NCBI RefSeq assembly: GCF_019799905.1
Contig: NZ_JABGCI010000009.1
Coordinates: forward strand, 1-64,000
Direction of reading: 5' to 3'
Source: Trujillonella endophytica
GTDB lineage: Bacteria > Actinomycetota > Actinomycetes > Mycobacteriales > Geodermatophilaceae
DNA: 64,000 nucleotides
A program made the position numbers and the translations under genes. Below the pieces are notes generated by a model, which worked only from the letters and a program-made list of their open reading frames with translations, searched no databases and was not told the origin of the DNA. Every line of letters begins with the position of its first letter. Position 1 is the first letter of the stretch. Of the stretch, positions 1 through 64,000 are shown in pieces.

Positions 1-489
1 TTCGACGACGTCGTCGTCCCGGGGGACATGCTGCTGGGGGAGGAGGGCGCGGGCTGGCACCAGGTGACCGCGGAGCTCGCCTTCGAGCGGTCCGGCCCCG
101 AGCGGTTCCTCTCCACCTACCCGCTCGTCGCCGAGTTCGGCCGCCGGGCCGCGGCGACCCAGGACCCGGCACAGCTCGCCGCGCTCGGCCGGATCTCGGC
201 CCGGCTCCTCGCGCTGCGGCAGCTGTCGCTGCGCATCGCCGCGGCCCTGGACCGGGGTGAGCTGCCCAACATCCCCGCCGCCCTGGTCAAGGACGTCGGC
301 ACCACCTTCGAGGCCGACGTCATCGACGAGATCCGGCGCGTGACCGACGTGCCGGCGTCGCTGGACTCACCCGACCCGCTGGGCCGGGCCCTGGCCGAGG
401 CCCAGCTGCACGCGCCCGGCTACACGCTGCGCGGGGGCACCAACGAGATCCTGAGAGGGATCGTGGCGAGAGGGCTGGGCCTGCGATGA
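1..489 (+). CDS. Acyl-CoA dehydrogenase, C-terminal part (5' end outside window)
   Basis: The visible 162 residues are the C-terminal half of an acyl-CoA dehydrogenase, the FAD enzyme that makes the alpha-beta double bond in acyl-CoAs. The frame is open from base 1, so the start lies upstream of the window. The helical C-terminal domain is recognisable and ends in GGTNEILRGIVARGLGLR, the family's FAD-contacting tail. The stop overlaps the ATG of the next acyl-CoA dehydrogenase by 4 bases (ATGA), so the two are almost certainly co-translated. In actinobacteria such neighbouring pairs often form alpha2-beta2 heteromers; that is inference here. The acyl substrate cannot be told from the visible part. 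Confidence 0.9.
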   Translation, partial: FDDVVVPGDMLLGEEGAGWHQVTAELAFERSGPERFLSTYPLVAEFGRRAAATQDPAQLAALGRISARLLALRQLSLRIAAALDRGELPNIPAALVKDVGTTFEADVIDEIRRVTDVPASLDSPDPLGRALAEAQLHAPGYTLRGGTNEILRGIVARGLGLR

Positions 490-1538
490 CTTCCTCCGAC
501 CAGGACCTGGTGGTCGAGACCGTCCGCGACCTGCTGGCCGCGCACGAGCCCGCCGTGCTCACGCTCGAGCGGCCGTGGGACGAGGCGCTCTGGAAGGCCC
601 TCGTCGACACCGGGCTGACCGGCGTCGGCATCGCCGAGGAGGCCGGCGGCTCCGGCGGCGAGCTCCCCGACGTGGTCGCGATCGTGCGCACGCTGGCGGC
701 CGGCGCCGCTGCGGTGCCGGTGGCCGAGCAGCTCCTCGTCGCGGGCCCGGCGCTCACCGCGGCGGGTCTGGCGGTCCCCACGTGGGACGCCCCGACCGGC
801 GTCGGGGTCGCCCCCGCGGTGACGGCGACGGCCGACGGGGGCGGGTTCCTGCTCACCGGGACGGCGACCGGCGTCGCCTGGGCCGGGGTCGCCACCCACT
901 TGGTGCTGCTGGCGGGCACGGGCGAGGACACCGTCCTGGCCCTGGTCGATGCCGGCGGCCTGGCCGCCGTCCCCGCGGCGAACCTGGCCGGCGAGCCGCG
1001 CGGCACGATCGCCCTCGACGCGACGCCCGCGGCGGGCATGCGCCTGACCGCCGAGCAGGCCGCGGTGTTCCGCGCGCGGTACGCCCTGGCCCGCGCGGTG
1101 CAGATCGCCGCCGCGCTGGAGCAGGTGCTGGCCTGGACCGTGCAGTACGCCGGCGAGCGGCACCAGTTCGGCAAGCCGCTGGCGAAGTTCCAGGCCATCC
1201 AGATGGAGCTGGCCGAGATGGCCGGCGAGGTCACCGCCGTCACCGCGCTGACCGACGCCGCCGTGCAGGCCCTCGACCGGGGCGAGGGCGTCGTCCTCGC
1301 CGCGGCGGCCGCCAAGGTCCGGGCGGGCGCTGCCGTCGAGGTCGTCGCGCGGCTCGCCCACCAGGTGCACGGGGCCATCGGCTTCACCCAGGAGTACCGG
1401 CTGCACCACCTCACCCGGCGCTGCTGGTCGTGGCGGGACGAGGCCGGTGGCGAGCTGGAGTGGTCCCGGGTCCTGGGCGCCGGTCTGGTCGCAGGCGGCG
1501 GCGACGGGCTCTGGGCCGCCCTGACCCGGGCGGTCTGA
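486..1538 (+). CDS. Acyl-CoA dehydrogenase family protein
   Basis: This 350-residue protein is slightly short for an acyl-CoA dehydrogenase (usually about 380). It has the N-terminal helical region with GVGIAEEAGGSGGEL (about residues 40-55), a middle beta domain, and the C-terminal helical domain with GERHQFGKPLAKFQAIQ and AHQVHGAIGFTQEYRLH (about residues 275-320). The ATG overlaps the stop of the preceding dehydrogenase by 4 bases, so translation is coupled. The short, divergent form next to a canonical partner is the pattern of the second subunit in heteromeric dehydrogenases such as mycobacterial ChsE1/ChsE2; the pairing is inferred, not shown. No ligase or hydratase lies directly downstream. 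Confidence 0.9.
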   Translation: MTSSDQDLVVETVRDLLAAHEPAVLTLERPWDEALWKALVDTGLTGVGIAEEAGGSGGELPDVVAIVRTLAAGAAAVPVAEQLLVAGPALTAAGLAVPTWDAPTGVGVAPAVTATADGGGFLLTGTATGVAWAGVATHLVLLAGTGEDTVLALVDAGGLAAVPAANLAGEPRGTIALDATPAAGMRLTAEQAAVFRARYALARAVQIAAALEQVLAWTVQYAGERHQFGKPLAKFQAIQMELAEMAGEVTAVTALTDAAVQALDRGEGVVLAAAAAKVRAGAAVEVVARLAHQVHGAIGFTQEYRLHHLTRRCWSWRDEAGGELEWSRVLGAGLVAGGGDGLWAALTRAV

Positions 1539-1556
1539 CGCCGGTTCCCGGCGGCC

Positions 1557-1638
1557 GGCTCAGGCGGCCGGGAACGCCGACGGTCCGGCTCAGGCGGCCG
1601 GGAACGCCGACGGTCCGGCTCAGGCGGCCGGGAACGCC
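1557..1638. repeat. 30-bp tandem repeat, 2.7 copies, copied from the 3' end of the adjacent ADH gene
   Basis: Two exact copies of a 30-base unit (1557-1586, 1587-1616) are followed by the first 22 bases of a third (1617-1638). The unit begins GGCTCAGGCGGCCGGGAACG. The third, innermost copy contains the stop codon and last codons of the minus-strand alcohol dehydrogenase pseudogene, so the array looks like duplication of that gene's 3' end by slippage. Confidence 0.9.
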
Positions 1639-2403
1639 AGGGCGGCCGAGAGCACGTGCCGGCGCCGCTCGCTGAGGTCGGCGAAGAGGCCCGGCGCCTC
1701 GTCGAAGTCGACGACGTCGGTGAGCAGGTGCGCCCGCACGAGGTCGCCGGAGCCCGCCAGCAGCTGCAGGGTCTCCCGCGAGAGCCGGGCGCGGTCCCAG
1801 ACGTGCGCCAGGCCCCGCGGCACCCGGCCGATCTGGGCGCACCGCAGCGACAGCCCGTCGTGGTGGAACTCCTCGCCGAGCGCGAGGTCGGCGGACCCGC
1901 CGGTGTGGAAGGCGAGGTCGACCACGCTCGCCTGCGGCCGGGCGCAGCGCAGCGCGGTCGCCAGTGCGGCGGCCTGCCCCCGGCACTGGAACACGACGTC
2001 GGCGCCGTGGTCGGCCGGGCCGTGCCGCCACCGGGTCTTGAGGTCGCGGGCGACGTCGGCGGTGTCGTCGACGGCGCTCAGCCCGAGCCCGGCGGCAGCG
2101 GCCCGCCGCTGGGGGGGTGGGGTCGACGACGACGACCTCGGCGGCGCCGTGCACCCGTGCCAGCAGCCCGACCAGCAGGCCGATCGTCCCGCCGCCGACC
2201 ACGACGACCAGCCGGCCGGCGACCCCGTCGCGCAGCTCCCGGCCCCCCGGCGTCGGCGGCGGCGTGCGGTACCAGGTCAGCTCGGTGCCCGCCGACACCC
2301 CGCTGTACAGCGTCTCCGCCCGGAACCGGCCGTCGGCCAGCGGCGGCTCGGGCGTCTCCTGGACCTCGAGGACGCCGGCCCGCGGCACGACGAGCGTCCG
2401 CAC
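1620..2403 (-). pseudogene. Zinc-type alcohol dehydrogenase, internally deleted and frameshifted
   Basis: The remnant has the N-terminus of a medium-chain dehydrogenase (GTG start at 2403, then ...YSGVSAGTELTWYR), then jumps directly to the Rossmann fold (GRLVVVVGGGTIGLLVGLL). About 80-100 residues that should carry the catalytic and structural zinc ligands are missing. Reading then shifts at a run of seven G (2111-2117; C on the coding strand): removing one base joins VVVVDPT to QRRAAAAGLGLSAVDD and on to an intact C-terminal part ending at 1620. The deletion makes loss of function near certain; the shift alone could be a sequencing or homopolymer error. It lies 4 bases downstream of the Gfo/Idh/MocA gene and was probably its operon partner. 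Confidence 0.85.
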
Positions 2404-2407
2404 GTGG

Positions 2408-3364
2408 TCACCGACCCACCCGGACCGTCGTCCCGGTGCGCCCGGCCTCGGCGACCGCCCAGGCCAGGCGGTGGGTGGCCAGGGCCTCGGCGACGTCCAC
2501 CAGGCCCGGCGGCGCCGGCCCGCCCGTGACGACGTCGACGAACGCCCGGTCGACGGCGGTGCGCGGGTCGACGGTGGGGGCGGTGTCCTCGTCGCCGTCC
2601 CGGGTGCGCACCCGCAGCGCGGTCTCGGTCAGGTGCACCGACGTCCCGTCGGCGACCACCTCCAGCCCGGCCGCGGTCGGGGCCGGGAGCACGCAGGAGG
2701 TGCTGACCGTGCCCACCGCGCCCGACGCCAGCCGCAGCACGGCTGCCGTCGCGTCGGGGACGTCGCGGCCCTCCCGCGTGGACGGCGCCGCGCCGCCCAC
2801 CACCTCGTCGACCTCGCCGGCCAGCACCCGCAGCAGGTCGAGCACGTGCGTGGCCTGCTCGACGACCTGCCCGCCGGAGCGGTCCGCGCGGCTCCACCAG
2901 GCCGGCGGCGGCGTCGTGCCCCACCACCGCGCGTCGACCAGGCGCACCGTGCGGCCGGCCAGCGCGGCCCGGGCCCGGTCGACCGTGTCCAGGTGCCGCC
3001 AGTGGTAGCCCGTGGCCGTCGGCAGCCCGGCGGCGGCCACCGCCGCGGCCACCCGCTCGGCACCCGCGAGGTCCGCGGCCAGCGGCTTCTCCACGAAGAA
3101 CGGCAGCCCGGCGCGGACCACCGTCAGCTCCAGGTCACCGTGGGCGAAGGGCGGGACGCAGAGCCAGACGGCGTCGAGCCGCCGGCCGAGCAACCCGGCC
3201 AGGTCGGGGGCGACGGAGGTGCCGACGTCGGCCGCGAGCGCGGTCGCCGTGGCGGGGGCGGCGTCCCAGATCCCGGCCAGCTCGACGTCGGCGAAGCTCG
3301 CCAGCACGCGCGCGTGGCGGGCCCCGACCCCGCCCGCACCGACCAGCCCGACCCTGATGCTCAT
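2408..3364 (-). CDS. Gfo/Idh/MocA family NAD(P)-dependent oxidoreductase
   Basis: A 318-residue protein with an N-terminal Rossmann fold (GLVGAGGVGARHARVL, residues 6-21), the family's EKP motif (FFVEKPLAADLAG, about residue 90) and a C-terminal alpha/beta domain with H and GTVSTSC elements. Members oxidise or reduce sugars, inositols and related polyols using NAD(P). I chose the ATG at 3364 because the Rossmann strand starts there; an upstream in-frame start at 3520 would add 52 unlike residues that overlap the divergent gpgS. It is followed after 4 bases by the decayed alcohol dehydrogenase, so an original two-gene sugar or polyol oxidation operon is likely. The exact substrate is unknown. 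Confidence 0.88.
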   Translation of the reverse strand: MSIRVGLVGAGGVGARHARVLASFADVELAGIWDAAPATATALAADVGTSVAPDLAGLLGRRLDAVWLCVPPFAHGDLELTVVRAGLPFFVEKPLAADLAGAERVAAAVAAAGLPTATGYHWRHLDTVDRARAALAGRTVRLVDARWWGTTPPPAWWSRADRSGGQVVEQATHVLDLLRVLAGEVDEVVGGAAPSTREGRDVPDATAAVLRLASGAVGTVSTSCVLPAPTAAGLEVVADGTSVHLTETALRVRTRDGDEDTAPTVDPRTAVDRAFVDVVTGGPAPPGLVDVAEALATHRLAWAVAEAGRTGTTVRVGR

Positions 3365-3482
3365 GCCCGCATCGTGCCGTCGCCGCAGGTCGGCCGCGCG
3401 CCGACGAGATGACGGACGCCGCGGTTGCGGGTATCCAGTGACGACGGGGTTGAGACGACAGCACCCGACCGAGAGGGCCGAG

Positions 3483-4451
3483 ATGCGCACCGACGTCGCC
3501 CGCTGGCTGCACCGCCGCACCTTCCGCGCTCTGGACTACGACCCGCACCGCCTGCTCGAGCTCAAGCACCGTCAGCACCTCACGATCAGCGTGGTGCTGC
3601 CCGCGCTGGACGAGGAGCGGACGGTCGGTGAGATCGTCACGGCCCTGCGCCGCGACCTGGTCGACGCCGTCCCGCTGGTCGACGAGGTGGTCGTCGTCGA
3701 CAGCGGGTCCACCGACCGGACGGCGGCGCTCGCGAGTGCCGCCGGGGCCCGCGTGGTGCACGTCGACGACGTCCTCCCCGAGCGCGGGCACGTCCCGGGC
3801 AAGGGGGAGGCGCTGTGGAAGTCGCTGTACGTGACGTCGGGGGACCTGCTGGTCTTCGTCGACTCGGACCTGGTCGCGTTCGACCCGCTCTTCGTCGTCG
3901 GCCTCCTCGGTCCGCTGCTGGAGGACCCGACGATCGGCTACGTCAAGGGCCTGTACGACCGGCCGCTGGCGACCAGCGAGGGCCTGGTGCCCACCGGTGG
4001 CGGGCGGGTCACCGAGCTGACCGCCCGCCCGCTGCTGGGCGCCCTGTGGCCGCACCTGTCCGGCTTCGTGCAGCCGCTGTCCGGGGAGTACGCCGGTCGG
4101 CGGGAGCTCCTGGAGCAAGTCCCTTTCGTCTCGCACTACGGCGTCGAGCTGGGCCTGCTCATCGACCTCGCCGAACTGGCTGGCATCGACGCACTGGCCC
4201 AGGTGGACCTCGGCACCCGCCGGCACGGCCACCAGACCGACGCCGCGCTGGGCCGGATGGCGGGGCAGGTGCTGCAGGCGGCGCTGGCCCGGTGCCCCGG
4301 CATCGCGGTCGCCGACGACACCCTGGTGCAGTACGTGCGCACGGGGACCGCCCTGGAGGCGGTGACCTGGGAGGTGGGCGTCCGCGAGCGGCCGCCCATG
4401 CGCACGGTGCCCGGGTACCGCGGTGCGCGCGTCCCGGGGCTGGGCCGGTGA
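3483..4451 (+). CDS. gpgS: Glucosyl-3-phosphoglycerate synthase
   Basis: This enzyme transfers glucose from an NDP-glucose donor to 3-phosphoglycerate, the first step to glucosylglycerate, a compatible solute and primer of methylglucose lipopolysaccharides in actinobacteria. The 322-residue protein shows the GT81/GT-A features: VVLPALDEERTVGEIV (38-53), VVDSGST (71-77), GKGEALWKSLY (107-117), the metal/donor-binding DSD (127-129), and LSGEYAGRRELLEQVPF (199-215) with DLGTRRHGH (242-250). Length fits the mycobacterial enzyme. The stop overlaps the GTG start of a glycosyltransferase, suggesting a joint role. A partner phosphatase (GpgP) is not in the window. Confidence 0.93.
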   Translation: MRTDVARWLHRRTFRALDYDPHRLLELKHRQHLTISVVLPALDEERTVGEIVTALRRDLVDAVPLVDEVVVVDSGSTDRTAALASAAGARVVHVDDVLPERGHVPGKGEALWKSLYVTSGDLLVFVDSDLVAFDPLFVVGLLGPLLEDPTIGYVKGLYDRPLATSEGLVPTGGGRVTELTARPLLGALWPHLSGFVQPLSGEYAGRRELLEQVPFVSHYGVELGLLIDLAELAGIDALAQVDLGTRRHGHQTDAALGRMAGQVLQAALARCPGIAVADDTLVQYVRTGTALEAVTWEVGVRERPPMRTVPGYRGARVPGLGR

Positions 4452-5713
4452 AGGTCCTCATGGACGCCGGCCCGTGGCTGCCGGTGCCGCCGCGGGGCTA
4501 CGGCGGGCTGGAGAACGTCGTCGCGACGCTGACCACCGAGCTGCGCCGCCGGGGCCACGAGGTCGTGCTGGCCACCGTCGGGGACAGCGAGCTGCCCGCG
4601 GACGGCTGCGTCGCCGCCTTCCCGACGGGGCAGTTCGCTCGGCTGGCCGCCCCGTATCCCGAGGTCACCGGCATCGCGCACGCCCACGCGCACGCCGTCG
4701 TCGAGGAGATCCGCCGGCAGGAGGCGGCCGGCGCCCCCTTCGACCTGGTGCACACCCACCTGGAGGTCGTCGGCCCGGCCGTGCTCGGCGCGCTCGGGCC
4801 GGCCGCGCCACCCGTGCTGCACACGCTGCACTGGGACCTGCGGCGCAACGCCGACTTCTACGCCTGCTTCGACGGCCGCGGCCGCGTCTTCTTCGCCGGC
4901 GTCTCGGACTCGCAGGTGGCCCGGGGACCCGAGGCGCTCCGGCGGCAGACCCTGGGTGCGGTGCCGCTGGCCGTCCCCATCCCGGCCGGACGGCCGGTGC
5001 CCCGGACGGAACGCTCCGACGCCGTCCTGGTGCTGTCCCGGATCTGCGAGGCGAAGGGCACCGACGTGGCGGTGCGGGCCTGCCGCGCCGCCGGGGTGCC
5101 GCTGGTGCTCGCCGGGCCGGTCGGCGGGCAGCCCGACCGCGCGTCGCTCGACGCGGCGCTGGCGGACCCGGCCAGCCCGGTGGCCGGCTACCCCGACGTC
5201 CGCTGGTTCCTCGAGCACGTCGCCCCGCTGCTCGACGACGACGCGGCCCGCTGGATCGGCAGCGTCTCCGGCGCGGACAAGGACGAGCTGCTGCGCCGGT
5301 CGCGGGCGGTGCTGTTCCCGATCCGCTGGCCCGAGCCCGGGGGGACGGCGGTGTGCGAGGCGCTGGCCGCGGGGACGCCGGTGGTCGCCCACCCGCTGGG
5401 CTGCCTGCCGTCGCTCGTCGAGCACGGCGTGACCGGCTTCCTGGCCGAGGACGAGGAGGCCTTCGCCGCCGCGCTGGGCCGTCTCGACGAGCTCGACCCG
5501 GCGGCCTGCGCGGCGGTCGCCGCGAGCCGCTTCGCGCCGGCGGTGATGGCCGAGGACTACGAGGACCTCTACGCCGAGGTGCTGCGCCGCGCGGGATCGC
5601 CGCCGATGCCGGCCCCGCGCGGGGCCGGCACCGCGAACGGTGGCCGGGGTCAGCGCGCCGCGAGCTCGGTGAAGGTGTCGGCCACCCAGTCGGCGATGAA
5701 CGTGCTGACGTAG
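4448..5713 (+). CDS. Glycosyltransferase family 4 protein
   Basis: This 421-residue GT-B enzyme starts at a GTG that overlaps the gpgS stop (GTGA). It opens with VKVLMDAGPWLPVPPRGYGG, the N-terminal acceptor-side Rossmann start with the GG(L)E element. The C-terminal donor-binding domain carries the E-x7-E motif in EPGGTAVCEALAAGTPVV (about residues 297-314) and GVTGFLAED. Linkage to gpgS suggests a role in glucosylglycerate-derived saccharides, but the acceptor is unknown. The C-terminus looks over-extended: a perfect terminator-like dyad (5607-5630) lies inside the frame, and the last 64 bases overlap the 3' end of the convergent hydrolase, so the original stop may have been lost. Confidence 0.85.
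   Translation: MKVLMDAGPWLPVPPRGYGGLENVVATLTTELRRRGHEVVLATVGDSELPADGCVAAFPTGQFARLAAPYPEVTGIAHAHAHAVVEEIRRQEAAGAPFDLVHTHLEVVGPAVLGALGPAAPPVLHTLHWDLRRNADFYACFDGRGRVFFAGVSDSQVARGPEALRRQTLGAVPLAVPIPAGRPVPRTERSDAVLVLSRICEAKGTDVAVRACRAAGVPLVLAGPVGGQPDRASLDAALADPASPVAGYPDVRWFLEHVAPLLDDDAARWIGSVSGADKDELLRRSRAVLFPIRWPEPGGTAVCEALAAGTPVVAHPLGCLPSLVEHGVTGFLAEDEEAFAAALGRLDELDPAACAAVAASRFAPAVMAEDYEDLYAEVLRRAGSPPMPAPRGAGTANGGRGQRAASSVKVSATQSAMNVLT
5607..5630. terminator. Perfect 24-bp GC palindrome, probable terminator
   Basis: TGCCGGCCCCGC is followed immediately by its exact reverse complement. It sits between the conserved end of the glycosyltransferase and the stop of the convergent hydrolase (5650), where a bidirectional terminator is expected, although it is now inside the glycosyltransferase reading frame. 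There is no U-tract, as is usual in very GC-rich genomes. Confidence 0.5.
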
Positions 5714-6828
5714 GGCAGGTGGTCGAGGCCGATGTGCTCGGTCGCCCCCTCCTCCGGCGTGAACACCCGCAGCTCGCGCTTGGGGGAGTTGACCGCCTGG
5801 TCGTACGAGCGGTGGGCCATCTCCAGGGGGATCTGCCGGTCGTTGGCTCCGTGGGCGATCAGGAACGGCACGGTGATGTGCTCGACGACGCCGTCCAGGC
5901 ACACGCCGTCGGCGAAGTCGAGGAAGGCGTCCAGGTCGTCCTCGTCGCCGTCGTGCCCCCACACCCACAGGACGTGCTCCCAGTAGTGGGGCACCGGGCG
6001 CTCGCCCTCGCGCTCCTTGCGGCGGCGCTGCACCGCGCCCCAGTCGTGGTTGGCGCCCCAGGCCACGCACAGGGCCAGGCGCTTCTCGAAGGCCGCGGCG
6101 CGCGGGGCGTAGTAGCCGCCCAGCGACCAGCCGACGATGCCGATGCGGGCGGCGTCGACGTCGGCGCGGCCCTCCAGGAAGTCGACGGCCGCGCCGGCCC
6201 ACACCTCGGTGTCGATGCGGGCCGTCAGCCCCTGCAGCCGCAGCGCCTCACCGGTGCCGGGCTGGTCGAGCATCAGGCAGGAGATGCCGCGGGCGGCCAG
6301 CTCCGCCCAGTGGTTCGACGCGTACATGTGCTCCTTGGTGGAGTCCAGGCCGTTGACCAGGACGACCACCGGCACGGGGCCGTCGTCGGCGGCCGGTGCC
6401 TGGGAGAAGTAGGCCGGCAGCGTCGTCCCCTCGTAGGGGATCTCCACCCGGGAGACCCGGGGGCTGTGCAGCTCGAAGGCCTTCTGTGCGAGCTCGAGCA
6501 TGCGCCGGTAGGTGGGGACCCGGTTCGGGTCGGAGTGCGCCAGCATCCGCTCGGCCTGGGCGAGGTAGTTGCTGGCGCGGAACCACAGCTGCCCGGCGGT
6601 CCGGGTGTGGCCGGCCTTCTCGGCGTCCTCGGCCTGGGCGACGAGCTGGTCGGTCAGCGCCGTCCAGGCGCGGAGGAAGTCCGGCGTCCCGGCGTCCTCG
6701 CCGGCGTTGGCGGCGTCCTTGATCGGCCGGCAGGCCCGGTCGACCTCGTCGATCAGCCCGCCGGAGTTCAGCGTCGCGACGACGCTGAGGTTCCAGGTGT
6801 AGGGCCCGGTGGGGAAGTACTCGAACAC
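5650..6828 (-). CDS. Alpha/beta hydrolase, FrsA/DUF1100-like (possible C-C hydrolase)
   Basis: A 392-residue alpha/beta hydrolase with an extra N-terminal helical region. The likely triad is visible: nucleophile Ser in GWSLGGYYAPR, Asp in HGANDRQIPLE, His in ATEHIGLDHLP; VNGLDSTKEHMYA follows the oxyanion strand. This architecture is shared with esterase FrsA and with 2,6-dihydroxypseudooxynicotine hydrolase, which cuts C-C bonds in aromatic catabolism. I chose the GTG at 6828 because AGAGGA lies 6 bases upstream. It is last in the minus-strand ring-cleavage cluster, so hydrolysis of a ring-fission product is a fair guess, unproven. Confidence 0.85.
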   Translation of the reverse strand: MFEYFPTGPYTWNLSVVATLNSGGLIDEVDRACRPIKDAANAGEDAGTPDFLRAWTALTDQLVAQAEDAEKAGHTRTAGQLWFRASNYLAQAERMLAHSDPNRVPTYRRMLELAQKAFELHSPRVSRVEIPYEGTTLPAYFSQAPAADDGPVPVVVLVNGLDSTKEHMYASNHWAELAARGISCLMLDQPGTGEALRLQGLTARIDTEVWAGAAVDFLEGRADVDAARIGIVGWSLGGYYAPRAAAFEKRLALCVAWGANHDWGAVQRRRKEREGERPVPHYWEHVLWVWGHDGDEDDLDAFLDFADGVCLDGVVEHITVPFLIAHGANDRQIPLEMAHRSYDQAVNSPKRELRVFTPEEGATEHIGLDHLPYVSTFIADWVADTFTELAAR

Positions 6829-6869
6829 GGTGTTCCTCTCGCGGACGGGACTCGGTCCCAGGGGGTGGT

Positions 6870-7622
6870 TCAGGAGGCGGCGCGGACGGCGTCGCTGATC
6901 GACTTGACCCCGCCGTGGGCGGTCATGCCGCCGTCGACGGGGATCTCCGCGCCGGAGATGAAGGAGGCGCCGTCGGACAGCAGGAAGGCCACCAGCGGGG
7001 CCACCTCGTCGGCGGTGCCGGTGCGGCCGAGGGGGGTCTCGGCGACGCTGGCGTCGCGGAACGCCGGTGCCGCCGAGGCGGTCATCGGCGTCTCGACGTA
7101 GCCGGGGTGCACGGTGTTGACCCGGATGCCGCGCGGGCCGAGCTCCAGGCACGCGGTCCTGGCCAGCCCGCGCAGCGCCCACTTGGAGGCGGTGTAGGCG
7201 GCGGGGAAGTGGCCGGTGAGCGCGGCGACCGACCCGACGACGACGATCGAGCCGCCGGCGGTCATCAGCGGGGCGAGCGCCTGGATGCCGAGCAGCGTGC
7301 CGGTGACGTTGACGTCGACGACGCGGGCCAGGTCGGCCGGGTCGAGCTCGGTCACCCGCGCCCGCCAGGTGATGCCGGCGTTGGCCACGAGCCCGTGGAC
7401 GGCGCCGTGCTCGGCGCGCAGGTCGCCGGCCAGCGCCGTCCAGCCGGCGGCGTCGGTGACGTCGAGCCGGCGGTAGGCCGCCCCGCCGAGGTGCTCGGCG
7501 GGCTGCTCCTGAACGTCGGTGGCGACGACGGTCGCCCCCTCGGTGGCGAGCAGCCGCGCCTCGGCCGCACCCTGCCCCTGGGCCGCCCCGGTGACGACGA
7601 CGACCCTGCCGGCGAGGCTCAC
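6870..7622 (-). CDS. Short-chain dehydrogenase/reductase (SDR)
   Basis: A 250-residue classical SDR: cofactor motif TGAAQGQG (11-18), NAG (81-83), and catalytic Ser131, Tyr143 and Lys147 (YTASK). The DV pair at residues 54-55 matches the adenine-binding position. The C-terminus ends normally after PVDGGMTAHGG. The GTG start at 7622 overlaps the stop of the upstream FAH-family gene (GTGA), so the two are translationally coupled. In this cluster it probably oxidises a diol or alcohol intermediate of aromatic breakdown; substrate and cofactor preference cannot be read with confidence. About 40 bases separate it from the downstream hydrolase. Confidence 0.92.
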   Translation of the reverse strand: MSLAGRVVVVTGAAQGQGAAEARLLATEGATVVATDVQEQPAEHLGGAAYRRLDVTDAAGWTALAGDLRAEHGAVHGLVANAGITWRARVTELDPADLARVVDVNVTGTLLGIQALAPLMTAGGSIVVVGSVAALTGHFPAAYTASKWALRGLARTACLELGPRGIRVNTVHPGYVETPMTASAAPAFRDASVAETPLGRTGTADEVAPLVAFLLSDGASFISGAEIPVDGGMTAHGGVKSISDAVRAAS

Positions 7623-8587
7623 GCCGGCCGCTTCCGCGCCCGGGACCGCGGCCGCGCGGGCCGGACCGGGGGCAGCTCGACGCCCTCGACGACGCGGTTG
7701 CGGACGGTGCCGATGCCCTCGACGGTCATCTCCACGACGTCGCCGGGCCGCAGCGGGGGAGGAGCGGCCTCGCCGCGGACGCCCCACAGCTCGGCCAGGC
7801 AGCCGCCGTTGCCGCAGGTGCCCGAGCCGAGCACGTCCCCGGCCCGCACGACGGTGCCGCGGGAGGCGTAGGAGACGAGCTCCTCGAACGGCCAGCCCAT
7901 GTTGGAGAGCAGGTCCTGGCCGATCCCGGTGCCGTTGACCGACACCCGCATGTCCAGGGCCAGGAAGCCGTCGTCGTCCCGGTACGGCTCGAGCTCGTCG
8001 GCGGTGACCAGCCACGGGCCCAGGGTGGTGGCGGAGTCCTTGCCCTTGGCCGGGCCGAGGTTCACCTTCATCTCCCGCGCCTGCAGGTCGCGGGCGGACC
8101 AGTCGTTGAGCACCGTGTAGCCGAAGACGTGGTCGTGGGCCTGCTCGGGGGTGAGCGAGGCGCCGTCCCTCCCGACGACGACGGCGACCTCGAGTTCGAA
8201 GTCGAACCGCTGCGAGCCCGGGGGCACCGCGACGTCGTCGTGCGCGCCGATCAGCGCGTAGGGGTTGGTGAAGTAGAAGGTCGGCGCCTGGTACCACTCC
8301 GGAACCACCCCGCCGACGCCGTCGATGCTCTTGCGGACGCCCTCGACGTGCTCCTCGAACGCGACGAAGTCCCGCACGGTCGGCGCCTCCAGCGGCGGCA
8401 GCAGCCGGACTGAGTCGACGGGTACCGCGGGGCCCTCCAGCGCCGCGGCGCCGGCCTCGAGCGCGGCGGGGAGCCCCGCGCGGACGAGGTCGAGCACCGT
8501 CGCGCGCGCGGGGAGCTCGTGCAGCCCGGCGTCGGAGACCACGCCGGCGGAGACGACCCCGCCGGACTCCCAGGTGGCGAACCGCAT
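7619..8587 (-). CDS. Fumarylacetoacetate hydrolase (FAH) family protein
   Basis: This 322-residue protein has the FAH fold; the metal ligands are Glu131 and Glu133 in FDFELEVAVVVGRDG and Asp162 in GYTVLNDWSARDLQ. GKDSATTLGPWLVT and GSGTCGNGG are the usual later motifs. Family members cleave C-C bonds of acyl-pyruvates, hydrate 2-hydroxypentadienoates or isomerise/decarboxylate ring-cleavage products. Its ATG at 8587 shares a base with the stop of the extradiol dioxygenase, so it very likely acts on the product of that enzyme. Hydratase, decarboxylase and hydrolase roles cannot be told apart from sequence alone. Confidence 0.92.
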   Translation of the reverse strand: MRFATWESGGVVSAGVVSDAGLHELPARATVLDLVRAGLPAALEAGAAALEGPAVPVDSVRLLPPLEAPTVRDFVAFEEHVEGVRKSIDGVGGVVPEWYQAPTFYFTNPYALIGAHDDVAVPPGSQRFDFELEVAVVVGRDGASLTPEQAHDHVFGYTVLNDWSARDLQAREMKVNLGPAKGKDSATTLGPWLVTADELEPYRDDDGFLALDMRVSVNGTGIGQDLLSNMGWPFEELVSYASRGTVVRAGDVLGSGTCGNGGCLAELWGVRGEAAPPPLRPGDVVEMTVEGIGTVRNRVVEGVELPPVRPARPRSRARKRPA

Positions 8588-9525
8588 CAGACCGGCGGGG
8601 CCACGAACAGGCCCTTGTCCGGGTCGTTGAACGAGCGCGAGGCGACGAACTCGTTCATGGCGTTGGCGGTGCCCCACTGGTCGGAGACCTCGGGCCGGGT
8701 GAAGTCGTAGAGGTGCGGGTGCCAGGTGTCCTCGTCCAGCTGCTCCAGCTCGGTCGTGTACTCGACGGTGTTGCCGTGCGGGTCGAGGAAGTAGCTGAAG
8801 GTGTTGTTGCCGGCGAGGTGCCGGCCCGGGCCCCAGATCTTCTCGACGCCGGCACGCAGCAGCCGGCCGGTGCCGCGCATGTACTCGTCGATGCCGCGCA
8901 GCTCGAACGAGGCGTGGTGCAGCGAGGGGTGCGGGCAGCGGGCGATGGCCAGGCTGTGGTGCCAGGCGTTGGTCCGCAGGAACCACATCATGTGGCCCAT
9001 CCGCGGGTGCATGAGCGTGTCCGAGAGGGCGAAGCCCAGGTGCCGCTCGTAGAAGGCGACCGTCGCCTCGGGGTCGGCGGAGTTGAGAACGACGTGGGAG
9101 AGGCGGACGGGGATCGACTCGCCCTCCTCGACCGTGCGGTGCTCGCGCACGGCGACGTCCGAGCTGACCTCGACGGTGCGGCCCTCGTTGTCGAAGAAGC
9201 GGAACCCGTGGCCGCCGCCGGGGGTCTGCAGGGTGCCGGGCTCGGTGACCAGCTGGACGCCGTCGGCGGCCAGCTGCGCGGCGAGGGTGTCGACGTCCGC
9301 GGCGCTGCCTGCGCCGAAGGCGATCAGGTCGATCCGCTTGTCGGCGGACTCCCGCAGGCGGACGACGTACTGCTCGGGGGAGCCCTCGGCGGCGAGGAAG
9401 GAGAGGCCGGAGTCGGTGTGCTCCTCGCTCAGGCCCCACGTGCCGCCGAAGAACTCGCGCTGGGCGGCGAGGTCGGGCACGGCCAGGTCGACGTGCCGCA
9501 GGTGGGTGATCAGGCGCTGGGTCAT
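8587..9525 (-). CDS. Extradiol (catechol 2,3-dioxygenase-type) ring-cleavage dioxygenase
   Basis: A 312-residue type I extradiol dioxygenase made of two VOC domains (about residues 8-125 and 140-270). The Fe(II) facial triad is in the C-terminal domain: His144 (RLSHVVLN), His203 or 204 (LHHASFEL) and Glu256 (GNTVEYTTEL), at spacings close to those of BphC. It opens a catechol ring next to the two hydroxyls. It heads the coupled block dioxygenase-FAH-SDR-hydrolase. Its ATG at 9525 lies 24 bases downstream of a large palindrome, a likely control site. The phenolic substrate is unknown. Confidence 0.93.
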   Translation of the reverse strand: MTQRLITHLRHVDLAVPDLAAQREFFGGTWGLSEEHTDSGLSFLAAEGSPEQYVVRLRESADKRIDLIAFGAGSAADVDTLAAQLAADGVQLVTEPGTLQTPGGGHGFRFFDNEGRTVEVSSDVAVREHRTVEEGESIPVRLSHVVLNSADPEATVAFYERHLGFALSDTLMHPRMGHMMWFLRTNAWHHSLAIARCPHPSLHHASFELRGIDEYMRGTGRLLRAGVEKIWGPGRHLAGNNTFSYFLDPHGNTVEYTTELEQLDEDTWHPHLYDFTRPEVSDQWGTANAMNEFVASRSFNDPDKGLFVAPPV

Positions 9526-9548
9526 GGCAGGTCCTCGTTCGGTCTCGA

Positions 9549-9605
9549 CGAGATCTGCACAGTCGTCACCATCAGGCGCTGATGGCGTCGAGTGTGCAGA
9601 TCTCG
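9549..9605. promoter_or_regulatory. 57-bp nested palindrome between monooxygenase and dioxygenase genes
   Basis: Outer arms 9549-9561 (CGAGATCTGCACA) and 9593-9605 are exact reverse complements, and the inner dyad CCATCAGGCGCTGATGG (9569-9585) shares the same centre (9577). Counting the intervening bases, 24 of 28 paired positions match. It fills most of the 97-base gap. It could be a double operator, an attenuating RNA hairpin, or a copy of a dispersed palindromic repeat. Confidence 0.8.
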
Positions 9606-9622
9606 ACAGGGAGGTCGGGGGG

Positions 9623-10753
9623 TCAGGCGGGCTGGCTGGTGAGGACGGCGATCGAGCGCATGAGGCCCGGGATGTCGCCCTGCACGTGGTCGAGCTGCCA
9701 CTGGGCGAGCTGGTTGGACGCCTCGACGACGGTCTTGGCGCGCTCGAACCGGCGCTCGGTGAAGGCGTCCCAGAGGTCCTGGTCGAGGACCTCGCGGCCG
9801 AGCAGCAGCTCGGTCAGCGCGTAGGCGTCCTCGAGGGCCTGCGCCCCGCCCTGGGCGATGGTCGGCGGGCAGGTGTGCGCGGCGTCGCCGATCAGCACGA
9901 CCCGGCCGCGGTTCCACGGCGCGGGCAGCACGTGGGTCTCGAACCAGGTGTAGTTCACCCGGCTCGGGTCGGTGAGCGTCTCGCGGATCTCGTCCCACGG
10001 GCCGTGGTAGGCCTGCGAGAGCTCCCGCATGACGGCCAGCTGCTCGGCGGGCGTCAGGGTGGAGCGGTCCTGGGCCGGCTCGACGATGTAGGCGTAGAGG
10101 CTGTCCTCGCCGGTGGGGCAGTAGCCGGCGATGAACGACGGCCCGCCGTAGTACAGGTCGGTGCGGGTGACGCTCGCCGGGCGGGGGCCGAACGCGCGCC
10201 AGATGCCCATCCCGATCGGCGTGGTGTCCAGCTCGATGCCCAGCGCGCGGCGGGTCCAGGAGCGCAGGCCGTCGGCGGCCACGACGAGGTCGTAGCGGCC
10301 GGTCGAGCCGTCGGAGAAGGTCACGTCCACGCCGGCGGCGTCCTGGTGCAGCTCGGTGTGCGTCGTCCCGAAGCGGACCTTGACACCGACCTCGGTGGCG
10401 CGGTCGACGAGGATCCGGGCGAGCTCCGGGCGCGGCATGCCCATCACCGCGGGCAGGTCCGGGCCGCCGGTCTTCGCGTCGGCGATCTCGGCGACGACGG
10501 TCCCGTGGGGATCGGGCGCGCGGATGCCGGTGGTGTCGAAGGCGTAGCCCGCGGCCTGCACCTGCTCCCAGACGCCGAGGGTGCGCAGCTCGCGCAGGGC
10601 GTTGCCCTGCAGCGTGATCCCGGAGCCGAGGGCCGTGGTCTCCGGCTTGATCTCGACGAGGTCGACGGCGACGCCGGCCTCCGCCAGACGGATCGCGGTG
10701 CCGGCACCGGCGAGGCCGGCACCCACCACGAGGACGGTGCTGACAGCGGGCAC
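9623..10753 (-). CDS. FAD-dependent aromatic monooxygenase (PHBH-type)
   Basis: A 376-residue group A flavin monooxygenase. Visible motifs: VLVVGAGLAGAGTAIRLAEAG (dinucleotide fold; Gly at 11, 13 and 16), DG motif AADGLRSWTRR (159-169) and GD motif LIGDAAHTCPP (287-297), the three signatures of p-hydroxybenzoate-hydroxylase-like enzymes that use NAD(P)H and O2 to hydroxylate phenols. I chose the GTG at 10753 because GAAGGAG lies just upstream; an in-frame GTG at 10780 is the alternative. It precedes the extradiol dioxygenase, so it likely makes the catechol that enzyme cleaves. Substrate unknown. Confidence 0.92.
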   Translation of the reverse strand: MPAVSTVLVVGAGLAGAGTAIRLAEAGVAVDLVEIKPETTALGSGITLQGNALRELRTLGVWEQVQAAGYAFDTTGIRAPDPHGTVVAEIADAKTGGPDLPAVMGMPRPELARILVDRATEVGVKVRFGTTHTELHQDAAGVDVTFSDGSTGRYDLVVAADGLRSWTRRALGIELDTTPIGMGIWRAFGPRPASVTRTDLYYGGPSFIAGYCPTGEDSLYAYIVEPAQDRSTLTPAEQLAVMRELSQAYHGPWDEIRETLTDPSRVNYTWFETHVLPAPWNRGRVVLIGDAAHTCPPTIAQGGAQALEDAYALTELLLGREVLDQDLWDAFTERRFERAKTVVEASNQLAQWQLDHVQGDIPGLMRSIAVLTSQPA

Positions 10754-10776
10754 GGGGGACTCCTTCGTCCGGTCCG

Positions 10777-11805
10777 TCACTTGACGGCGATCGGGTTGAC
10801 CGGGGCGCCGACGGCGCCGGTCACGGGCAGGGGGGCGGCGGTGAGGAAGAAGTCCCACCGGCCGTCGGCGGCGCAGTCGGCGGCGAGCGCGTCGAGGTCC
10901 CACATCTCGCCGAGGAAGAGGCCCATGTTGGGGATGGCGACCTGGTGCAGGGGCTGGAAGGCGACGTCGAACTCGTTGGGGCGCACCTCGAAGCCCCACG
11001 TGTCGGTGGCGATGCCGGCGATCTCGCTGGCGTGCAGCCAGTCCGCGGTGGTGAAGGACAGACCCGGCGCGGCGCCGCCGGCGTAGTCGCCCCAGCCGCG
11101 GCCCTCGGCGATGCCGCGGCGGGCCCGGGTGAGTTGACCGGTGCGGACCAGCAGGAGGTCACCGCGGCCCACCCGCGCGCTCTCGCCCTGGGCCGCGATG
11201 GTGGCCTCGAGGTGCTCGGCGGTGATGGCGAACCCGTCGGGCAGCTCGCCGCCGGTGCCGAGGGCCTCCCCGATGACCCGGCCGACGTCGAGCAGGACGC
11301 CGCGGCCGGCGATGTGCGCGGCGGCGGTCTCGATGCCGGTCACCGAGTCGCCCAGGCTGGTGACGACGTCGCCGGCACGGCGGCCGTTCCAGGCCATGCC
11401 GTGGTCGAAGATGTGGCCGAGGCCGTCCCACTGCGTCGAGCACTGCAGCGGCATCGCGACGACGTCGTCGGCGCCGCCGATGCCGTGCGGGAAGCCCTGG
11501 ATGCCGCGCTCGGCGTCGGTGCCGGTGTCGAGCATCGTGTGCACCGGGTTGGTGCGGCGGCGCCAGCCCTTCTGCGGGCCGTCCATGTCGAAGGCCTGCG
11601 ACAGCGAGAAGCTGACCCCCCGGCGGACCAGCCGGGCGCCCTCGACCCGCTTGTCCTCGCTGAGGAAGTTCAGGGTGCCGAGGACGTCGTCGGCACCCCA
11701 GCGGCCCCAGTTGGAGCAGCGCTTCGCCGCAGCGGCGATGGCGCCCTCGGGATCGCTGCGGTCGAGGGCCGGCACAGCGGCGGTGGTGTGGGTCACGTCG
11801 TCCAC
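10777..11805 (-). CDS. Cyclase-family (kynurenine formamidase-like) hydrolase
   Basis: About 342 residues, belonging to the cyclase/KynB-like metal hydrolases that open amide or ester-like bonds. The usual metal-binding HxGTHxDxxxH segment reads LQCSTQWDGLGHIFDHG here, so two His are replaced by Gln while the Asp and last His remain; the same variant is familiar from cyclase homologues in aromatic operons, from memory. GDLLLVRTGQ and PLHQVAIPNMG are conserved later motifs. Start uncertain: GTG 11805 (used), GTG 11796 or ATG 11856, the last overlapping the divergent LysR gene. It is first in the minus-strand cluster and is followed 23 bases later by the monooxygenase. Confidence 0.82.
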   Translation of the reverse strand: MDDVTHTTAAVPALDRSDPEGAIAAAAKRCSNWGRWGADDVLGTLNFLSEDKRVEGARLVRRGVSFSLSQAFDMDGPQKGWRRRTNPVHTMLDTGTDAERGIQGFPHGIGGADDVVAMPLQCSTQWDGLGHIFDHGMAWNGRRAGDVVTSLGDSVTGIETAAAHIAGRGVLLDVGRVIGEALGTGGELPDGFAITAEHLEATIAAQGESARVGRGDLLLVRTGQLTRARRGIAEGRGWGDYAGGAAPGLSFTTADWLHASEIAGIATDTWGFEVRPNEFDVAFQPLHQVAIPNMGLFLGEMWDLDALAADCAADGRWDFFLTAAPLPVTGAVGAPVNPIAVK

Positions 11806-11823
11806 GGTCCGGTGCGCCGAGGT

Positions 11824-11847
11824 ATCAGGGAAGACCGAAAGGGTGAT
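11824..11847. promoter_or_regulatory. Candidate LysR binding dyad in the divergent promoter
   Basis: ATCA (11824-11827) and TGAT (11844-11847) form an interrupted dyad in the 40-base gap between the cyclase and LysR starts, with ATCAGGG matching the half-site seen at 9570 and 12811. LysR regulators usually bind such gaps and control both directions. The match is short. Confidence 0.35.
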
Positions 11848-12802
11848 GCCCGTCATCGACGCCGTCGATAGCCTCAGCGTCGTGAACCTGGCCAACCTGG
11901 ACCTCAACCTGCTGGTGTCGCTGGACGCCCTGCTGGAGCAGCGCAGCGTCACCCGTGCGGCCCAGCAGCTCGGGCTGAGCCAGCCGGCGCTGTCGGCGTC
12001 CCTGGCCCGGCTGCGCCGCCACTTCGGCGACGAGCTGCTGTCGCGGGTCGGCAACAGCTACCGACTGAGCCCGCTGGCCGCGCAGCTCAAGCCGCGGGTG
12101 CGGCTGGCCCTCGACGGGATCGAGCGGGTGTTCACCGCGCAGCCGGAGTTCGACCCGGCCGAGTCCACCCGGGAGTTCTCCATCCTCATCAGCGACTACG
12201 GCGCCGCCGTCCTGGGGGACACGGTGGCCCAGCTGCTGGCCGAGGAGGCCCCCGGGGCGCGGCTGCGGCTGTCGCACAACACCCCCGGCGCCGTGGACTC
12301 CGCCGACCAGACCCTGCTCAACACCGACCTGCTCGTGATCCCGCACGGCTTCGTCACCGACCTGCCGCACGCCGACCTGCACCGCGACCGGTGGGTGATG
12401 GTGGTGTCCGCGGACAACGACCGGGTCGCCGACGCGCTCACCGTCGAGCTGCTCGAGACCCTGCCGTGGGTCGCGACGTACCACGGGCCGACGGCGTCCA
12501 CGCCCGCCGCGCGACAGCTGCGCCAGCTCGGCATCGAGCCGCGCGTCCAGGTGGTCACCGAGAGCTTCCTGACGGTCCCGGCTCTGGTGGCCGGCAGCGA
12601 CCGGATCGCCCTGCTGCAGGAGCGGCTGGTGCAGCTGTTGCCCCTGGACGTCGGTGTCCGCGCGCTCGCCCCGCCGTTCGAGCTGGGGCCGCTGGTCGAG
12701 GCGATGTGGTGGCACCCGGTGCACGACCGGGACCCCGAGCACGCGTTCTTCCGCGACCTGGTCAGCCGGGCGACGCACCAGGCCACCGACCCGGTCGCCT
12801 GA
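11846..12802 (+). CDS. LysR-family transcriptional regulator
   Basis: A 306-318-residue LysR regulator. The N-terminal winged helix is clear (NLANLDLNLLVSLDALLEQR, then AAQQLGLSQPALSASLARLR), followed by the inducer-binding domain from about residue 100. The NLxNLDLNLL opening suggests the true start may be the GTG at 11882; ATG 11846 is used because AAAGGG precedes it. It is divergent from the cyclase/monooxygenase/dioxygenase operon, the standard arrangement for an activator of aromatic catabolism, and also lies just upstream of the ABC importer. NodD-like subgroup by its N-terminus. Its inducer is probably a pathway aromatic; inference. Confidence 0.9.
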   Translation: MPVIDAVDSLSVVNLANLDLNLLVSLDALLEQRSVTRAAQQLGLSQPALSASLARLRRHFGDELLSRVGNSYRLSPLAAQLKPRVRLALDGIERVFTAQPEFDPAESTREFSILISDYGAAVLGDTVAQLLAEEAPGARLRLSHNTPGAVDSADQTLLNTDLLVIPHGFVTDLPHADLHRDRWVMVVSADNDRVADALTVELLETLPWVATYHGPTASTPAARQLRQLGIEPRVQVVTESFLTVPALVAGSDRIALLQERLVQLLPLDVGVRALAPPFELGPLVEAMWWHPVHDRDPEHAFFRDLVSRATHQATDPVA

Positions 12803-12810
12803 CCGGAGGG

Positions 12811-12858
12811 CATCAGCACGGCTGATGCCGCACATCAGCGATCGGCCGTTCCCTGATG
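12811..12858. promoter_or_regulatory. Two CATCAG/CTGATG dyads upstream of the ABC importer
   Basis: CATCAG-CACGG-CTGATG (12811-12827) is a perfect 17-bp dyad that fits the T-N11-A LysR rule, and a second pair, CATCAG (12833-12838) and CTGATG (12853-12858), follows. They fill the 132-base gap between the LysR stop and the binding-protein start at 12935. The same half-sites occur in the palindrome at 9569-9585. Confidence 0.55.
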
Positions 12859-12934
12859 CCGATCACTGTCTCCACACTTCGCGGCCAGTGATGCCGGTCA
12901 CCGAGACCGGCACCCGCAGTCAACGGAGACGCCC

Positions 12935-14170
12935 GTGTCGCAGCACGTCCTGGACCCCATCCGGTCCGCCGCAGAGCCGCCGATCGGCATCCGCCCCCGG
13001 AGTGCACGCCGTCGCCGCCTCGGTGCCGTCGCGGCGATCGTGTCCGCCGTCGTCCTGTCAGCCTGCAGCTCCCCGTCGGAGGTCGAGTCCGACTCGTCCT
13101 CGGCGTCGTCGGCGTCCGGCGGGGACGGCGGGTCGGTGTCCTCCGGCTCGCAGGAGCTGCTCGACGTCGCCTACGAGGGCCGGCTGGGCATGCCGCCGAC
13201 CACCGCGACGACGCCGCCGGAGGACGTCGAGCTGTGGGTCGTCTCCTGCGGTGAGCAGGTGCCCAGCTGCGCGGCACCGGTCGCCGGCGCGGTCGAGGCC
13301 GCCGAGGCGGTCGGCTGGACGGTCGACGTCTGCGACGGACAGCTGAACCCGAACGGCTGGGGCACCTGCGTGCGCCAGGCCGTCAGCGCCGGCGCCGACG
13401 TCATCATCCCGATCGGCATCGACTGCCCCGCCGTCCAGCAGCCGTTCCAGGAGGCCCGCGACGCGGGGGTGACCGTCGTGGGCGGCGGCGGCGCCGACTG
13501 CGACGCCGTCGGCGGGGAGGCCCTCTGGGCCAGCGAGCGCCTCCAGCTGGAGGGCGTCTCGGTGCAGGACATGTACGTGCTGCAGGGCAAGCTCGCCGCG
13601 GACTGGGTCATCGGCCGCACCGACGGCCAGGCGAAGGTCCTGCACCTGGTCTTCACCGACCCGCTGTGGGGGCCGTGGCTGGCGCAGGGCTTCGCGGACG
13701 AGATGGCCACCTGCGACGGCTGCGAGATCGTCTCGACCCTCGAGTACTCCAACCAGGACGTCGGCAGCGGCACGCTCCCGCAGAAGTTCTCCACCGCGCT
13801 GCTGCAGGCGGCGGACGTCAACGCGGTCTTCGTCCCGGTGAGCGGCGTGCTGAACGCCGGCCTCGGCCAGGCTGTCGTCGCCTCCGGCCGCAGCGCCGAC
13901 CTGGATGTCATCGCCGCGCTGCCGGTGACCCCGAGCTACGACGTCATCCGGAGCGACGGCGGGCTGGACGCGGTCGTCGGCTACCCGATCGAGTGGGGCG
14001 GCTGGGGCTCGGTGGACACCGCGATCCGGGTGCTCAACGGCGAGGAGCCCGAGGTCCAGGGCGACGGCTTCCAGGTCGTCGACGCCGAGAACAACCTGCC
14101 CGAGGCCGGCGAGCCGTTCACCGGGGGCGTCGACTACCAGGCTGCTTACCGCGAGGCCTGGGGCATCTGA
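12935..14170 (+). CDS. Ribose-type ABC importer substrate-binding lipoprotein
   Basis: A 411-residue exported lipoprotein: basic N-terminus, hydrophobic stretch and lipobox LSAC with the lipidated Cys at residue 44, then a Ser/Gly-rich linker. The body is a periplasmic-binding-protein fold of the sugar (type I, PBP4) class: VSAGADVIIPIGIDCPAVQQ, a hinge region, and the C-terminal lobe ending ...VDYQAAYREAWGI. It contains several Cys pairs, so disulfides are likely outside the cell. It delivers the ligand to the ATPase/permease encoded next. Given the P450 and ring-cleavage genes around it, the ligand may be an aromatic rather than a sugar; inference only. GTG start at 12935. Confidence 0.88.
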   Translation: MSQHVLDPIRSAAEPPIGIRPRSARRRRLGAVAAIVSAVVLSACSSPSEVESDSSSASSASGGDGGSVSSGSQELLDVAYEGRLGMPPTTATTPPEDVELWVVSCGEQVPSCAAPVAGAVEAAEAVGWTVDVCDGQLNPNGWGTCVRQAVSAGADVIIPIGIDCPAVQQPFQEARDAGVTVVGGGGADCDAVGGEALWASERLQLEGVSVQDMYVLQGKLAADWVIGRTDGQAKVLHLVFTDPLWGPWLAQGFADEMATCDGCEIVSTLEYSNQDVGSGTLPQKFSTALLQAADVNAVFVPVSGVLNAGLGQAVVASGRSADLDVIAALPVTPSYDVIRSDGGLDAVVGYPIEWGGWGSVDTAIRVLNGEEPEVQGDGFQVVDAENNLPEAGEPFTGGVDYQAAYREAWGI

Positions 14171-14193
14171 CCCCGTCCGCAGCCCGGCACCAC

Positions 14194-14226
14194 CCGGTGG
14201 CCGCCCCCGCGCGGGGCGGCCACCGG
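14194..14226 (+). terminator. 14-bp-stem hairpin between binding protein and ATPase genes
   Basis: CCGGTGGCCGCCCC, a 5-base loop, then the exact complement. It sits within the 73-base gap inside the ABC operon. Hairpins here commonly protect the binding-protein message or cut read-through so that binding protein exceeds transporter. No U-tract. Confidence 0.6.
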
Positions 14227-14243
14227 CCCAGGGAAGGACCCAG

Positions 14244-15887
14244 ATGACCCTGACGACGGATCCCGCCGCGACCCCGGCGACCGACGTCGTGCTCCGCGTC
14301 GCGGGGCTGACCAAGCGCTTCGGCGCGACGCTGGCCCTCGACCGGGCCGATCTCGAGCTGCGGCCCGGCACCGTGCACGCCCTCGTGGGCGGCAACGGCT
14401 GCGGCAAGAGCACCACCATCAAGGTGCTGGCCGGCGTGCACCGCGCCGATGCCGGCCGGATCGAGGTCGCCGGGCACGCGTGGGACGCCGGGCACTACGA
14501 CGCCAAGGCCGGCCGCGCCGCCGGGCTCCGGTTCGTGCACCAGGACCTCGGCCTGTTCCCGGAGCTGTCCGTCGCCGAGAACTTCGCCCTCGACGCGGGC
14601 TATCCGACCGGTCCGGCCCGCCGGGTCCGGTGGGGGGCCCTGCAGCGCCGGGTGGCCCAGCTGCTCGCCGCGTACGAGATCGAGGCCGACCCCCGGACGC
14701 CGGTGGCCGCGCTGCGGCCGGCGCAGCGGACGCTCGTCGCGATCTGCCGGGCGCTGCAGGACCAGGAGGCCGACGGGCAGCTGGTCCTGGTGCTGGACGA
14801 GCCGACGGCGACCCTGCCCCAGCACGAGTCGCAGGTGCTGCTCGATGCCGTGCGCCGCCGCGCCGACAACGGGCAGACCGTGCTGATGGTCAGCCACCGG
14901 ATGCCCGAGGTGCTGGCCGTCTGCGACGACTTCACCGTCTTCCGCGACGGCCGCACCGTCGCCGCGCTCGTCGGGCAGCGCCCCACCGAACGCGAGCTCG
15001 TGGGCCACATGACCGGGACGGCGCTCGCCGCCACGGTCGTCGGGGGCATGGCGCCGGGCGCGCTGGACGGCGCCCCGGTCCCGCCGGACGTCCAGCCCCC
15101 GGCGGCCGACGGCGACGTCGTCCTGGCGGTGCGCGACCTGGAGGGCGGCCCGCTGCGGGGGGTCGACCTGGAGGTGCGCCGGGGGGAGGTCGTCGGCGTC
15201 GCCGGCCTGGTCGGCTCCGGCCGCAGCTCCCTGCTGCGCACCGTCTTCGGCGAGCACGCCCCGGCGTCCGGCACCGTCGCCGTCCGCGACGCCGCGGGCG
15301 CGCTGTCGACCACCGGCGACGTGCGGACCCGGATGGACGCCGGCGTCGCGTTCGTCCCCGAGGACCGCGCCGGGGAGGCCGCCTTCGCCGAGCTGACGAT
15401 CCGGGACAACCTCACTGCCCCCGTGCTCCGTCGCTACTGGCGCCCGTGGGGGATGGACCGGCGGCGGGAGCGCGCCGACGCCGCCGACCTCGTCGCCCGG
15501 TACGGCGTACGCACCCCCTCCACCGACGCACCGCTCGCGTCACTGTCGGGCGGCAACCAGCAGAAGGTCGTGCTGGCCCGGTGGCTGCAGCGCCGGCCCA
15601 CGCTGCTGCTGCTCGACGAACCCACCCAGGGCGTCGACGTCATGAGCCGCGCCGACATCTACCGCACCGTCCGTGAGGCGGCCGCCGGCGGCTGCGCCGT
15701 CCTCGTCGCCTCCTCCGACCTGCTCGAGCTGAGCACCCTCTGCGACCGGGTCGTCGTGCTGCAGGACGGCCGGGTGACCGCCGAGGCCACCGGCGCGCAG
15801 CTGACACCGGACTCCCTGACCGCCCTGACCCAGAGCTCGGCCGGCGCCCCGGCCGAGCACCCAGCCCCCTCCGGAGCACCGCGATGA
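14244..15887 (+). CDS. Sugar-type ABC importer ATPase (RbsA/XylG-like, two NBDs)
   Basis: A 547-residue protein with two fused nucleotide-binding domains, as in RbsA. First domain: Walker A GGNGCGKSTTIK (about 50-61) and Walker B LVLVLDEPTATLP. Second domain: degenerate Walker A GLVGSGRSSLLRT, signature LSGGNQQKVVLARWL and Walker B LLLLDEPTQGVD. The weakened second P-loop is normal for this family, where one site hydrolyses ATP. It powers uptake through the permease that starts 4 bases inside its stop (ATGA). Cytoplasmic, membrane-associated. Confidence 0.93.
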   Translation: MTLTTDPAATPATDVVLRVAGLTKRFGATLALDRADLELRPGTVHALVGGNGCGKSTTIKVLAGVHRADAGRIEVAGHAWDAGHYDAKAGRAAGLRFVHQDLGLFPELSVAENFALDAGYPTGPARRVRWGALQRRVAQLLAAYEIEADPRTPVAALRPAQRTLVAICRALQDQEADGQLVLVLDEPTATLPQHESQVLLDAVRRRADNGQTVLMVSHRMPEVLAVCDDFTVFRDGRTVAALVGQRPTERELVGHMTGTALAATVVGGMAPGALDGAPVPPDVQPPAADGDVVLAVRDLEGGPLRGVDLEVRRGEVVGVAGLVGSGRSSLLRTVFGEHAPASGTVAVRDAAGALSTTGDVRTRMDAGVAFVPEDRAGEAAFAELTIRDNLTAPVLRRYWRPWGMDRRRERADAADLVARYGVRTPSTDAPLASLSGGNQQKVVLARWLQRRPTLLLLDEPTQGVDVMSRADIYRTVREAAAGGCAVLVASSDLLELSTLCDRVVVLQDGRVTAEATGAQLTPDSLTALTQSSAGAPAEHPAPSGAPR

Positions 15888-16948
15888 GCGTCACCGACAC
15901 CCCGCCCCTGCACTCCCCGGGAGCGGGGGACGCCGCGCCGGACGACCGGACCGCACCCCCGCCGACCCCCACGTCGGCTGCACACGGCGGCGCGGGGGGC
16001 CTGTTCGAGCGGCACGCCCTGCTCCTGCTCCTCGTCGCGGTCGCCGTCTTCTTCTCGGTGCTCCCGGCCAGTGCGGACGTCTTCCCGACCCAGGAGAACC
16101 TGAGCGTGCTGCTGGGGGACCGGGCCACGGTCGCCCTGCTGGCGCTGTCGGTGATCCTGCCGCTGGTCTGCGGCTACTTCGACTTCTCGCTGGGGGCGAT
16201 CGCCGCGGCGTCGTCGGTGCTCACCGCGGGGCTGATGAGCTTCCACGACCTGCCGCTCGGCCTGGCCATGACCGCGGGCATCGGCGTCGGCGTGCTCGTG
16301 GGCGCCGTCAACGGTCTGCTGGTCACCCGGTTCGGGCTCAACTCGTTCGTCACCACGCTCGGCATGGCCACGCTGCTCGGCGGCCTCGTCCAGTGGTACA
16401 CCGGCGGCCAGACGATCCTCGTCGGCCTCGACCCGCGGCTGGCCGAGTTCGGCTCCACGACCCTGCTGGGCATCCCGCAGGTCGTCTACGTCGTCGCGGT
16501 CGTCGCCGCGCTGCTCTGGTACCTGCTGACCCAGACGCCGTTCGGGCGCAGCCTGTACGCGGTCGGTTCCAACCCGCGCTCGGCGGCGCTGGTCGGCATC
16601 CGCGTCCAGCGGTCGGTGTGGACGACGTTCGTGCTCGCCGGCGGCATCGCCGGGCTCTGCGGCGTGCTGTCGCTGGCCCGGGCCGGCTCGGCCACCGCCG
16701 ACCCCGGGACCGGGCTGCTCTTCCCGGCGCTGGCCGCGGCCTTCCTCGGCGCGACCGCCGTCCGTCCCGGTTTCTTCAACGTCGTCGGCACGATGATCGG
16801 CGTGCTGTTCGTGTCGGTCAGCGTCAGCGGCCTGACGCTCGCGGGCGCCGACACCTGGGCCAGCCCGGTGTTCAACGGCGCCGCGCTGCTGGTCGCCGTC
16901 GGCCTCTCCGCCTACCTCGGCCGCAGCCGCGGCATCCGCACGGTCTGA
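15884..16948 (+). CDS. Ribose-type ABC importer permease
   Basis: A 354-residue integral membrane protein with a Pro-rich cytoplasmic N-tail (about 40 residues) and 8-10 hydrophobic helices, including the RbsC-family signature region GAVNGLLVTRFGLNSFVTTL (about residues 142-161) and the loop GSNPRSAALVGIRVQR that contacts the ATPase. A single permease gene implies a homodimeric pore. The ATG overlaps the ATPase stop. Downstream, after 5 bases, comes an IclR regulator, which probably controls this unit or the P450 genes that follow. Confidence 0.92.
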   Translation: MSVTDTPPLHSPGAGDAAPDDRTAPPPTPTSAAHGGAGGLFERHALLLLLVAVAVFFSVLPASADVFPTQENLSVLLGDRATVALLALSVILPLVCGYFDFSLGAIAAASSVLTAGLMSFHDLPLGLAMTAGIGVGVLVGAVNGLLVTRFGLNSFVTTLGMATLLGGLVQWYTGGQTILVGLDPRLAEFGSTTLLGIPQVVYVVAVVAALLWYLLTQTPFGRSLYAVGSNPRSAALVGIRVQRSVWTTFVLAGGIAGLCGVLSLARAGSATADPGTGLLFPALAAAFLGATAVRPGFFNVVGTMIGVLFVSVSVSGLTLAGADTWASPVFNGAALLVAVGLSAYLGRSRGIRTV

Positions 16949-16953
16949 CGGGG

Positions 16954-17709
16954 ATGACCGGCGGGGAGTCGGTCCTCGCGCGGGCCGTCCGCATCCTCGA
17001 GACCCTGACGCCGGACACCCCCGCACTCACCGTCTCCGAGATCGCCCGGCGTTCCGGGCTGCACGTGGCGACGGCGTCGCGGCTCGTGGCGGCGCTGGTC
17101 GACCTGGGCCTGCTGACCCGGCGGGCGGACCGGCGGGTCGCCGTCGGCGTGCGGCTGTGGGAGCTGGCGTCCCGCGCCTCACCGGCCCTGGGCCTGCGAG
17201 AGGCGGCGATGCCGTTCCTCGAGGACCTGCACGCGGTCGTCGGCCACTCGGTGCAGCTGGGCGTGCTCGACGGCGCGGAGGTCATCTTCGTCGAGCGGCT
17301 GACCGCGCCCGGCGCGGTCGTCAACTACACCCGGATCGCCGGCCGGCTGCCGCTGCACGCCTCCTCGTCCGGGATCGTGCTGCTCGCGCACGCGCCCCGG
17401 GAGCTGCAGGAGGAGGTGCTCGCCGGGCCGCTGGAGCGGTTCACCGCGCGGACCGTGACCACCCCGGACCGGCTCCGCGCCCTGCTGGCGGACGCGCGCC
17501 GGCAGGGCGCGGCGGTGCTGCCGGGCCACCTGCACGAGGACGCCGCCGGGGTCGCCGTGCCGGTGCGCGCTCGCGGGGGAGCGGTGGTCGCCGCGCTGTC
17601 CGTCGTCGTCCCGGACGACGGCTCGGCGCACGTGCGGGTGCCGCTGCTGCAGGCCGTGGCGCGGGGGATCGGCCGGACACTGTCCGGCGGCGAGCTCCTC
17701 TCTCGCTGA
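16954..17709 (+). CDS. IclR-family transcriptional regulator
   Basis: A 251-residue regulator with an N-terminal winged helix (LTVSEIARRSGLHVATASRL, about 26-45) and the C-terminal IclR effector domain (SVQLGVLDGAEVIFVERL, LPLHASSSGIVLLAHAP, and the later GVAVPVRARGGAVVAALSV). IclR proteins commonly sense aromatic acids such as protocatechuate or p-hydroxybenzoate. It sits between the ABC importer and the reductase/P450 pair on the same strand, so it is the best local candidate for their control. No clear operator was found. The start at 16954 is only 5 bases from the permease stop. Confidence 0.9.
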   Translation: MTGGESVLARAVRILETLTPDTPALTVSEIARRSGLHVATASRLVAALVDLGLLTRRADRRVAVGVRLWELASRASPALGLREAAMPFLEDLHAVVGHSVQLGVLDGAEVIFVERLTAPGAVVNYTRIAGRLPLHASSSGIVLLAHAPRELQEEVLAGPLERFTARTVTTPDRLRALLADARRQGAAVLPGHLHEDAAGVAVPVRARGGAVVAALSVVVPDDGSAHVRVPLLQAVARGIGRTLSGGELLSR

Positions 17710-17757
17710 GTGAGAGACGGGTTCCCCGGGTGGAACGCGGACCGCACCCTCGCTGCC

Positions 17758-18738
17758 ATGACGAGCACGCAGCGCCTGGCCCCGGTGGCGGCGACGCCGT
17801 CGACCGTCGTCCTGGAGGTCGTGGCCACGACGGTGGCGGCCGAGGACGTCGCCACGGTGACCCTGGCCTCGCCGGACGGCGGCCGGCTCCGGGACTGGAC
17901 GCCCGGCGCGCACGTCGACCTGGTGCTGGGCAACGGCATGACCCGCCAGTACTCCCTCTGCGGCGACCGGTTCGACCCGTTCACCTACACCGTCGGCGTG
18001 CTGCGCGAGCCGGCCGGGCGGGGTGGCTCGGCGTACGTGCACGACGTCCTGGCCCGCGGCGACCGGGTCGGTGTCGGCGGGCCGCGGAACGCCTTCCCGC
18101 TGGTCCCGGCCGACCGCTACCTGTTCGTCGCCGGCGGCATCGGGATCACGCCGCTGCTGCCGATGGTGCACCAGGCGCAGCTGCTCGGCGCCGACTGGCG
18201 GCTGCTCTACGGCGGACGGCGGCGCGCGTCCATGGCCTTCCTCGACCGGCTCGCCGGGTACGGCGGCCGCGTGCAGGTGGTCCCGCAGGACGAGTGCGGC
18301 CTGCTGGACCTGCCGGGCTTCCTCGGGGAGCCGGATGCCGGCACCCGCGTCTACTGCTGCGGCCCCGGCCCGCTGCTGGCCGCGATCGAGGGCGCCTGCG
18401 CCGGCTGGCCACCGCACAGCCTGCGCACCGAGCGGTTCCTGGCCGACCCGCTCGCCGCCCCCGCACGGAGCGCGGCGTTCGAGGTCGAGCTCGCCCGGAC
18501 CGGGACGACGGTCCGCGTCGAGCCGGGCGTCAGCGTGCTGGACGCGGTCGGTGCCGCCGGCGTCGACGTCCTCTCCTCCTGCCGGCAGGGCACCTGCGGC
18601 ACCTGCGAGACGACGGTGCTCGCCGGCCGCCCCGACCACCGCGACTCCCTGCTCGACGACGGCGAGCGGGCCGCCGGGGACTGCATGTACCCCTGCGTCT
18701 CCCGCTCTCTCGACGACCGCCTCGTGCTCGACCTCTGA
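17758..18738 (+). CDS. Phthalate-dioxygenase-type reductase (flavin, NAD and C-terminal 2Fe-2S)
   Basis: A 326-residue electron-transfer protein with the domain order of the PDR/VanB family: flavin domain (RQYSLCG, 64-69), NAD domain (AGGIGITPLLPMV, 125-137; YCCGPGPLL, 199-207), and a C-terminal plant-type ferredoxin with Cys275, Cys280, Cys283 and Cys313 (CRQGTCGTC ... MYPC). It carries electrons from NAD(P)H to an oxygenase. The P450 starts 26 bases downstream, so this is most likely its sole redox partner. The start was set at ATG 17758; an in-frame GTG at 17710, directly after the IclR stop, is possible but adds an unlike segment. Confidence 0.9.
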   Translation: MTSTQRLAPVAATPSTVVLEVVATTVAAEDVATVTLASPDGGRLRDWTPGAHVDLVLGNGMTRQYSLCGDRFDPFTYTVGVLREPAGRGGSAYVHDVLARGDRVGVGGPRNAFPLVPADRYLFVAGGIGITPLLPMVHQAQLLGADWRLLYGGRRRASMAFLDRLAGYGGRVQVVPQDECGLLDLPGFLGEPDAGTRVYCCGPGPLLAAIEGACAGWPPHSLRTERFLADPLAAPARSAAFEVELARTGTTVRVEPGVSVLDAVGAAGVDVLSSCRQGTCGTCETTVLAGRPDHRDSLLDDGERAAGDCMYPCVSRSLDDRLVLDL

Positions 18739-18764
18739 GCGCCCGACCCGAACCGGAGCGACCC

Positions 18765-19970
18765 GTGACCGCCACCGCCGTCCCCGCGCTGCCCGCCACC
18801 GGCGCCGACCCGTTCTCGCACGAGGTCCTCGAGGACCCGCTGCCGCTGCACGAGCAGCTCCGCGCGGCCGGACCGGTGGTCTACCTGTCGCGCTACGACA
18901 CGTATGCGCTCGCCCGCTACGAGGAGGTCCGGTCGGCACTGGTCGACTGGCAGGACTTCTCCTCGGCGGCCGGCGTGGGGCTGGCCAACTTCCGGCACGA
19001 GGAGCCGTGGCGGCCGCCGAGCCTGCTGCTGGAGGCCGATCCGCCCCGGCACGACGCCCCGCGCCGGGTGCTCACCACGGTGCTCGGCCCGCGCGCGCTG
19101 CGGAGGCTGCGCGAGGACTGGCACGCCGACGCCGAGGCGCTGGTCGACGCCGTGCTCGCCGGAGGCCGCACGTTCGACGCGGCGACCGCCCTCGCGGGGG
19201 CCTTCCCCCTGCGGGTGTTCCCCGACGCCGTCGGCCTGCCTGCCGAGGGGCGGGAGAACCTGCTGCCCTACGGCGACCACGCGTTCAACGCCTTCGGGCC
19301 GCCCAACGACCTCGTCGCGAAGGGGTCGCCGCGGGTGGCCGAGCTCTCGGCGTGGGTGGCCTCGCGCTGCGCGCGCGAGGCGCTCACCGACGACGGCTTC
19401 GGCGCGCAGATCTGGGCGGCCGCCGACCGGGGTGACATCACGCCGGCGATGGCGCCGCTGGTGGTGCGGTCGCTGCTGACGGCCGGCGTCGACACGACCG
19501 TGCACGGCATCTCCGCCGTCCTGTACGCGTTCGCGACCCACCCGGAGCAGTGGCAGCGGCTGCGTGCGGAGCCGGAGCTGGCGCGGGTGGCGTTCGACGA
19601 GGCGGTGCGCTGGGAGTCACCGGTGCAGACGTTCTTCCGGACGGCGACCCGGGACGTGGAGGTCGGCGGCGTCGTCGTCCCGGACGGCCGGAAGATCCTC
19701 ATGTTCCTCGCCGCGGCGAACCGGGACCCGCGCCGGTGGACCGACCCGGATGCGTTCGACCTGTCCCGGGACCCGTCCGGGCACGTCGGCTTCGGGTTCG
19801 GCATCCACCAGTGCGTCGGCCAGCACGTCGCCCGGCTGGAGGCCGAGGCGCTGATGACCGCGCTCGCCGCCCGGGTGGAGCGGATCGAGCTCGCCGGACC
19901 CCCGCGGCGGCACCACAACAACACGCTGCGGGCCTTCGCGAGCATCCCGCTGCGGGTCACCCCGGCCTGA
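18765..19970 (+). CDS. Cytochrome P450, CYP199A-like (4-methoxybenzoate-type O-demethylase)
   Basis: A 401-residue soluble P450. Heme loop FGFGIHQCVG with Cys350, E-x-x-R at 279-282 (EAVR), and I-helix AGVDTT (240-245). Recall of CYP199A4 from Rhodopseudomonas gives a near-continuous match, including LRAAGPVVYLSRY, GVGLANF and PWRPPSLLLEADPP. The residues that hold the benzoate carboxylate in CYP199A4 (Arg92, Ser95, Arg243, Ser244) correspond to Arg83, Ser86, Arg235 and Ser236 here. So a para-substituted benzoate is the likely substrate, with oxidation at the para group. The GTG start at 18765 follows CCGGAGCG. The paired reductase is of phthalate type rather than a separate ferredoxin system. 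Confidence 0.9.
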   Translation: MTATAVPALPATGADPFSHEVLEDPLPLHEQLRAAGPVVYLSRYDTYALARYEEVRSALVDWQDFSSAAGVGLANFRHEEPWRPPSLLLEADPPRHDAPRRVLTTVLGPRALRRLREDWHADAEALVDAVLAGGRTFDAATALAGAFPLRVFPDAVGLPAEGRENLLPYGDHAFNAFGPPNDLVAKGSPRVAELSAWVASRCAREALTDDGFGAQIWAAADRGDITPAMAPLVVRSLLTAGVDTTVHGISAVLYAFATHPEQWQRLRAEPELARVAFDEAVRWESPVQTFFRTATRDVEVGGVVVPDGRKILMFLAAANRDPRRWTDPDAFDLSRDPSGHVGFGFGIHQCVGQHVARLEAEALMTALAARVERIELAGPPRRHHNNTLRAFASIPLRVTPA

Positions 19971-20038
19971 GGCGGCCGGGCCGCGGCTCGGCCAGGATGG
20001 CGGTGCGGCCGCGCCGGCGGCCCGCCGAGGAGGTGCGC

Positions 20039-20854
20039 ATGACCGGGGCCCGGGACTGGACGCTCGACGGATCGGGCGGGCGGCTGGCCGCCCGCACGTG
20101 GGAGGGGGAGGGCGATCCCCGCCACGTCGCGCTCCTCTCGCACGGCTACGGCGAGCACGCCGGCCGCTACGAGCACGTGGCGGCGGCGCTGGTCGAGCGC
20201 GGCGCGGTCGTGTACGCCGTCGACCACATGGGCCACGGCCGCAGCGAGGGCGAGCGGGTGCTGTTCACCGACGTTGAGGCCGTCGTCGACGACCTGCACG
20301 CCGTCGACGAGCGGGCCCGTCAGGAGCACCCGGACCTGCCCGTCGCCCTGATCGGGCACTCGATGGGCGGGCTGATCGCGGCCCGGTACGCGCAGCGGTA
20401 CGGCGACACCCTGGCCGCGCTGGTGCTGTCCGGGCCGGTCGTGGGGGAGTGGGCGGCGGCCGAGGCGCTGCTGGCCCTGCCCGAGCTGCCCGACGACCCG
20501 CTCGACAGCACGACCCTCTCCCGGGACCCGGCGGTGGGGGGGGCCTACGAGGCCGACCCGCTGGTCTGGCACGGACCGTTCAAGCGGCCGATGCTCGAGG
20601 CCTGGCAGCGGGCGCTGGCGGCGATCGCGTCGGGCCCGGACCTGGGCGAGCTCCCGCTGCTGTGGGTGCACGGCGCCGACGACCGGCTGGTGCCGGTGGA
20701 GGGCAGCCGCTCCGGCATCGCCCACCTGGGCGGCGGCCGGCACGAGGAGCGGATCTACCCCGGCGCGCAGCACGAGGTCTTCAACGAGACCAACGCCGAG
20801 GAGGTCCTGGCGGACGTGACCGCGTTCCTCGACCGCGCGCTGATCCGGTGGTGA
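20039..20854 (+). CDS. Alpha/beta hydrolase (monoacylglycerol lipase-like)
   Basis: A 271-residue serine hydrolase of the lysophospholipase/monoglyceride lipase type: HGYGEHAGRYEHVA (oxyanion, about 35-48), DHMGHGRSEG, nucleophile elbow GHSMGGLIAARY, Asp in VHGADDRLVP and His in YPGAQHEVFNE. Probably cytoplasmic; no signal peptide. An AGGAGG-like site (GAGGAGGTG) lies just upstream of ATG 20039. Its stop overlaps the GTG start of arr by 4 bases, so the two are co-translated although no functional link is known. The ester substrate is unknown. Confidence 0.88.
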   Translation: MTGARDWTLDGSGGRLAARTWEGEGDPRHVALLSHGYGEHAGRYEHVAAALVERGAVVYAVDHMGHGRSEGERVLFTDVEAVVDDLHAVDERARQEHPDLPVALIGHSMGGLIAARYAQRYGDTLAALVLSGPVVGEWAAAEALLALPELPDDPLDSTTLSRDPAVGGAYEADPLVWHGPFKRPMLEAWQRALAAIASGPDLGELPLLWVHGADDRLVPVEGSRSGIAHLGGGRHEERIYPGAQHEVFNETNAEEVLADVTAFLDRALIRW

Positions 20855-21432
20855 CGGGCGAGGAGAGCACCGCCCACGTCCCGGTGACCTACGAGCAGTG
20901 CGCCCACGTCGCCGGCCCGTTCTTCCACGGGACGGCGGCCGTGTTCGCCGCCGGCGACGAGCTGGTCCCCGGCCACGGCTCCAACTTCCAGCAGGGCCGG
21001 GTGTCGAACAACGTCTACTCCACCTCGCTGGTGAGCACGGCCGCCTGGGGTGCGCAGCTGGCGACCGCGCTGGCCGGCAGCGGGGACCGCGGCCACGTCT
21101 ACGTCGTGGAGCCCCTGGGGCCCTTCGAGGACGACCCGAACGTCACCGACAAGCGGTTCCCGGGCAACCCCACGGAGTCCTACCGGACCCGCTCCCCGCT
21201 GCGCGTCGTCGGCGAGCTGGAGGAGTGGGAGGCGCACAGCCCGGAGGCGGTGCAGGGGATGCTCGACAGCCTGGCCCGGATGCGCGAGCAGGGGCTCGAC
21301 GTCATCGAGGACTGGTCAGCCCCGCTGCCAGACGACCTGCAGCTCGTTGCGCTGGCCGAACCGCTCGAGGTGCGAACCGACGACGGACTCGACGCGCTCG
21401 AGCCCCTCGGGTCCCGGCGCGGTGGCCAGTAG
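20851..21432 (+). CDS. arr: Rifampin ADP-ribosyltransferase, with C-terminal extension
   Basis: Arr inactivates rifamycins by transferring ADP-ribose from NAD+ to the C23 hydroxyl. The catalytic body (about residues 8-153) is clear: His26 in PFFHGT, Tyr56 in NNVYST, and GPFEDDPNVTDKRFPGNPT (90-108) with the family's acidic residues. Typical Arr is about 140 residues; this one is 193, because the frame runs about 39 residues past the normal end (LDVIED) into sequence that overlaps the 3' end of the convergent DUF2218 gene by 117 bases. The tail is probably non-homologous read-through. GTG start overlaps the hydrolase stop. Confidence 0.88.
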   Translation: MTGEESTAHVPVTYEQCAHVAGPFFHGTAAVFAAGDELVPGHGSNFQQGRVSNNVYSTSLVSTAAWGAQLATALAGSGDRGHVYVVEPLGPFEDDPNVTDKRFPGNPTESYRTRSPLRVVGELEEWEAHSPEAVQGMLDSLARMREQGLDVIEDWSAPLPDDLQLVALAEPLEVRTDDGLDALEPLGSRRGGQ

Positions 21433-21621
21433 CTCGAGGCTGCCCTCGTGCGAGCGCAGCAGGCAGTCGCCGACGGCGAGCACGATGCGGATGCCGTCGG
21501 CCTCCTCGCGGATCTCGCTGCGCCGGCCCAGGTGCGCGGCCAGTTGCTTGGCGTAGCGCCCGGGCGTCGCGGTGGCGACGTCCGCGCGGGCGGTCAGGGG
21601 TGCGGTGGGGGAGTCAGTCAC
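21316..21621 (-). CDS. DUF2218 domain protein
   Basis: A 101-residue protein of the DUF2218 family, small actinobacterial proteins of unknown biochemical role. Recognisable features are the start TARADVATATPGRYAKQLAAHLG, the central basic stretch GRRSEIREE, and LLRSHEGSLELLATA. No membrane segment or signal. The GTG at 21621 overlaps the stop of the upstream PadR regulator by 8 bases, so the two are co-translated; this pairing suggests a sensor or effector linked to PadR control. The 3' end overlaps the extended arr frame on the other strand. Confidence 0.82.
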   Translation of the reverse strand: MTDSPTAPLTARADVATATPGRYAKQLAAHLGRRSEIREEADGIRIVLAVGDCLLRSHEGSLELLATAPGPEGLERVESVVGSHLERFGQRNELQVVWQRG

Positions 21622-22207
21622 GGGGGGCCTCCGGGGCGTCGGCGAGGAGCAGGTAGAGGGAGCGGCGGGCCTCGGTGAGGACCTGGGCCGCCTTGGCGAG
21701 CTGGGCGTCGTCGCCGGTGCGGCCGACCTGGCGGGCGGCCTCGTGCAGCTGCACCAGCAGGCCGCGCAGGTCCGCACCGGGACCGGCGGCGTCGGTGCCG
21801 GCGAACGGGTCGGCCCAGGCCGCGCGGCGCTCCTCGACGTGGGCGCGGCCGGACTCGGTGAGAGTGACCAGCTTGCGGCCGGACTCGGCCGTCACGACGA
21901 CCAGGCCCTCGTCCTCGAGCTGGCTGATGGTCGGGTAGATGGCGCCCGGGCTGGGCGTCCACCGGCCGCCGCTGCGCTCGGCGATCGCCTGCATGAGCTG
22001 GTAGCCGTGCATCGGCTGCTCGGCGAGCAGCTGCAGGACCGCGGTGCGGACGTCGCCGCGCGGGCGCCGTCCCCGCCCGCCGGAGTGCGGGCCGCCGCGG
22101 TGCTGGCCGAACGCCTCGCCGCGGCCGGGGTGGCCGCCGCGGGGGTGGTGGAGACGGGAGCCGGGGGTCCGGCCGTCGCGTCCGCGCATGGGGTGCATCG
22201 GGTGCAT
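21614..22207 (-). CDS. PadR-family transcriptional regulator
   Basis: A 197-residue regulator. After a Met/His/Gly/Arg-rich N-tail (about 50 residues), the PadR winged helix is plain: DVRTAVLQLLAEQPMHGYQL, RSGGRWTPSPGAIYPTISQL and the wing LVVVTAESGRKLVTLTESG. The C-terminal helices (about 130-190) should form the dimer. The His-rich N-tail could bind metal, but that is speculative. It lies 30 bases from a perfect 16-bp palindrome that overlaps its own promoter region, so autoregulation is likely. Co-translated with the DUF2218 gene. Confidence 0.9.
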   Translation of the reverse strand: MHPMHPMRGRDGRTPGSRLHHPRGGHPGRGEAFGQHRGGPHSGGRGRRPRGDVRTAVLQLLAEQPMHGYQLMQAIAERSGGRWTPSPGAIYPTISQLEDEGLVVVTAESGRKLVTLTESGRAHVEERRAAWADPFAGTDAAGPGADLRGLLVQLHEAARQVGRTGDDAQLAKAAQVLTEARRSLYLLLADAPEAPRD

Positions 22208-22236
22208 GGTGTTCCTCCTGGGATATCGGATGACAG

Positions 22237-22252
22237 TAACGATATATCGTTA
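22237..22252. promoter_or_regulatory. Perfect 16-bp palindrome, probable PadR operator
   Basis: TAACGATATATCGTTA is its own reverse complement and is strikingly AT-rich for this genome. It sits 30-45 bases upstream of the PadR start codon, where a -10 region is expected, so a bound repressor would block the promoter. The flanks (ACAG / CCGT) extend the dyad weakly. Confidence 0.75.
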
Positions 22253-22368
22253 CCGTCATACGTCAAGGGTGTCGACGGTCCGCGATCCAGCAGCGACGTC
22301 GGACCGGCGTGTGCGCCCAGGCCGCGCTCGGGGGTTCGGAGCGCGGCCTCAGCGCACACACTCGTGCC

Positions 22369-22572
22369 GTGAGCGACAGAGAGATGGTCATCCACGTCCC
22401 GGACCACAGCCTGAGCCTGAGCAGGGTGGACGACGCGGTCGTCGACGCCTTCCTCGACTGGTTCAAGCGCGCGGGGCCGGACGAGGTGTACGAGGTCGCG
22501 TCGGGCCAGGACCAGTCGACCTACGTGCAGAAGCGCAACATCACCCAGGTGCGCGTGAACCCGCACCGGTAG
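22369..22572 (+). CDS. Small hypothetical protein (67 aa)
   Basis: An unrecognised 67-residue frame with a plausible, non-repetitive, acidic composition: VIHVPDHSLSLSRVDDAVVD, then an amphipathic stretch DAFLDWFKRAGPDEVYEVAS. No signal peptide or membrane segment. Start is either GTG 22369 or ATG 22384. It is the only open coding-like frame between the PadR promoter and the decayed LysR remnant. Moderate to low confidence that it is expressed. Confidence 0.45.
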   Translation: MSDREMVIHVPDHSLSLSRVDDAVVDAFLDWFKRAGPDEVYEVASGQDQSTYVQKRNITQVRVNPHR

Positions 22573-22574
22573 CC

Positions 22575-23012
22575 GGCCGGCCGGCCCCGTACGAGCGCGA
22601 CGAACGGCTCGAGCGCCGGCGGGGGACCGGCCGCCCACCAGGCCAGGTGGACCTCGACCGGTGCGGCGTCGCGCACCGGGCGGTAGACCACGCCCGGGCG
22701 GCGGTGCTGTGCCGCCGTCGCCTCGGTGGTGATGCCGACGGCCTCGCCCGCGGCGATCACGGTGAGCCACTCGTCGACCCCGCGGACGGTCCGGGTGGCG
22801 GGCGCGCCGGAGCCCGCCCCCAGGTGCTCGGTCGTCGTCCCGGTGAGCCCGTCGACGGCGACGGTGCGGCGGCGAGGTCCGCCAGCCGCAGGCTCCGGCG
22901 GCCGGCCAGCGGGTCGTCCGCGGCGAGCGCGGCCGACCGCCGCTCGGTGCCGAGCAGCGCGGTGCGCAGCCGTGGCTCGGGGACGGGCCGGCGCAGGACG
23001 GCGACCCGGTCC
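22575..23012 (-). pseudogene. LysR regulator remnant, C-terminal domain only
   Basis: The minus strand reads as the effector domain of a LysR regulator in two frames: DRVAVLRRPVPEPRLRTALL ... AADDPLAGRRSLRLADLAA, then, after a frameshift near 22860-22875, TVAVDGLTGTT ... VDEWLTVIAAGEAVGITTEA and VYRPVRDAAPVEVHLAWW. The DNA-binding N-terminus and the native stop are absent. It abuts the truncated EamA transporter on the opposite strand, so both genes lost their 5' halves. Confidence 0.75.
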
Positions 23013-23437
23013 GGCCAGCGACGTCGTCGGTCTGGCGACCGGCGCCCTCGCCGGCTGCTGCTGGGCGGCGTACATCCTGCGCAGCCGCCTCGCCGGCGCC
23101 GGGCTGCCGGGGCTGCAGGCGCCCGCGGTGGCGTCGGCGCTGTGCGCGCTCGGCCACCTGCCCGTGCTGGTGGTGCTGTCCTGGCAGGGCCGGCTCACCG
23201 GCGCGCCCCTGCTCGCGGCGATGGCCGCCGGTGTGCTCTCGGCCGCGGTGCCCTACGCGGCGGACCTGGCCGCACTCGTGGGGATGGTCCTGCTGGGGCA
23301 GTTCCTCGCCGTCCCCGTGCGGATCGGCATCGGCGTCGTCGTCCTCGCGAACGTGGCGGCCCTCGCCGGCGCCGCCGGACGCACGAGCGGCGCCACCCCC
23401 GCGGAGGTGGCGCCGCTCCGAGCCGAGGTCAGTCGCC
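23013..23437 (+). pseudogene. EamA/DMT-family transporter remnant
   Basis: The plus strand encodes the C-terminal half of a drug/metabolite transporter: GLATGALAGCCWAAYILRSR, then hydrophobic helices and VLSAAVPYAADLAALVGMVL, GIGVVVLANVAALAGAAG. The N-terminal five helices are missing, and the segment between AADLAAL and VGMVLLGQ is shortened by about one helix compared with the family. The left edge coincides with the left-out start of the LysR remnant. Not functional as a transporter. Confidence 0.7.
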
Positions 23438-23986
23438 GTCCCCGCCCCGGGGGCCGTGCCCACCGCGCCCGCCGCCGAGGTCGGTGCTGTCCACCCGCTC
23501 GGTGACCCGCTCCTCCAGGTCGGCCAGCCGCTCGTCGGCCTCCTCCCGGGTGAGGTCGCCGTCGGTCACCGCCTGCTCGATGCGGTCGGTCTGGGCCTGG
23601 ACGAGGGCGGCGACCAGCTCGTCCACCGCGACGCCCTGCGCCTCGGCGACGGTCGCCAGGCTGGCGTCGTCGGCCTCCAGTGCGGTCCGCAGCTCGTCCT
23701 CGGTCATGCCGAGGGTCTCCGCGGCGGTCGACAGGCCGAGTCCTCCGCCGCCGCGCGGACCGTGGCTGCCGATGCCGGCGTCGTCCAGGGTGCTGGCGAC
23801 CTCGTCGGCCTGCTCCTGGGTGATCGAGCCGTCGTCGACCAGGCCGGCGAGCGCGTCCCGGATGCGGTCCTCCGACGAGGCGCCCGCGGCCGGGGTGTCG
23901 TCGTCGGCCAGTGCGGGCAGGGCGACGCCGAGACCGGCCAGGGTCAGCGCCCCGGTGGCGCCGGCGATGATCAGCTTCTTGCGCAC
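23429..23986 (-). CDS. Secreted hypothetical protein, acidic helical
   Basis: A 185-residue exported protein of unknown function. A classical signal peptide ([19 protein letters not shown], cleavage probably after ALPALA near residue 27) precedes an acidic body with two similar helical segments, [20 protein letters not shown] and [20 protein letters not shown], each of the pattern helix-DG-S/LT-x-EEA, and a Gly-rich C-tail ([15 protein letters not shown]). The repeated xDG-T-xEQA pattern is common in actinobacterial secreted proteins of no known role. GTG start at 23986 with AGGAGG six bases upstream. Its 3' end touches the EamA remnant. Confidence 0.75.
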
Positions 23987-24243
23987 GATGTCCTCCTGTC
24001 GGCCGGACCGTCCAGCCGTCGATCCCGAATCTCGGTGCCGCGCCTGTGCAGGAGCTGGCACGCGGCCGTGGCGCACCTGTGGAGGCGGCGCGGACCACAC
24101 GCCGCCCGCCGGCGTGCCCGTGCTCTGCCCACCGGTGCCGGCAGAGCACGGACGTCCGCAGACCACAGCTCCCGCCCAGGGAACTCCCGGGTCGCTCCGA
24201 GGAACGGCGGGGACCGTCGCTCCCGGAGGAGAGGGGAGCCGGC

Positions 24244-24807
24244 ATGACGCTCGGAACGACACCCGGTGCGGTCGGGCTGCGCCCCGGCAGGTCGCGCACC
24301 GGGGGAGTCCTCGTCGTCGTGGGCGGCCTGCCCGGCAGCGGGAAGACCACCCTGCTGCGCCGCTGGCTCGCCGACGCCGGACCCGACGTGGTGGGCCTGG
24401 ACTCCGAGGACGTCGCCGCGCGGCTCCCGGCCGTCGGGGCACGCCTGCCCTACCGCCTGCTGCGCCCGGCGGTGCACGTGGTCCACCGGTGGCGGGTGCT
24501 GCGGGTCGTCGGGGGGAGCGCGCCGGTCGTCGTCCTCACCGACCCGTGGACCAGTGCGCGCTGGCGCTCCACCGTCCTCGCCGCGGCCCGCGAGGCCGGC
24601 CGCAGCGTGCGGGTCGTGCTCCTCGACGTCCCGCCCGAGCAGGCCCGTGCCGGGCAGACCGCCCGTGGCCGGAGGCTCTCCTCCCGGGCCATGGACCGGC
24701 ACGCCGCCCGCTGGCCGGGCCTGCTGCACGCGGCCGGCGAGGAGGCCCGGCGCGTCGGCCGGGCGGACGCCGACCAGCTCTCCCTCCGGGAGGTCCTCGC
24801 GGGCTGA
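24244..24807 (+). CDS. P-loop nucleotide kinase-like ATPase
   Basis: A 187-residue single-domain P-loop protein: Walker [19 protein letters not shown] (about 24-41), a central strand VVVLTDPW, and a C-terminal Arg-rich lid-like segment ([14 protein letters not shown]). This layout resembles small AAA_33/zeta-like kinases that phosphorylate small molecules or nucleotides. No substrate can be read. A GGAGGAGAGG site precedes ATG 24244. It stands alone between the secreted protein and the alcohol dehydrogenase. Confidence 0.75.
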
Positions 24808-24926
24808 CGCCGTTCGAGTGGCAGCCGGTGTCCCGTCGGCGCAGGGTCAGAGCACGCCGGTCAGCAGCGCCGGCGTCCGCGCCACGACCCCGGCACGCCC
24901 GCGGTCAGGAGGAGGTCGCCCGACCC

Positions 24927-26075
24927 ATGCGAGCGATGGTGTACCGGGGCCCGTACAAGCTCCGCGTGGAGGAGAAGGACGTCCCGGCGATCGAGCACCC
25001 CAACGACGCCGTCGTGCGGGTCACCCTGGCCGCCATCTGCGGCTCCGACCTGCACCTCTACCACGGGCTCATGCCGGACACCCGGATCGGGCACACGTTC
25101 GGCCACGAGTTCATCGGCGTCGTCGACCAGGTCGGCCCCTCGGTGCAGAACCTGCAGGTGGGCGACCGGGTGATGGTGCCGTTCAACATCTTCTGCGGCA
25201 CGTGCTGGTTCTGCGCCCGCGGCCTCTACTCCAACTGCCACAACGTGAACGCCAACGCCACGGCCGTCGGCGGCATCTACGGCTACTCGCACACCACCGG
25301 CGGGTACGACGGCGGCCAGGCCGAGTACGTCCGCGTGCCCTTCGCCGACGTCGGGCCGGTGCGCATCCCCGACTGGATGAGCGACGAGGACGCCGTGCTG
25401 CTCACCGACGCCGTCCCCACCGGGTACTTCGGCGCCCAGCTGGGGGAGATCGTCGAGGGCGACGTCGTCGTCGTCTTCGGGGCCGGCATCGTCGGCCTGG
25501 TCGCCGCGCGTTCGGCGTGGCTCATGGGAGCGGGGCGGGTGATCGTCGTCGACCACCTCGAGTACCGCCTCGAGATGGCCCGCACCTGGGCGCACGCCGA
25601 GACGTACAACTTCGTCGAGTACGACGACATCGTCGTGGAGATGAAGCGGACGACCGGGCACCTGGGTGCCGACGTCGCCATCGACGCGGTCGGCGCCGAG
25701 GCCGACGGCAACCTCCTGATGCACCTCACCGGCGTGAAGTTCAAGCTCCAGGGCGGCTCGCCCGTCGCCCTCAACTGGGCGATCGACTCGGTGCGCAAGG
25801 GGGGCACCGTCTCGGTCGTCGGCGCCTACGGCCCGATCCCCAACATGGTCAAGTTCGGCGACGCCCTCAACAAGGGGCTGACCCTGCGGATGAACCAGAC
25901 GCCGGTGAAGCGGCAGTGGCCTCGGCTGTTCGAGCACGTGCGCAACGGGCACCTCACGCCGTCCGAGCTCGTCACCCACCGGTTCCCGCTCGAGCACATC
26001 GCCGAGGGGTACCACGTCTTCTCCGCCAAGCTCGACGGGTGCATCAAGCCCCTCGTCGTGCCGGGCGCGGCCTGA
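24927..26075 (+). CDS. Zinc-dependent alcohol dehydrogenase (glutathione-independent formaldehyde dehydrogenase-like)
   Basis: A 382-residue medium-chain dehydrogenase. Catalytic zinc ligands Cys38, His60 and Glu61; structural zinc Cys90, Cys93, Cys96 and Cys104 (FCGTCWFCARGLYSNC); Rossmann motif VFGAGIVGLVAARSAWLMGA (about 178-197). The extra insert after NVNANATAVGGIYGYSHTTG is typical of the subgroup that includes glutathione-independent formaldehyde dehydrogenases. Ribosome-binding AGGAGG lies 13 bases before ATG 24927. A small conserved-looking hypothetical gene follows after 17 bases and is probably co-transcribed. Substrate inferred only at the level of alcohol or aldehyde. Confidence 0.9.
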   Translation: MRAMVYRGPYKLRVEEKDVPAIEHPNDAVVRVTLAAICGSDLHLYHGLMPDTRIGHTFGHEFIGVVDQVGPSVQNLQVGDRVMVPFNIFCGTCWFCARGLYSNCHNVNANATAVGGIYGYSHTTGGYDGGQAEYVRVPFADVGPVRIPDWMSDEDAVLLTDAVPTGYFGAQLGEIVEGDVVVVFGAGIVGLVAARSAWLMGAGRVIVVDHLEYRLEMARTWAHAETYNFVEYDDIVVEMKRTTGHLGADVAIDAVGAEADGNLLMHLTGVKFKLQGGSPVALNWAIDSVRKGGTVSVVGAYGPIPNMVKFGDALNKGLTLRMNQTPVKRQWPRLFEHVRNGHLTPSELVTHRFPLEHIAEGYHVFSAKLDGCIKPLVVPGAA

Positions 26076-26092
26076 GCGACGGGAGAGCGACC

Positions 26093-26668
26093 ATGGCCTA
26101 CACCCCGCAGAAGCCGCCGCTGCCGGAGACGATCGAGCAGCTGCGCGCGCGCATCCCGTTCTGGGGCGTCGACCTCGACCCGGCCGACCGCCCGTCGGTG
26201 CCCAAGCTGCAGTACCAGGAGGACCTCTCCGGCGCGCACTGGGAGGTGCCCGACCAGCAGGCCGAGAAGCAGCCGCGCGAGCGGTCGATCGAGCACGCCG
26301 CCATCACCCCGGTCTTCGGCACCGCCCAGCCGCTGCACGGCCTCTCCGGGGCGATCCGCCGGCACGCCTACGCGCGGTACAGCGAGGCCCGGCTCGCGCA
26401 CTGGCTGCTGCTGGTCCTCGGGGACCGGGTCGAGGCGACCGGCGCGCACCTGCGCTCCCTCGCGACGCTGCGGCCGGACAACCCGATCACCCAGACCGGG
26501 GTGCTCGCCGAGGCCCGGGCGCACCCGATCTCCTCCCGCTACGGCGTCAAGCGCACCGACACGGTGCACCAGCCACTGGACCCGGTGCTCGTCGCCGGCC
26601 CCTGGGTCGCCGGCGCGGCGGTCGCCTGGCTCGGCGTGCGCCGGGTGGTCCGGGCCGTCCGGGGCTGA
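26093..26668 (+). CDS. Hypothetical protein following the alcohol dehydrogenase
   Basis: An unrecognised 191-residue protein. The N-terminus MAYTPQKPPLPETIEQLRAR is hydrophilic; the middle has HAAITPVFGTAQPLHGLSG and YARYSEARLAHWLLLVLGDR; the C-terminus has one hydrophobic stretch (VAGPWVAGAAVAWLGVRRVV) that could anchor it in the membrane. GGGAGAG lies just upstream of the ATG. It follows the alcohol dehydrogenase by 17 bases; I recall similar hypothetical genes in this position in other actinobacteria. No catalytic motif visible. Confidence 0.75.
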   Translation: MAYTPQKPPLPETIEQLRARIPFWGVDLDPADRPSVPKLQYQEDLSGAHWEVPDQQAEKQPRERSIEHAAITPVFGTAQPLHGLSGAIRRHAYARYSEARLAHWLLLVLGDRVEATGAHLRSLATLRPDNPITQTGVLAEARAHPISSRYGVKRTDTVHQPLDPVLVAGPWVAGAAVAWLGVRRVVRAVRG

Positions 26669-26688
26669 GCCGGCGCGTCGCTCAGCCC

Positions 26689-26713
26689 GGCGCGCCGCTC
26701 AGCGCGGCGCGCC
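26689..26713. terminator. Hairpin at convergent gene ends
   Basis: GGCGCGCCGC, a 5-base loop, then GCGGCGCGCC. It lies between the stop at 26668 (plus strand) and the end of the P-type ATPase (26699, minus strand), slightly overlapping the latter. It is placed to end both transcripts. No U-tract. Confidence 0.45.
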
Positions 26714-29227
26714 CTCGCGTGGCAGGGCGGCGAGCCCCAGGGCCCCCTCCAGGACCTGGAAGCGGTACGCCGCGCTGAGCAGCACGAACCACACCACCAG
26801 CGCCGGCAGCACGGTGCGGAACACCGGGTCCGCGGCGTCGGTGAGCCCGAAGTACTGGGTGAACCAGGGCACGAAGAGGCCCCCGGAGAAGGCCAGGACG
26901 AGCGCCGCGACGAGCACGGCCGGGCGGCGGTCGCCGTCCGGCCGGGTCCACGACGCGAAGAACCGGGTCGGCGGCCTCAGGAACAGGATCAGCAGGAAGG
27001 CCGCGTACGAGACGAAGGTCGACAGCGCCGTCTGCGCCCCGATGGTGGCCGCCGCCTCGGTGAAGCCGATGTCGTCGGAGGACAGCCCGGTGTAGCGCTC
27101 GAAGTCGTCGACGACGAAGTCGGGCACCTGCGAGCTCTGGAAGCCGTCGAGCAGCGTCGTGTAGTGGTAGCCGTAGACGGCGGTCCCGGCGGCCGCGGTG
27201 AGGACCATCGCCGGGACGACGAACCGCCACAGGTTCGTGAGCAGGTGCGGATCGGGTCGTGCCGGGCGCGCCCACGCGGTGAGGAACAGCGTCGGCAGGC
27301 CGACGGTCAGCAGGGTCAGCCCGACGTTGGCGGGGGAGTACGGGAAGCCCAACCCGAGCATCGTGACGGCGGCGATCACCAGCCCCTGCGTGCCGACGCG
27401 GGCGAGGAACACCTGCATCGACGTGCCGATCCCGCTGATGATCCGGCGGCCCTCGTGCTGCGCCGGCAGCAGGGCGGCGAGGTCGTCGTCGGTGAGCACG
27501 ATGTCGGCGACGTCCCGGGTGACGGCGCTGCCGCTGCGCATCGCCACCCCGACCTGCGCCCGCTTGAGGGCCCGCGCGTCGTTCACCCCGTCGCCGATCA
27601 TCGCGACGTAGCGGCCCTGCCGCCGGAGCGAGGCGACGAGCCGCTCCTTCTGCTCCGGCGCCACGCGGCCGAACACCGACGCGCGCGCCACCACGGCGTC
27701 GAACTCGCCGTCGGACAGGCCGTCGAGGTCCGCGCCGCTCACCGGCTCCCCGGCGGTCAGGCCGGCCTGCCGGGCCAGGGCGGCGACGGTGCGCGGGTCG
27801 TCGCCGGAGACCACCTTGAGGTCGGTCCCGTCGGCGGCGAACCGCGCGATCGTCTCGGGCACACCCGGGCGCAGCTCGTCGGCCAGCACCACGAGGGCCA
27901 GCGGTTCGAGGTCGGGCAGCCGCGGCCGCCCCGCAGCGTCGCGCAGCGGGGCGTCCGGGTCGGCCGCGCGGGCGGCGACCAGCACCCGCAGTCCCTGCGC
28001 GGCCCGTGCCGCGACCGCCTCGGTGAGCGGCTCCCCGGACAGGTGCGGGGCCAGCCGGTCGGGGGCGCCCAGCACGAGCAGGCCGTCGCCGGTGCGCAGC
28101 GCGCTCCAGCGCAGCGAGGAGGAGAACGGGACCTCGTCCCGGACCGCGAGCTCCTCCCCGGGCAGCGCGGCGGCCAGCGCCGTGGTGGTCAGGTTCCCGG
28201 CCGCGGTGGACCGGGCCATCGACCCGACCAGCCGCTCGACGTGGGCGGTCGGCAGCGCACCCACCGGCACGACCTCGGCCAGCGACAGCCGGCCGGTGGT
28301 CAGCGTGCCGGTCTTGTCGGTGCACACCACGTCGACGTTGCTCACCGACTCGACCGCATTGACCTGCTGCACGAGCGCGCCGCGCCCCGCACTACGCGCC
28401 GCCCCGACGGTGTAGGCGACGGCCACCAGGAAGAACAGCCCGTAGGGCACCAGCCCGGACAGCACGGCGGTGGTCTGCACGACCCGCACCAGCGAGAAGC
28501 CCTCGAGCGCGGCCTGGGCGAGGATCGTGACGCTCATCAGCGCCACGAGGACCATCACCAGCCGGACGACGAACGCGATCCGCCGCTGCAGCGGCGTGCT
28601 GTCGGTCGAGACCCGGCGGACGTCGGTGGTGAGCCGGCTGGCGTAGCTGGCGGCACCGACGTCCCGGGCGAGCTGGTGACCCTCCCCGCCGACGCAGAAG
28701 CTGCCCGAGAGCAGGTCGTCGCCGGGTCCCTTGAGCAGGGCCTCGGACTCCCCGGTGAGCAGCGACTCGTCGACCTCGACCCGGCCGCCGTCCAGCACCG
28801 GACCGTCGACCACCACCTGGTCGCCCGGCCGCAGGTGCAGCACGTCGCCCCGCACCACCTCGTCGGGCGCCACCTCGACGTCCCGGTCGTCGCGGACCAC
28901 CGTCACGCGGCCCTGGTTGAGCAGCTGGAGCCGGTCGAGCTTGCGCTTGGCCCGGATCTCCTGGACGGCGCTGATCGCCGCGTTGACCAGGCCCAGCCCG
29001 ACGCTGGTGAAGGCGTCGCTGTACCGGCCGAGGGCCAGCAGCGCGGCGCCGATGACGAACAGGATGACGTTGAAGAACGAGAAGACGTTGGTCCGCAGGA
29101 TGACGGCGTAGCTGCGCGACGACCCCCGGGTGGCGGTGTTGCCCTCCCCGCGCCGGCGCCGCGCCTCTGCCTCCTGCCGGGTCAGGCCGATCCGGGCCGG
29201 CCCGCCCACCGGCGTCCGCACGTCCAT
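26699..29227 (-). CDS. ctpE: CtpE-like cation-transporting P-type ATPase
   Basis: An 842-residue P-type ATPase. Actuator-domain TGES at 158-161, phosphorylation motif DKTGT at 304-308, hinge GDGVND in the later cytoplasmic domain, and about ten membrane helices in the usual 2+2+6 pattern. The M4 segment reads VLSGLVPYGLFFLVAVAY, without the Cys/His metal motif of heavy-metal pumps. This matches CtpE of Mycobacterium, which is linked to calcium uptake; the ion here is inferred from that. Single gene, minus strand, convergent with the alcohol dehydrogenase pair. ATG at 29227. Confidence 0.88.
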   Translation of the reverse strand: MDVRTPVGGPARIGLTRQEAEARRRRGEGNTATRGSSRSYAVILRTNVFSFFNVILFVIGAALLALGRYSDAFTSVGLGLVNAAISAVQEIRAKRKLDRLQLLNQGRVTVVRDDRDVEVAPDEVVRGDVLHLRPGDQVVVDGPVLDGGRVEVDESLLTGESEALLKGPGDDLLSGSFCVGGEGHQLARDVGAASYASRLTTDVRRVSTDSTPLQRRIAFVVRLVMVLVALMSVTILAQAALEGFSLVRVVQTTAVLSGLVPYGLFFLVAVAYTVGAARSAGRGALVQQVNAVESVSNVDVVCTDKTGTLTTGRLSLAEVVPVGALPTAHVERLVGSMARSTAAGNLTTTALAAALPGEELAVRDEVPFSSSLRWSALRTGDGLLVLGAPDRLAPHLSGEPLTEAVAARAAQGLRVLVAARAADPDAPLRDAAGRPRLPDLEPLALVVLADELRPGVPETIARFAADGTDLKVVSGDDPRTVAALARQAGLTAGEPVSGADLDGLSDGEFDAVVARASVFGRVAPEQKERLVASLRRQGRYVAMIGDGVNDARALKRAQVGVAMRSGSAVTRDVADIVLTDDDLAALLPAQHEGRRIISGIGTSMQVFLARVGTQGLVIAAVTMLGLGFPYSPANVGLTLLTVGLPTLFLTAWARPARPDPHLLTNLWRFVVPAMVLTAAAGTAVYGYHYTTLLDGFQSSQVPDFVVDDFERYTGLSSDDIGFTEAAATIGAQTALSTFVSYAAFLLILFLRPPTRFFASWTRPDGDRRPAVLVAALVLAFSGGLFVPWFTQYFGLTDAADPVFRTVLPALVVWFVLLSAAYRFQVLEGALGLAALPREGAPR

Positions 29228-29350
29228 GCCGCCCCCCGATCGCTCGTCCCCGGAGTCTTCCCGGCCGCGCGGCAGGTCGCCGGACGGGCGTCCAGGCAGC
29301 TCCTCACCGGCATCCAGGCGACGGGGAGGCGCACGGCCGACCGTCGGGGC

Positions 29351-29850
29351 ATGCGCCGCGTGTCCGCCCGCCGCCTCTCGCTCGGCGCGGCTGCTCTGCG
29401 CCTTCCTCGTCCCGCCGGCCGTCGTCCTCGCGGTCGTCGGCGCGGTGGCCAGGAGCTGCGCACGCCGGTGACCCCCATCCCGCGGTCACCCCGAGCTGCT
29501 CCGGCGCACCACCGACCTCCCCGGGGACGCCGACCGCTCCCTGCGCCGCGTGGAGGCCGAGGCCGTGTGGATGTCCGGCCTCGTCGACGACCTGCTGCTG
29601 CTCGCCCCCGGGCATCCCCGCGGAGTTGCGCGCCGGGGCGTTCGAGCGCTTCGTCCGCGGCTGCGCGTCCCGGTCGCGGACGAGCGGCAGCACCGGCCTG
29701 AGGTTGGCCATCGTGCGGCGGTGGTCTCCACCCACGGGGGCAGCGGGGACGTCGCCGGCCGGCCCGGCCGCACGGTGGTGACGGTGCGCCTCCCGCACGC
29801 CACCTCGGCCGAGCCCGACGCCGACACCGGCGAGGAACCCGACGACGAAT
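29351..29850 (+). pseudogene. Sensor histidine kinase remnant
   Basis: Scattered pieces of a histidine kinase survive on the plus strand in shifting frames: a hydrophobic stretch (FLVPPAVVLAVVGAVA, about 29403-29450), an H-box-like QELRTPVTPI (about 29450-29478) lacking the His, EAEAVWMSGLVDDLLLLA (about 29553-29606), and the ATPase end GLRLAIVRR ... PGRTVVTVRLPHA (about 29699-29800). The core between them is deleted. No response regulator is nearby. The rest of the 29228-29913 gap holds nothing else that I recognise. Confidence 0.7.
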
Positions 29851-29913
29851 CGTGGGCCGACGCGGTCCGCCCGCCGGCGGAGCGCCCGGCGTCCGGGTGC
29901 TCCGGCCGGACGG

Positions 29914-30300
29914 TCAGCCGGCCGGGGGGTGCTCCGCGATGCAGAACAAGTTGCCCTCCGGGTCGGCCAGGGTCGACCACTGCACCCAGGGCACCTCGTC
30001 GAGGACGTCCCACCGGTGCGTCGCCCCGAGCCCGACCGCCCGGTCGACCTCCGCGCGGCGGGAGCCCCACGGCACCGTCAGGTCCAGGTGCTGGCCCTGG
30101 CGCTCGGGACGCTGCTCGGTGCGCAGCTGGAAGAACATCGCCAGGCCGCCCGGCTCCCGCGGGGCGAGGAAGGCGTGGTCGTCGTCGGCCCCGCCTCGCA
30201 CCGAGCCACCGAGCAACTGTGCCCAGAAGCCCGCCAGCGCACGGGGGTCCTCGGCCTCGACGTTCACGGCGCCGAGGGTGATCGCCGGTCCAGGGGTCAT
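29914..30300 (-). CDS. VOC (glyoxalase-like) domain protein
   Basis: A 128-residue single VOC domain, the fold used by glyoxalases, bleomycin-binding proteins and small dioxygenases. It starts ITLGAVNVEAEDPRALAGFW and ends VQWSTLADPEGNLFCIAEH, the family's DPxGNxF/EC edge strand. A central WGSRRAEVDRAVGLGATHRW helps define the domain. One domain alone would dimerise to make a site. Neighbours give no functional clue: a decayed kinase on one side and a flavo-iron-sulfur protein on the other. Confidence 0.82.
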   Translation of the reverse strand: MTPGPAITLGAVNVEAEDPRALAGFWAQLLGGSVRGGADDDHAFLAPREPGGLAMFFQLRTEQRPERQGQHLDLTVPWGSRRAEVDRAVGLGATHRWDVLDEVPWVQWSTLADPEGNLFCIAEHPPAG

Positions 30301-30310
30301 GTCGCGCAGG

Positions 30311-33184
30311 CTACGGACGGGGGACGACAGCTCCCGGTCGCGCCGGGTCGGTCAGCCGCTGCGCGAGCAGCTCGGCCAGGTGCAGCCCGCGGCGGCCGGC
30401 GAGGTCGTCGAGCTGCGTGCGGCAGGAGAAGCCGTCGGCCAGCACGACGCCGTCGTCGGGCAGGGCCGCCACCGCCGGCAGCAGCTGGTGCTCGGCGATC
30501 GCGACGGAGACGTCGTGGTGGCCCTTCTCCACGCCCCAGTTGCCGGCCAGCCCGCAGCAGCCGCCGAGCCGCTGCACCTCCGCACCGGCGTCGCGCAGCA
30601 GCCGCTCGTCCGTCGTCCACCCCATGGTCGCGTGGTGGTGGCAGTGCGGCTGGGCCACCACCGGCAGCCCGGTGAGGTCCGGCGGCGTCCAGCCGGGGGT
30701 GTCGCTCAGCAGCTCGGCGAGCGTCCGGGTGGCCGCCGCGACCGCCTCGGCCTCGGCGCCGGGGACCAGGTCCTTGGCCTCGCCACGCAGCACAGCGGTG
30801 CAGGAGGGCTCGACACCCACGATCGGCACACCGGCCGCGGCCAGCGGCGCGAGGGCGGCGACGGTCGAGCCGACGACCCGGCGCGCGGCGTCCAGCTGCC
30901 CGGTGGTGATCCAGGTCAGCCCGCAGCAGGTGTCCGCGCCGGGCACCTGCACCGAGTAGCCGGCGTCCTCCAGCACCGCGACCGCGGCGTGCGCGACCGA
31001 CGGCGCGAAGTGGTCGGTGAAGGAGTCGACCCACAGGGCGACCGGCCGGCCGTCCCCGGCGGCGGCCGGGCGGGCCGCCCAGTCGGCGCGGAAGGTGCGC
31101 GTCGCGAACGCCGGCAGCGAGCGCCGCTGGTCGACCCCGGCGGTCCACTTCGCCAGCCGGCCGCCCAGGCGGGAGGAGGTGAGCGCGTTGGCCAGGCGCG
31201 GGGTGCGCGCGGCCAGGTCGGACCAGAGGGGGAGCCGGCCCAGGACGTAGTGGCTGCGCGGCCGGATCCGGCGGCGGTAGGACTGGTGCAGCACCTCGGA
31301 CTTGTAGGCGGCCATGTCCACGCCGGTGGGGCAGTCGCGCGAGCAGCCCTTGCACGACAGGCACAGGTCCAGCGCCTCATGCACCTCGGGCGAGCGCCAG
31401 TCCGTGACCGGCCCGCCGGGGGCGACCATCTCCTGCAGCACCCGGGCGCGGCCGCGGGTGCTGTCCTTCTCGTTGCGCGTGGCGACGAACGACGGGCACA
31501 TCACCCCGCCGGACGCCGACAGGTCGGCCCGGCACTTGCCGACGCCGGTGCAGCGGTGCACGGCGTTGGAGAAGTCGCCGCCGTCGTGCGGGTAGGCCAG
31601 CGCCAGGCCGGTGGTCAGCCGGGGTGCGGCGGCGACCCGGACGTCGGCGTCCACCGGAGCCGGCCGCACGAGCACGCCGGGGTTGAGGACGTCGTCGGGG
31701 TCGAACACCGCCTTGACCCGCTCGAACAGCGACAGCACCCGGCCGGAGTACATGGTCGCCAGCAGCTCGCCGCGGGCCCGGCCGTCGCCGTGCTCGCCGG
31801 AGATCGACCCGCCGTGCCGGGCCACCAGCGCCGCGGCGTCGGTGACGAACGACCGGTAGGCCTCCCGCCCGCGGTCGGGCTCGCGGCCGAAGGGGAAGTC
31901 GATCCGCACGTGCACGCAGCCGTCGCCGAAGTGGCCGTACGGGACCCCCTGGAGGGAGTGCTCGTCCAGCAGCGCCTCGAACTCGCGCAGGTAGGTGCCG
32001 AGGGACTCGACCGGCACGGCCGCGTCCTCCCACCCGGCGTGCGCCGGGCGCCCGTCGGACGTGCGGGCGGCAAGACCGGCGCCGTCCTCCCGGATCCGCC
32101 AGATCGCCGCGGCCTCGGCGACGTCGGTCACCACGAGCGAGTCCAGCGCGCCGGCGTCGGCGAGGACCCCCTTGGCCTTCGCCTCGACCTCGGCGACCGA
32201 GTCGCCGGTCAGCTCGACCACCAGCCAGCCGCCGCCGCGCGGAAGGTCGGGCACGGTCGCGGCGGGGACGTCGCGCAGCCGCTGGACGATCCGCTCGTCG
32301 AGGCCTTCGACCGCGGTCGGGCCGTGGGGGAGCAGGGCCGGGGTGGCGTCGGCCGCCTCCGCCATCGAGGGGTACCCCAGCACGACCAGCCCGCGGAACG
32401 GGGCGTCGGCGACCAGCCGCACCGTCGCGCCGAGCACCAGCGCGAGCGTGCCCTCGCTGCCCACCAGCGCGCGGGAGACGTCGAAGCCCCGCTCGGGCAG
32501 CAGGTGCTCCAGCGAGTAGCCCGACACCTGGCGGCCGAAGCGGCCCAGCTCGGTGCGGATCGCCGCGAGGTCGCCGGCCACCAGGTCCTGCAGCCGGTCC
32601 AGCGCCGGTGACGGGGGGACGACGTCGTTGCCGGTGCCGAGCGTCAGCCGCTCCCCGCCGCCGGTGACGACGTCGAGCCCGACCACGTTGTCCGACGTCC
32701 GGCCGTAGCCCAGCGCCCGCGAGCCGCACGCGTTGTTGCCGATCATCCCGCCGACGGTGCAGCGGTTGTGCGTGCTGGGATCGGGCCCGAAGCGCAGCCC
32801 GTGCGGCCGGACCGCCGCCTGCAGCGCGGCCTGCACGACGCCCGGGTCGACCGTCGCGGTGCGCGCCTCCGCGTCGATCGAGCGCACGCGGGTCAGGTAC
32901 CGGCTGGTGTCGACGACGACGCCCGGGCCCACCGCGTTCCCCGCGATGGAGGTGCCCGCACCGCGCGCGGTCAGCGGCACGCCGAGGGAGCGGCAGACCT
33001 CGAGGGCGCCGACCAGCTCGTCGGGGTGGCGGGGACGGACCACGGCCTGCGGCAGGACCCGGTACAGCGAGCCGTCGGAGGAGTAGAGGGCACGGGCCAG
33101 GCCCGAGTCGTCGACGTCGGCCAGGCCGGCCCGGCGCAGCGCCGCGGCCAGCTCCGGAGCCGCGGTCGCGGTAGCGCTGGTCAC
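30311..33184 (-). CDS. FAD-binding and (Fe-S)-binding oxidoreductase (D-lactate/glycolate dehydrogenase-like fusion)
   Basis: A 957-residue fusion of a GlcD/DLD-type flavoprotein and a GlcF-type iron-sulfur protein. FAD domain: VPLTARGAGTSIAGNAVGPG (about 52-71) and CTVGGMIGNNACGSRALGYG (about 142-161). C-terminal part: two ferredoxin-like clusters (CTGVGKC ... CPSF; CLSCKGCSRDCPTGVDM) and two Cys-rich CCG-type domains (TCCGLTW; LGGCCGLAG). Such fusions oxidise D-2-hydroxy acids and pass electrons to the quinone pool at the membrane face. Length and order fit the family. Single gene; substrate not determined. Confidence 0.92.
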   Translation of the reverse strand: MTSATATAAPELAAALRRAGLADVDDSGLARALYSSDGSLYRVLPQAVVRPRHPDELVGALEVCRSLGVPLTARGAGTSIAGNAVGPGVVVDTSRYLTRVRSIDAEARTATVDPGVVQAALQAAVRPHGLRFGPDPSTHNRCTVGGMIGNNACGSRALGYGRTSDNVVGLDVVTGGGERLTLGTGNDVVPPSPALDRLQDLVAGDLAAIRTELGRFGRQVSGYSLEHLLPERGFDVSRALVGSEGTLALVLGATVRLVADAPFRGLVVLGYPSMAEAADATPALLPHGPTAVEGLDERIVQRLRDVPAATVPDLPRGGGWLVVELTGDSVAEVEAKAKGVLADAGALDSLVVTDVAEAAAIWRIREDGAGLAARTSDGRPAHAGWEDAAVPVESLGTYLREFEALLDEHSLQGVPYGHFGDGCVHVRIDFPFGREPDRGREAYRSFVTDAAALVARHGGSISGEHGDGRARGELLATMYSGRVLSLFERVKAVFDPDDVLNPGVLVRPAPVDADVRVAAAPRLTTGLALAYPHDGGDFSNAVHRCTGVGKCRADLSASGGVMCPSFVATRNEKDSTRGRARVLQEMVAPGGPVTDWRSPEVHEALDLCLSCKGCSRDCPTGVDMAAYKSEVLHQSYRRRIRPRSHYVLGRLPLWSDLAARTPRLANALTSSRLGGRLAKWTAGVDQRRSLPAFATRTFRADWAARPAAAGDGRPVALWVDSFTDHFAPSVAHAAVAVLEDAGYSVQVPGADTCCGLTWITTGQLDAARRVVGSTVAALAPLAAAGVPIVGVEPSCTAVLRGEAKDLVPGAEAEAVAAATRTLAELLSDTPGWTPPDLTGLPVVAQPHCHHHATMGWTTDERLLRDAGAEVQRLGGCCGLAGNWGVEKGHHDVSVAIAEHQLLPAVAALPDDGVVLADGFSCRTQLDDLAGRRGLHLAELLAQRLTDPARPGAVVPRP

Positions 33185-33236
33185 CCCGCCGAGGTTACGT
33201 GGGCCCCGGCGGGGTCCGGCCCGGCGCTCCCGGCGG

Positions 33237-34106
33237 CTACCGGCCGGCGCGCCGGGAGGCCGGCGGCACGAGCTGCATCGGTGAGGTGCAGTGCCGCAGC
33301 AGCCAGCGGTGCAGGCCGTCCAGCGGCCGGTGCAGGAGCCCGCCGTGGCCCGCGGTGAGGAGCAGCATCGGGGTCGGGCAGCTGACGGCGACCAGCCGGC
33401 TCCCGCTGATCCCGGTCAGCGGCGCGTGCGAGGCGTCGACGTCGGGGTGCCGGTCGACCCACCCGCCGGGGTCGGCCGACCAGCCGGACCGCTCGCCCCC
33501 GGCGTGCAGGACGGTGAGCGGCCGGCCCAGCCGCGCCGCCGTCTCCGCCGCTGCCGTCGCCACGGGCTCGTCGTCGTCCGGCTCGCCCAACCCGAGGACC
33601 GCCACCAGCGGCCGGTCCGGGTCGACCGGCGGCCGGCGCCGCGGGACGACGACGACCGGGCACGGGCTCCCGGCGACCACCCGCTGGGCGACCGGGGCCA
33701 GGACCAGCTCGTCGACCGCGCCCGTCGTCGAGATCCCGAGCACGACGAGCTGCGCCTCCTCCGCGGCGCGCAGCAACGCGGCCACGGGGGCATCGGGCAC
33801 GACCTCGGTGGTCGTCACGACCGCGGGGTCGGTGTGCCGGGCGAGGGTGTAGGCGGTCCCCGTCAGCCGCCGGGCCGCCCGCAGGTCAGGCGTGCCGGCG
33901 CGGGAGGCCGCACGCAGGTGCGGCGCGGCGTGCACGATCCGCAGCGTCGCCCCCCGCCGGGCGGCCTCCGCGGTGGCCCAGCGCACGGCCTCCAGCGCGC
34001 ACGCGCCGCCGTCGCTGCCGACGACCACGGCGGGCGGGGCAGCAGGGCCGGGAGCGGGCGCGGGAGCACCCGCCGGGTCAGTCGTCAGGGTCGGGGTCGG
34101 GGTCAC
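33237..34106 (-). CDS. Universal stress protein, two UspA domains
   Basis: A 289-residue protein with an N-terminal Pro/Thr/Ala-rich tail (about 30 residues), a good UspA domain (VVVGSDGGACALEAVRWATA to GAVDELVLAPVAQRVVAGSPCPVVVV) and a second, weaker one (about 165-285). The ATP loop G-x2-G-x9-G(S/T) is degenerate (GISTTGAVDELVLAPVAQ), so nucleotide binding is doubtful. GTG start at 34106. A small hypothetical gene is divergent from it across 199 bases. Stress or dormancy role by family; specifics unknown. Confidence 0.85.
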   Translation of the reverse strand: MTPTPTLTTDPAGAPAPAPGPAAPPAVVVGSDGGACALEAVRWATAEAARRGATLRIVHAAPHLRAASRAGTPDLRAARRLTGTAYTLARHTDPAVVTTTEVVPDAPVAALLRAAEEAQLVVLGISTTGAVDELVLAPVAQRVVAGSPCPVVVVPRRRPPVDPDRPLVAVLGLGEPDDDEPVATAAAETAARLGRPLTVLHAGGERSGWSADPGGWVDRHPDVDASHAPLTGISGSRLVAVSCPTPMLLLTAGHGGLLHRPLDGLHRWLLRHCTSPMQLVPPASRRAGR

Positions 34107-34305
34107 GCCGCACCTCCGGGAGCGCTCGTCCCCGTGCGGCTCCAGCGTCCTCCGCCGGGCCCGGCGCCGGAAGGGTCGTCCGGCCGTGTCGGTCCGTCGT
34201 GTCGGACACGGCTCGCCGGCCGGGACGCCGGACGTCCGCCGCCGCGCCACCGGAGCGCCACCTCGGCGACACCCGGCTGTTCCCCCGGCGGTGCATCGTG
34301 CGCCC

Positions 34306-34539
34306 ATGGGAGCCGATCTGTACGTGGCGGGTACGCCCGCCGCCGTGCCGGGACGACCGGGGGCCGGCGCCGTGGAGTCCGACCGGGTGGTCGGCCGGGC
34401 CCATGCGGTGTCCCGTCCGGTGGTCGACGGGCTGGCCTCGGCCGAGTGCGGCGAGCTGGTCACGGCCGTGGCCGACCTGGCCTGGCATCGCGTCGGCGCC
34501 GGCGCCCGCTGCGTGGAGTGCAGCCGCATCGCCGGCTGA
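34306..34539 (+). CDS. Small hypothetical protein with a C-terminal CxxC
   Basis: A 77-residue frame, not recognised. The N-terminal half is Ala/Gly/Pro-rich and weakly conserved-looking; the C-terminal half is more protein-like (GLASAECGELVTAVADLAWH, then GAGARCVEC) and holds three Cys, two as CVEC, which could bind metal. It lies divergent from the universal stress protein gene and converges on the HAD gene with a 2-base gap. Expression is plausible but unproven. Confidence 0.5.
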   Translation: MGADLYVAGTPAAVPGRPGAGAVESDRVVGRAHAVSRPVVDGLASAECGELVTAVADLAWHRVGAGARCVECSRIAG

Positions 34540-34541
34540 CC

Positions 34542-35228
34542 TCACGTCCCGGCCGCGGCCTCCCGGAGCGCGGGCAGCAGTTCCGCCGTCCCGTCCGCGT
34601 CCCAGCGGGGACGCGGCCCGGCCGGGTCCGGGGCGTGCCCGGTCCGGCGGAGCCGGACGACGGTCAGGCCGGCCTCCAGGGCCCCGCGGACGTCGCGGGC
34701 CGAGGTCGCCACGTGCACCAGCCGGCCCCCGGCGCGCTCGAGTGCCCGCCGGTAGATCGCGGGGGCGGGCTTGTACGCGCGCAGCCGCTCGGAGGTGAGG
34801 ACGGCGTCGTCCGGGACGAGCGCGGCGACGGCGGTGCGCGCGAACAGCGCGTCGTCGACGTTGGACAGCACGCCGACCGGGAACACCCGGGCGATCGCGG
34901 CCAGGCCCGCCCGGGTGTCCGGCCACAGCGGCCAGCTCCCCACCGACGCCAGCAGGGTCGCGGTGTCCGCGGTGGCGTCGCCGGGGACGTCCAGGTCGGC
35001 ATAGGCGTCCGCGAGCGCGCGCCGGCTGTGCTCGGCGAACGACAGCCACTCCTCCGTGTTGCGCTGCGAGGCCTTGTTGCGGGCGTCCCACGCGTCGTAG
35101 AGCTGCTCCCCGGTCGCGGCCCAGCCGCGCTCCGCGGCGAGGCGGCCGAGGGTGGCCGCGGCGCCGGAGCGGGAGTCCACCAGCGCGCTGAACAGGTCGA
35201 ACGTCACCAGGGGCGCCGGTGCGGTCAC
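34542..35228 (-). CDS. HAD-superfamily hydrolase (haloacid dehalogenase type II-like)
   Basis: A 228-residue HAD protein. Motif I is VTFDLFSALVDS (nucleophile Asp10), motif II GVLSNVDD, and motif III Lys in LRAYKPAPAIYRRALE; the D-L-F-S first motif, lacking the second Asp of phosphatases, is the pattern of L-2-haloacid dehalogenases. The fourth motif (VATSARDVRGALEAG) is less acidic than usual. The GTG start at 35228 overlaps the stop of the PP2C phosphatase gene. Phosphatase versus dehalogenase remains open. Confidence 0.85.
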   Translation of the reverse strand: MTAPAPLVTFDLFSALVDSRSGAAATLGRLAAERGWAATGEQLYDAWDARNKASQRNTEEWLSFAEHSRRALADAYADLDVPGDATADTATLLASVGSWPLWPDTRAGLAAIARVFPVGVLSNVDDALFARTAVAALVPDDAVLTSERLRAYKPAPAIYRRALERAGGRLVHVATSARDVRGALEAGLTVVRLRRTGHAPDPAGPRPRWDADGTAELLPALREAAAGT

Positions 35229-36694
35229 GGGCCGACGCCGACCGGCAGGCAGCGGACGGCGAGGACGGCGACGTCGTCCTCGGCGCGGTCGGGCACCAGC
35301 CGGGAGAGCAGCCGGTCGCACAGCGGGCCCGGGGGCAGCCCGCCGAGGTCGACGAGCGCCTCGGCGATGCGCGCGAGCCCCTCGTCGGTGCCGATCCGAC
35401 CGGCCTCGGCCAGCCCGTCGGTGCACAGCAGGACCGTGTCGCCGGGGGCGACGACCGCCTCGTGGTCGGTGCGCCGGAGCGGCTCCTCGATGCCCAGCAG
35501 CCGCTCGGGCGGTGTCTCGAGCAGGCGGCTGCGCCCGTCCGGGTGCAGCAGCAGGGGCGGCAGGTGCCCGGCCGAGGACCAGCGCAGCGCGCGGCCGCCG
35601 TCCGTCCCGGGCGTCTCGAGCCGGGCGACCAGCGCGGTGGCGAGCGTGCCGACGTGCAGGCCGGTCAGCACCCGGTCGACCCGCTCCAGCGTGCCGGCGG
35701 GGCTGTCGGGACGGTCGTAGGCGAGCGTCCGGACGGCGCTGCGCAGCTGGGCCATCGCCGACGCCGCCTCGACGTTGTGCCCGGCGACGTCGCCGATCAC
35801 CAGCAGCGTGGCGCCGTCGGGCTGCTCGAACGCGTCGTACCAGTCGCCGCCGACCAGGGCGTGCTCGCTCGCCGGCCGGTAGCGGACGGCGATGGCCAGC
35901 CCCGCGGGCTGCGGCGGCGGGGTGAGCAGGCTGTGCTGCAGGGTCTCGGCGACCTGGAGCTGCCGTTCGTAGAGGCGGGCGTTGTCCACGGCCAGCGCCG
36001 CGCGGCGGGCCACGGACACGGCCGCGGCGATCTCGGCGCCGCTGTGCGGCGGACGGTCGCCGCAGTTCACCAGCGACAGCACCCCGAAGGCGGCGCCGCG
36101 GGCCTGCAGCGGCACGAACAGCGAGGACGTCGGGTCCAGTCGCCGCCACGCCGCGCGCACCGCGGGGTCCGGCTGCGCGTCGGGCCCGAGGTCGGTACCG
36201 ACCTCGGTGATCTGCACCGGCTCGCCCGAACGCAGGGCGGCGGTGAGCGACGCCTGGTCGCGCGGCGCCGACACCCGCCGGGAGATGTAGGTCTCGACGT
36301 CGGGCAGCAGGCCGGGCGACCGGTGGGCGACGGCGGACCGGGCGGGGGCGCCGTCCTCCCCGAGCACCGTGACCGTCGCCCAGTCGGCGAGCCCGGGGAC
36401 GACGAGCCGGGCCAGCTGTCCGGCCGCCTCGGCCACGTCGAGGCTGCCGGACAGCGCGTCGAGGGCCTCGGGGGGCACGGCCGGGTCGCCGTCCCCCGGG
36501 GCGCCGTCGCCGTCGAGCCGCAGGGTCAGCCGGCCGGGCGTCGCCTCGGCGACCAGGGTCAGCGGCTCGCCGGTGCCCGGGTGCACGCCGTGCCAGGTGA
36601 CCGGCCCGCCGCCGTCGCCCAGCGCGTCGGACAGCGGCCCGAGGAGGGGAGCCAGCCAGGCGGGGACGGGGCCGTCCGCGGCCGATGCGCTCAC
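35225..36694 (-). CDS. GAF-domain PP2C (SpoIIE-type) phosphatase
   Basis: A 489-residue signalling protein. Residues about 90-240 form a GAF-like sensor domain (DWATVTVLGEDGAPARSAVA ... LFVPLQARGAAFGVLSLVN), then a linker helix (LYERQLQVAETLQHSLLTPP) and a PP2C/RsbU-type phosphatase: VRYRPASEHALVGGDWYDAF, LLVIGDVAGHNVEAA, RWSSAGHLPPLLL and CTDGLAEA carry the metal-binding Asp and Gly. Such enzymes dephosphorylate anti-sigma-factor antagonists and so tune stress sigma factors. No anti-sigma gene is adjacent. GTG start at 36694. Confidence 0.92.
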   Translation of the reverse strand: MSASAADGPVPAWLAPLLGPLSDALGDGGGPVTWHGVHPGTGEPLTLVAEATPGRLTLRLDGDGAPGDGDPAVPPEALDALSGSLDVAEAAGQLARLVVPGLADWATVTVLGEDGAPARSAVAHRSPGLLPDVETYISRRVSAPRDQASLTAALRSGEPVQITEVGTDLGPDAQPDPAVRAAWRRLDPTSSLFVPLQARGAAFGVLSLVNCGDRPPHSGAEIAAAVSVARRAALAVDNARLYERQLQVAETLQHSLLTPPPQPAGLAIAVRYRPASEHALVGGDWYDAFEQPDGATLLVIGDVAGHNVEAASAMAQLRSAVRTLAYDRPDSPAGTLERVDRVLTGLHVGTLATALVARLETPGTDGGRALRWSSAGHLPPLLLHPDGRSRLLETPPERLLGIEEPLRRTDHEAVVAPGDTVLLCTDGLAEAGRIGTDEGLARIAEALVDLGGLPPGPLCDRLLSRLVPDRAEDDVAVLAVRCLPVGVGP

Positions 36695-36814
36695 CCTGCA
36701 CTCCTCCCTCGTCCGCAGGCCGGTGCGGACGCGGGACCGGTGGGGAGGGTACGCGAGCGGCCCGCCGATCAGCGCTGCGCGACGCCGGTCAGGAGACGAC
36801 GGGAACGCTCCCCG

Positions 36815-38011
36815 TCAGCCGGCCACGGACCGGCGCAGCACCCGGCCGAGCACCAGGGTGACCAGTCCGGCGACGACGACCGTCAGCAGCGCGACCCGCA
36901 GGCTCGCCGCGTCGGCCAGCAGGCCGACCAGCGGTGGGCTGACGAGGAAGCCGATCCGCAGCAGCCAGTTGATCACCGTCAGCCCCGTGCCCGGGCGGAG
37001 GCCGGGCACCGCGTCGGCGGCGGCGTAGACGGCCGGCACGAGCGTCGCCACCCCCAGGCCGGCCAGCGCGAAGCCGACCAGGGTCAGCGGTACCGACGGC
37101 AACGCGAGGGCCAGTCCCATGCCGGCGGCGATGACCGCGCCGCCCGCGCGCGCCACCCGGCGCTGGCCGAACCGGTCCACGACCCGGTCGCCGGTGAGCC
37201 GGCCCACCGTCATCGCCGCCGACATCGTGACGAAGCCCAGTCCGGCCGCCGCGGCCCCGGTGTCGAGCTCCGTGCGCAGGTACAGGGCGCTCCACGAGGA
37301 GCCGGCGTCCTCCACGAAGGCGCCGCAGGCGGCGAGCACCCCGAGGGCGGCCACGCCGAGGACCAGGCCGCGCCGTGCCGGCGGGCCGGCCGGCTGCGCG
37401 GCGGCGTCCGCGGCGGGGTCGCGGTCGGCGTCGTCGGGCCCCGGCAGCATGTGCCGGCCGGCGAGGAGGGCGACTCCGGCGAAGACGACGGCGGTGACGC
37501 CCAGGTGCACCGCGAGCGGGACGGCGAGCCCGGCCGCCGCCGACCCCAGCAGGCCCCCGGTGACCGCGCCGATGCTCCAGACGCCGTGGAACGTGTTGAG
37601 GATCGACCGCCCGTACCGCCGCTGCACCCGCAGGCCGTGCGCGTTCTGCGCGACGTCGACCACCGCGTCCAGCGCGCCCGCCACCAGCAGCGCCCCGGCC
37701 AGCAGCGCCCACGACGGCGCCACCCCCGCGGCCCAGATGGCGGCGGCGAGCGCCACGAGCCCCGCCGACGCCACCCGGCCCGAGCCGAAGCGCCGGATCA
37801 GCGCGGCGGAGGACAGCGCGGCGAGCAGGGCGCCGAGCGGCAGGGCCGCCAGTGCGGCACCGAGGGAGGCGTTGGTCAGGTCGAGGCGGTCCTTCACCTC
37901 CGGCAGCCGCGGCACGAGCGCGGCGTACAGGACGGCGTTGGTGAGGAAGCACGCCGCGACGGCCGCGCGTGCCCCCCGCGGCGGGGCGGAGGTCTGGCTC
38001 GCCGTCGTCAC
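36815..38011 (-). CDS. MFS transporter (YbjJ-like)
   Basis: A 398-residue membrane protein with about 12 hydrophobic helices split by a central hydrophilic loop (GPDDADRDPAADAAAQPAG, about 200-218). The first-half signature LSSAALIRRFGSGRVASAGL and second-half GDRVVDRFGQRRVARAG match the DRxGRR-like loops of the major facilitator family; PRLPEVKDRLDLTNASLGAA is typical of YbjJ/fucose-permease-like members. Substrate unknown. GTG start at 38011, divergent from the glutamine amidotransferase gene across a 32-base gap that must hold both promoters. Confidence 0.9.
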   Translation of the reverse strand: MTTASQTSAPPRGARAAVAACFLTNAVLYAALVPRLPEVKDRLDLTNASLGAALAALPLGALLAALSSAALIRRFGSGRVASAGLVALAAAIWAAGVAPSWALLAGALLVAGALDAVVDVAQNAHGLRVQRRYGRSILNTFHGVWSIGAVTGGLLGSAAAGLAVPLAVHLGVTAVVFAGVALLAGRHMLPGPDDADRDPAADAAAQPAGPPARRGLVLGVAALGVLAACGAFVEDAGSSWSALYLRTELDTGAAAAGLGFVTMSAAMTVGRLTGDRVVDRFGQRRVARAGGAVIAAGMGLALALPSVPLTLVGFALAGLGVATLVPAVYAAADAVPGLRPGTGLTVINWLLRIGFLVSPPLVGLLADAASLRVALLTVVVAGLVTLVLGRVLRRSVAG

Positions 38012-38043
38012 CTGCCCAGCATCTCGGTCCTAGCATCGCTGCC

Positions 38044-38775
38044 GTGCGCCGGCCCTTCCTCCTCCTGGCCACGCGGGCCGAGGACGCCGCGGCCGACGAC
38101 GAGTACGCCGCCTTCCTGCGGGTCACCGGCCTGGCGGAGTCGCAGCTGCGGCGGGTGCGGCTGGAGGCCGCGCCGATGCCGGACCTGGACCTCGACGACT
38201 ACGCGGGGGTCCTGGTCGGCGGGAGCCCGTTCACCTCCAGCGACCCGGCCGCGGAGAAGTCGGGGGTGCAGCGGCGGGTGGAGGCGGAGCTGGCCGCGCT
38301 GCTGGACCGGGTCGTCCCGGCCGACAAGCCCTTCCTCGGCGCCTGCTACGGCATCGGCACGCTGGGGGTGCACCAGGGCGGGGTGGTGGACCGGACGTAC
38401 GGCGAGCCGGTCTCCTGCGTCCGGGTCACGCTCACCGCGGACGGCCGGGCCGACCCGGTGCTGGCCGGCATGCCGGAGGTGTTCGACGCGCTCGTCGGCC
38501 ACAAGGAGGCCTGCCGGGTGCTGCCGCCGTCGGCGGTGCTGCTGGCGAGCTCGCCGACCTGCCCGGCGCAGATGTTCCGGGTCGGGCGCAACGTCTACGC
38601 CACCCAGTTCCACCCCGAGCTCGACGTCGCCGGCCTCGTGACCCGCGCCCGCGTCTACCAGCACGCGGGCTACTTCCCGCCGGCCGAGCTGGAGGACCTC
38701 GTCGCGCGGGTCTCGACCGCGGTGGTCACCGAGCCCGGCCGGGTGCTGGCGACGTTCGTCGACCGCTACCGCTGA
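38044..38775 (+). CDS. Class I glutamine amidotransferase domain protein
   Basis: A 243-residue stand-alone amidotransferase: nucleophile Cys101 in FLGACYGIGTLG, and His190/Glu192 in YATQFHPELDVAG complete the triad. LVGGSPFTSSD carries the oxyanion glycines. Stand-alone enzymes of this type (GMP-synthase-like) act on glutamyl compounds or serve unknown acceptors. No synthetase partner is adjacent. Start at GTG 38044; it leaves only 32 bases to the divergent MFS gene. Confidence 0.88.
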   Translation: MRRPFLLLATRAEDAAADDEYAAFLRVTGLAESQLRRVRLEAAPMPDLDLDDYAGVLVGGSPFTSSDPAAEKSGVQRRVEAELAALLDRVVPADKPFLGACYGIGTLGVHQGGVVDRTYGEPVSCVRVTLTADGRADPVLAGMPEVFDALVGHKEACRVLPPSAVLLASSPTCPAQMFRVGRNVYATQFHPELDVAGLVTRARVYQHAGYFPPAELEDLVARVSTAVVTEPGRVLATFVDRYR

Positions 38776-38828
38776 GGCGATGCCCTAGCGTGACCGGGGG
38801 CTGGACCGACGCCGGGAGGACCGCGGGC

Positions 38829-38921
38829 ATGACCGGAGGGGGGACGCGCCGCGCGCTCGTGCTCGGTGGGGGCGGCATCGCCGGCGCGGTGCTCGCCGGG
38901 ATCTGCGGGTCCCGGGCGTGA
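38829..38921 (+). pseudogene. Patatin-like phospholipase remnant (30 codons)
   Basis: A 30-codon frame, MTGGGTRRALVLGGGGIAGA, then a premature end. The RALVLGGGGIAG piece is the oxyanion-hole start of patatin-like phospholipases; the GxSxG nucleophile and the rest are gone. The TGA overlaps the GTG of the next hydrolase gene. I read it as the 5' tip of a deleted gene. Confidence 0.5.
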
Positions 38922-39799
38922 CCGCGCTGGAGGCCGGCACGGTGGCGCCGGAGCTGGTCGAGACCGAGGTCCTCGGCACCCCCGTGTCGGTGCTCGTGGC
39001 GGCGGCGCCGCGTCCCCGTGGGGTGGTGTTCGCCCTGCACGGCGGGGCGTCGGGCAAGGAGTACTTCGACCACCCGTCCGAGCCGTCGCTCTCCCTGCTG
39101 CGGCTCGGCCCGGCGCTGGGCTTCACCGTCGTCGCACCGGACCGGCCCGGGTACGTGCCGGACGACGGCGCCTCCGCGATGCCGCCGGCCGGGCGCACCG
39201 ACCTGCTCTACGCCGTCCTGGACGCCGTCCTCGGCGACCGGGACCGCGGGGCGGGCGTGCTCCTGCTGGCGCATTCGATGGGCTGCATCTCCGGGATCCG
39301 GATGGCGGCCGACGAGCGCGGGCGCGACCTGCTGGGCCTGGACTTCTCCGGTACGGGGCTGCGCTGGTCGCCCGCCGTGCACGAGGCCACCGCGGCGGGG
39401 GACGGGCGGCTGGGCGGTAACGACCTGGGCCGGCTGATCTGGGGCCCGCGGGAGTGCTACCCGCCCGGCGCCCGCCGGGCGCTGCCCGTCCGTGGCGGGC
39501 CTGCGTCGGAGGGCTACGACACCGAGCACTGGGGCGCCGAGCTGCCGCGGATCGCGCCGCGCGTCGCCGTCCCGGTGCGCTACACGCTGGCCGAGCACGA
39601 GGCGTGGTGGTCCGGCGGGCCGCAGGCCCTCGCGGAGGTTGCCGCGGTGTTCACCGCCGCGCCGGTCGTGGAGACCGCGATCGAGACCGGGGCCGGCCAC
39701 AACATCAGCCTGGGGTGGACCGCCCGGGCCTACCACCTGCGGGTGCTCGCCTTCGCGGAGCAGTGCATCGCCCGCCGCGCCGCGGCGTCCGCCGGCTGA
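38918..39799 (+). CDS. Alpha/beta hydrolase
   Basis: A 293-residue alpha/beta hydrolase: VVFALHGGASGKEYFDHPSE (oxyanion loop HGG), DRPGYVPDD, nucleophile elbow LLAHSMGCISGIRMA, and His near the end in ETGAGHNISLGW. No signal peptide. GTG start at 38918 overlaps the stop of the patatin remnant; no better start or ribosome site was found, so the N-terminus could be off by a few residues. Substrate unknown. It faces the convergent TetR gene across 15 bases. Confidence 0.85.
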   Translation: MTALEAGTVAPELVETEVLGTPVSVLVAAAPRPRGVVFALHGGASGKEYFDHPSEPSLSLLRLGPALGFTVVAPDRPGYVPDDGASAMPPAGRTDLLYAVLDAVLGDRDRGAGVLLLAHSMGCISGIRMAADERGRDLLGLDFSGTGLRWSPAVHEATAAGDGRLGGNDLGRLIWGPRECYPPGARRALPVRGGPASEGYDTEHWGAELPRIAPRVAVPVRYTLAEHEAWWSGGPQALAEVAAVFTAAPVVETAIETGAGHNISLGWTARAYHLRVLAFAEQCIARRAAASAG

Positions 39800-39814
39800 G
39801 GTCCGCGCTCCCGG

Positions 39815-40432
39815 TCAGCGGTGGACCAGCATCTCGTCCAGGTGGGCGAGCGGCTCGGGGGAGCGCTGCTCGCCGAAGTCGAGCAGCCAGATCCGGAAGG
39901 CGGCCAGGAGCCGCGCCACGTCCAGCCGGGTGCGCCAGTCGGGGTCGCCGGTCCCGCCGCGCCGGCCGGTCAGGGTGGTGGCGATGCGGTGCTCGTGGCC
40001 CTCGAGCGACATCCACGGGGACAGGCGCAGCTCCTCGGCGTTGCGCACGAGCCGGAACAGCACGCTCATCGAGCCCTCGTGGGCGACGATGTGCTCCCCG
40101 GTCTCCCGCAGGGCCCGGCGGAGGACCTCGGTGTCGTCGAGTCCGGCGGGGGCGGTCGAGACCGTCTCGAGCAGGCGGTCGGCGAGGTCCTGGACCGGCG
40201 CCGCGAGGACGTCGGCCTTGGCCGGGAAGTAGCGGAAGAAGGTCCGTGGCGCGATGGCGGCGGCCGCGCAGATGTCGGCGACGGTCACCTTCTCGTAGCC
40301 GTGCTCGGCGAACAGCCGCAGGGCGGCGTCGACCGTCGCGGCCCGCGCGTGTGCGCGCTTGCGCTCGCGGAGTCCCTCCATCGCCGTCGCCCACCTCGTC
40401 GTCGTCGTCCGGCCCGTGCCGGAGCTGTCCAT
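39815..40432 (-). CDS. TetR-family transcriptional regulator
   Basis: A 205-residue TetR regulator (or 188 residues from the inner ATG at 40381). The helix-turn-helix is clear: AALRLFAEHGYEKVTVADIC, AAAAIAPRTFFRYFPAKADV. The C-terminal ligand-binding helices follow (about 85-200). Its promoter region holds a perfect GTGGCAG-AAA-CTGCCAC dyad and a weaker second copy, so it probably represses itself; the same dyad is found upstream of the first Liv-type binding protein and of the flavoprotein at 57.7 kb. That makes it the best candidate regulator of a small regulon; inference. Confidence 0.9.
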   Translation of the reverse strand: MDSSGTGRTTTTRWATAMEGLRERKRAHARAATVDAALRLFAEHGYEKVTVADICAAAAIAPRTFFRYFPAKADVLAAPVQDLADRLLETVSTAPAGLDDTEVLRRALRETGEHIVAHEGSMSVLFRLVRNAEELRLSPWMSLEGHEHRIATTLTGRRGGTGDPDWRTRLDVARLLAAFRIWLLDFGEQRSPEPLAHLDEMLVHR

Positions 40433-40445
40433 GCTCGTCGAAATA

Positions 40446-40478
40446 TGGCATGGTCTGCCGTGTGGCAGAAACTGCCAC
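40446..40478. promoter_or_regulatory. Tandem TGGCAG-type operators at the TetR promoter
   Basis: A perfect dyad GTGGCAGAAACTGCCAC occupies 40462-40478; a weaker copy, TGGCATGGTCTGCCG, occupies 40446-40460. They lie 14-46 bases upstream of the TetR start codon at 40432 and would cover its promoter. The 15-bp core TGGCAG-N3-CTGCCA recurs at 42081 and 57544. Confidence 0.75.
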
Positions 40479-40573
40479 GAACTCGTCCGCCCGCCCTCGT
40501 CCCGGAGGACCCGCCATGCCCGCCCCGCGACCGTCGACGCGCAGCGGCGTGACGTCCGGTCCCGGACGTGCGC

Positions 40574-40610
40574 GCGGCCCGGCCGGTCCCCGGGGGACCG
40601 GCCGGGCCGC
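40574..40610 (-). terminator. Terminator after the first Liv-type binding-protein gene
   Basis: GCGGCCCGGCCGGTCC and its exact complement form a 16-bp stem around a 5-base loop, 77 bases past the stop of the minus-strand binding-protein gene. It is near-identical to the hairpin that follows the second binding-protein gene (42202-42234). Confidence 0.75.
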
Positions 40611-40686
40611 GTGGGACGAACCCGACGTCCGGTGCCCGCTCGTCAGGCGGCGGGCGGGCACCGGAGCGCGCAGCGGCGTCCAGCGC

Positions 40687-41925
40687 TCAGCTGAGCGCCT
40701 CACCGCAGACGGGCTCGCCGTCGTTCAGCGGCACGAAGCCGTCACCCTCGAGCCGGAGGTAGAACGAGCACTGCTCGTCGTACTCCGTGGTGCTCTGCGG
40801 GATGGGCCGAGGGTAGAGGCCGTTGGCGTCCCAGTCGTCGGTCTCCTGCAGGGTGGAGATGAGCGACTCCTGGTCGGCCTCGCAGCCGTTCTGCTCGAGG
40901 CCGTACAGGAGCAGGTCGGCGCCGAACCAGCCCTGGCTCTCGTAGAAGCCGGGGATGCCGGACTCGTTGCCGGCCGCCTGCAGGGCCGCGCTCAGCTCCT
41001 GGGTCGCCGGGGTGTCGTTCTCCACCGGGACGAAGGCGTTGGAGAAGATCACGCCCTGACCGATCTCGACGGCGGGCTCGGACGCCAGGAGGTCGGCGCC
41101 GTAGCCGGTGGGGGAGATGAAGGCCTTCCCCTCCCAGCCTGCCTGCTTGAGCCCGGCCACCAGGGCCAGGGACGTGTCGAAGTTGATCGTCGTGTACACC
41201 GCGTCGTCACCGGACTCGAGGATGCCGAGGACCAGCGGGCCGACGTCGGTGCTGCCGAACTGGACGCTGTTGTTGACGTAGCCGCGCTCCATTCCGGCTG
41301 CCTCGATCGAGGCGAAGCCGCTCTCCAGGCCGGCCTGCGAGCTGGGGCTCACGTACGCGATGCCGGCGACCTTGGTGGCCCCCTGCTCCGCGAGGAACTC
41401 CCCGGCGCCGCTGAACACCGTGTCGTAGTCCGGGACGAAGCCCGAGTTGAACAGGTTGTTGTCGGGAGCCGACCACTCCTGAGCGCCGTCCCAGGCGCCG
41501 CCGAAGACCGGCACCGTGCTGGCCGCGCTCGTCAGGAACGGCGAGGCGCCGTAGAAGAAGGCGCTCACGTTGATCATCGCGAAGACCTCGTCCTGCTGGA
41601 CGAGCTTCTGGGCGCCGGCCAGGGCCCCCTGTGCGGAGGACGCGTCGTCGGCCTCGACGATGTTGAACTCCAGGTCACTGCACTCGCCGTCGTAGGCGTC
41701 GAACCTCGCCTGGGCGCCGCGGATGGAGCCCGCGGCCGCCGCGGCGCCCGGGCCGCTGAGCGAGGTCAGCAGGCCGACGTCGACCGTGCCGGACGTGTTC
41801 CCGCCCCCACCCTCGCCGCCGCCGCTGCTCTCACCGCCGGACTCCTCGTCGTCGCTGCCGCATGCCGACAGCACGAGGGCCACCGCGCATGCCATGCCCA
41901 CCGCTGTCATGCCTCTTCTGCGCAT
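40687..41925 (-). CDS. Branched-chain-type ABC importer binding lipoprotein, copy 1
   Basis: A 412-residue exported lipoprotein: MRRRGMTAVGMACAVALVLS then lipobox LSAC (Cys about 22), a Gly/Glu/Ser linker, and a Leu/Ile/Val-binding-protein (PBP type I, Peripla_BP_6) body from GTVDVGLLTSLSGPGAAAAA. C-terminal Cys pairs (GCEADQES, QCSFYL, VCGEAL) suggest disulfides. It is a close paralogue of the protein encoded at 42322-43557, with conserved leader DNA as well. It must use the permease and ATPases encoded at 44-47.6 kb, since no other Liv set is present. Ligand unknown; many such proteins bind aromatic or other carboxylates. ATG 41925 follows GAGGAG. Confidence 0.9.
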   Translation of the reverse strand: MRRRGMTAVGMACAVALVLSACGSDDEESGGESSGGGEGGGGNTSGTVDVGLLTSLSGPGAAAAAGSIRGAQARFDAYDGECSDLEFNIVEADDASSAQGALAGAQKLVQQDEVFAMINVSAFFYGASPFLTSAASTVPVFGGAWDGAQEWSAPDNNLFNSGFVPDYDTVFSGAGEFLAEQGATKVAGIAYVSPSSQAGLESGFASIEAAGMERGYVNNSVQFGSTDVGPLVLGILESGDDAVYTTINFDTSLALVAGLKQAGWEGKAFISPTGYGADLLASEPAVEIGQGVIFSNAFVPVENDTPATQELSAALQAAGNESGIPGFYESQGWFGADLLLYGLEQNGCEADQESLISTLQETDDWDANGLYPRPIPQSTTEYDEQCSFYLRLEGDGFVPLNDGEPVCGEALS

Positions 41926-41951
41926 ACCCCAAAGCTCCTCACAGAACGAGA

Positions 41952-41961
41952 GTTGTCGAAC
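41952..41961 (-). promoter_or_regulatory. GTTCGACAAC element at copy 1 promoter
   Basis: The minus strand reads GATCGTTCGACAACT 27-40 bases upstream of the copy 1 start. The ten-base core is identical at copy 2 (43584-43593) and inside the ArsR-promoter dyad (60001-60010). Confidence 0.5.
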
Positions 41962-42080
41962 GATCGCAGGACCGCCTGGCGCACCATGCCTCACGGTGTG
42001 GTGCGTGTCACTAGGTGCCGCGAACCCTTCCTGGTGGCCCAGGAAGATCGTTACGGCTCCGTGACCTGCGCCACAGCTCG

Positions 42081-42095
42081 TGGCAGAGACTGCCA
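42081..42095. promoter_or_regulatory. TGGCAG-N3-CTGCCA dyad upstream of binding protein copy 1
   Basis: TGGCAGAGACTGCCA, a perfect 6-bp-arm dyad with a 3-base spacer, 156 bases upstream of the start at 41925. Same core as at the TetR promoter and at 57544. Confidence 0.65.
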
Positions 42096-42201
42096 GCAGG
42101 CGGTGTCGGGCGATGCGCGCCCAGCGGATCGTCAGGTCCACTCGACCCGCGGCACGGTCCCGGGTGGGGGCTGCTGCCGGCCGGCGCGCGCGGACGGCGA
42201 C

Positions 42202-42234
42202 GGCCCGGCCGGTCCGAGGTGGACCGGCCGGGCC
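42202..42234 (-). terminator. Terminator after binding protein copy 2
   Basis: GGCCCGGCCGGTCC, a 5-base loop, then the exact complement; 14-bp stem, 88 bases past the stop of copy 2. Near-identical in sequence to the hairpin after copy 1, showing that the terminator was duplicated with the gene. Confidence 0.75.
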
Positions 42235-42321
42235 GTCGGGCACGGGCTCCCCGGCGTCCGGTGCCCGCTCCCGGGTGGGGCGGGCGCCGGACCCCGCGGG
42301 TCCCGTCGTCCGTCAGCGGTG

Positions 42322-43557
42322 TCAGATGCGGCCGCCGCAGATCGGCGTGGCGCCCTCGACCGGCACGAACTCCTCGCCCTCGAGGATGACGTAGTAGGAG
42401 CACTGCTCCTCGTACTCGGTGGTGGTCTGGTCGACGGGGGCCGGGTACAGGCCGTTGGCGTCCCAGTCCGTCACCTGCTGCAGCGCGGAGATGTAGTCCT
42501 CCTGCGAGGCGTCGCAGCCGGCCTCCTCCAGACCGGCGAGGAACAGGTCGACCCCCAGCCATCCCTGGCTCTCGTAGAAGCCGGGGATGCCCGACTCGTT
42601 GTCGGTGTGCTCGATGAGCGCCTCCGACAGCTGCCGGGTGCCCTCGGTGTCCATCTCGATCGGGGTGATCGAGGTCGAGAAGCTGACGCCCTGACCGGCC
42701 TGGACGGCGGGGGCGGACTCGAGGAGGTCGGCCCCGTAGCCGGTCGGCGCAGTGACCACCTTGAGCTCGTGACCGGCCTGCCGCAGGCCTGCGACCAGGG
42801 CGAATGCGGTGTCGGGGTTGATGGTGAGGTAGAGCGAGTCGGCGCCGGACTCGATGATGCCGAGGACCAGCGGGCCGACGTCGGTGCTGCCGAACGGCAC
42901 GCTGTTGTTCACGTAGCCGACGTCCAGACCGGCGGCCTCGACGGACTCGAGACCGAGCGCGAGCCCCGACTGGGAGCTCGGGCTGACGTAGGCGATGCCG
43001 GCGACCTTGGTGCCGCCCTGCCCGGCGATGTACTCCCCGGCGGTGGTGAAGGCGCTCTCGCGGTCGGGAACGGGGCCGGAGTTGAAGAGGTTGTTGTCCT
43101 CGGCCACCCACTCCTGCGCGCCGTCCCACGCGCCGCCGATGACCGGTACGTCGGCGGCCTGCGTGGTCAGGAACGGCGAGGCGCCGTAGAAGAACGCGCT
43201 CACCGTGATGATGCCGAAGACGTCGTCCTGCTGGACCAGCCTCTGGGTGCCGGCCAGCGCGCCCTGGGCGCTCGAGGCGTCATCCGCCTCGACGAGCTCG
43301 AAGTCGAGGTCTCCGGCGCACCCCTCCCCGGCGTCCTCGTAGGCGGCGAACCGCGCCTCGGCGCCACGGATGGAGCCCGCCGCCGCAGCCGCACCCGGGC
43401 CACTGAGCGCCGTCAGCAGACCAACCTTGACCGTCCCGCCCGCACCGCCACCGCCGGCAGCCTCGCCGCCGGTCTCCTCGTCGTCGCTACCGCACGCCGA
43501 CAGCACGAGGGCGGTGGCACACACCATGCCCACTGCTGCCGTACCTCTTCTGCGCAT
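42322..43557 (-). CDS. Branched-chain-type ABC importer binding lipoprotein, copy 2
   Basis: A 411-residue lipoprotein with lipobox LSAC (start MRRRGTAAVGMVCATALVLS), a Gly/Ala linker and the Leu/Ile/Val-binding fold (GTVKVGLLTALSGPGAAAAA). It is a close paralogue of copy 1: long blocks such as GFYESQGW, DWDANGLYP and YVNNSV are shared, while the ligand-cleft loops differ more, so the two may widen the range of ligands taken up by one transporter. It is divergent from the fused permease across 397 bases. ATG 43557. Confidence 0.9.
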   Translation of the reverse strand: MRRRGTAAVGMVCATALVLSACGSDDEETGGEAAGGGGAGGTVKVGLLTALSGPGAAAAAGSIRGAEARFAAYEDAGEGCAGDLDFELVEADDASSAQGALAGTQRLVQQDDVFGIITVSAFFYGASPFLTTQAADVPVIGGAWDGAQEWVAEDNNLFNSGPVPDRESAFTTAGEYIAGQGGTKVAGIAYVSPSSQSGLALGLESVEAAGLDVGYVNNSVPFGSTDVGPLVLGIIESGADSLYLTINPDTAFALVAGLRQAGHELKVVTAPTGYGADLLESAPAVQAGQGVSFSTSITPIEMDTEGTRQLSEALIEHTDNESGIPGFYESQGWLGVDLFLAGLEEAGCDASQEDYISALQQVTDWDANGLYPAPVDQTTTEYEEQCSYYVILEGEEFVPVEGATPICGGRI

Positions 43558-43954
43558 ACCCCTGAGCTCCCATCATCACAACAGTTGTCGAACGATCGAA
43601 GGATCGCAGGGGAGACCATGCCTCACCGGGCGACGGAAGTCACCGGGAGGAGGGCCTACCCCCGGGGAGTTGCTGCGACTTCGTTATCGCGGCGAGACCT
43701 CGCGGGAGATGGTTGCCACGCCCAACCTCCCTGAGTCCCGATCCGTCACGGCATGCCGATGCGACGTCGTGACCAGCGCGGTCATGGATCTCCACCGACC
43801 ATGACAAGTCTCGATATGTGACCCAGCGCACTCAACACGCGTAGAGGTGTTGACGTGCATCGAACTGTCGACCACGCTCCCCCCATCCTGTGTGTCGTCG
43901 GCGGGGCAGTGGTCATGCCGGCACACCGTTGCTCCCCGGTTCTATGGAGTCGAT
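43558..43954. other. 397-bp divergent promoter region of the Liv-type importer
   Basis: No gene seen, although short frames run through it. It carries the conserved leader with GTTGTCGAAC (43584-43593) for copy 2 and, on the plus side, GGAG (43946-43949) before the permease GTG. A possible -35, TTGACG, lies at 43849-43854 without a good -10. Weak dyads (TCATGG/CCATGA at 43782-43804) were not considered reliable. Confidence 0.6.
43584..43593 (-). promoter_or_regulatory. GTTCGACAAC element at copy 2 promoter
   Basis: The minus strand reads CGTTCGACAACTGTT about 27-40 bases upstream of the copy 2 start. It matches 13 of 14 positions of the right part of the ArsR-promoter dyad (GTTCGACAACCGTT). 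Confidence 0.5.
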
Positions 43955-46000
43955 GTGCTCTCGTACGTCCTCGCCGGCTTGGGCCTCGGGTCCATCTACG
44001 CGATAGCGGCCGGCTCGCTGGTCATCACCTACGTCGCCTCCGGGATCTTCAACCTCGCGTTCGCCGCGATGGCCTACTCCGTCGCGCGCTTCTACTACTT
44101 CCTCCTCGTCGAGGAGGACTGGGCGATCGTCCCGGCGGCGGCCGTGTCGCTCCTGGTGTTCGCGCCCGCGCTCGGGATGTTCCTGTACGCGGTGCTCTTC
44201 CGGCACCTCCGGCTGAGGTCGACGCTGGTGAAGCTGATGGCCACGGTCGGCCTGTCGGTGGCGCTCCCACCGCTGGTGAACCTGTGGCTCGAGCAACCGA
44301 CGGATCCCACGGCGCCGGGCCTGGCCCCGCGCCCGCTGGCGACGTACGACGTCTTCGGGTCGACCATCAACGCCGACCAGCTGACGACCTACATCGGCCT
44401 GGTCGTCGTGCTGGTCATCGGTGTCGGCCTGCTGCGGTTCACCAACGTGGGCCTCAAGGTCCGCGCGCTGGTCGACTCCGAGGCGCTCACCAGCCTGAGC
44501 GGCACCAGCCCCGGCAAGGTGTCCCTGGGGGTCTGGGCGGCCAGCGCCATGCTCGCCGGGCTCGCCGGCATCCTCATCGCGCCCACCGCCGGCCTGTCGG
44601 TCGGGTCGATGACCTTCCTCATGTCCGCGGCCTTCGCCGCCGTGGTGGCCGCGAAGCTGCGCAGCCTCCCGCTCGCGGTGGGTGTCGCGCTGCTCATGGG
44701 CGTCGCGACGAACGTGGTGCAGAAGTACATCGACCCCTCGAGCGAGTTCGGGGCCGCGGTCGTGCCCAGCATCCCGTTCGCGTTCATGCTGCTCTTCCTG
44801 CTGTTCTACGCAGTGCGCGGCCAGGCCGGTGACCTGGTCGCCGGCGGTGCGCTGGACCGGGCGATCGCGACGCAGGGCGGCGATCCGACCGTCGTCTCGG
44901 CGGTCGCCGGCGGCTCGAACCGGCGGTTCCTCAACCCCGGCGTCCTCGCCGGTGTGGTCATCGTGGGCATCGTCTTCATGCTCCCCGGGCAGCTCGACCG
45001 GTTCTGGTCGGGTCTGGTCGCCGGCGGCATCGCGCTGGGCATCGCGCTGCTGTCCTACACGCTGGTGACCGGTGAGGGCGGCATGGTCTGGCTCAGCCAG
45101 ATCACGTTCGCCGGCGGCGGCGCCGTCCTCGCGGCCGAGCTCGTCCGCAACTGGGGCTGGGACCCGCTGGTCGCGGTACTCGTCGGCGCCGCGTTCATCG
45201 TCCCGGTCGGCGTGATCCTGGGGCTGCTCACCATCCGGTTGGGGAACCTGTACATCGCGCTCGTGACGCTCACCTTCGGCTCCCTCATCCAGGTCCTGGT
45301 GTTCGGTCGCAACCCCTTCTACAACTTCGGTTCCGGTCAGCCGATGCCGCGTCCGGCGTTCGCCGACACCAACGACGACTTCGCCTACCTGGCACTCGGC
45401 GTCTTCTGCGTCCTGGCGATCCTCATCGTCAACGTGCGTCGGTCGACCGCAGGCCTGGCGATGAGCGCCGTCCGGTTCAGCGAGAACGGCGCCAAGACGC
45501 TCGGCATCAGCGTCGTCCAGACCAAGGTGCTGGTCTCCGGCCTCGCCACCTACACCGCGGCGGTCGGCGGCGGGTTCATCGCCATGAACGCGCAGTCCAC
45601 GCTGCCCGACTCGTTCAACCCGGCCGTCGGCCTGATCTGGCTCGCGGTCCTGGTGACCATGGGGTCGCGGTCGATCATCGCCGCCCTCATCGCCGGCTGC
45701 CTGTTCGTCGTGATGCCGCAGGTCTTCTCGACCTACGTGAGCAGCGACTACGCCGACGTGCCCGTCATCCTGTTCGGCCTCGGCGCCCTGGGGCTCGCCC
45801 TGCACCCGGAGGGTGTGGTCGCCCAGACCGGCAACAACATCATGAAGCTGTTCGGCCGGCGCAAGCCCCCCCTCGGGGCGTCGGTCCCGCCGGGTTCCCC
45901 GGGCGCGTCCGGGCCGTCCACGGGCGCGTCGGACGGCCCCGCGCCCGCTCCTGCCTCGCGCGGTGAGGCGGCGACGATCACTGCTGGAGGGCAGGCATGA
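43955..46000 (+). CDS. Fused LivH-LivM-type ABC importer permease
   Basis: A 681-residue membrane protein that joins two permeases usually encoded apart. The LivH-like half (about 1-300) begins VLSYVLAGLGLGSIYAIAAG and has GLKVRALVDSEALTSLSGTS, the ATPase-contact loop. The LivM-like half (about 340-640) has GEGGMVWLSQITFAGGGAVL, VGVILGLLTIRLGNLYIALV and MSAVRFSENGAKTLGISVVQ. A Pro/Gly/Ser-rich cytoplasmic tail follows. I chose GTG 43955 because GGAG lies 5 bases upstream and the first helix starts at once; an in-frame GTG at 43847 would add 36 unlike residues. Its stop overlaps the livG start. Confidence 0.92.
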   Translation: MLSYVLAGLGLGSIYAIAAGSLVITYVASGIFNLAFAAMAYSVARFYYFLLVEEDWAIVPAAAVSLLVFAPALGMFLYAVLFRHLRLRSTLVKLMATVGLSVALPPLVNLWLEQPTDPTAPGLAPRPLATYDVFGSTINADQLTTYIGLVVVLVIGVGLLRFTNVGLKVRALVDSEALTSLSGTSPGKVSLGVWAASAMLAGLAGILIAPTAGLSVGSMTFLMSAAFAAVVAAKLRSLPLAVGVALLMGVATNVVQKYIDPSSEFGAAVVPSIPFAFMLLFLLFYAVRGQAGDLVAGGALDRAIATQGGDPTVVSAVAGGSNRRFLNPGVLAGVVIVGIVFMLPGQLDRFWSGLVAGGIALGIALLSYTLVTGEGGMVWLSQITFAGGGAVLAAELVRNWGWDPLVAVLVGAAFIVPVGVILGLLTIRLGNLYIALVTLTFGSLIQVLVFGRNPFYNFGSGQPMPRPAFADTNDDFAYLALGVFCVLAILIVNVRRSTAGLAMSAVRFSENGAKTLGISVVQTKVLVSGLATYTAAVGGGFIAMNAQSTLPDSFNPAVGLIWLAVLVTMGSRSIIAALIAGCLFVVMPQVFSTYVSSDYADVPVILFGLGALGLALHPEGVVAQTGNNIMKLFGRRKPPLGASVPPGSPGASGPSTGASDGPAPAPASRGEAATITAGGQA

Positions 46001-46866
46001 GCACCGCACTGCACGCGACGGAGGGGGCCGCGCGGGACACGGCGGCGCCCCGCCTGGAGGCCCGCGGCGTGACCGTCCGCTTCGGCGGTCTCGTGGCCAA
46101 CAAGGAGGTCGACCTGGCGGTCGGCAGCCAGCAGATCGTCGGGCTGGTCGGCCCCAACGGAGCCGGCAAGAGCACCCTCTTCGCGGTGCTGTCGGGCCTG
46201 CTCCGGCCGACGGCCGGGCAGGTGTTCATGGACGGCGAGGACGTCACCGGCACGTCTCCGCAGAAGCGGGCCGCCCGGGGACTGGCGCGGACGTTCCAGC
46301 ACCCCGAGCTCTTCTCGTCGCTCACGGTCCGGGAGCACCTCGTGCTCGCCTACCGGATGAAGAACGCCAAGAGCCGGATCTGGACCGACCTGGTCAACTT
46401 CCGCGGTTTCGCGAGCGCCCCGAAGGCGGAGGACGCGCGGGTCGACGAGCTGGTCGACGCCCTCCAGCTCGGCGCCATCCAGCACCTGCCGGCCGCCGGT
46501 CTGCCGCTGGGCTCGGCCCGGCTGCTCGAGATCGCCCGGGCGCTCGCCCGGGAGCCGCGGGTGCTGCTCCTCGACGAGCCCTCTTCGGGGCTCGACGTGC
46601 GGGAGACCGAGGAGGTCGCCGAGGTGCTCAAGTCGGTCGTGCGGGACCACGGTGTCTCGGTGCTGATGGTCGAGCACGACGTCGAGCTCGTCCTCGGCAT
46701 GTCCGACGCCGTCCACGTGCTCGACTTCGGTGTGAAGATCGCCGGCGGCACGCCGGCGGAGGTCCGGCGGGACCCGGCGGTGCGCGCGGCGTACCTGGGC
46801 GAGGAGATCGAGAAGCCGGACGTGCAGCGGGCAGAGGCCGAGATCGAGCAGGGGGAGCTGGCGTGA
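45997..46866 (+). CDS. livG: Branched-chain-type ABC importer ATPase LivG
   Basis: A 289-residue ATPase of the LivG type: Walker A GLVGPNGAGKSTLFAVLSG (about 47-65), Q-loop FQHPELFSSLTVREHLV, a weakened signature LPLGSARLLEIARALA in place of LSGGQ, Walker B VLLLDEPSSGLD, and His switch MVEHDVELV. The loss of the SGG of the signature in this subunit is notable, since the LivF partner keeps it. ATG overlaps the permease stop and its own stop overlaps the livF GTG, so the three are coupled. Confidence 0.93.
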   Translation: MSTALHATEGAARDTAAPRLEARGVTVRFGGLVANKEVDLAVGSQQIVGLVGPNGAGKSTLFAVLSGLLRPTAGQVFMDGEDVTGTSPQKRAARGLARTFQHPELFSSLTVREHLVLAYRMKNAKSRIWTDLVNFRGFASAPKAEDARVDELVDALQLGAIQHLPAAGLPLGSARLLEIARALAREPRVLLLDEPSSGLDVRETEEVAEVLKSVVRDHGVSVLMVEHDVELVLGMSDAVHVLDFGVKIAGGTPAEVRRDPAVRAAYLGEEIEKPDVQRAEAEIEQGELA

Positions 46867-47606
46867 CCACGAGCAAGTCCGTGTCCGTGGAGTCGGGGCC
46901 GCTGCTGCGGGTCGAGAACCTGTCCGTCCGCTACGGCGCGGCCCAGTCGCTCTTCGACCTCAGCATCGAGATCCCGGCCAACGGCACCCTGGCCGTGCTG
47001 GGGTCCAACGGTGCCGGCAAGAGCACCCTGGCCCGGGCGGTGTCGGGTCTGGTGCCCTCGAGTGGCGGGCGGATCCACTTCGACGGCAAGGACATCACCA
47101 AGTGGTCGCCGACGAAGATCCGCCGGGCCGGTCTGATCCACATGCCGGAGGGCCGGGGCGTGTTCCCCGGGCTCACGGTGCTGGAGAACCTGCGGATGGC
47201 GCTGACGGCCGAGCGCGGCAACAAGGAAGAGTCCCTCAACCGGGCGTTCGACCTGTTCCCCGTGCTGGGGCAGCGGCGCAAGCAGCTGGCGGGCACGCTG
47301 TCCGGCGGTGAGCAGCAGATGCTCTCGCTGGCGCGGGCGCTGATGGTCCTGCCCAAGCTCGTCATCGCCGACGAGATGTCCCTCGGGCTCGCGCCCAAGC
47401 TGGTGGACGTGGTGTTCGAGAGCATCGGGCGGATGCGCGACGCCGGTGTCGCCGTGCTGATGATCGAGCAGTTCGCCAGCCGGGCGCTCGCGTTCGCCGA
47501 CCAGGCGATCATCCTCCAGCGCGGCACGGTCACGTGGTCCGGCCGGGCCGCCGACGCCGGCGAGGAGCTGCTGCACGCCTACCTCGGTGGGGCCACCGCG
47601 GCCTGA
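46863..47606 (+). CDS. livF: Branched-chain-type ABC importer ATPase LivF
   Basis: A 247-residue ATPase of the LivF type: Walker A VLGSNGAGKSTLARAVSG (about 44-61), Q-loop-region HMPEGRGVFPGLTVLENLRM (the LivF-specific PEGRxxFPxLTVxENL), signature LSGGEQQMLSLARAL, Walker B LVIADEMSLGLAP and switch MIEQFASRAL. It pairs with LivG to drive the fused permease. GTG start at 46863 overlaps the livG stop. A strong terminator follows its stop, ending the operon. Confidence 0.94.
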   Translation: MTTSKSVSVESGPLLRVENLSVRYGAAQSLFDLSIEIPANGTLAVLGSNGAGKSTLARAVSGLVPSSGGRIHFDGKDITKWSPTKIRRAGLIHMPEGRGVFPGLTVLENLRMALTAERGNKEESLNRAFDLFPVLGQRRKQLAGTLSGGEQQMLSLARALMVLPKLVIADEMSLGLAPKLVDVVFESIGRMRDAGVAVLMIEQFASRALAFADQAIILQRGTVTWSGRAADAGEELLHAYLGGATAA

Positions 47607-47619
47607 CCGGCACGACCGC

Positions 47620-47653
47620 ACGGCCCGCCGGGAGCACGCTCCCGGCGGGCCGT
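47620..47653 (+). terminator. Strong terminator after livF
   Basis: ACGGCCCGCCGGGAG, loop CACG, then the exact complement: a 15-bp stem 13 bases past the livF stop, followed by a mixed CGTCGTCC tract. It ends the importer operon. Confidence 0.85.
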
Positions 47654-47776
47654 CGTCGTCCGCGTCGCCGTCCCCGCCGTGCGCGAGCCGACGGCGGCGT
47701 CGGTCCGTTCTGGTAGGCCTTACGAGAACTCCACCGGCGGCCGGGCCGCCGGTGCCGCGAAGCCGAGGAGGCGCCC

Positions 47777-48382
47777 ATGACCGTGACCGACGTGCCCCGG
47801 GGCCGGCTGCGGCCGCCGTTCGACCCCGCCCGCGCGGAGGCCGCCGTCCGCGAGCTGCTGCTCGCCGTGGGGGAGGACCCGGACCGGCCCGGCCTCCGGG
47901 AGACCCCCGCGCGCGTGGCCCGGGCCTACGCGGAGACCTTCGGCGGCCTGGCGCAGGACCCGGCCGAGGTGCTGGCGACCACGTTCGAGGAGGACCACGA
48001 CGAGCTCGTCCTGGTCAAGGACATCCCCATGTACTCGACGTGCGAACACCACCTGGTCCCCTTCCACGGCGTCGCGCACATCGCGTACATCCCCTCCGAC
48101 GACGGCCGGGTCACGGGGCTGTCCAAGCTCGCCCGGCTCGTCGACGTCTACGCCCGCCGGCCGCAGGTGCAGGAGCGGATGACCCGGCAGATCGCCGACG
48201 CGCTGCACGACGTGCTCAAGCCGCGGGGGGCGCTGGTGGTCATCCAGGCCGAGCACCTGTGCATGGGCATGCGCGGCATCCGCAAGCCCGGAGCGGTGAC
48301 GACGACGTCGGCGGTGCGCGGGCTCTTCCGGGACAACCCGGCCACGCGGGCCGAGGCCATGTCCCTGGTGCTGGGCCGATGA
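47777..48382 (+). CDS. folE: GTP cyclohydrolase I
   Basis: FolE converts GTP to 7,8-dihydroneopterin triphosphate, the first step of folate (and queuosine/pterin) synthesis. The 201-residue protein has zinc ligands Cys89, His92 and Cys162 ([27 protein letters not shown]) and the family block [20 protein letters not shown]. Length fits. It is not next to other folate genes here; the ATGA overlap with the PPOX gene is the only coupling. A 10-bp-stem hairpin (47732-47754) sits 22 bases before the ATG and may influence translation. Confidence 0.95.
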
Positions 48383-48873
48383 CCGGCCCCGCCCCGGCCG
48401 GCGGTCAGCGCCGCGGCCGGGCCATCGCCATGACCGGCGAGGAGGTCGAGGCCTTCCTCGCCGCCGAGCGCACCTGCCGGGTGGCGACCGTCGGCGGGGA
48501 CGGCGGGCCGCATGTGGCCCCGCTGTGGTTCGTCTGGGACGGCGCCTCCCTGTGGCTGAACTCCATCGTGCGCAGCCAGCGCTGGACCGACCTCGCCCGC
48601 GACCCCCGCGTGGCCGTCGTCGTCGACGCCGGCGAGGACTTCTTCGAGCTGCGGGGCGTCGAGATCACCGGCCGGGCCGAGCCCGTCGGCGGCGTCCCCC
48701 GCGGGGACGAGGAGCAGCCCGAGCTGCCGCCGGTGGAGCGGGCGTTCGCGCGGAAGTACACCGGCAGCGACACCTTCGCGCCGGACGGCCGGCACGCCTG
48801 GCTGCGCATCACCCCGGAGAAGCTGGTCAGCTGGGACCACCGCAAGCTCGCGACGCTGCCACCCCGCGGCTGA
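48379..48873 (+). CDS. PPOX-class (pyridoxamine-phosphate-oxidase-like) flavin/F420 protein
   Basis: A 164-residue split-barrel protein. [20 protein letters not shown] (about 29-48) and [20 protein letters not shown] are the usual barrel strands with the cofactor-binding RSQRWTDL; the C-terminal [20 protein letters not shown] and SWDHRK are typical of actinobacterial F420- or flavin-dependent members. It may reduce small unsaturated or quinone-like compounds, or bind heme-breakdown or flavin. ATG overlaps the folE stop. Cofactor choice is not settled by sequence. Confidence 0.85.
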
Positions 48874-48897
48874 GCCGACGGCGCCGGCGGCCCCTCC

Positions 48898-49722
48898 TCA
48901 GGGCGCGAAGACGGAGGTGAGGGCGCCCGCGACCTCGCGGTGACCGGCCACCAGCCGGCAGCGGCCGCGGCCGGCGCGGGCCAGGTCCCGGCCCAGGTCG
49001 ACGTCGTCCTCCCCGGTGGTGTCCAGCAGGACGTCCAGCCGCGGCAGGCGCCCGGCCACCAGCCGCGGGTCGGGCCCGGCGTTGTGCACGCAGTCCGACA
49101 GCAGCAGCACGCGCCCGTCCCGCGCCGGGACGCCGGCCAGCTGGGCTGCCGCCGTCTCCAGCGCGAACGACACGTTGGTCAGCCCCTGGGCCGGCATCCG
49201 CACGAGCAGGTCGAGCACCTTCGCCGGGTCGGCCGGCTCGCCCATCCGGACGAGCACCGCGGCGTCGGACCAGAACGCGACGACGGCGAGGCGGTCGCGG
49301 GCCAACTCGCCGGCCAGCGCACCGACGGTCGCGGCGGCGGTGCGGATCCGCTCGCCGCGCATCGACCCGGAGACGTCGACCACGAGGACGACGGACCGCC
49401 GGCGGCGCACCCGCTCCCGGACGATGACGTCGTCGTCGTCGGGCAGGGGCTTGGCGACGAGGGCGTCCAGCGTGCGCTCGAGGTCGAGCTCGTCCGAGCC
49501 GCCGCTCCACGGCAGGCTGGTGAGCTCGCCGACCCCGCGCCGGGGGCGGCGCTCGCGCGGCGGCCGGGCCACGGCGAGGCGGCGGGCGATCTCCCGCGCC
49601 CGCTGCCGCACCCGGGCCTCGGCGGCGTCGGCCGCGGCCAGGTCGGCCAGGGCGATGACCGTGCCCTCCTCGTCGGTGGCCCCGCGGGCGGTCCGGCCCG
49701 GGGGAGTGGTCCCCTGCTCCAT
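48898..49722 (-). CDS. von Willebrand factor A domain protein
   Basis: A 274-residue protein with a vWA domain: MIDAS motif DVSGS (116-120) after VVLVV, a Thr in GLTNVSFALE and an Asp in LLLSDCVHNAG complete the metal site. It is the usual partner of MoxR ATPases, encoded just upstream; together they act as chaperone-like systems for cofactor insertion or complex assembly. The protein is short for the family. The DNA upstream of the ATG stays open in this frame back to the MoxR stop (49898) and reads like protein (RPKQLTEQPSLFTPSSGGGG), but no normal start codon is there. Confidence 0.85.
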   Translation of the reverse strand: MEQGTTPPGRTARGATDEEGTVIALADLAAADAAEARVRQRAREIARRLAVARPPRERRPRRGVGELTSLPWSGGSDELDLERTLDALVAKPLPDDDDVIVRERVRRRRSVVLVVDVSGSMRGERIRTAAATVGALAGELARDRLAVVAFWSDAAVLVRMGEPADPAKVLDLLVRMPAQGLTNVSFALETAAAQLAGVPARDGRVLLLSDCVHNAGPDPRLVAGRLPRLDVLLDTTGEDDVDLGRDLARAGRGRCRLVAGHREVAGALTSVFAP

Positions 49723-49896
49723 CCGCCGCCGGTCACCGCCGGTCAGCGTGAGCCCGCCGCCACCCGAGCTCGGGGTAAACAGCGAGGGCTGCTCGGTCAG
49801 CTGCTTGGGCCTGCGCTTCAGCGGCCGGGTGCTCCGAGGCCCCTCCCGCCGGTCCCCGGTGCGCCGCTCGACGGGGGAGTCGGCGGCGATCGTCCT

Positions 49897-50919
49897 TCAA
49901 CCGGGGTCGGCCGCCGAGGGCTGCAGCAGGAAGTGGTCCTCCCAGATCTCGCGCAGGACGGTCTCCGGGGTCGACTCCAGTGCCTCGTCGAGGAAGATCC
50001 GGCCCGACAGCGCCAGGTGCAGCGCGTCGAGCACCACCGCCGTGTACTCCTCGGGCAGGCCGCGCGGGGGCGCCACCGACGGCTCGTCCGGCAGCGGGAC
50101 GGCCCGCATGGTCGCCAGCTGCGCGGCCACGAGGGCGAGGTCGATGGCGCCCCGCACGCTGCTGCCCTGGCGCACGTCGTCCCGCTCGCGGGTGGCGCGG
50201 GTGAGGGCCACGGCGTCGGCGATCAGCCGCGGCGACTCCACGCCGGTGCGCCGGCCGACGATGCCGCGCTCGGCCTCGGCGTCCTGATAGTCGATCGCCA
50301 GCCGGCACAGCCGGTCGTACACCGACGTCGACAGGCGGGTCGTGCCGATGTTGTCGTAGGGGTTCATCGACGCGACGACGCGGAAGGACGCCAGCGCCTC
50401 CACCGTGCCGACCCGGGGGATCGAGATCCGCCGCTCGGCCATGGCGGTCAGCAGGGTGTTGAGCGTGTCCTCGGGCGCCCGGTTGAACTCCTCGACGTAG
50501 AGGAAGCCGCCGGACCGCATGGCCTCCACGAGCGGGCCGGCGACGAAGTTGTCCGCCGTGTAGTCCTCCCGCAGCACGCGGGCGGGGCTGTGGTGGCCCA
50601 CCAGTCGCGTGGGGGTGAGGTCGGCGTTGCCCTCGACGAACATCAGGGGGATGCCCCACTCGGTGGTGATCGAGCGCAGCAGCGTCGACTTCGACGTGCC
50701 GGGCGGGCCCTCGAGCAGCACGTCGCGGCCCGCGGAGACGCTGGCCAGGAGGAGGTCCAGCTCCCGGTCGCGGCCGACGAGGTGACGGGCCACGCGGCGG
50801 CGGATGTCCCGCACCGAGGCGCCGTCGGCGGCGCCCTGGCGGTGTCCGGTGATGGCGGTGTCCGTACCGGGCAGGTCGACGTCGAGCGCCTCGTCGGGTC
50901 GCTCGGCGGTTGTTCCCAC
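49897..50919 (-). CDS. MoxR-family AAA+ ATPase
   Basis: A 340-residue AAA+ ATPase of the MoxR group: Walker A LLEGPPGTSKSTLLRSI (about 69-85), Walker B FLYVEEFNRAPEDTLNTLL (the FxxxEFNRAP block) and sensor 1 FRVVASMNPYDNIGTT. These work with vWA proteins to remodel or mature enzyme complexes. I chose GTG 50919 because GAGGAGG lies just upstream; an in-frame ATG at 51027 would overlap the divergent MFS promoter. It is divergent from the MFS transporter. Client unknown. Confidence 0.9.
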   Translation of the reverse strand: MGTTAERPDEALDVDLPGTDTAITGHRQGAADGASVRDIRRRVARHLVGRDRELDLLLASVSAGRDVLLEGPPGTSKSTLLRSITTEWGIPLMFVEGNADLTPTRLVGHHSPARVLREDYTADNFVAGPLVEAMRSGGFLYVEEFNRAPEDTLNTLLTAMAERRISIPRVGTVEALASFRVVASMNPYDNIGTTRLSTSVYDRLCRLAIDYQDAEAERGIVGRRTGVESPRLIADAVALTRATRERDDVRQGSSVRGAIDLALVAAQLATMRAVPLPDEPSVAPPRGLPEEYTAVVLDALHLALSGRIFLDEALESTPETVLREIWEDHFLLQPSAADPG

Positions 50920-51047
50920 ATGTCCTCCTCGCCCCGCGCGTCCGGAGCCCCGGCCGCCATCTGCCGACCATGCTAGGACTTGTATCGAAAGGCTCACTGG
51001 AGTGGCACCCCGCACGTCCGCCTCCACCCACCAGCCTGCGAGGGACC

Positions 51048-52328
51048 ATGACCGCCGAGACCACGGGAGCGGGCGGGACGACGACGGTGTCCGTGCCGCT
51101 GCGGCCGATGGAGATCCTGCGCATCCGGCCGTTCGCCGTCCTGTACCTCAACGCCACGGTCGTGTTCCTCGGCGTGATGGCGCAGACGGTCGCCCGCGGG
51201 TGGCTGGCGTACGAGCTGACCGGCTCCAACGCCGCCCTCGGTGGCGTGCTCCTCGCCTTCGGTGTGGCGATGCTCGTGTCGACCCCGTGGGGCGGTGTGG
51301 TCGCCGACCGGTGGCCGAAACGACTCGTGCTGCAGGCGTCGATCGTGATGTTGGCGGCGTCCAGCGCCTGGATCGGCCTCGCAGTCGCCTTCGACGTCAT
51401 CGCCTACTGGATGCTCGTCGGCGCCGGGATCCTGCAGGCCGTTGCCTTCGCCCTGTTCAACCCTGCCCGCATGGCCTTCCTGGCCGAGGTCCTCCCCCGG
51501 GACTCCCTGCCCGGTGCCGTCTCGCTCCTCCTCGTCAACGGTGAGGTCAGCCGGGTCGTGGGGCCCGCCGTGGCCGGGGTGGTGGTCGGGTCGGTCAGCT
51601 TCGGCGTCGAGGCCATCTTCCTGGTGAGCGCCGTACTCGCCGTGCTGGGCGCGGTCCTGACCGCGGCGATGCCGGCCGGCCGGCGGGTCGGTTCCGCACC
51701 CACCCGCTCACCCCTGGGGGAGCTGGTCGACGGCGTGCGCTACGTCGGGAGCCGTCCCGACCTGTCCGCCCTCCTCTGGTGCGGGGTCGGCGTGGTGATG
51801 TGCGGCCTGCCCTACCTGGCCTTCCTGCCCACCGTGTCCGAGGACCTGTTCGGACTGGGCTCGGCCGGCTACGGCATCCTCTCGGCCACCTCGGCGGCAG
51901 GGGCGGTGCTCACCGGACTGCTCCTCGGTCGGCGCACGCATCGCGGCGGGGAGCTACGGGTCCTCATCGTGTCGGGCGGGGTCTTCGGCGCGGGGATCGC
52001 GGCACTGGCCGTCGCGCCGACCTTCTGGGTGGCGGTCGTCGTGCTGGCGGTGATCGGCGGGGCGCAACTCGCCTTCCAGACGCTCAACCAGTCCCTGCTC
52101 CTGGGGATGTCGGACATGGCCTTCCACGGCCGCATCCAGGGTCTGGTCATGATGAGCTTCGGCGCCTTCGGCATCGCGGCGCTCCCGCTCGGCATCCTGG
52201 CCGACGCCATCGGTCTGCGTCCGACCTTCGCCGGGATGGGCGTCGGGGTCCTGCTGTCCGTCGGGTTGTTCGCCCTCCTCGGGCGCCGGCGCATGGCACG
52301 CACGGAGCGGCTCCGCGACCTCGGCTGA
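51048..52328 (+). CDS. MFS transporter (EntS-like)
   Basis: A 426-residue membrane protein with about 12 helices. It matches the EntS/MFS_3 type: FAVLYLNATVVFLGVMAQTV, TPWGGVVADRWPKRLVLQAS (the loop 2-3 motif D-R-x-x-K-R), NPARMAFLAEVLPRDSLPGA, and the second-half MSDMAFHGRIQGLVMMSFGA. Members export siderophores or drugs. No siderophore genes are close. Start at ATG 51048; 128 bases separate it from the divergent MoxR start. Confidence 0.9.
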   Translation: MTAETTGAGGTTTVSVPLRPMEILRIRPFAVLYLNATVVFLGVMAQTVARGWLAYELTGSNAALGGVLLAFGVAMLVSTPWGGVVADRWPKRLVLQASIVMLAASSAWIGLAVAFDVIAYWMLVGAGILQAVAFALFNPARMAFLAEVLPRDSLPGAVSLLLVNGEVSRVVGPAVAGVVVGSVSFGVEAIFLVSAVLAVLGAVLTAAMPAGRRVGSAPTRSPLGELVDGVRYVGSRPDLSALLWCGVGVVMCGLPYLAFLPTVSEDLFGLGSAGYGILSATSAAGAVLTGLLLGRRTHRGGELRVLIVSGGVFGAGIAALAVAPTFWVAVVVLAVIGGAQLAFQTLNQSLLLGMSDMAFHGRIQGLVMMSFGAFGIAALPLGILADAIGLRPTFAGMGVGVLLSVGLFALLGRRRMARTERLRDLG

Positions 52329-52348
52329 GCGGCCTCGGCCGAGGGGCC

Positions 52349-52732
52349 TCACCCCCGCCAGTCGACCCCGGGCAGCGTCGCGCTCCAGGACTCCACCAAC
52401 CGGCCGTCGGCCACGCGGTGTACGACCACCCACGTCAGGACCGACGGATCCCCGGTGTCGAGGGTGACGCCGCGAGTGGTGGCGCGGGACCACACGCGGT
52501 CACCGTCGGCGACCTGGTCGTCGACGGTCGTCTCGGGATCGTGCAGGATCCGCCAGGCGGCACGCAGCTCGTCCCTGAGCTGGTTGCGCGTGAGCGACCG
52601 CGTGCCGGCCGCCGAGTGCCGGACGTACGGTTCGCTGAACAGGTGGTCCACGGCGGCCAGGTCACAGCGGACCCACAGTGCGTCCCAGTAGCGGGCGACG
52701 ACGTCCCGCGGATCCGACTCCACGGCGATCAT
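52349..52732 (-). CDS. SnoaL-like (NTF2-fold) protein
   Basis: A 127-residue protein with the cone-shaped NTF2 fold: DPRDVVARYWDALWVRCDLA (N-terminal helix), DHLFSEPYVRHSAAGTRSLT (the FxxxxxxH segment), DELRAAWRILHDPETTVDDQ, and the last strands WVVVHRVADGRLVESWSATL. Small members include polyketide cyclases, limonene-epoxide-hydrolase-like enzymes and ketosteroid-isomerase-like enzymes. The conserved His in YVRHSA is present. ATG 52732 chosen over 52786 because the upstream stretch is Pro/Arg-rich and unlike the family. Confidence 0.82.
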   Translation of the reverse strand: MIAVESDPRDVVARYWDALWVRCDLAAVDHLFSEPYVRHSAAGTRSLTRNQLRDELRAAWRILHDPETTVDDQVADGDRVWSRATTRGVTLDTGDPSVLTWVVVHRVADGRLVESWSATLPGVDWRG

Positions 52733-52770
52733 GCTAGGGGGCGCCACCATCCGGGGCGGGGCCGCGCGCC

Positions 52771-52807
52771 GAGGGGGCGGGACCACGTCGTGTGGTCCCG
52801 CCCCCTC
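52771..52807. terminator. Strong hairpin after the VOC gene
   Basis: GAGGGGGCGGGACCAC, a 5-base loop and the exact complement: a 16-bp stem 16 bases past the stop of the VOC gene at 52823. It ends the minus-strand VOC operon; the downstream SnoaL gene then needs its own promoter. Confidence 0.85.
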
Positions 52808-52822
52808 CGTCAGTCGGGCCGG

Positions 52823-53758
52823 TCAGGAAGCGAACGGGTCGCCGTGGATCTCCTCGGTGCTCAGGAAGATCGGGGCGTTGAACGAGTCCTCGGGGTCGGT
52901 CATCAGCAGGGTGTCGCGGACCCGGGTCGAGCGCACGCCCTGCTTGGTCAGCCACGCCTCGGCCGAGTCGAGGTCGGCCACCTTGAACCGGAGGCTGTGG
53001 ATCATGTTGCCCCACTGGGCCACGTGCCGGCCGAGGCCGGAGTCGGGGTCGTGCGGCTGGGCGATCTGCAGCAGGCAGTCGCCCAGCTGCATGGTCACGT
53101 AGGAGGCCTGCAGGTCCGGGTCCTCGCCGCGCTCGATCGGGACGGCCTGGAACTCGTCGACGTAGGTCTCCACCGCCTTGTCGAGGTCCTTGACACCCAG
53201 CGTCACGTAGGTGAAGCGCTCGATGGTCAGCGGGTGGGTCAGCCACATCCGCTGCAGCGACGACCAGGTCTCCTCGTCGCGCGGGTCGTTGGGCATGTCG
53301 TGCTCGCACAGCTCGACCATGAGGCCGAAGGTGTCGCGCGGGCTCGGGTAGCAGTACATGAGGTCCGGCGTCGCCTTCACGACCTTCCCGCCGCCGGGCC
53401 GGCCGATGTAGATGCCCTTCCCGACGAGCCGGTCCACGAGGCCGCCGAGGTCGTCGACCTTGTAGCCCACCGAGTGCAGGTGGGTGCCGAACTTCGTGTA
53501 GAACTTGCCGACCGGCAGTTCCGGGTTGGGCGGCATCGCCGGCGCCATGGTCTCGATGCACAGGTCCGAGATCATGAGCAGCGTCGCGTAGCGGTCCTCG
53601 ACGGGCAGGTAGTTCGGCTCGTCGACGCCCATGTAGACGAAGCCTCCGAAGACCCGCTCGTAGAACTCCCGGAGCTTCTGTGCGTCGTCGGCCATGTGGA
53701 CCACGTGCACCATCTGACCGAGACCGAAGTCCCCGGTGACCTTGACCTGCTTCTTCAC
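52823..53758 (-). CDS. Double VOC-domain protein, copy A
   Basis: A 311-residue protein with two VOC-fold halves (about 10-150 and 165-290). Blocks: GQMVHVVHMADDAQKLREFY, GFVYMGVDEPNYLPVEDRY, HLHSVGYKVDDLGGLVDRL, TYVTLGVKDLDKAVETYVDE and TLLMTDPEDSFNAPIFLSTE. Possible metal ligands are His19, His93 and Glu in these blocks, but no known extradiol triad can be placed with confidence. It is a close paralogue of the next gene upstream (53796-54743). The two, plus a small barrel protein and a hydroxyacyl-CoA dehydrogenase, form a minus-strand set. Enzyme role unknown. GTG 53758 has CAGGAG upstream. Confidence 0.82.
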   Translation of the reverse strand: MKKQVKVTGDFGLGQMVHVVHMADDAQKLREFYERVFGGFVYMGVDEPNYLPVEDRYATLLMISDLCIETMAPAMPPNPELPVGKFYTKFGTHLHSVGYKVDDLGGLVDRLVGKGIYIGRPGGGKVVKATPDLMYCYPSPRDTFGLMVELCEHDMPNDPRDEETWSSLQRMWLTHPLTIERFTYVTLGVKDLDKAVETYVDEFQAVPIERGEDPDLQASYVTMQLGDCLLQIAQPHDPDSGLGRHVAQWGNMIHSLRFKVADLDSAEAWLTKQGVRSTRVRDTLLMTDPEDSFNAPIFLSTEEIHGDPFAS

Positions 53759-53795
53759 TGATCGCTCCTGTTGCCTGTCGAGCCCTGGGGCGTCA

Positions 53796-54743
53796 TCACC
53801 GCGTCGGACCGGTCGCGGGTCGGATGTCGTGCGCGTGCGCGGTGCCGAAGAACAGCGGCGCACCGTGGCTGTCCTCGGGGTCGGTCACGAGGAGGTCGTC
53901 GCGGATCCGTCGCGTCCGGACGTCGTTGTGCTTCAGCCAGCGCTCGGCGGAGTCGAGATCCCGGACCAGGAAGCGGAGGCCGTAGATCATGTTGCCCCAC
54001 GTGGCGACGTGCCGGCCGAGGTCGGAGTCCGCGGACGCCGGCTGGTGGATCTCCAGGAGGCAGTCGCCGAGCTGGAGGACCTGGAGGGTCGACTCGAGGT
54101 CCGGGTCCTCGCCCGCGGAGAGGGGGACCGCCTGGAGGGCGCCGACGTAGGTCCCGACCGCCGCGTCGAGGTCGGACACGCCCAGGACCACCGAGGAGAA
54201 CCGCTCGATGGTGAGCGGGTGCGTGTGCCACATCCGCTCCAGCGATGACCAGGTGTCCAGGAGCCGTGGGTCGTCCTGCATGTCGTGCGAGGTCAGCTCG
54301 ATCAGCAGCCCAGCGGTGGCCCGGGGGCTCGGGAACAGGTACGCCGCCTCGGTGTCGACCTCGGTGAGCTTGCCGCCGCCGGGGCTGCTGATCGGGATGC
54401 CCTGGTCCAGCAGCCGCTGCTGCAGGCCGGCGAGGTCGTCGACCTTGTAGCCCACCGAGTGCAGGTGGCGGCCGTACTTGGTGTGGAACCGGGCCACGGA
54501 GAACCTCGGGTCGGCCGGCATCCGCGGGGCCATCGTCTCGATGCAGAGGTCGCCGACCATCAGCAGCGTGGCGTAGCGGTCCTCCCAGTCGAGGTAGTTC
54601 GGCTCCTCCACGCCCATGTAGACGAAGCCGCCCAGGACGCGCTCGTAGAACTCGCGCAGCGCCTGCGCGTCCTCGGTGACGTGGATGACGTGGACCATCT
54701 GGCCGATCCCGTGGTCCCCGGTCCGCCGGGCCGTCTGCCTCAT
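53796..54743 (-). CDS. Double VOC-domain protein, copy B
   Basis: A 315-residue paralogue of copy A; GQMVHVIHVTEDAQALREFY, GFVYMGVEEPNYLDWEDRYA, HLHSVGYKVDDLAGLQQRL and LLVTDPEDSHGAPLFFGTAH line up over the whole length. Differences cluster at the N-terminus, around residues 80-130 and at the C-terminus. The 37-base gap to copy A and their similarity point to tandem duplication. They may form a heterodimer or act on two related compounds. No catalysed reaction can be named. ATG 54743. Confidence 0.82.
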   Translation of the reverse strand: MRQTARRTGDHGIGQMVHVIHVTEDAQALREFYERVLGGFVYMGVEEPNYLDWEDRYATLLMVGDLCIETMAPRMPADPRFSVARFHTKYGRHLHSVGYKVDDLAGLQQRLLDQGIPISSPGGGKLTEVDTEAAYLFPSPRATAGLLIELTSHDMQDDPRLLDTWSSLERMWHTHPLTIERFSSVVLGVSDLDAAVGTYVGALQAVPLSAGEDPDLESTLQVLQLGDCLLEIHQPASADSDLGRHVATWGNMIYGLRFLVRDLDSAERWLKHNDVRTRRIRDDLLVTDPEDSHGAPLFFGTAHAHDIRPATGPTR

Positions 54744-54753
54744 CGCGGGTCGC

Positions 54754-55092
54754 TCAGGAACCGGACTCGTCGGTGGACACGAACCACTGCAGGTCCGGCG
54801 GGTTGCCGGTCGTGTCCATGGTGTCGGTGCGCCGCAGCCGGCCGGCGGCACCGGCCTCGCCCAACTGCCGGGCCGCCGTCGCCACGTCGGCGTCGCCGAG
54901 CTCGTAGACGGCCAGGTAGCGGGTCGCCTGCCGGCCGCCCTGGAGGTCGACCAGCTTGTACCGGCTCACAGCGGTGACCGACGGGATGGCGGCGCGGACG
55001 TCGGGGACGTGCGTCGTCTCGTACCACTCGTCGTACGCCGCGTCCTCCCCGGGGACGGCGCTGCTGTAGGCGACCATGAGTGCCTTGGCCAT
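54754..55092 (-). CDS. Small dimeric alpha-beta-barrel protein (EthD-like)
   Basis: A 112-residue protein that begins MAKALMVAYSSAVPGEDAAY and has DEWYETTHVPDVRAAIPSVT, the W-x3-x-H-x-P-D segment characteristic of EthD/DUF4286-type dimeric alpha-beta barrels, and a later AVYELGDADVATAARQLG. Such proteins bind or turn over small aromatic or lipid-like compounds, often as partners of monooxygenases. It lies 10 bases upstream of VOC copy B on the same strand. The conserved His in TTHVP may be functional. ATG 55092. Confidence 0.78.
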   Translation of the reverse strand: MAKALMVAYSSAVPGEDAAYDEWYETTHVPDVRAAIPSVTAVSRYKLVDLQGGRQATRYLAVYELGDADVATAARQLGEAGAAGRLRRTDTMDTTGNPPDLQWFVSTDESGS

Positions 55093-55133
55093 GGCGGGGC
55101 TCCTCGTCTCGCGGGGTGCGGGGGACAGGTCGG

Positions 55134-55988
55134 TCAGTCGTCGTACCGGTAGAAGCCACGGCCGGTCTTGCGGCCGAGCCAGCCCAGCCGCACGTACTGC
55201 TTGAGCAGCGTCGGCGGCTGGTAGCGCGGGTCCTTGTACTCCTCGTACATGGACGCGGCCATGTCGTGGACGATGTCCAGCCCGATGAGGTCGCTGGTGC
55301 GGAACGGGCCCATCTTGTGGTTGAACCCCAGCTGGATGACCGCGTCGATCGAGTCCATGGGCGCCACGCCTCGCTCGAAGGCCCGGATGGCGTCGAGCAG
55401 GTAGGGGACGATCAGCAGGTTGCCGACGAACCCGGGTACGTCGTTGACGACGACGGGGTTCTTGCCCCAGCCGGTGACCAGGTCGACGACCGCGTCGATC
55501 GGCCCCTGCTCGGTGATCGGCGTCTTGATGACCTCGACCAGACGCATCGCCGGCACGGGGTTGAAGAAGTGCAGGCCGATGACCTGCTCGGGCCGCTTCG
55601 TCGCCGCCGCGAGGACGACCAGCGGGATCGTCGACGTGTTGGAGGCGATGAGGGTGTCCGGGCCCACCAGCGCGTCGATCCGCTCCAGCAGGCCGTTCTT
55701 CAGGTCGACGTCCTCGAAGACCGCCTCCACCACGAGGTCGGCCTGGGCGATCTCGTCGAGGTCGGTGGTCAGGCGGTAGAGCCCGCGGGCCTGCTCCGCC
55801 TGCTCGGCGGTGATCTTGCCGCGGTCGAGGGTGGCCTGGAGGCCGGCGCGGATGCGCTCGTCGGCCCGGACGAGGCCCTCCTCCTGCGGCTCGACCCCGA
55901 CGACGTCGAAGCCGTTCTGGGCCGCGAGCTGGATGATCCCCCCGCCCATCGTCCCGCAACCGACGACGGCGATCTTCTGGATGGACAT
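55134..55988 (-). CDS. 3-hydroxyacyl-CoA (3-hydroxybutyryl-CoA) dehydrogenase
   Basis: A 284-residue NAD(P)-dependent dehydrogenase: N-terminal Rossmann motif AVVGCGTMGGGIIQLAAQNG (7-26), SNTSTIPL (catalytic Ser region) and the signature HFFNPVPAMRLVEVIKTPIT with catalytic His, plus the C-terminal helical domain ending GRKTGRGFYRYDD. It oxidises 3-hydroxyacyl-CoA to 3-ketoacyl-CoA in beta-oxidation, or works in reverse. It heads the minus-strand set with the barrel protein and VOC pair. ATG 55988. No thiolase is nearby. Confidence 0.94.
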   Translation of the reverse strand: MSIQKIAVVGCGTMGGGIIQLAAQNGFDVVGVEPQEEGLVRADERIRAGLQATLDRGKITAEQAEQARGLYRLTTDLDEIAQADLVVEAVFEDVDLKNGLLERIDALVGPDTLIASNTSTIPLVVLAAATKRPEQVIGLHFFNPVPAMRLVEVIKTPITEQGPIDAVVDLVTGWGKNPVVVNDVPGFVGNLLIVPYLLDAIRAFERGVAPMDSIDAVIQLGFNHKMGPFRTSDLIGLDIVHDMAASMYEEYKDPRYQPPTLLKQYVRLGWLGRKTGRGFYRYDD

Positions 55989-56439
55989 GGGCGGGCTGGT
56001 CTCCTCGGCTGGGGTGGGATCGGGCCCGGTGTCGCGGCCGCGGGGGGTGGTGGTGAGGGTCACGCGGCCGGGACCGGGACCGCCGGGGGCGGGCGGACCA
56101 GAGCCACCCGGGACCGGCACGGGAGCCTGGACGGCGATGCGGGCGGCGACACGGACGGGGCGTGCCGCGGCGTGGACGGCGCGTGCGGCGGCGTTCCAGG
56201 GCGACTCGCCGCCGCGCTGACGACCACCGTTCCCGGCACCGGCCCACCTCGCTGTCTCCCGTGCGCGCGCCTGCTCCGGAGGCGCGCTCCCCCGAAGGTA
56301 GACGAGCGACAAAAGGTCGTAAATACTTCGAATCGACGACGTGGATCACACGGCGTCAGGATGCGGCCGGGCCGTCCGGTGCTGAGCCGCCGCTGGCTGC
56401 CGCGCCCGGGCGGGGGAGCCCCGTCCGCCGGGAGCAGTC
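55989..56439. other. 451-bp divergent gap, promoters for HBDH and LacI
   Basis: No gene seen. The plus-strand part 56000-56240 is GC-rich and frame-like in several frames, without conserved motifs. The AT-richer stretch 56300-56345 (with CGACAAAAGGTCG and TTCGAA) is the likely promoter/operator zone between the two divergent genes. Confidence 0.5.
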
Positions 56440-57480
56440 GTGACCATCGAGTCGGAGGGCCTGGCGGCGCTGCCCCCGCAACCGCGGCGGCCGGGCGCGA
56501 CCAGTGTCGACGTCGCGCGCCTGGCCGGTGTCTCGCGGTCGACGGTGAGCCACGTCCTCAACAACCAGGTGACCCGCTTCTCCGAGGAGACGGTCGAGCG
56601 CGTCCGGCAGGCGGCCGCGCAACTGGGCTACGTGCCGTCGGCGGCCGGCCGGTCGCTCGTGCTGGGCCGCAGCGACCTCGTGGTCCTGGCCGTGCCCAAC
56701 ACGACGTTGACCAACGTCCAGGACATCATCGAGGCGATCGCCTCCGACCTGGACGACCTGGGCTGCAGCGTCGTCGTGCACTTCGACCGCGGAGGCGCCC
56801 CGGGGGACAACCTCACCCGTCTCCAGCACGTCGTGGAGACGCTCCGGCCCGCCGGTCTGGTCGACCTGGGCAGCCTGTCACCCGACGAGCTCGACGTCCT
56901 CGAGTCGCAGGGGTGCGCCCTCCTCTCGCCGAGGTCGCAGCACGTCCGGGGCGTCGACGAGGGCAACGTCGCCATCGCTCGGCGGCAGGCCGTGCACCTG
57001 ATCGACCGCGGGTACACCACGCTGGCCTTCGCCCTGCTCGTGGACCAGCGCGACGACCCCTTCGGGCGGATGCGCGCCGCCGTGGTCGCCGACGTGTGCG
57101 CCGAGTACGGCCTCGCGGCGCCGTCCACGATCAGCGTGCCCCTCGAGCCGGCCGGCGCGCAGACGGCACTGTGCGAGCTGCTGCGCACGCGTGGGCGCCC
57201 GGTCGGGATCGCCTGTTCCAACGACGAGGTCGCCCTCGCCGTGACGTTCGCCGCGCTCGCCCTCAGGGCGGCCGTCCCGGCGGACGTCGGTGTCGTCGGC
57301 GTCGGAGGGGGAAGCGTGGGTCAGCTCGTGACCCCCCGGCTGAGCACGATCGGCTTCGACGTCCGCACCTCCGTCGCCTCGGTCCGCCAGGCCATCGCCC
57401 ACCGGATCGGCGGGGCACCGGAGCCCGCCGCGGCCATCCCGGTCGACACGTTCACCGTGGTCCAGGGCGAGACGACCTGA
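56440..57480 (+). CDS. LacI-family transcriptional regulator
   Basis: A 346-residue LacI regulator: HTH SVDVARLAGVSRSTVSHVLN (about 20-39) with hinge GYVPSAAGRSLVLGRSD, then the periplasmic-binding-like effector domain (LVVLAVPNTTLTNVQDIIEA ... GVVGVGGGSVGQLVTPRLST). The hinge-helix Leu contact and C-terminal HRIGGAPEP are present. GTG 56440. It lies upstream of the flavoprotein gene on the same strand, divergent from the VOC operon, and is a candidate regulator of both. LacI proteins usually sense sugars or, in this setting, a pathway acid. Confidence 0.92.
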   Translation: MTIESEGLAALPPQPRRPGATSVDVARLAGVSRSTVSHVLNNQVTRFSEETVERVRQAAAQLGYVPSAAGRSLVLGRSDLVVLAVPNTTLTNVQDIIEAIASDLDDLGCSVVVHFDRGGAPGDNLTRLQHVVETLRPAGLVDLGSLSPDELDVLESQGCALLSPRSQHVRGVDEGNVAIARRQAVHLIDRGYTTLAFALLVDQRDDPFGRMRAAVVADVCAEYGLAAPSTISVPLEPAGAQTALCELLRTRGRPVGIACSNDEVALAVTFAALALRAAVPADVGVVGVGGGSVGQLVTPRLSTIGFDVRTSVASVRQAIAHRIGGAPEPAAAIPVDTFTVVQGETT

Positions 57481-57543
57481 CAGGCGGGTGGGCCGGGTCC
57501 CCGGCGACTCCCGACCCGGCTACCGAGGGCCTTGCGGTAGAGA

Positions 57544-57558
57544 TGGCAGGAACTGCCA
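57544..57558. promoter_or_regulatory. TGGCAG-N3-CTGCCA dyad upstream of the flavoprotein promoter
   Basis: TGGCAGGAACTGCCA, 8 bases upstream of a good -35 box. The core matches the sites at 40463 and 42081. A perfect TGACACGTGTCA dyad (57568-57579) overlaps the -35, which could bind a second regulator such as the LacI protein. Confidence 0.65.
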
Positions 57559-57566
57559 CGTGGCCG

Positions 57567-57595
57567 TTGACACGTGTCACCAGGCTCCGTACGGT
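57567..57595 (+). promoter_or_regulatory. Sigma70-type promoter of the flavoprotein gene
   Basis: TTGACA (57567-57572), a 17-base spacer, TACGGT (57590-57595). It lies 74 bases before the ATG at 57669, and downstream of the dyad at 57544-57558. It is the clearest sigma70 promoter in the window. Confidence 0.65.
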
Positions 57596-57668
57596 CGGGT
57601 GAGCCGGGTGATCCGGCCCACATCCGCGGGGTCCCCGTGGCTGTGCGCGCTGGCGAGGAGGCTGGCCG

Positions 57669-58583
57669 ATGTCGGTGTCTGGTGACTACGACGTGGTGGT
57701 CGTCGGCTTCGGGGTGGGCGGCGCGGCCGCCGCGGTCGAGGCGGCGCGGGCCGGTGCCCGCGTCCTCGTCCTGGACCGCCGCGGCGTCCTGGCACGGCCG
57801 GTGGTACTGGCCGCCGAGACCGTGCGCAGCGAGGCCTCCATCCGCGTACGGCGCCGGTTCCGGTCCCGTCCCCGGCCGGCCGTGCCGCCGCTGTCGACCC
57901 TGCGCGCCGAGGCGGTGGCGGCCGGGGTCGAGGTGTGCCGGCAGGCGGCCGTGCACGAGCTCGTCGTCGAGGGCGGCCGGGTGACCGGCGTCGGGTACGC
58001 AGCCATGGACATGCGGACGCCGACCGGCGCGCGCTACTGGTGGCTGGACCTGCTGAGCAGGTGGACGCCGCGGCTGTCCGCGGGCCTCACCCGGACCCTG
58101 CGCCGTGCGGCCGAGTCGCTGTGGCACGACGCCTCCGCCGTCGGCACCGTCTCGGCCTCCTCGGTCGTCGTCGCCACCGACCGGGCGCACTGGGACTTCG
58201 TCGGCCCCGCCGTCTGGGCCGTACAGGCGGCCCGGCGGTGCGCGCCCGTGCCGACGCGTCGCCGCCGGCTCAGCGTGGTCGACGACGGTGCGCCCGCGGC
58301 GACGCCCGAGCTCGAGGTCCGTGCCTGGTGCGCCCGCGAGTCGGGGCTCGGCGGGTCGGCCGACGCGCTGACCGAGCTGCGGATCGATCGCGCGACCGGC
58401 CGGGTGTGCGCGGGCGACGGGGAGCCCGTGCCCGGCCTCTTCGCCGCCGTCGACGAGCCCGCGGTGCGCGGTGAGGCGCTCCCCGGGGCGAGCGCCCTGC
58501 TGATGGCAGCGGGGCGCCGGGCCGGTCGCGCCGCCGCCGTCGTCGTCCGTCCCCGGCGGGGCCACCTGCGCTCGGTCGGCTGA
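57669..58583 (+). CDS. FAD-binding protein, short KsdD/fumarate-reductase-like
   Basis: A 304-residue flavoprotein: VVVVGFGVGGAAAAVEAARA (8-27) is the FAD Rossmann motif, and the C-terminus GLFAAVDEPAVRGEALPGAS, AAGRRAGRAAA is the usual FAD-end of the ketosteroid-dehydrogenase/fumarate-reductase family (typically 480-560 residues). The central substrate-binding cap is much reduced, so either the enzyme is specialised or it has been partly lost. It has its own promoter with an operator. In the acyl-CoA/ VOC neighbourhood, a dehydrogenase on a ring or chain is possible but unproven. Confidence 0.78.
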   Translation: MSVSGDYDVVVVGFGVGGAAAAVEAARAGARVLVLDRRGVLARPVVLAAETVRSEASIRVRRRFRSRPRPAVPPLSTLRAEAVAAGVEVCRQAAVHELVVEGGRVTGVGYAAMDMRTPTGARYWWLDLLSRWTPRLSAGLTRTLRRAAESLWHDASAVGTVSASSVVVATDRAHWDFVGPAVWAVQAARRCAPVPTRRRRLSVVDDGAPAATPELEVRAWCARESGLGGSADALTELRIDRATGRVCAGDGEPVPGLFAAVDEPAVRGEALPGASALLMAAGRRAGRAAAVVVRPRRGHLRSVG

Positions 58584-58635
58584 CCGGCGCCGGCCGGCGA
58601 CCGCGGCTCACGGACCGCGGCTCGGCGACCGGGGC

Positions 58636-59433
58636 TCAGCGACCGAGGAACCGGGGCGGCCGGTTCTGCCGGAAGGCGGCGATCCCCTCGTGCAGGTCGT
58701 CGGTGGTCATGGTCACCGGTTGCGCCATGGCCTCCCACTGCAGCGACGCCTCCAGCCCCGCGGCGGCCTGCTCCAGCCCCGTCTTGGTGAGGCGGGCCGC
58801 GATCGGCGCGGCCTCGGCGAGCCGGCCGGCGACGGCGAGCGTGTGGGGGAGGACGTCGTCGGCGACCTCGGTGACCAGGCCCCACTCGAGGGCCTCGGAG
58901 GCGGCGACCTCGCGGCCGGTGAACAGCATCTCGCGGGCGCGGGAGACGCCGATCGCCTCCGGGAGGAGCCAGGTGGCGCCCATGCCGCCGTGCGTGCCCC
59001 GGAAGATGAACGGTGTGCTGAACCGGGCGCCGGTCGCGGCGAAGCGCAGGTCGCAGGCCAGGGCCAGGCAGACGCCGGCACCGACCGTGGCGCCGTTCAC
59101 CGCGGCGAGCACCGGGAAGGGGAGCTGGCGGGGCCGCAGCCAGCTCCGGTAGAAGGGCAGCATCCGGTCCCGGAGCCGGTCGATGGTGACGTCGTCGCCG
59201 GAGCCCTGGTCGAGCCAGGAGAGGTCCGCGCCGGAGCAGAACGAGCTGCCCCCGCCGGTGACGACGAGGACGCGGGTGTCCCGGTCGGCCGCCACCTCGT
59301 CGAGGGCGCGATCCCAGGCCACGGTCATCTCGGCCGTCATCGCGTTGCGCACCCCCGGCCGGTTGAGCGTGAGCAGGCGGACGCCCGCCACCGGTTCGGT
59401 CACCAGCACCGCGTCGCCGGAATCGGTCGCCAT
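58636..59433 (-). CDS. Enoyl-CoA hydratase/isomerase family protein
   Basis: A 265-residue crotonase-fold protein. First oxyanion half VVTGGGSSFCSGADLSWLDQ (about 61-80), second AAVNGATVGAGVCLALACDL (about 111-130), and the hydratase Glu position in GGMGATWLLPEAIGVSRARE. It hydrates trans-2-enoyl-CoAs to 3-hydroxyacyl-CoAs, matching the dehydrogenase at 55134. ATG 59433 chosen because AGGGGAC lies just upstream; ATG 59448 is the alternative. It converges on the flavoprotein gene. Confidence 0.9.
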   Translation of the reverse strand: MATDSGDAVLVTEPVAGVRLLTLNRPGVRNAMTAEMTVAWDRALDEVAADRDTRVLVVTGGGSSFCSGADLSWLDQGSGDDVTIDRLRDRMLPFYRSWLRPRQLPFPVLAAVNGATVGAGVCLALACDLRFAATGARFSTPFIFRGTHGGMGATWLLPEAIGVSRAREMLFTGREVAASEALEWGLVTEVADDVLPHTLAVAGRLAEAAPIAARLTKTGLEQAAAGLEASLQWEAMAQPVTMTTDDLHEGIAAFRQNRPPRFLGR

Positions 59434-59495
59434 CCCTCGTCCCCTCACTGTCCGGAGCGGGTGGACCCTACGTCAGCTGCCGGCCCCGAACGCGC

Positions 59496-59530
59496 GGACG
59501 GGGCCCGCGCCGAGGGCGCGGGCCCCGTCC
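59496..59530 (-). terminator. Terminator after the ArsR gene
   Basis: GGACGGGGCCCGCGCC, loop GAG, then the exact complement: a 16-bp stem 13 bases past the ArsR stop (minus strand), so ArsR and the enoyl-CoA hydratase are separate transcripts. Confidence 0.85.
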
Positions 59531-59543
59531 GGGGACGTGCGGT

Positions 59544-59939
59544 CTACCAGGTCAGGAGTGCCGACGACCGCGGGGTGTCGTCGCCGACCGCGGCCTTGAG
59601 GGCCGGGCGGTCGGTGCGGCCCGCGGTGAGCTCGTCACTGGTGCTGCTCACCAGGCGCGGGCCCGGCGCGAGCAGCCACATCTCGTCCATCAGCGACCGC
59701 AGCACCTCGCGGCGCAGCGAGTAGAAGTAGTTGCGGCCACGCTTGCGGACCTCGATCAGACCGGCCTGGGTCAGGATCTTGGTGTGGTAGGAGATGGTCG
59801 GCTTGGAGACCGGCAGCGTGTCCTCGAGGACGCTGCAGGCCAGCTCGTCCTGCTGCGCCATCTGCTGCACGATGTTCCACCGGATGGGGTCTCCGAGTGC
59901 CTTGAAGACCTCCGTCGCAGCGACGGGTTCACGGGTCAT
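59544..59939 (-). CDS. ArsR-family transcriptional regulator
   Basis: A 131-residue ArsR winged helix: EVFKALGDPIRWNIVQQMAQ, CSVLEDTLPVSKPTISYHTK, ILTQAGLIEVRKRGRNYFYS. The lack of the Cys-x-Cys metal site of ArsR itself argues against metal sensing; many such proteins in CoA-linked catabolism sense acyl-CoAs or acids. A perfect AACGGTT-CGAC-AACCGTT dyad lies 58 bases upstream of its ATG (59939), and the core recurs at the two Liv-type binding-protein promoters. It is divergent from the acyl-CoA dehydrogenase operon across 479 bases. Confidence 0.88.
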   Translation of the reverse strand: MTREPVAATEVFKALGDPIRWNIVQQMAQQDELACSVLEDTLPVSKPTISYHTKILTQAGLIEVRKRGRNYFYSLRREVLRSLMDEMWLLAPGPRLVSSTSDELTAGRTDRPALKAAVGDDTPRSSALLTW

Positions 59940-60418
59940 GACGCGGTCCCCTCCGGGATCTCCGATCACGCTCAGTAGTTCGACGGCGGTCAATCTAACG
60001 GTTCGACAACCGTTCTGCCCAGCAATTCCCGTGGTGAACCGTCCCACACGGAGGCCGCCCCGCTGTTCCGTCGCCGTAGCAGGTCCGGCACGTCCCCCGT
60101 GCCGTTCCGGGATCGCCGTGCCTGTCCCCGGCTCGTCCTCCTCGTGCGGTCGGTGACGGGGGCGGATCGGGCCGCGGTAGGAGAGGTGCCTGGAGCCTCG
60201 GGCGCGGGGGCACGGCGAGGACGGCGGCGACGGATGGCGGCGGCTTCGTCGGCCGGCGGAGGCGGAGGGCTTCGATAGATTGACAAGTCTTTCGAACACA
60301 TGGTCTGCTCGCGGGGTCTGTCCAGGCGCACGAGCCGCCGGCGCGGCCCGGTCGGGAGCGTCCCCGGCCTCCGTCGGCAGCGGCGTTCCCCAGCCCCCGA
60401 CGTGTGACAGGAGAAGCG
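59940..60418. other. 479-bp divergent gap: ArsR and acyl-CoA dehydrogenase promoters
   Basis: No gene seen. It carries the ArsR-type dyad (59997-60014) and, towards the right, TTGACA (60280-60285) with a poor -10 about 17 bases on, a possible promoter for the plus-strand operon, in the AT-richer stretch 60270-60305. Confidence 0.55.
59997..60014. promoter_or_regulatory. ArsR-type operator
   Basis: AACGGTT-CGAC-AACCGTT, arms exact, 4-base spacer. It is placed 58-75 bases upstream of the ArsR start and 405 upstream of the divergent dehydrogenase. Probable autoregulatory site. Confidence 0.7.
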
Positions 60419-61549
60419 GTGGAGCTCGAGCTCACGGCTGACCAGAAGCTCTTCCAGGCCTCGGCCCGGTCGTTGCTCGAGAAGGACCACTCGCTCGACC
60501 GGCTCCGCCGCCTGGAGGTGGGGGAGCCCGCGTGGGACCGGGACTCCTGGCAGCGTGGCGCCGAACTCGGCTGGGCCGCCACGATCGTCCCCGAGGAGCT
60601 CGGTGGCGGGAGCGTGTCCGGCGAGGGCGTCCGGGACCTCACCCTGCTGGCCGAGGAGCTCGGCTCTGTGGTCGCCCCCGGGCCGTTCCTCCCCGTCAAC
60701 GTGGTGCTGGCCGGGCTCGTCGCCGCGCACGGCACCGGTCCCGACCACACCGGCACGATCGAGGCCCTGGCCTCCGGCGAGCAGATCGCCACCTGGGCGG
60801 TCTACGAGCCGGGGGACCAGTGGAGCCCCGACGCGGCCCGGGTGACGGCGACGCCGACCGGTGGGGGCTGGCGGCTGGACGGCACCAAGGACCGGGTCGA
60901 GTCCGGCTCCGAGGCGGACCTCCTGCTGGTCACCGCGACCACCCCCGAGGGCCTGGCGCAGTTCCTCGTGCCCACCGCGGCCGAAGGCGTCGCCGTCTCC
61001 CCGCAGTGGGCGCTGGACCTCTCCCGCCCCCTCGCCGAGGTGCGGCTGGACAGCGTCGTCGTCGATGCCGGCGCCGTCGTCGGCACCCCGGCGACCACCG
61101 CCGAGGTGCTGGAGCGCCAGCTGCAGATCGCCCTGCTCATCCAGTGCGCCGAGATCTGCGGGGGGCTGGACAAGATGTTCGCCCTCACCGTGCAGTGGGG
61201 CTTCGACCGCTACTCCTTCGGCCGGCCGCTGGCCTCCTACCAGGCCCTCAAGCACCGCTTCGCGGACATGCGGACGTGGCTGGAGGCCTGCCACGCGACC
61301 ACGCAGGCCGCGGCCGAGGCCGTGCAGGCCGGCTCGCCCGACGCCGCGGAGCTGGTCAGCGTCGCGAAGTCCTTCGTGGCCGAGCGCGCCCAGTGGATCC
61401 TGCAGGACTGCGTGCAGCTGCACGGCGGCATCGGCGTCACCTGGGAGCACGACCTGCACCTGTACCTGCGGCGGGCGACGTCGGACCGGGCCCTGTACGG
61501 CACGCCCGAGGACCACCGCCGCCGGCTGGCCGACCTCTCCTCCCTCTGA
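60419..61549 (+). CDS. Acyl-CoA dehydrogenase, short subunit
   Basis: A 376-residue acyl-CoA dehydrogenase: N-terminal AELGWAATIVPEELGGGSVS (about 47-66), middle domain with a reduced FAD/substrate segment, and C-terminal FDRYSFGRPLASYQALKHRF and VQLHGGIGVTWEHDLHLYLR. The LHGGIGxTWEHDxHLYxRR form is that of the smaller FadE subunits in actinobacterial steroid and side-chain degradation. GTG 60419 used because GACAGGAG lies upstream; GTG 60404 is possible. It is 35 bases upstream of the second dehydrogenase, on one transcript. Confidence 0.9.
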   Translation: MELELTADQKLFQASARSLLEKDHSLDRLRRLEVGEPAWDRDSWQRGAELGWAATIVPEELGGGSVSGEGVRDLTLLAEELGSVVAPGPFLPVNVVLAGLVAAHGTGPDHTGTIEALASGEQIATWAVYEPGDQWSPDAARVTATPTGGGWRLDGTKDRVESGSEADLLLVTATTPEGLAQFLVPTAAEGVAVSPQWALDLSRPLAEVRLDSVVVDAGAVVGTPATTAEVLERQLQIALLIQCAEICGGLDKMFALTVQWGFDRYSFGRPLASYQALKHRFADMRTWLEACHATTQAAAEAVQAGSPDAAELVSVAKSFVAERAQWILQDCVQLHGGIGVTWEHDLHLYLRRATSDRALYGTPEDHRRRLADLSSL

Positions 61550-61584
61550 CCTCCCCGACCCGCACCGCTGAAGGGCTGACACCG

Positions 61585-62832
61585 ATGACGACTGCCGAGA
61601 CGGAGAGCGTCGAGTCGTTCCGCGCCCGGGCACGCGCCTGGCTCGCCGACACCATGCCGCGCCTGGACGAGAACGCCCCGCTGCCCGTCCTCGGCGACGA
61701 CGACCACGAGTGGGTCCGCGCCCGGGAGCTGCAGAAGACGCTGTACGCCGGGGGCTTCGCCGGGATCTGCTTCCCGCGGGAGTACGGCGGGCTCGGGCTG
61801 AGCCGGGCCCACCAGCGCGCCTTCACCGAGGAGACCGCCGGCTACGAGATGCCGGTGCAGCTGAACATCCCGACGTTCAGCATCGTCGCCGCCACGATCC
61901 TGGACATGGGCACCGAGGAGCAGAAGCGCGAGCGGATCAGCGCCGCGATCCGGGGCGACGAGGTCTTCTGCCAGTTCCTCTCCGAGCCCAGCGGCGGCTC
62001 CGACCTCGCCGGGCTGCTCACCCGCGCCGAGCTCGACGGCGACACCTGGATCCTCAACGGCCAGAAGACCTGGAGCACCTCGGCCTACGCCGCCGACTGG
62101 GGGCTGTGCCTGGCGCGGACGAACTGGGACGTGCCCAAGCACCGCGGGCTGACCATGTTCCTCGTGCCGACGGTCGCCCCCGGGCTGCACATGAACCGGG
62201 TGAAGATGGTCAACGGCTCCCGCGAGTTCTGCGAGGAGTTCTTCACCGACGTGCAGCTGCCCGCCTCCGCCGTCGTGGGCGAGGTGAACGACGGGTGGGC
62301 CGTGGCGTCGCGTCAGCTGTTCCACGAGCGCAACGCCGTCGGCGGCGGGTCGCCGTTCGTCAGCGGCCTCGCCGGCCGGCCACGGGCCCTGGGGGGCCAG
62401 TCGCCGTTCACCGTGGCGAAGGCGACCGGCCGGGCGGCCGAGCCGGGCGTGCGCGAGCGGGTGGGGGAGTGGGTGGCCCTGGAGACCGTGAAGAACCAGA
62501 TGGTCGCCCGCGTGAGCCGGGCCATCGGGACCGGCACGCTCCCCGCGCCCGGCGCGGCCCTGCTGCGGCTGTTCCACGCCGAGGCCGCCCAGCGCTCCAC
62601 GGACCTGGCGATGGACGTCGCCGGGGCGCAGATCGCCGCCGGCGTCGGCACCGAGGAGGGCATCGCCGGACGGGCCGGTGTCAGCTACCTGAGCCGGCAG
62701 GGTGCCAGCCTCGGCGGCGGCAGCAGCGAGATGGCGCGCAACCAGATCAGCGAGCGGCTGCTCAGCATGCCCCGCGAGCAGAGCAACGACCGCGACATCC
62801 CCTTCAACCAGGTCAAGCGCGGCCGGTCGTGA
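61585..62832 (+). CDS. Acyl-CoA dehydrogenase, long subunit
   Basis: A 415-residue acyl-CoA dehydrogenase of the long type (EYGGLGLSRAHQRAFTEETA, about 71-90; QFLSEPSGGSDLAGLLTRAE, the flavin-facing EPxxGSD; WILNGQKTWSTSAYAADWGL; closing GGGSSEMARNQISERLLSMP). A probable alpha2-beta2 partner of the upstream subunit, by analogy with mycobacterial FadE pairs; inference. The following acyl-CoA ligase supplies CoA thioesters. ATG 61585. Confidence 0.92.
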   Translation: MTTAETESVESFRARARAWLADTMPRLDENAPLPVLGDDDHEWVRARELQKTLYAGGFAGICFPREYGGLGLSRAHQRAFTEETAGYEMPVQLNIPTFSIVAATILDMGTEEQKRERISAAIRGDEVFCQFLSEPSGGSDLAGLLTRAELDGDTWILNGQKTWSTSAYAADWGLCLARTNWDVPKHRGLTMFLVPTVAPGLHMNRVKMVNGSREFCEEFFTDVQLPASAVVGEVNDGWAVASRQLFHERNAVGGGSPFVSGLAGRPRALGGQSPFTVAKATGRAAEPGVRERVGEWVALETVKNQMVARVSRAIGTGTLPAPGAALLRLFHAEAAQRSTDLAMDVAGAQIAAGVGTEEGIAGRAGVSYLSRQGASLGGGSSEMARNQISERLLSMPREQSNDRDIPFNQVKRGRS

Positions 62833-62881
62833 CAGGCTCCGCGACCGACCCGCGCCCGACCGCGTACACCCGGAGCGCCCG

Positions 62882-64000
62882 ATGAACCTCGCGATGATCC
62901 TCGACATGGTCGCCGACGGGATGCCCGACCGCGTCCTGATCGGCAACCGTGAGGACGGCCTGACCGGGACGACGCTGCGGGCCAAGGCGACGGCCGGTGC
63001 CGCGCACGTGGCCGGGCTCGGCGCCGACCGGCTGGTCTACCTGGGCCCCAACGGCGCCGCCTTCCCGGTCGCCCTGTTCGCCGCGACGCTCGCCGGCGTG
63101 CCGTTCCTCCCGCTGAACTACCGGCTGGGGGAGGAGCAGCTCACCGAGATCATGAGCCGCCAGACGGCGCCGCTGGTCGTCACCGACACCCCCGAGCGCG
63201 TCCCGGGCGCGCGGACGATCGGCATCGCGGAGTTCGCCTCGCTGCCTGCCGTCGACGCCGCGCCGCTGCAGTCCTACGAGATCGAGTCCGAGTCCGTCGC
63301 CGTCCTGCTGATGACCAGCGGCACCACGGCGGCTCCGAAGAGCGCGGTGCTCCGGCACAGCAACCTCACCGCCTACCTGTTCGGCTCGGTGGAGTTCGCC
63401 TCGGTCGACGAGAGCGACGCGACGCTGGTCAGCGTCCCGCCGTACCACATCGCCGCCGTCGCCAACTGCCTGTCGAACCTGTACGCCGGGCGGCGGGTGG
63501 TCTACCTCGACGTCTTCTCCCCGGGCGAGTGGCTCGACGTGGTCGAGCAGCAGGGCATCACGCACGCCATGGTCGTGCCGACGATGCTGGCCCGGATCGT
63601 CGGCGAGCTGGAGACCCGCGGCGCGCAGGGGCCCTCGTCGCTCCGGTCGGTGTCCTACGGCGGTGCCAAGATCGCCGCCGAGGTGATCGAGAAGGCGCTG
63701 ACGCTGTTCCCGGAGACCGGCTTCGTCAACGCCTACGGGCTGACCGAGACCGCGTCCTCGATCGCCGTGCTCGGCCCGGAGGACCACCGCGAGGCCGTCT
63801 CCTCCGACGACCCCGCCGTCCGCGCCCGGCTGGGCTCGGTGGGCCGCGCGCTGCCCTCGGTGGAGATCGAGGTCCACGACGACGAGGGGAACGTCTGCGC
63901 CCCGGGCGTCGTCGGCGACATCGTCGTCCGCGGCCCGCAGGTCGCCGGTGAGTACCTCGAGCAGGGCAGCAAGGTGCAGTCCGACGGCTGGTTCCCCACG
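62882..64000 (+). CDS. AMP-dependent acyl-CoA synthetase/ligase (3' end outside window)
   Basis: The first 373 codons of an ANL-family ligase that adenylates a carboxylic acid and transfers it to CoA. Visible motifs: P-loop LLMTSGTTAAPKSAVLRHSN (about 142-161) and the A5 motif NAYGLTETASSIAVLG (about 284-299). The N-terminus starts directly in the fold (MNLAMILDMVADGMPDRVLI). The frame is open to the last base. It closes the dehydrogenase pair operon and would activate the substrate taken up, giving a consistent uptake-activation-oxidation order. Acid specificity not readable. Confidence 0.9.
   Translation, partial: MNLAMILDMVADGMPDRVLIGNREDGLTGTTLRAKATAGAAHVAGLGADRLVYLGPNGAAFPVALFAATLAGVPFLPLNYRLGEEQLTEIMSRQTAPLVVTDTPERVPGARTIGIAEFASLPAVDAAPLQSYEIESESVAVLLMTSGTTAAPKSAVLRHSNLTAYLFGSVEFASVDESDATLVSVPPYHIAAVANCLSNLYAGRRVVYLDVFSPGEWLDVVEQQGITHAMVVPTMLARIVGELETRGAQGPSSLRSVSYGGAKIAAEVIEKALTLFPETGFVNAYGLTETASSIAVLGPEDHREAVSSDDPAVRARLGSVGRALPSVEIEVHDDEGNVCAPGVVGDIVVRGPQVAGEYLEQGSKVQSDGWFPT

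Follow-up and report, generated by a model that had tools for sequence, protein, structure and literature searches.

A dispersed 57-bp palindrome of Trujillonella endophytica and the predicted DUF559 nuclease gene that two of its copies bracket

In REP/RAYT systems, a RAYT gene is flanked by two inverted palindromes and is accompanied by cognate solo copies (Nunvar et al. 2010, PMC2817692). The CGTC-tagged REPs (Di Nocera et al. 2013, PMC3733652) consist of stems of 8 to 9 bp, a loop of 4 to 5 nt, and an unpaired tag. They lie between convergent or unidirectional genes, at distances below 20 bp from the 3' end, are occasionally intragenic, and are without a known dedicated transposase; for these repeats, the 2013 survey left open how REP-like repeats without RAYT originate and spread (PMC3733652). 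Vsr-like/DUF559 endonucleases, such as Caulobacter VsrA, have been described as acting in repair or in the manner of restriction enzymes (PMC12907096).

The palindrome compared here with these systems lies in a window (the whole stretch of DNA that was analyzed, 64,000 nucleotides) that includes the following features.

9549 to 9605, no strand: palindromic repeat of type A, solo copy, 57 bp, one of 48 copies in the genome
9549 to 9561, plus strand: outer arm CGAGATCTGCACA, nearly invariant (4 substitutions in 96 arms)
9593 to 9605, minus strand: inverted copy of the outer arm
9562 to 9592, no strand: variable core of 31 bp, holding the inner dyad CCATCAGGCGCTGATGG (9569 to 9585)
9544 to 9548, plus strand: weak outward extension of the palindrome, CTCGA; the right side here is without extension
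8587 to 9525, minus strand: downstream gene, extradiol-type dioxygenase (Glyoxalase/dioxygenase superfamily)
9623 to 10780, minus strand: upstream gene, FAD-dependent monooxygenase; the repeat starts 17 bp past its stop

The 57-base palindrome described in the original prediction is real. Its arms (9549 to 9575 and 9579 to 9605) are 27 nt each with 3 nt between them and form 24 of 27 pairs (89% complementary), with perfect pairing in the outer 13 bp and in the inner CCATCAG/CTGATGG. As RNA of the gene strand, it has a folding energy of -43.9 kcal/mol (z = -7.7). In other copies, the outward extension often reads CCTCGA on the left and TCGAGG on the right. The distance to the dioxygenase start (9525), predicted as 24 bases, was measured as 23, and the gap to the monooxygenase stop codon (9623 to 9625), which the palindrome had been said to fill, is 17 bases. 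Because it lies between two co-directional minus-strand genes, that is, inside a gene series, the palindrome does not head the ring-cleavage operon as had been supposed. The proposed sharing with LysR-linked sites extends to the hexamers CATCAG/CTGATG and nothing more. Two further CATCAG...CTGATG dyads are found in the window at 12811 to 12827 and 12833 to 12858, just past the stop of the LysR gene (12802), which brings the number in the window to three, compared with an expectation of 0.03. Since the 13-bp arms are missing there, these dyads are not copies of the 57-bp repeat; they possibly form a separate operator.

The genome sequence of this organism (G000) is a draft of 5.35 Mb in 301 contigs. 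Within it, 44 copies match the pattern arm-N(20-36)-arm exactly, with a spacer of always exactly 31 (57 bp in total), versus 0 matches to the reversed control pattern. When mismatches are allowed there are 48 copies, and a covariance model likewise retrieves exactly 48 (96 strand hits). These numbers agree with the earlier remark that the dyad is far more than a single operator needs. The search of the genome and its relatives, suggested at the time as a check, confirmed the third option then given, a dispersed palindromic repeat family, and the orthologous operons, the other part of that check, are mostly without the element. No exact single arm stands outside a palindrome anywhere in the genome, indicating that no conventional IS bears these ends. 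The repeat is 57 bp and symmetric and has no unpaired GTAG or CGTC tag.

Variation among the 48 copies is confined in the arms to 4 substitutions in 96; in the core, positions 14, 16, 18, 20, 21, 26, and 28 are variable. Pairing across the halves is 91.7%, versus 91.6% in shuffles, and the covariation score is 0.053, versus 0.052, so that compensatory change between the half-sites of these copies shows no excess above shuffles. The half-sites thus vary independently, which argues against a conserved RNA hairpin and leaves the suggested control hairpin selected as RNA unsupported. An independent half-site consensus is as expected for DNA that a protein reads half by half, rather than for a selected RNA hairpin. 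At positions 20-21 of the two halves, the pair (AC, GG) occurs 15 times versus 7.3 expected and GG/GG occurs 0 times versus 4.1 expected; from these counts, the repeat may have a preferred asymmetry. In Rfam, the repeat matched nothing but microRNAs, by chance and with scores far under the gathering scores. A structured RNA family was therefore rejected, as there is neither covariation above shuffles nor an Rfam family above its gathering score.

At one locus (L103), which lies elsewhere in the genome than the window, two type-A copies 1 kb apart bracket a single gene for a protein of about 259 amino acids.

G000:C90:461886-462941: unit of about 1.06 kb, made up of palindrome, leader of about 160 bp, gene, and palindrome
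G000:C90:462097-462873: DUF559 gene of the unit

The C terminus of the 259-residue protein matches DUF559 (PF04480, E value of 2e-7), as do all 13 of the 13 aligned family members, and the family profile matches a solved DUF559-type structure, 3hrl (E value of 3e-5). A match to the Vsr-type REase model MTES_1575 is below that model's cutoff. The N-terminal half is AbiEi-like. Residues D194, E205, and D207, of the D...E-x-D/H pattern, are invariant in the alignment and fit a PD-(D/E)XK site in this predicted nuclease. No relative of it was found in phages or viral_contigs, and viral_contigs contain no copy of the repeat; a phage origin was rejected on these grounds. The same genome has a second member of the DUF559 clade (L273, G000:C90:544567-545310), apparently decayed, which retains an upstream palindrome alone, and of another type (CGAGCGCGACGAACTCG).

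Our protein search of 58 genomes identified, in the fetched set, 23 close family members (L243 to L265), all in Geodermatophilaceae. At all 23 genes there is a palindrome at a stereotyped position, centered at about -184 on the upstream side, at about +30 to +80 on the downstream side, or at both. Both are present at 18 genes, whereas matching palindromes on both sides were found at only 1 of 165 ordinary control genes, that one being the DUF559 gene itself. Arm types differ between genomes; upstream and downstream arms agree within a locus (0.92, versus 0.635 between loci; permutation p = 5e-5), and arm distance correlates with protein distance (Mantel r = 0.31, p = 0.004), a correlation that could arise from shared descent alone. 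Genome G001 has a pair of nuclease genes, whose palindromes are of type B in one case and of type C in the other (CGAGATCGGCGAT and CGAGTCCTGCGAA arms, respectively; size and core are the same as in type A), and both types are dispersed in that genome. Genome G003 has a type-A gene and, of type C, a broken relic and a single copy. In G004, which had given zero matches to the type-A model, arms taken from the nuclease locus retrieved five palindromes with paired arms, of which two flank the gene and the other three are solo; in three control genomes, the G004 arms gave no paired arms, only unpaired weak matches. More distant DUF559 homologs (37 to 47% identity) have matching pairs of other types at L271, L272, L274, L282, and L284. 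The palindromes around the homolog at L282 (G031:C327) are about 77 bp long with TTGGTGATCTTGACCTT arms and are larger than those of other genera. A DUF559 homolog on an Arthrobacter plasmid has its own palindromes on both sides, and at the homolog on a second Arthrobacter plasmid a 57-bp palindrome was seen on the upstream side alone; other parts of that strain's replicons contain similar sequences.

The 1.06-kb unit lies between acetamidase and cytochrome P450 genes in G000 and G003 and is absent from G001 and G002, where the same junction is about 100 bp and holds a different, almost perfect palindrome of about 60 bp. This palindrome, with the sequence AGGCATAGGAAGCGATACCCACGTCCTG..., is found at L287 to L290 (G001 C27 at about 139650, G002 C18 at about 81400). 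The unit was thus gained or lost where another palindrome already stood or later came to stand. Neither a target-site duplication nor a clean empty site was found at the G001/G002 junction, given the different palindrome there.

The repeat family is present in 31 of the 58 Geodermatophilaceae genomes searched, a sample of relatives, and in 7 of 12 genera. At the window junction, 4 of the 36 loci compared in Geodermatophilaceae carry a family palindrome, and in most of the remaining ones the gap is short; as most related operons are without the palindrome, the operon can do without it. The gap upstream of the dioxygenase holds other GC-rich hairpins, for example AGGACCCTCC...GGAGGGCC, in other Geodermatophilaceae (L015, L028, L035), perhaps another dispersed repeat. 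In three congeneric genomes, 17 of 37 copies project to within 250 bp of a G000 copy, at least 1 of them on a short alignment. Such positional conservation of many copies across species indicates that movement is rare or old. At junctions L135/L188 and L108/L187, G000 has type A where G001 carries type B, and the convergent junctions L109 and L119 have unrelated palindromes in other genomes. Nine copies of the repeat are found in G002 without a close nuclease homolog. By our own count, the arms are about equally degraded in G002 (no gene) and G003 (gene present), compared with 4 substitutions in 96 arms in G000; faster decay of copies without the nuclease is thus unsupported.

We consider it probable that these elements form a REP/RAYT-like system with a DUF559 nuclease in place of RAYT, and that the window palindrome is a solo, nonautonomous copy. 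The RAYT-like layout (flanked gene, cognate solo copies, covariation of type) and the REP-like placement described below lead us to think that the DUF559 protein installs and overwrites palindromes, so that the nuclease would be what mobilizes them. The autonomous partner would be the unit of about 1.06 kb with the AbiEi-like/DUF559 gene. Its AbiEi-like N-terminal half may recognize one half-site of the cognate palindrome, the DUF559 nuclease would cut at the palindrome so recognized, and copying, repair, or gene conversion after the cut would install, replace, or homogenize palindromes, with insertions presumably tolerated or favored at gene ends. The copy in the ring-cleavage operon would then be carried as a passenger whose effect on the mRNA of the intergenic stretch is mild at most. 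The strongest points against this explanation are the positional conservation of many copies, the retention of copies in G002, which has no gene, and the lack of a clean empty site. More tentatively, and at somewhat below even odds in our estimate, the combination may be a widespread actinobacterial class of unit, mobile or homing, whose nuclease, joining AbiEi-HTH to DUF559, would spread and overwrite long gene-end palindromes, each nuclease lineage with its own palindrome specificity.

Placement was assessed with gene calls of our own, from a simple codon-usage gene caller, which assign 26 copies to convergent gaps, 20 to tandem gaps, 1 to an apparently divergent gap, and 1 to the inside of an ORF. 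Relative to the other gaps in the same loci, convergent gaps are enriched (p ~1e-10) and divergent gaps are depleted; most copies lie 20 bp or less from stop codons, with a median stop distance of 10 bp in convergent gaps. In tandem gaps, including that of the window copy, often only 14 to 45 bp are left before the next start. Pfam searches of the direct neighbors of 10 copies returned ordinary metabolic and regulatory genes, except for the DUF559 gene. The intragenic copy (L135:3001-3057, G000:C293:114051-114107) lies in frame within an ORF of 1,126 amino acids for a double ABC transporter, at the point where its two halves meet; in G001 and G002, this position is likewise occupied by palindromes.

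This distribution raises the possibility that the repeats are bidirectional terminators or mRNA 3'-end hairpins, which end or protect convergent transcripts and are swapped for other hairpins in relatives. The strong hairpin, the convergent gaps (26 of 47 intergenic copies), and the different palindromes often present at orthologous junctions of relatives fit such a role, but the copies are followed by no T-tract (1.6 T per 10 nt) and match no terminator, the arm sequence is conserved and the pairing is not, one copy is inside the ABC-transporter ORF, and several, the window copy included, stand in an apparent operon at the short distances from the next start given above. The pairs of copies that surround DUF559 genes are also left unexplained. 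We regard this explanation as rather unlikely for the family, and a nuclease-borne origin would still allow single copies to act as terminators or at mRNA ends.

The dyad-symmetric half-sites, which vary independently and have invariant arms, together with the AbiEi-like N-terminal half of the nuclease, would also suit operators bound by the AbiEi-DUF559 protein or by some other protein that binds DNA as a dimer. In that case, the solo copies would act as sites of regulation or as roadblocks, and the copies adjacent to the gene would be autoregulatory. Such a regulon appears improbable, however, with copies at stop codons and only 1 of 47 in a divergent gap, with most loci having a second copy past the end of the nuclease gene, and with neighboring genes that have no evident common function. 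Classical REPs mobilized by a RAYT (Y1 tyrosine transposase) share the gene-end placement (PMC3733652) and the gene between two inverted palindromes (PMC2817692), but are very improbable here, as a PF01797 search for the Y1_Tnp domain had no match in G000 (5 of 14 control genomes were positive), the flanked gene is DUF559/Vsr-like, and the repeat is 57 bp, versus 20 to 40 bp, and lacks the GTAG tag. A role as operator or control hairpin for the ring-cleavage operon alone has in its favor the position 23 bp before the dioxygenase start but is hardly credible against 47 other copies at unrelated genes, the scarcity of the family palindrome in orthologous Geodermatophilaceae gaps (4 of 36, most others being short), and the location of copies at stop codons, not promoters; we therefore rejected it as the primary role, and the composite operator of the original prediction is unsupported.

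This case cautions against taking such palindromes for operators. Predicting the palindrome from the flanks of the gene and then seeking it genome-wide worked in the single fresh genome tried (G004), and the pairing offers a testable substrate for what is an orphan nuclease family in many actinobacterial genomes. We found no report in the open-access literature searched that ties DUF559 to flanking palindromes; an earlier description elsewhere is possible. The resemblance to Vsr-like/DUF559 endonucleases lies in the C-terminal domain of the partner. Like MITEs or solo IS ends, the repeats are short, nonautonomous, and dispersed, and their inverted ends match those of a larger unit, whereas here each end of the unit is a complete palindrome, no target duplication was seen, and no DDE transposase is involved. 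As in REP/RAYT systems, a nuclease-type gene lies between two inverted palindromes, cognate solo palindromes are dispersed, their types vary by genome and track the gene, and copies are extragenic, near stops, and avoid divergent gaps. The enzyme, however, is a DUF559/Vsr-like PD-(D/E)XK protein with an AbiEi-like domain instead of a transposase of the HUH/Y1 kind; the palindrome is symmetric, measures 57 bp, and has about 5 to 48 copies where counted instead of hundreds; and no BIME-type arrays were seen. With the CGTC REPs the repeats share a palindromic nature, the same gene-end placement, and an occasional intragenic copy, while differing in their 57-bp length with 27-nt arms and in having a nuclease partner; if true, the homing-unit reading would give REP-like repeats a transposase-free route of origin and replacement.
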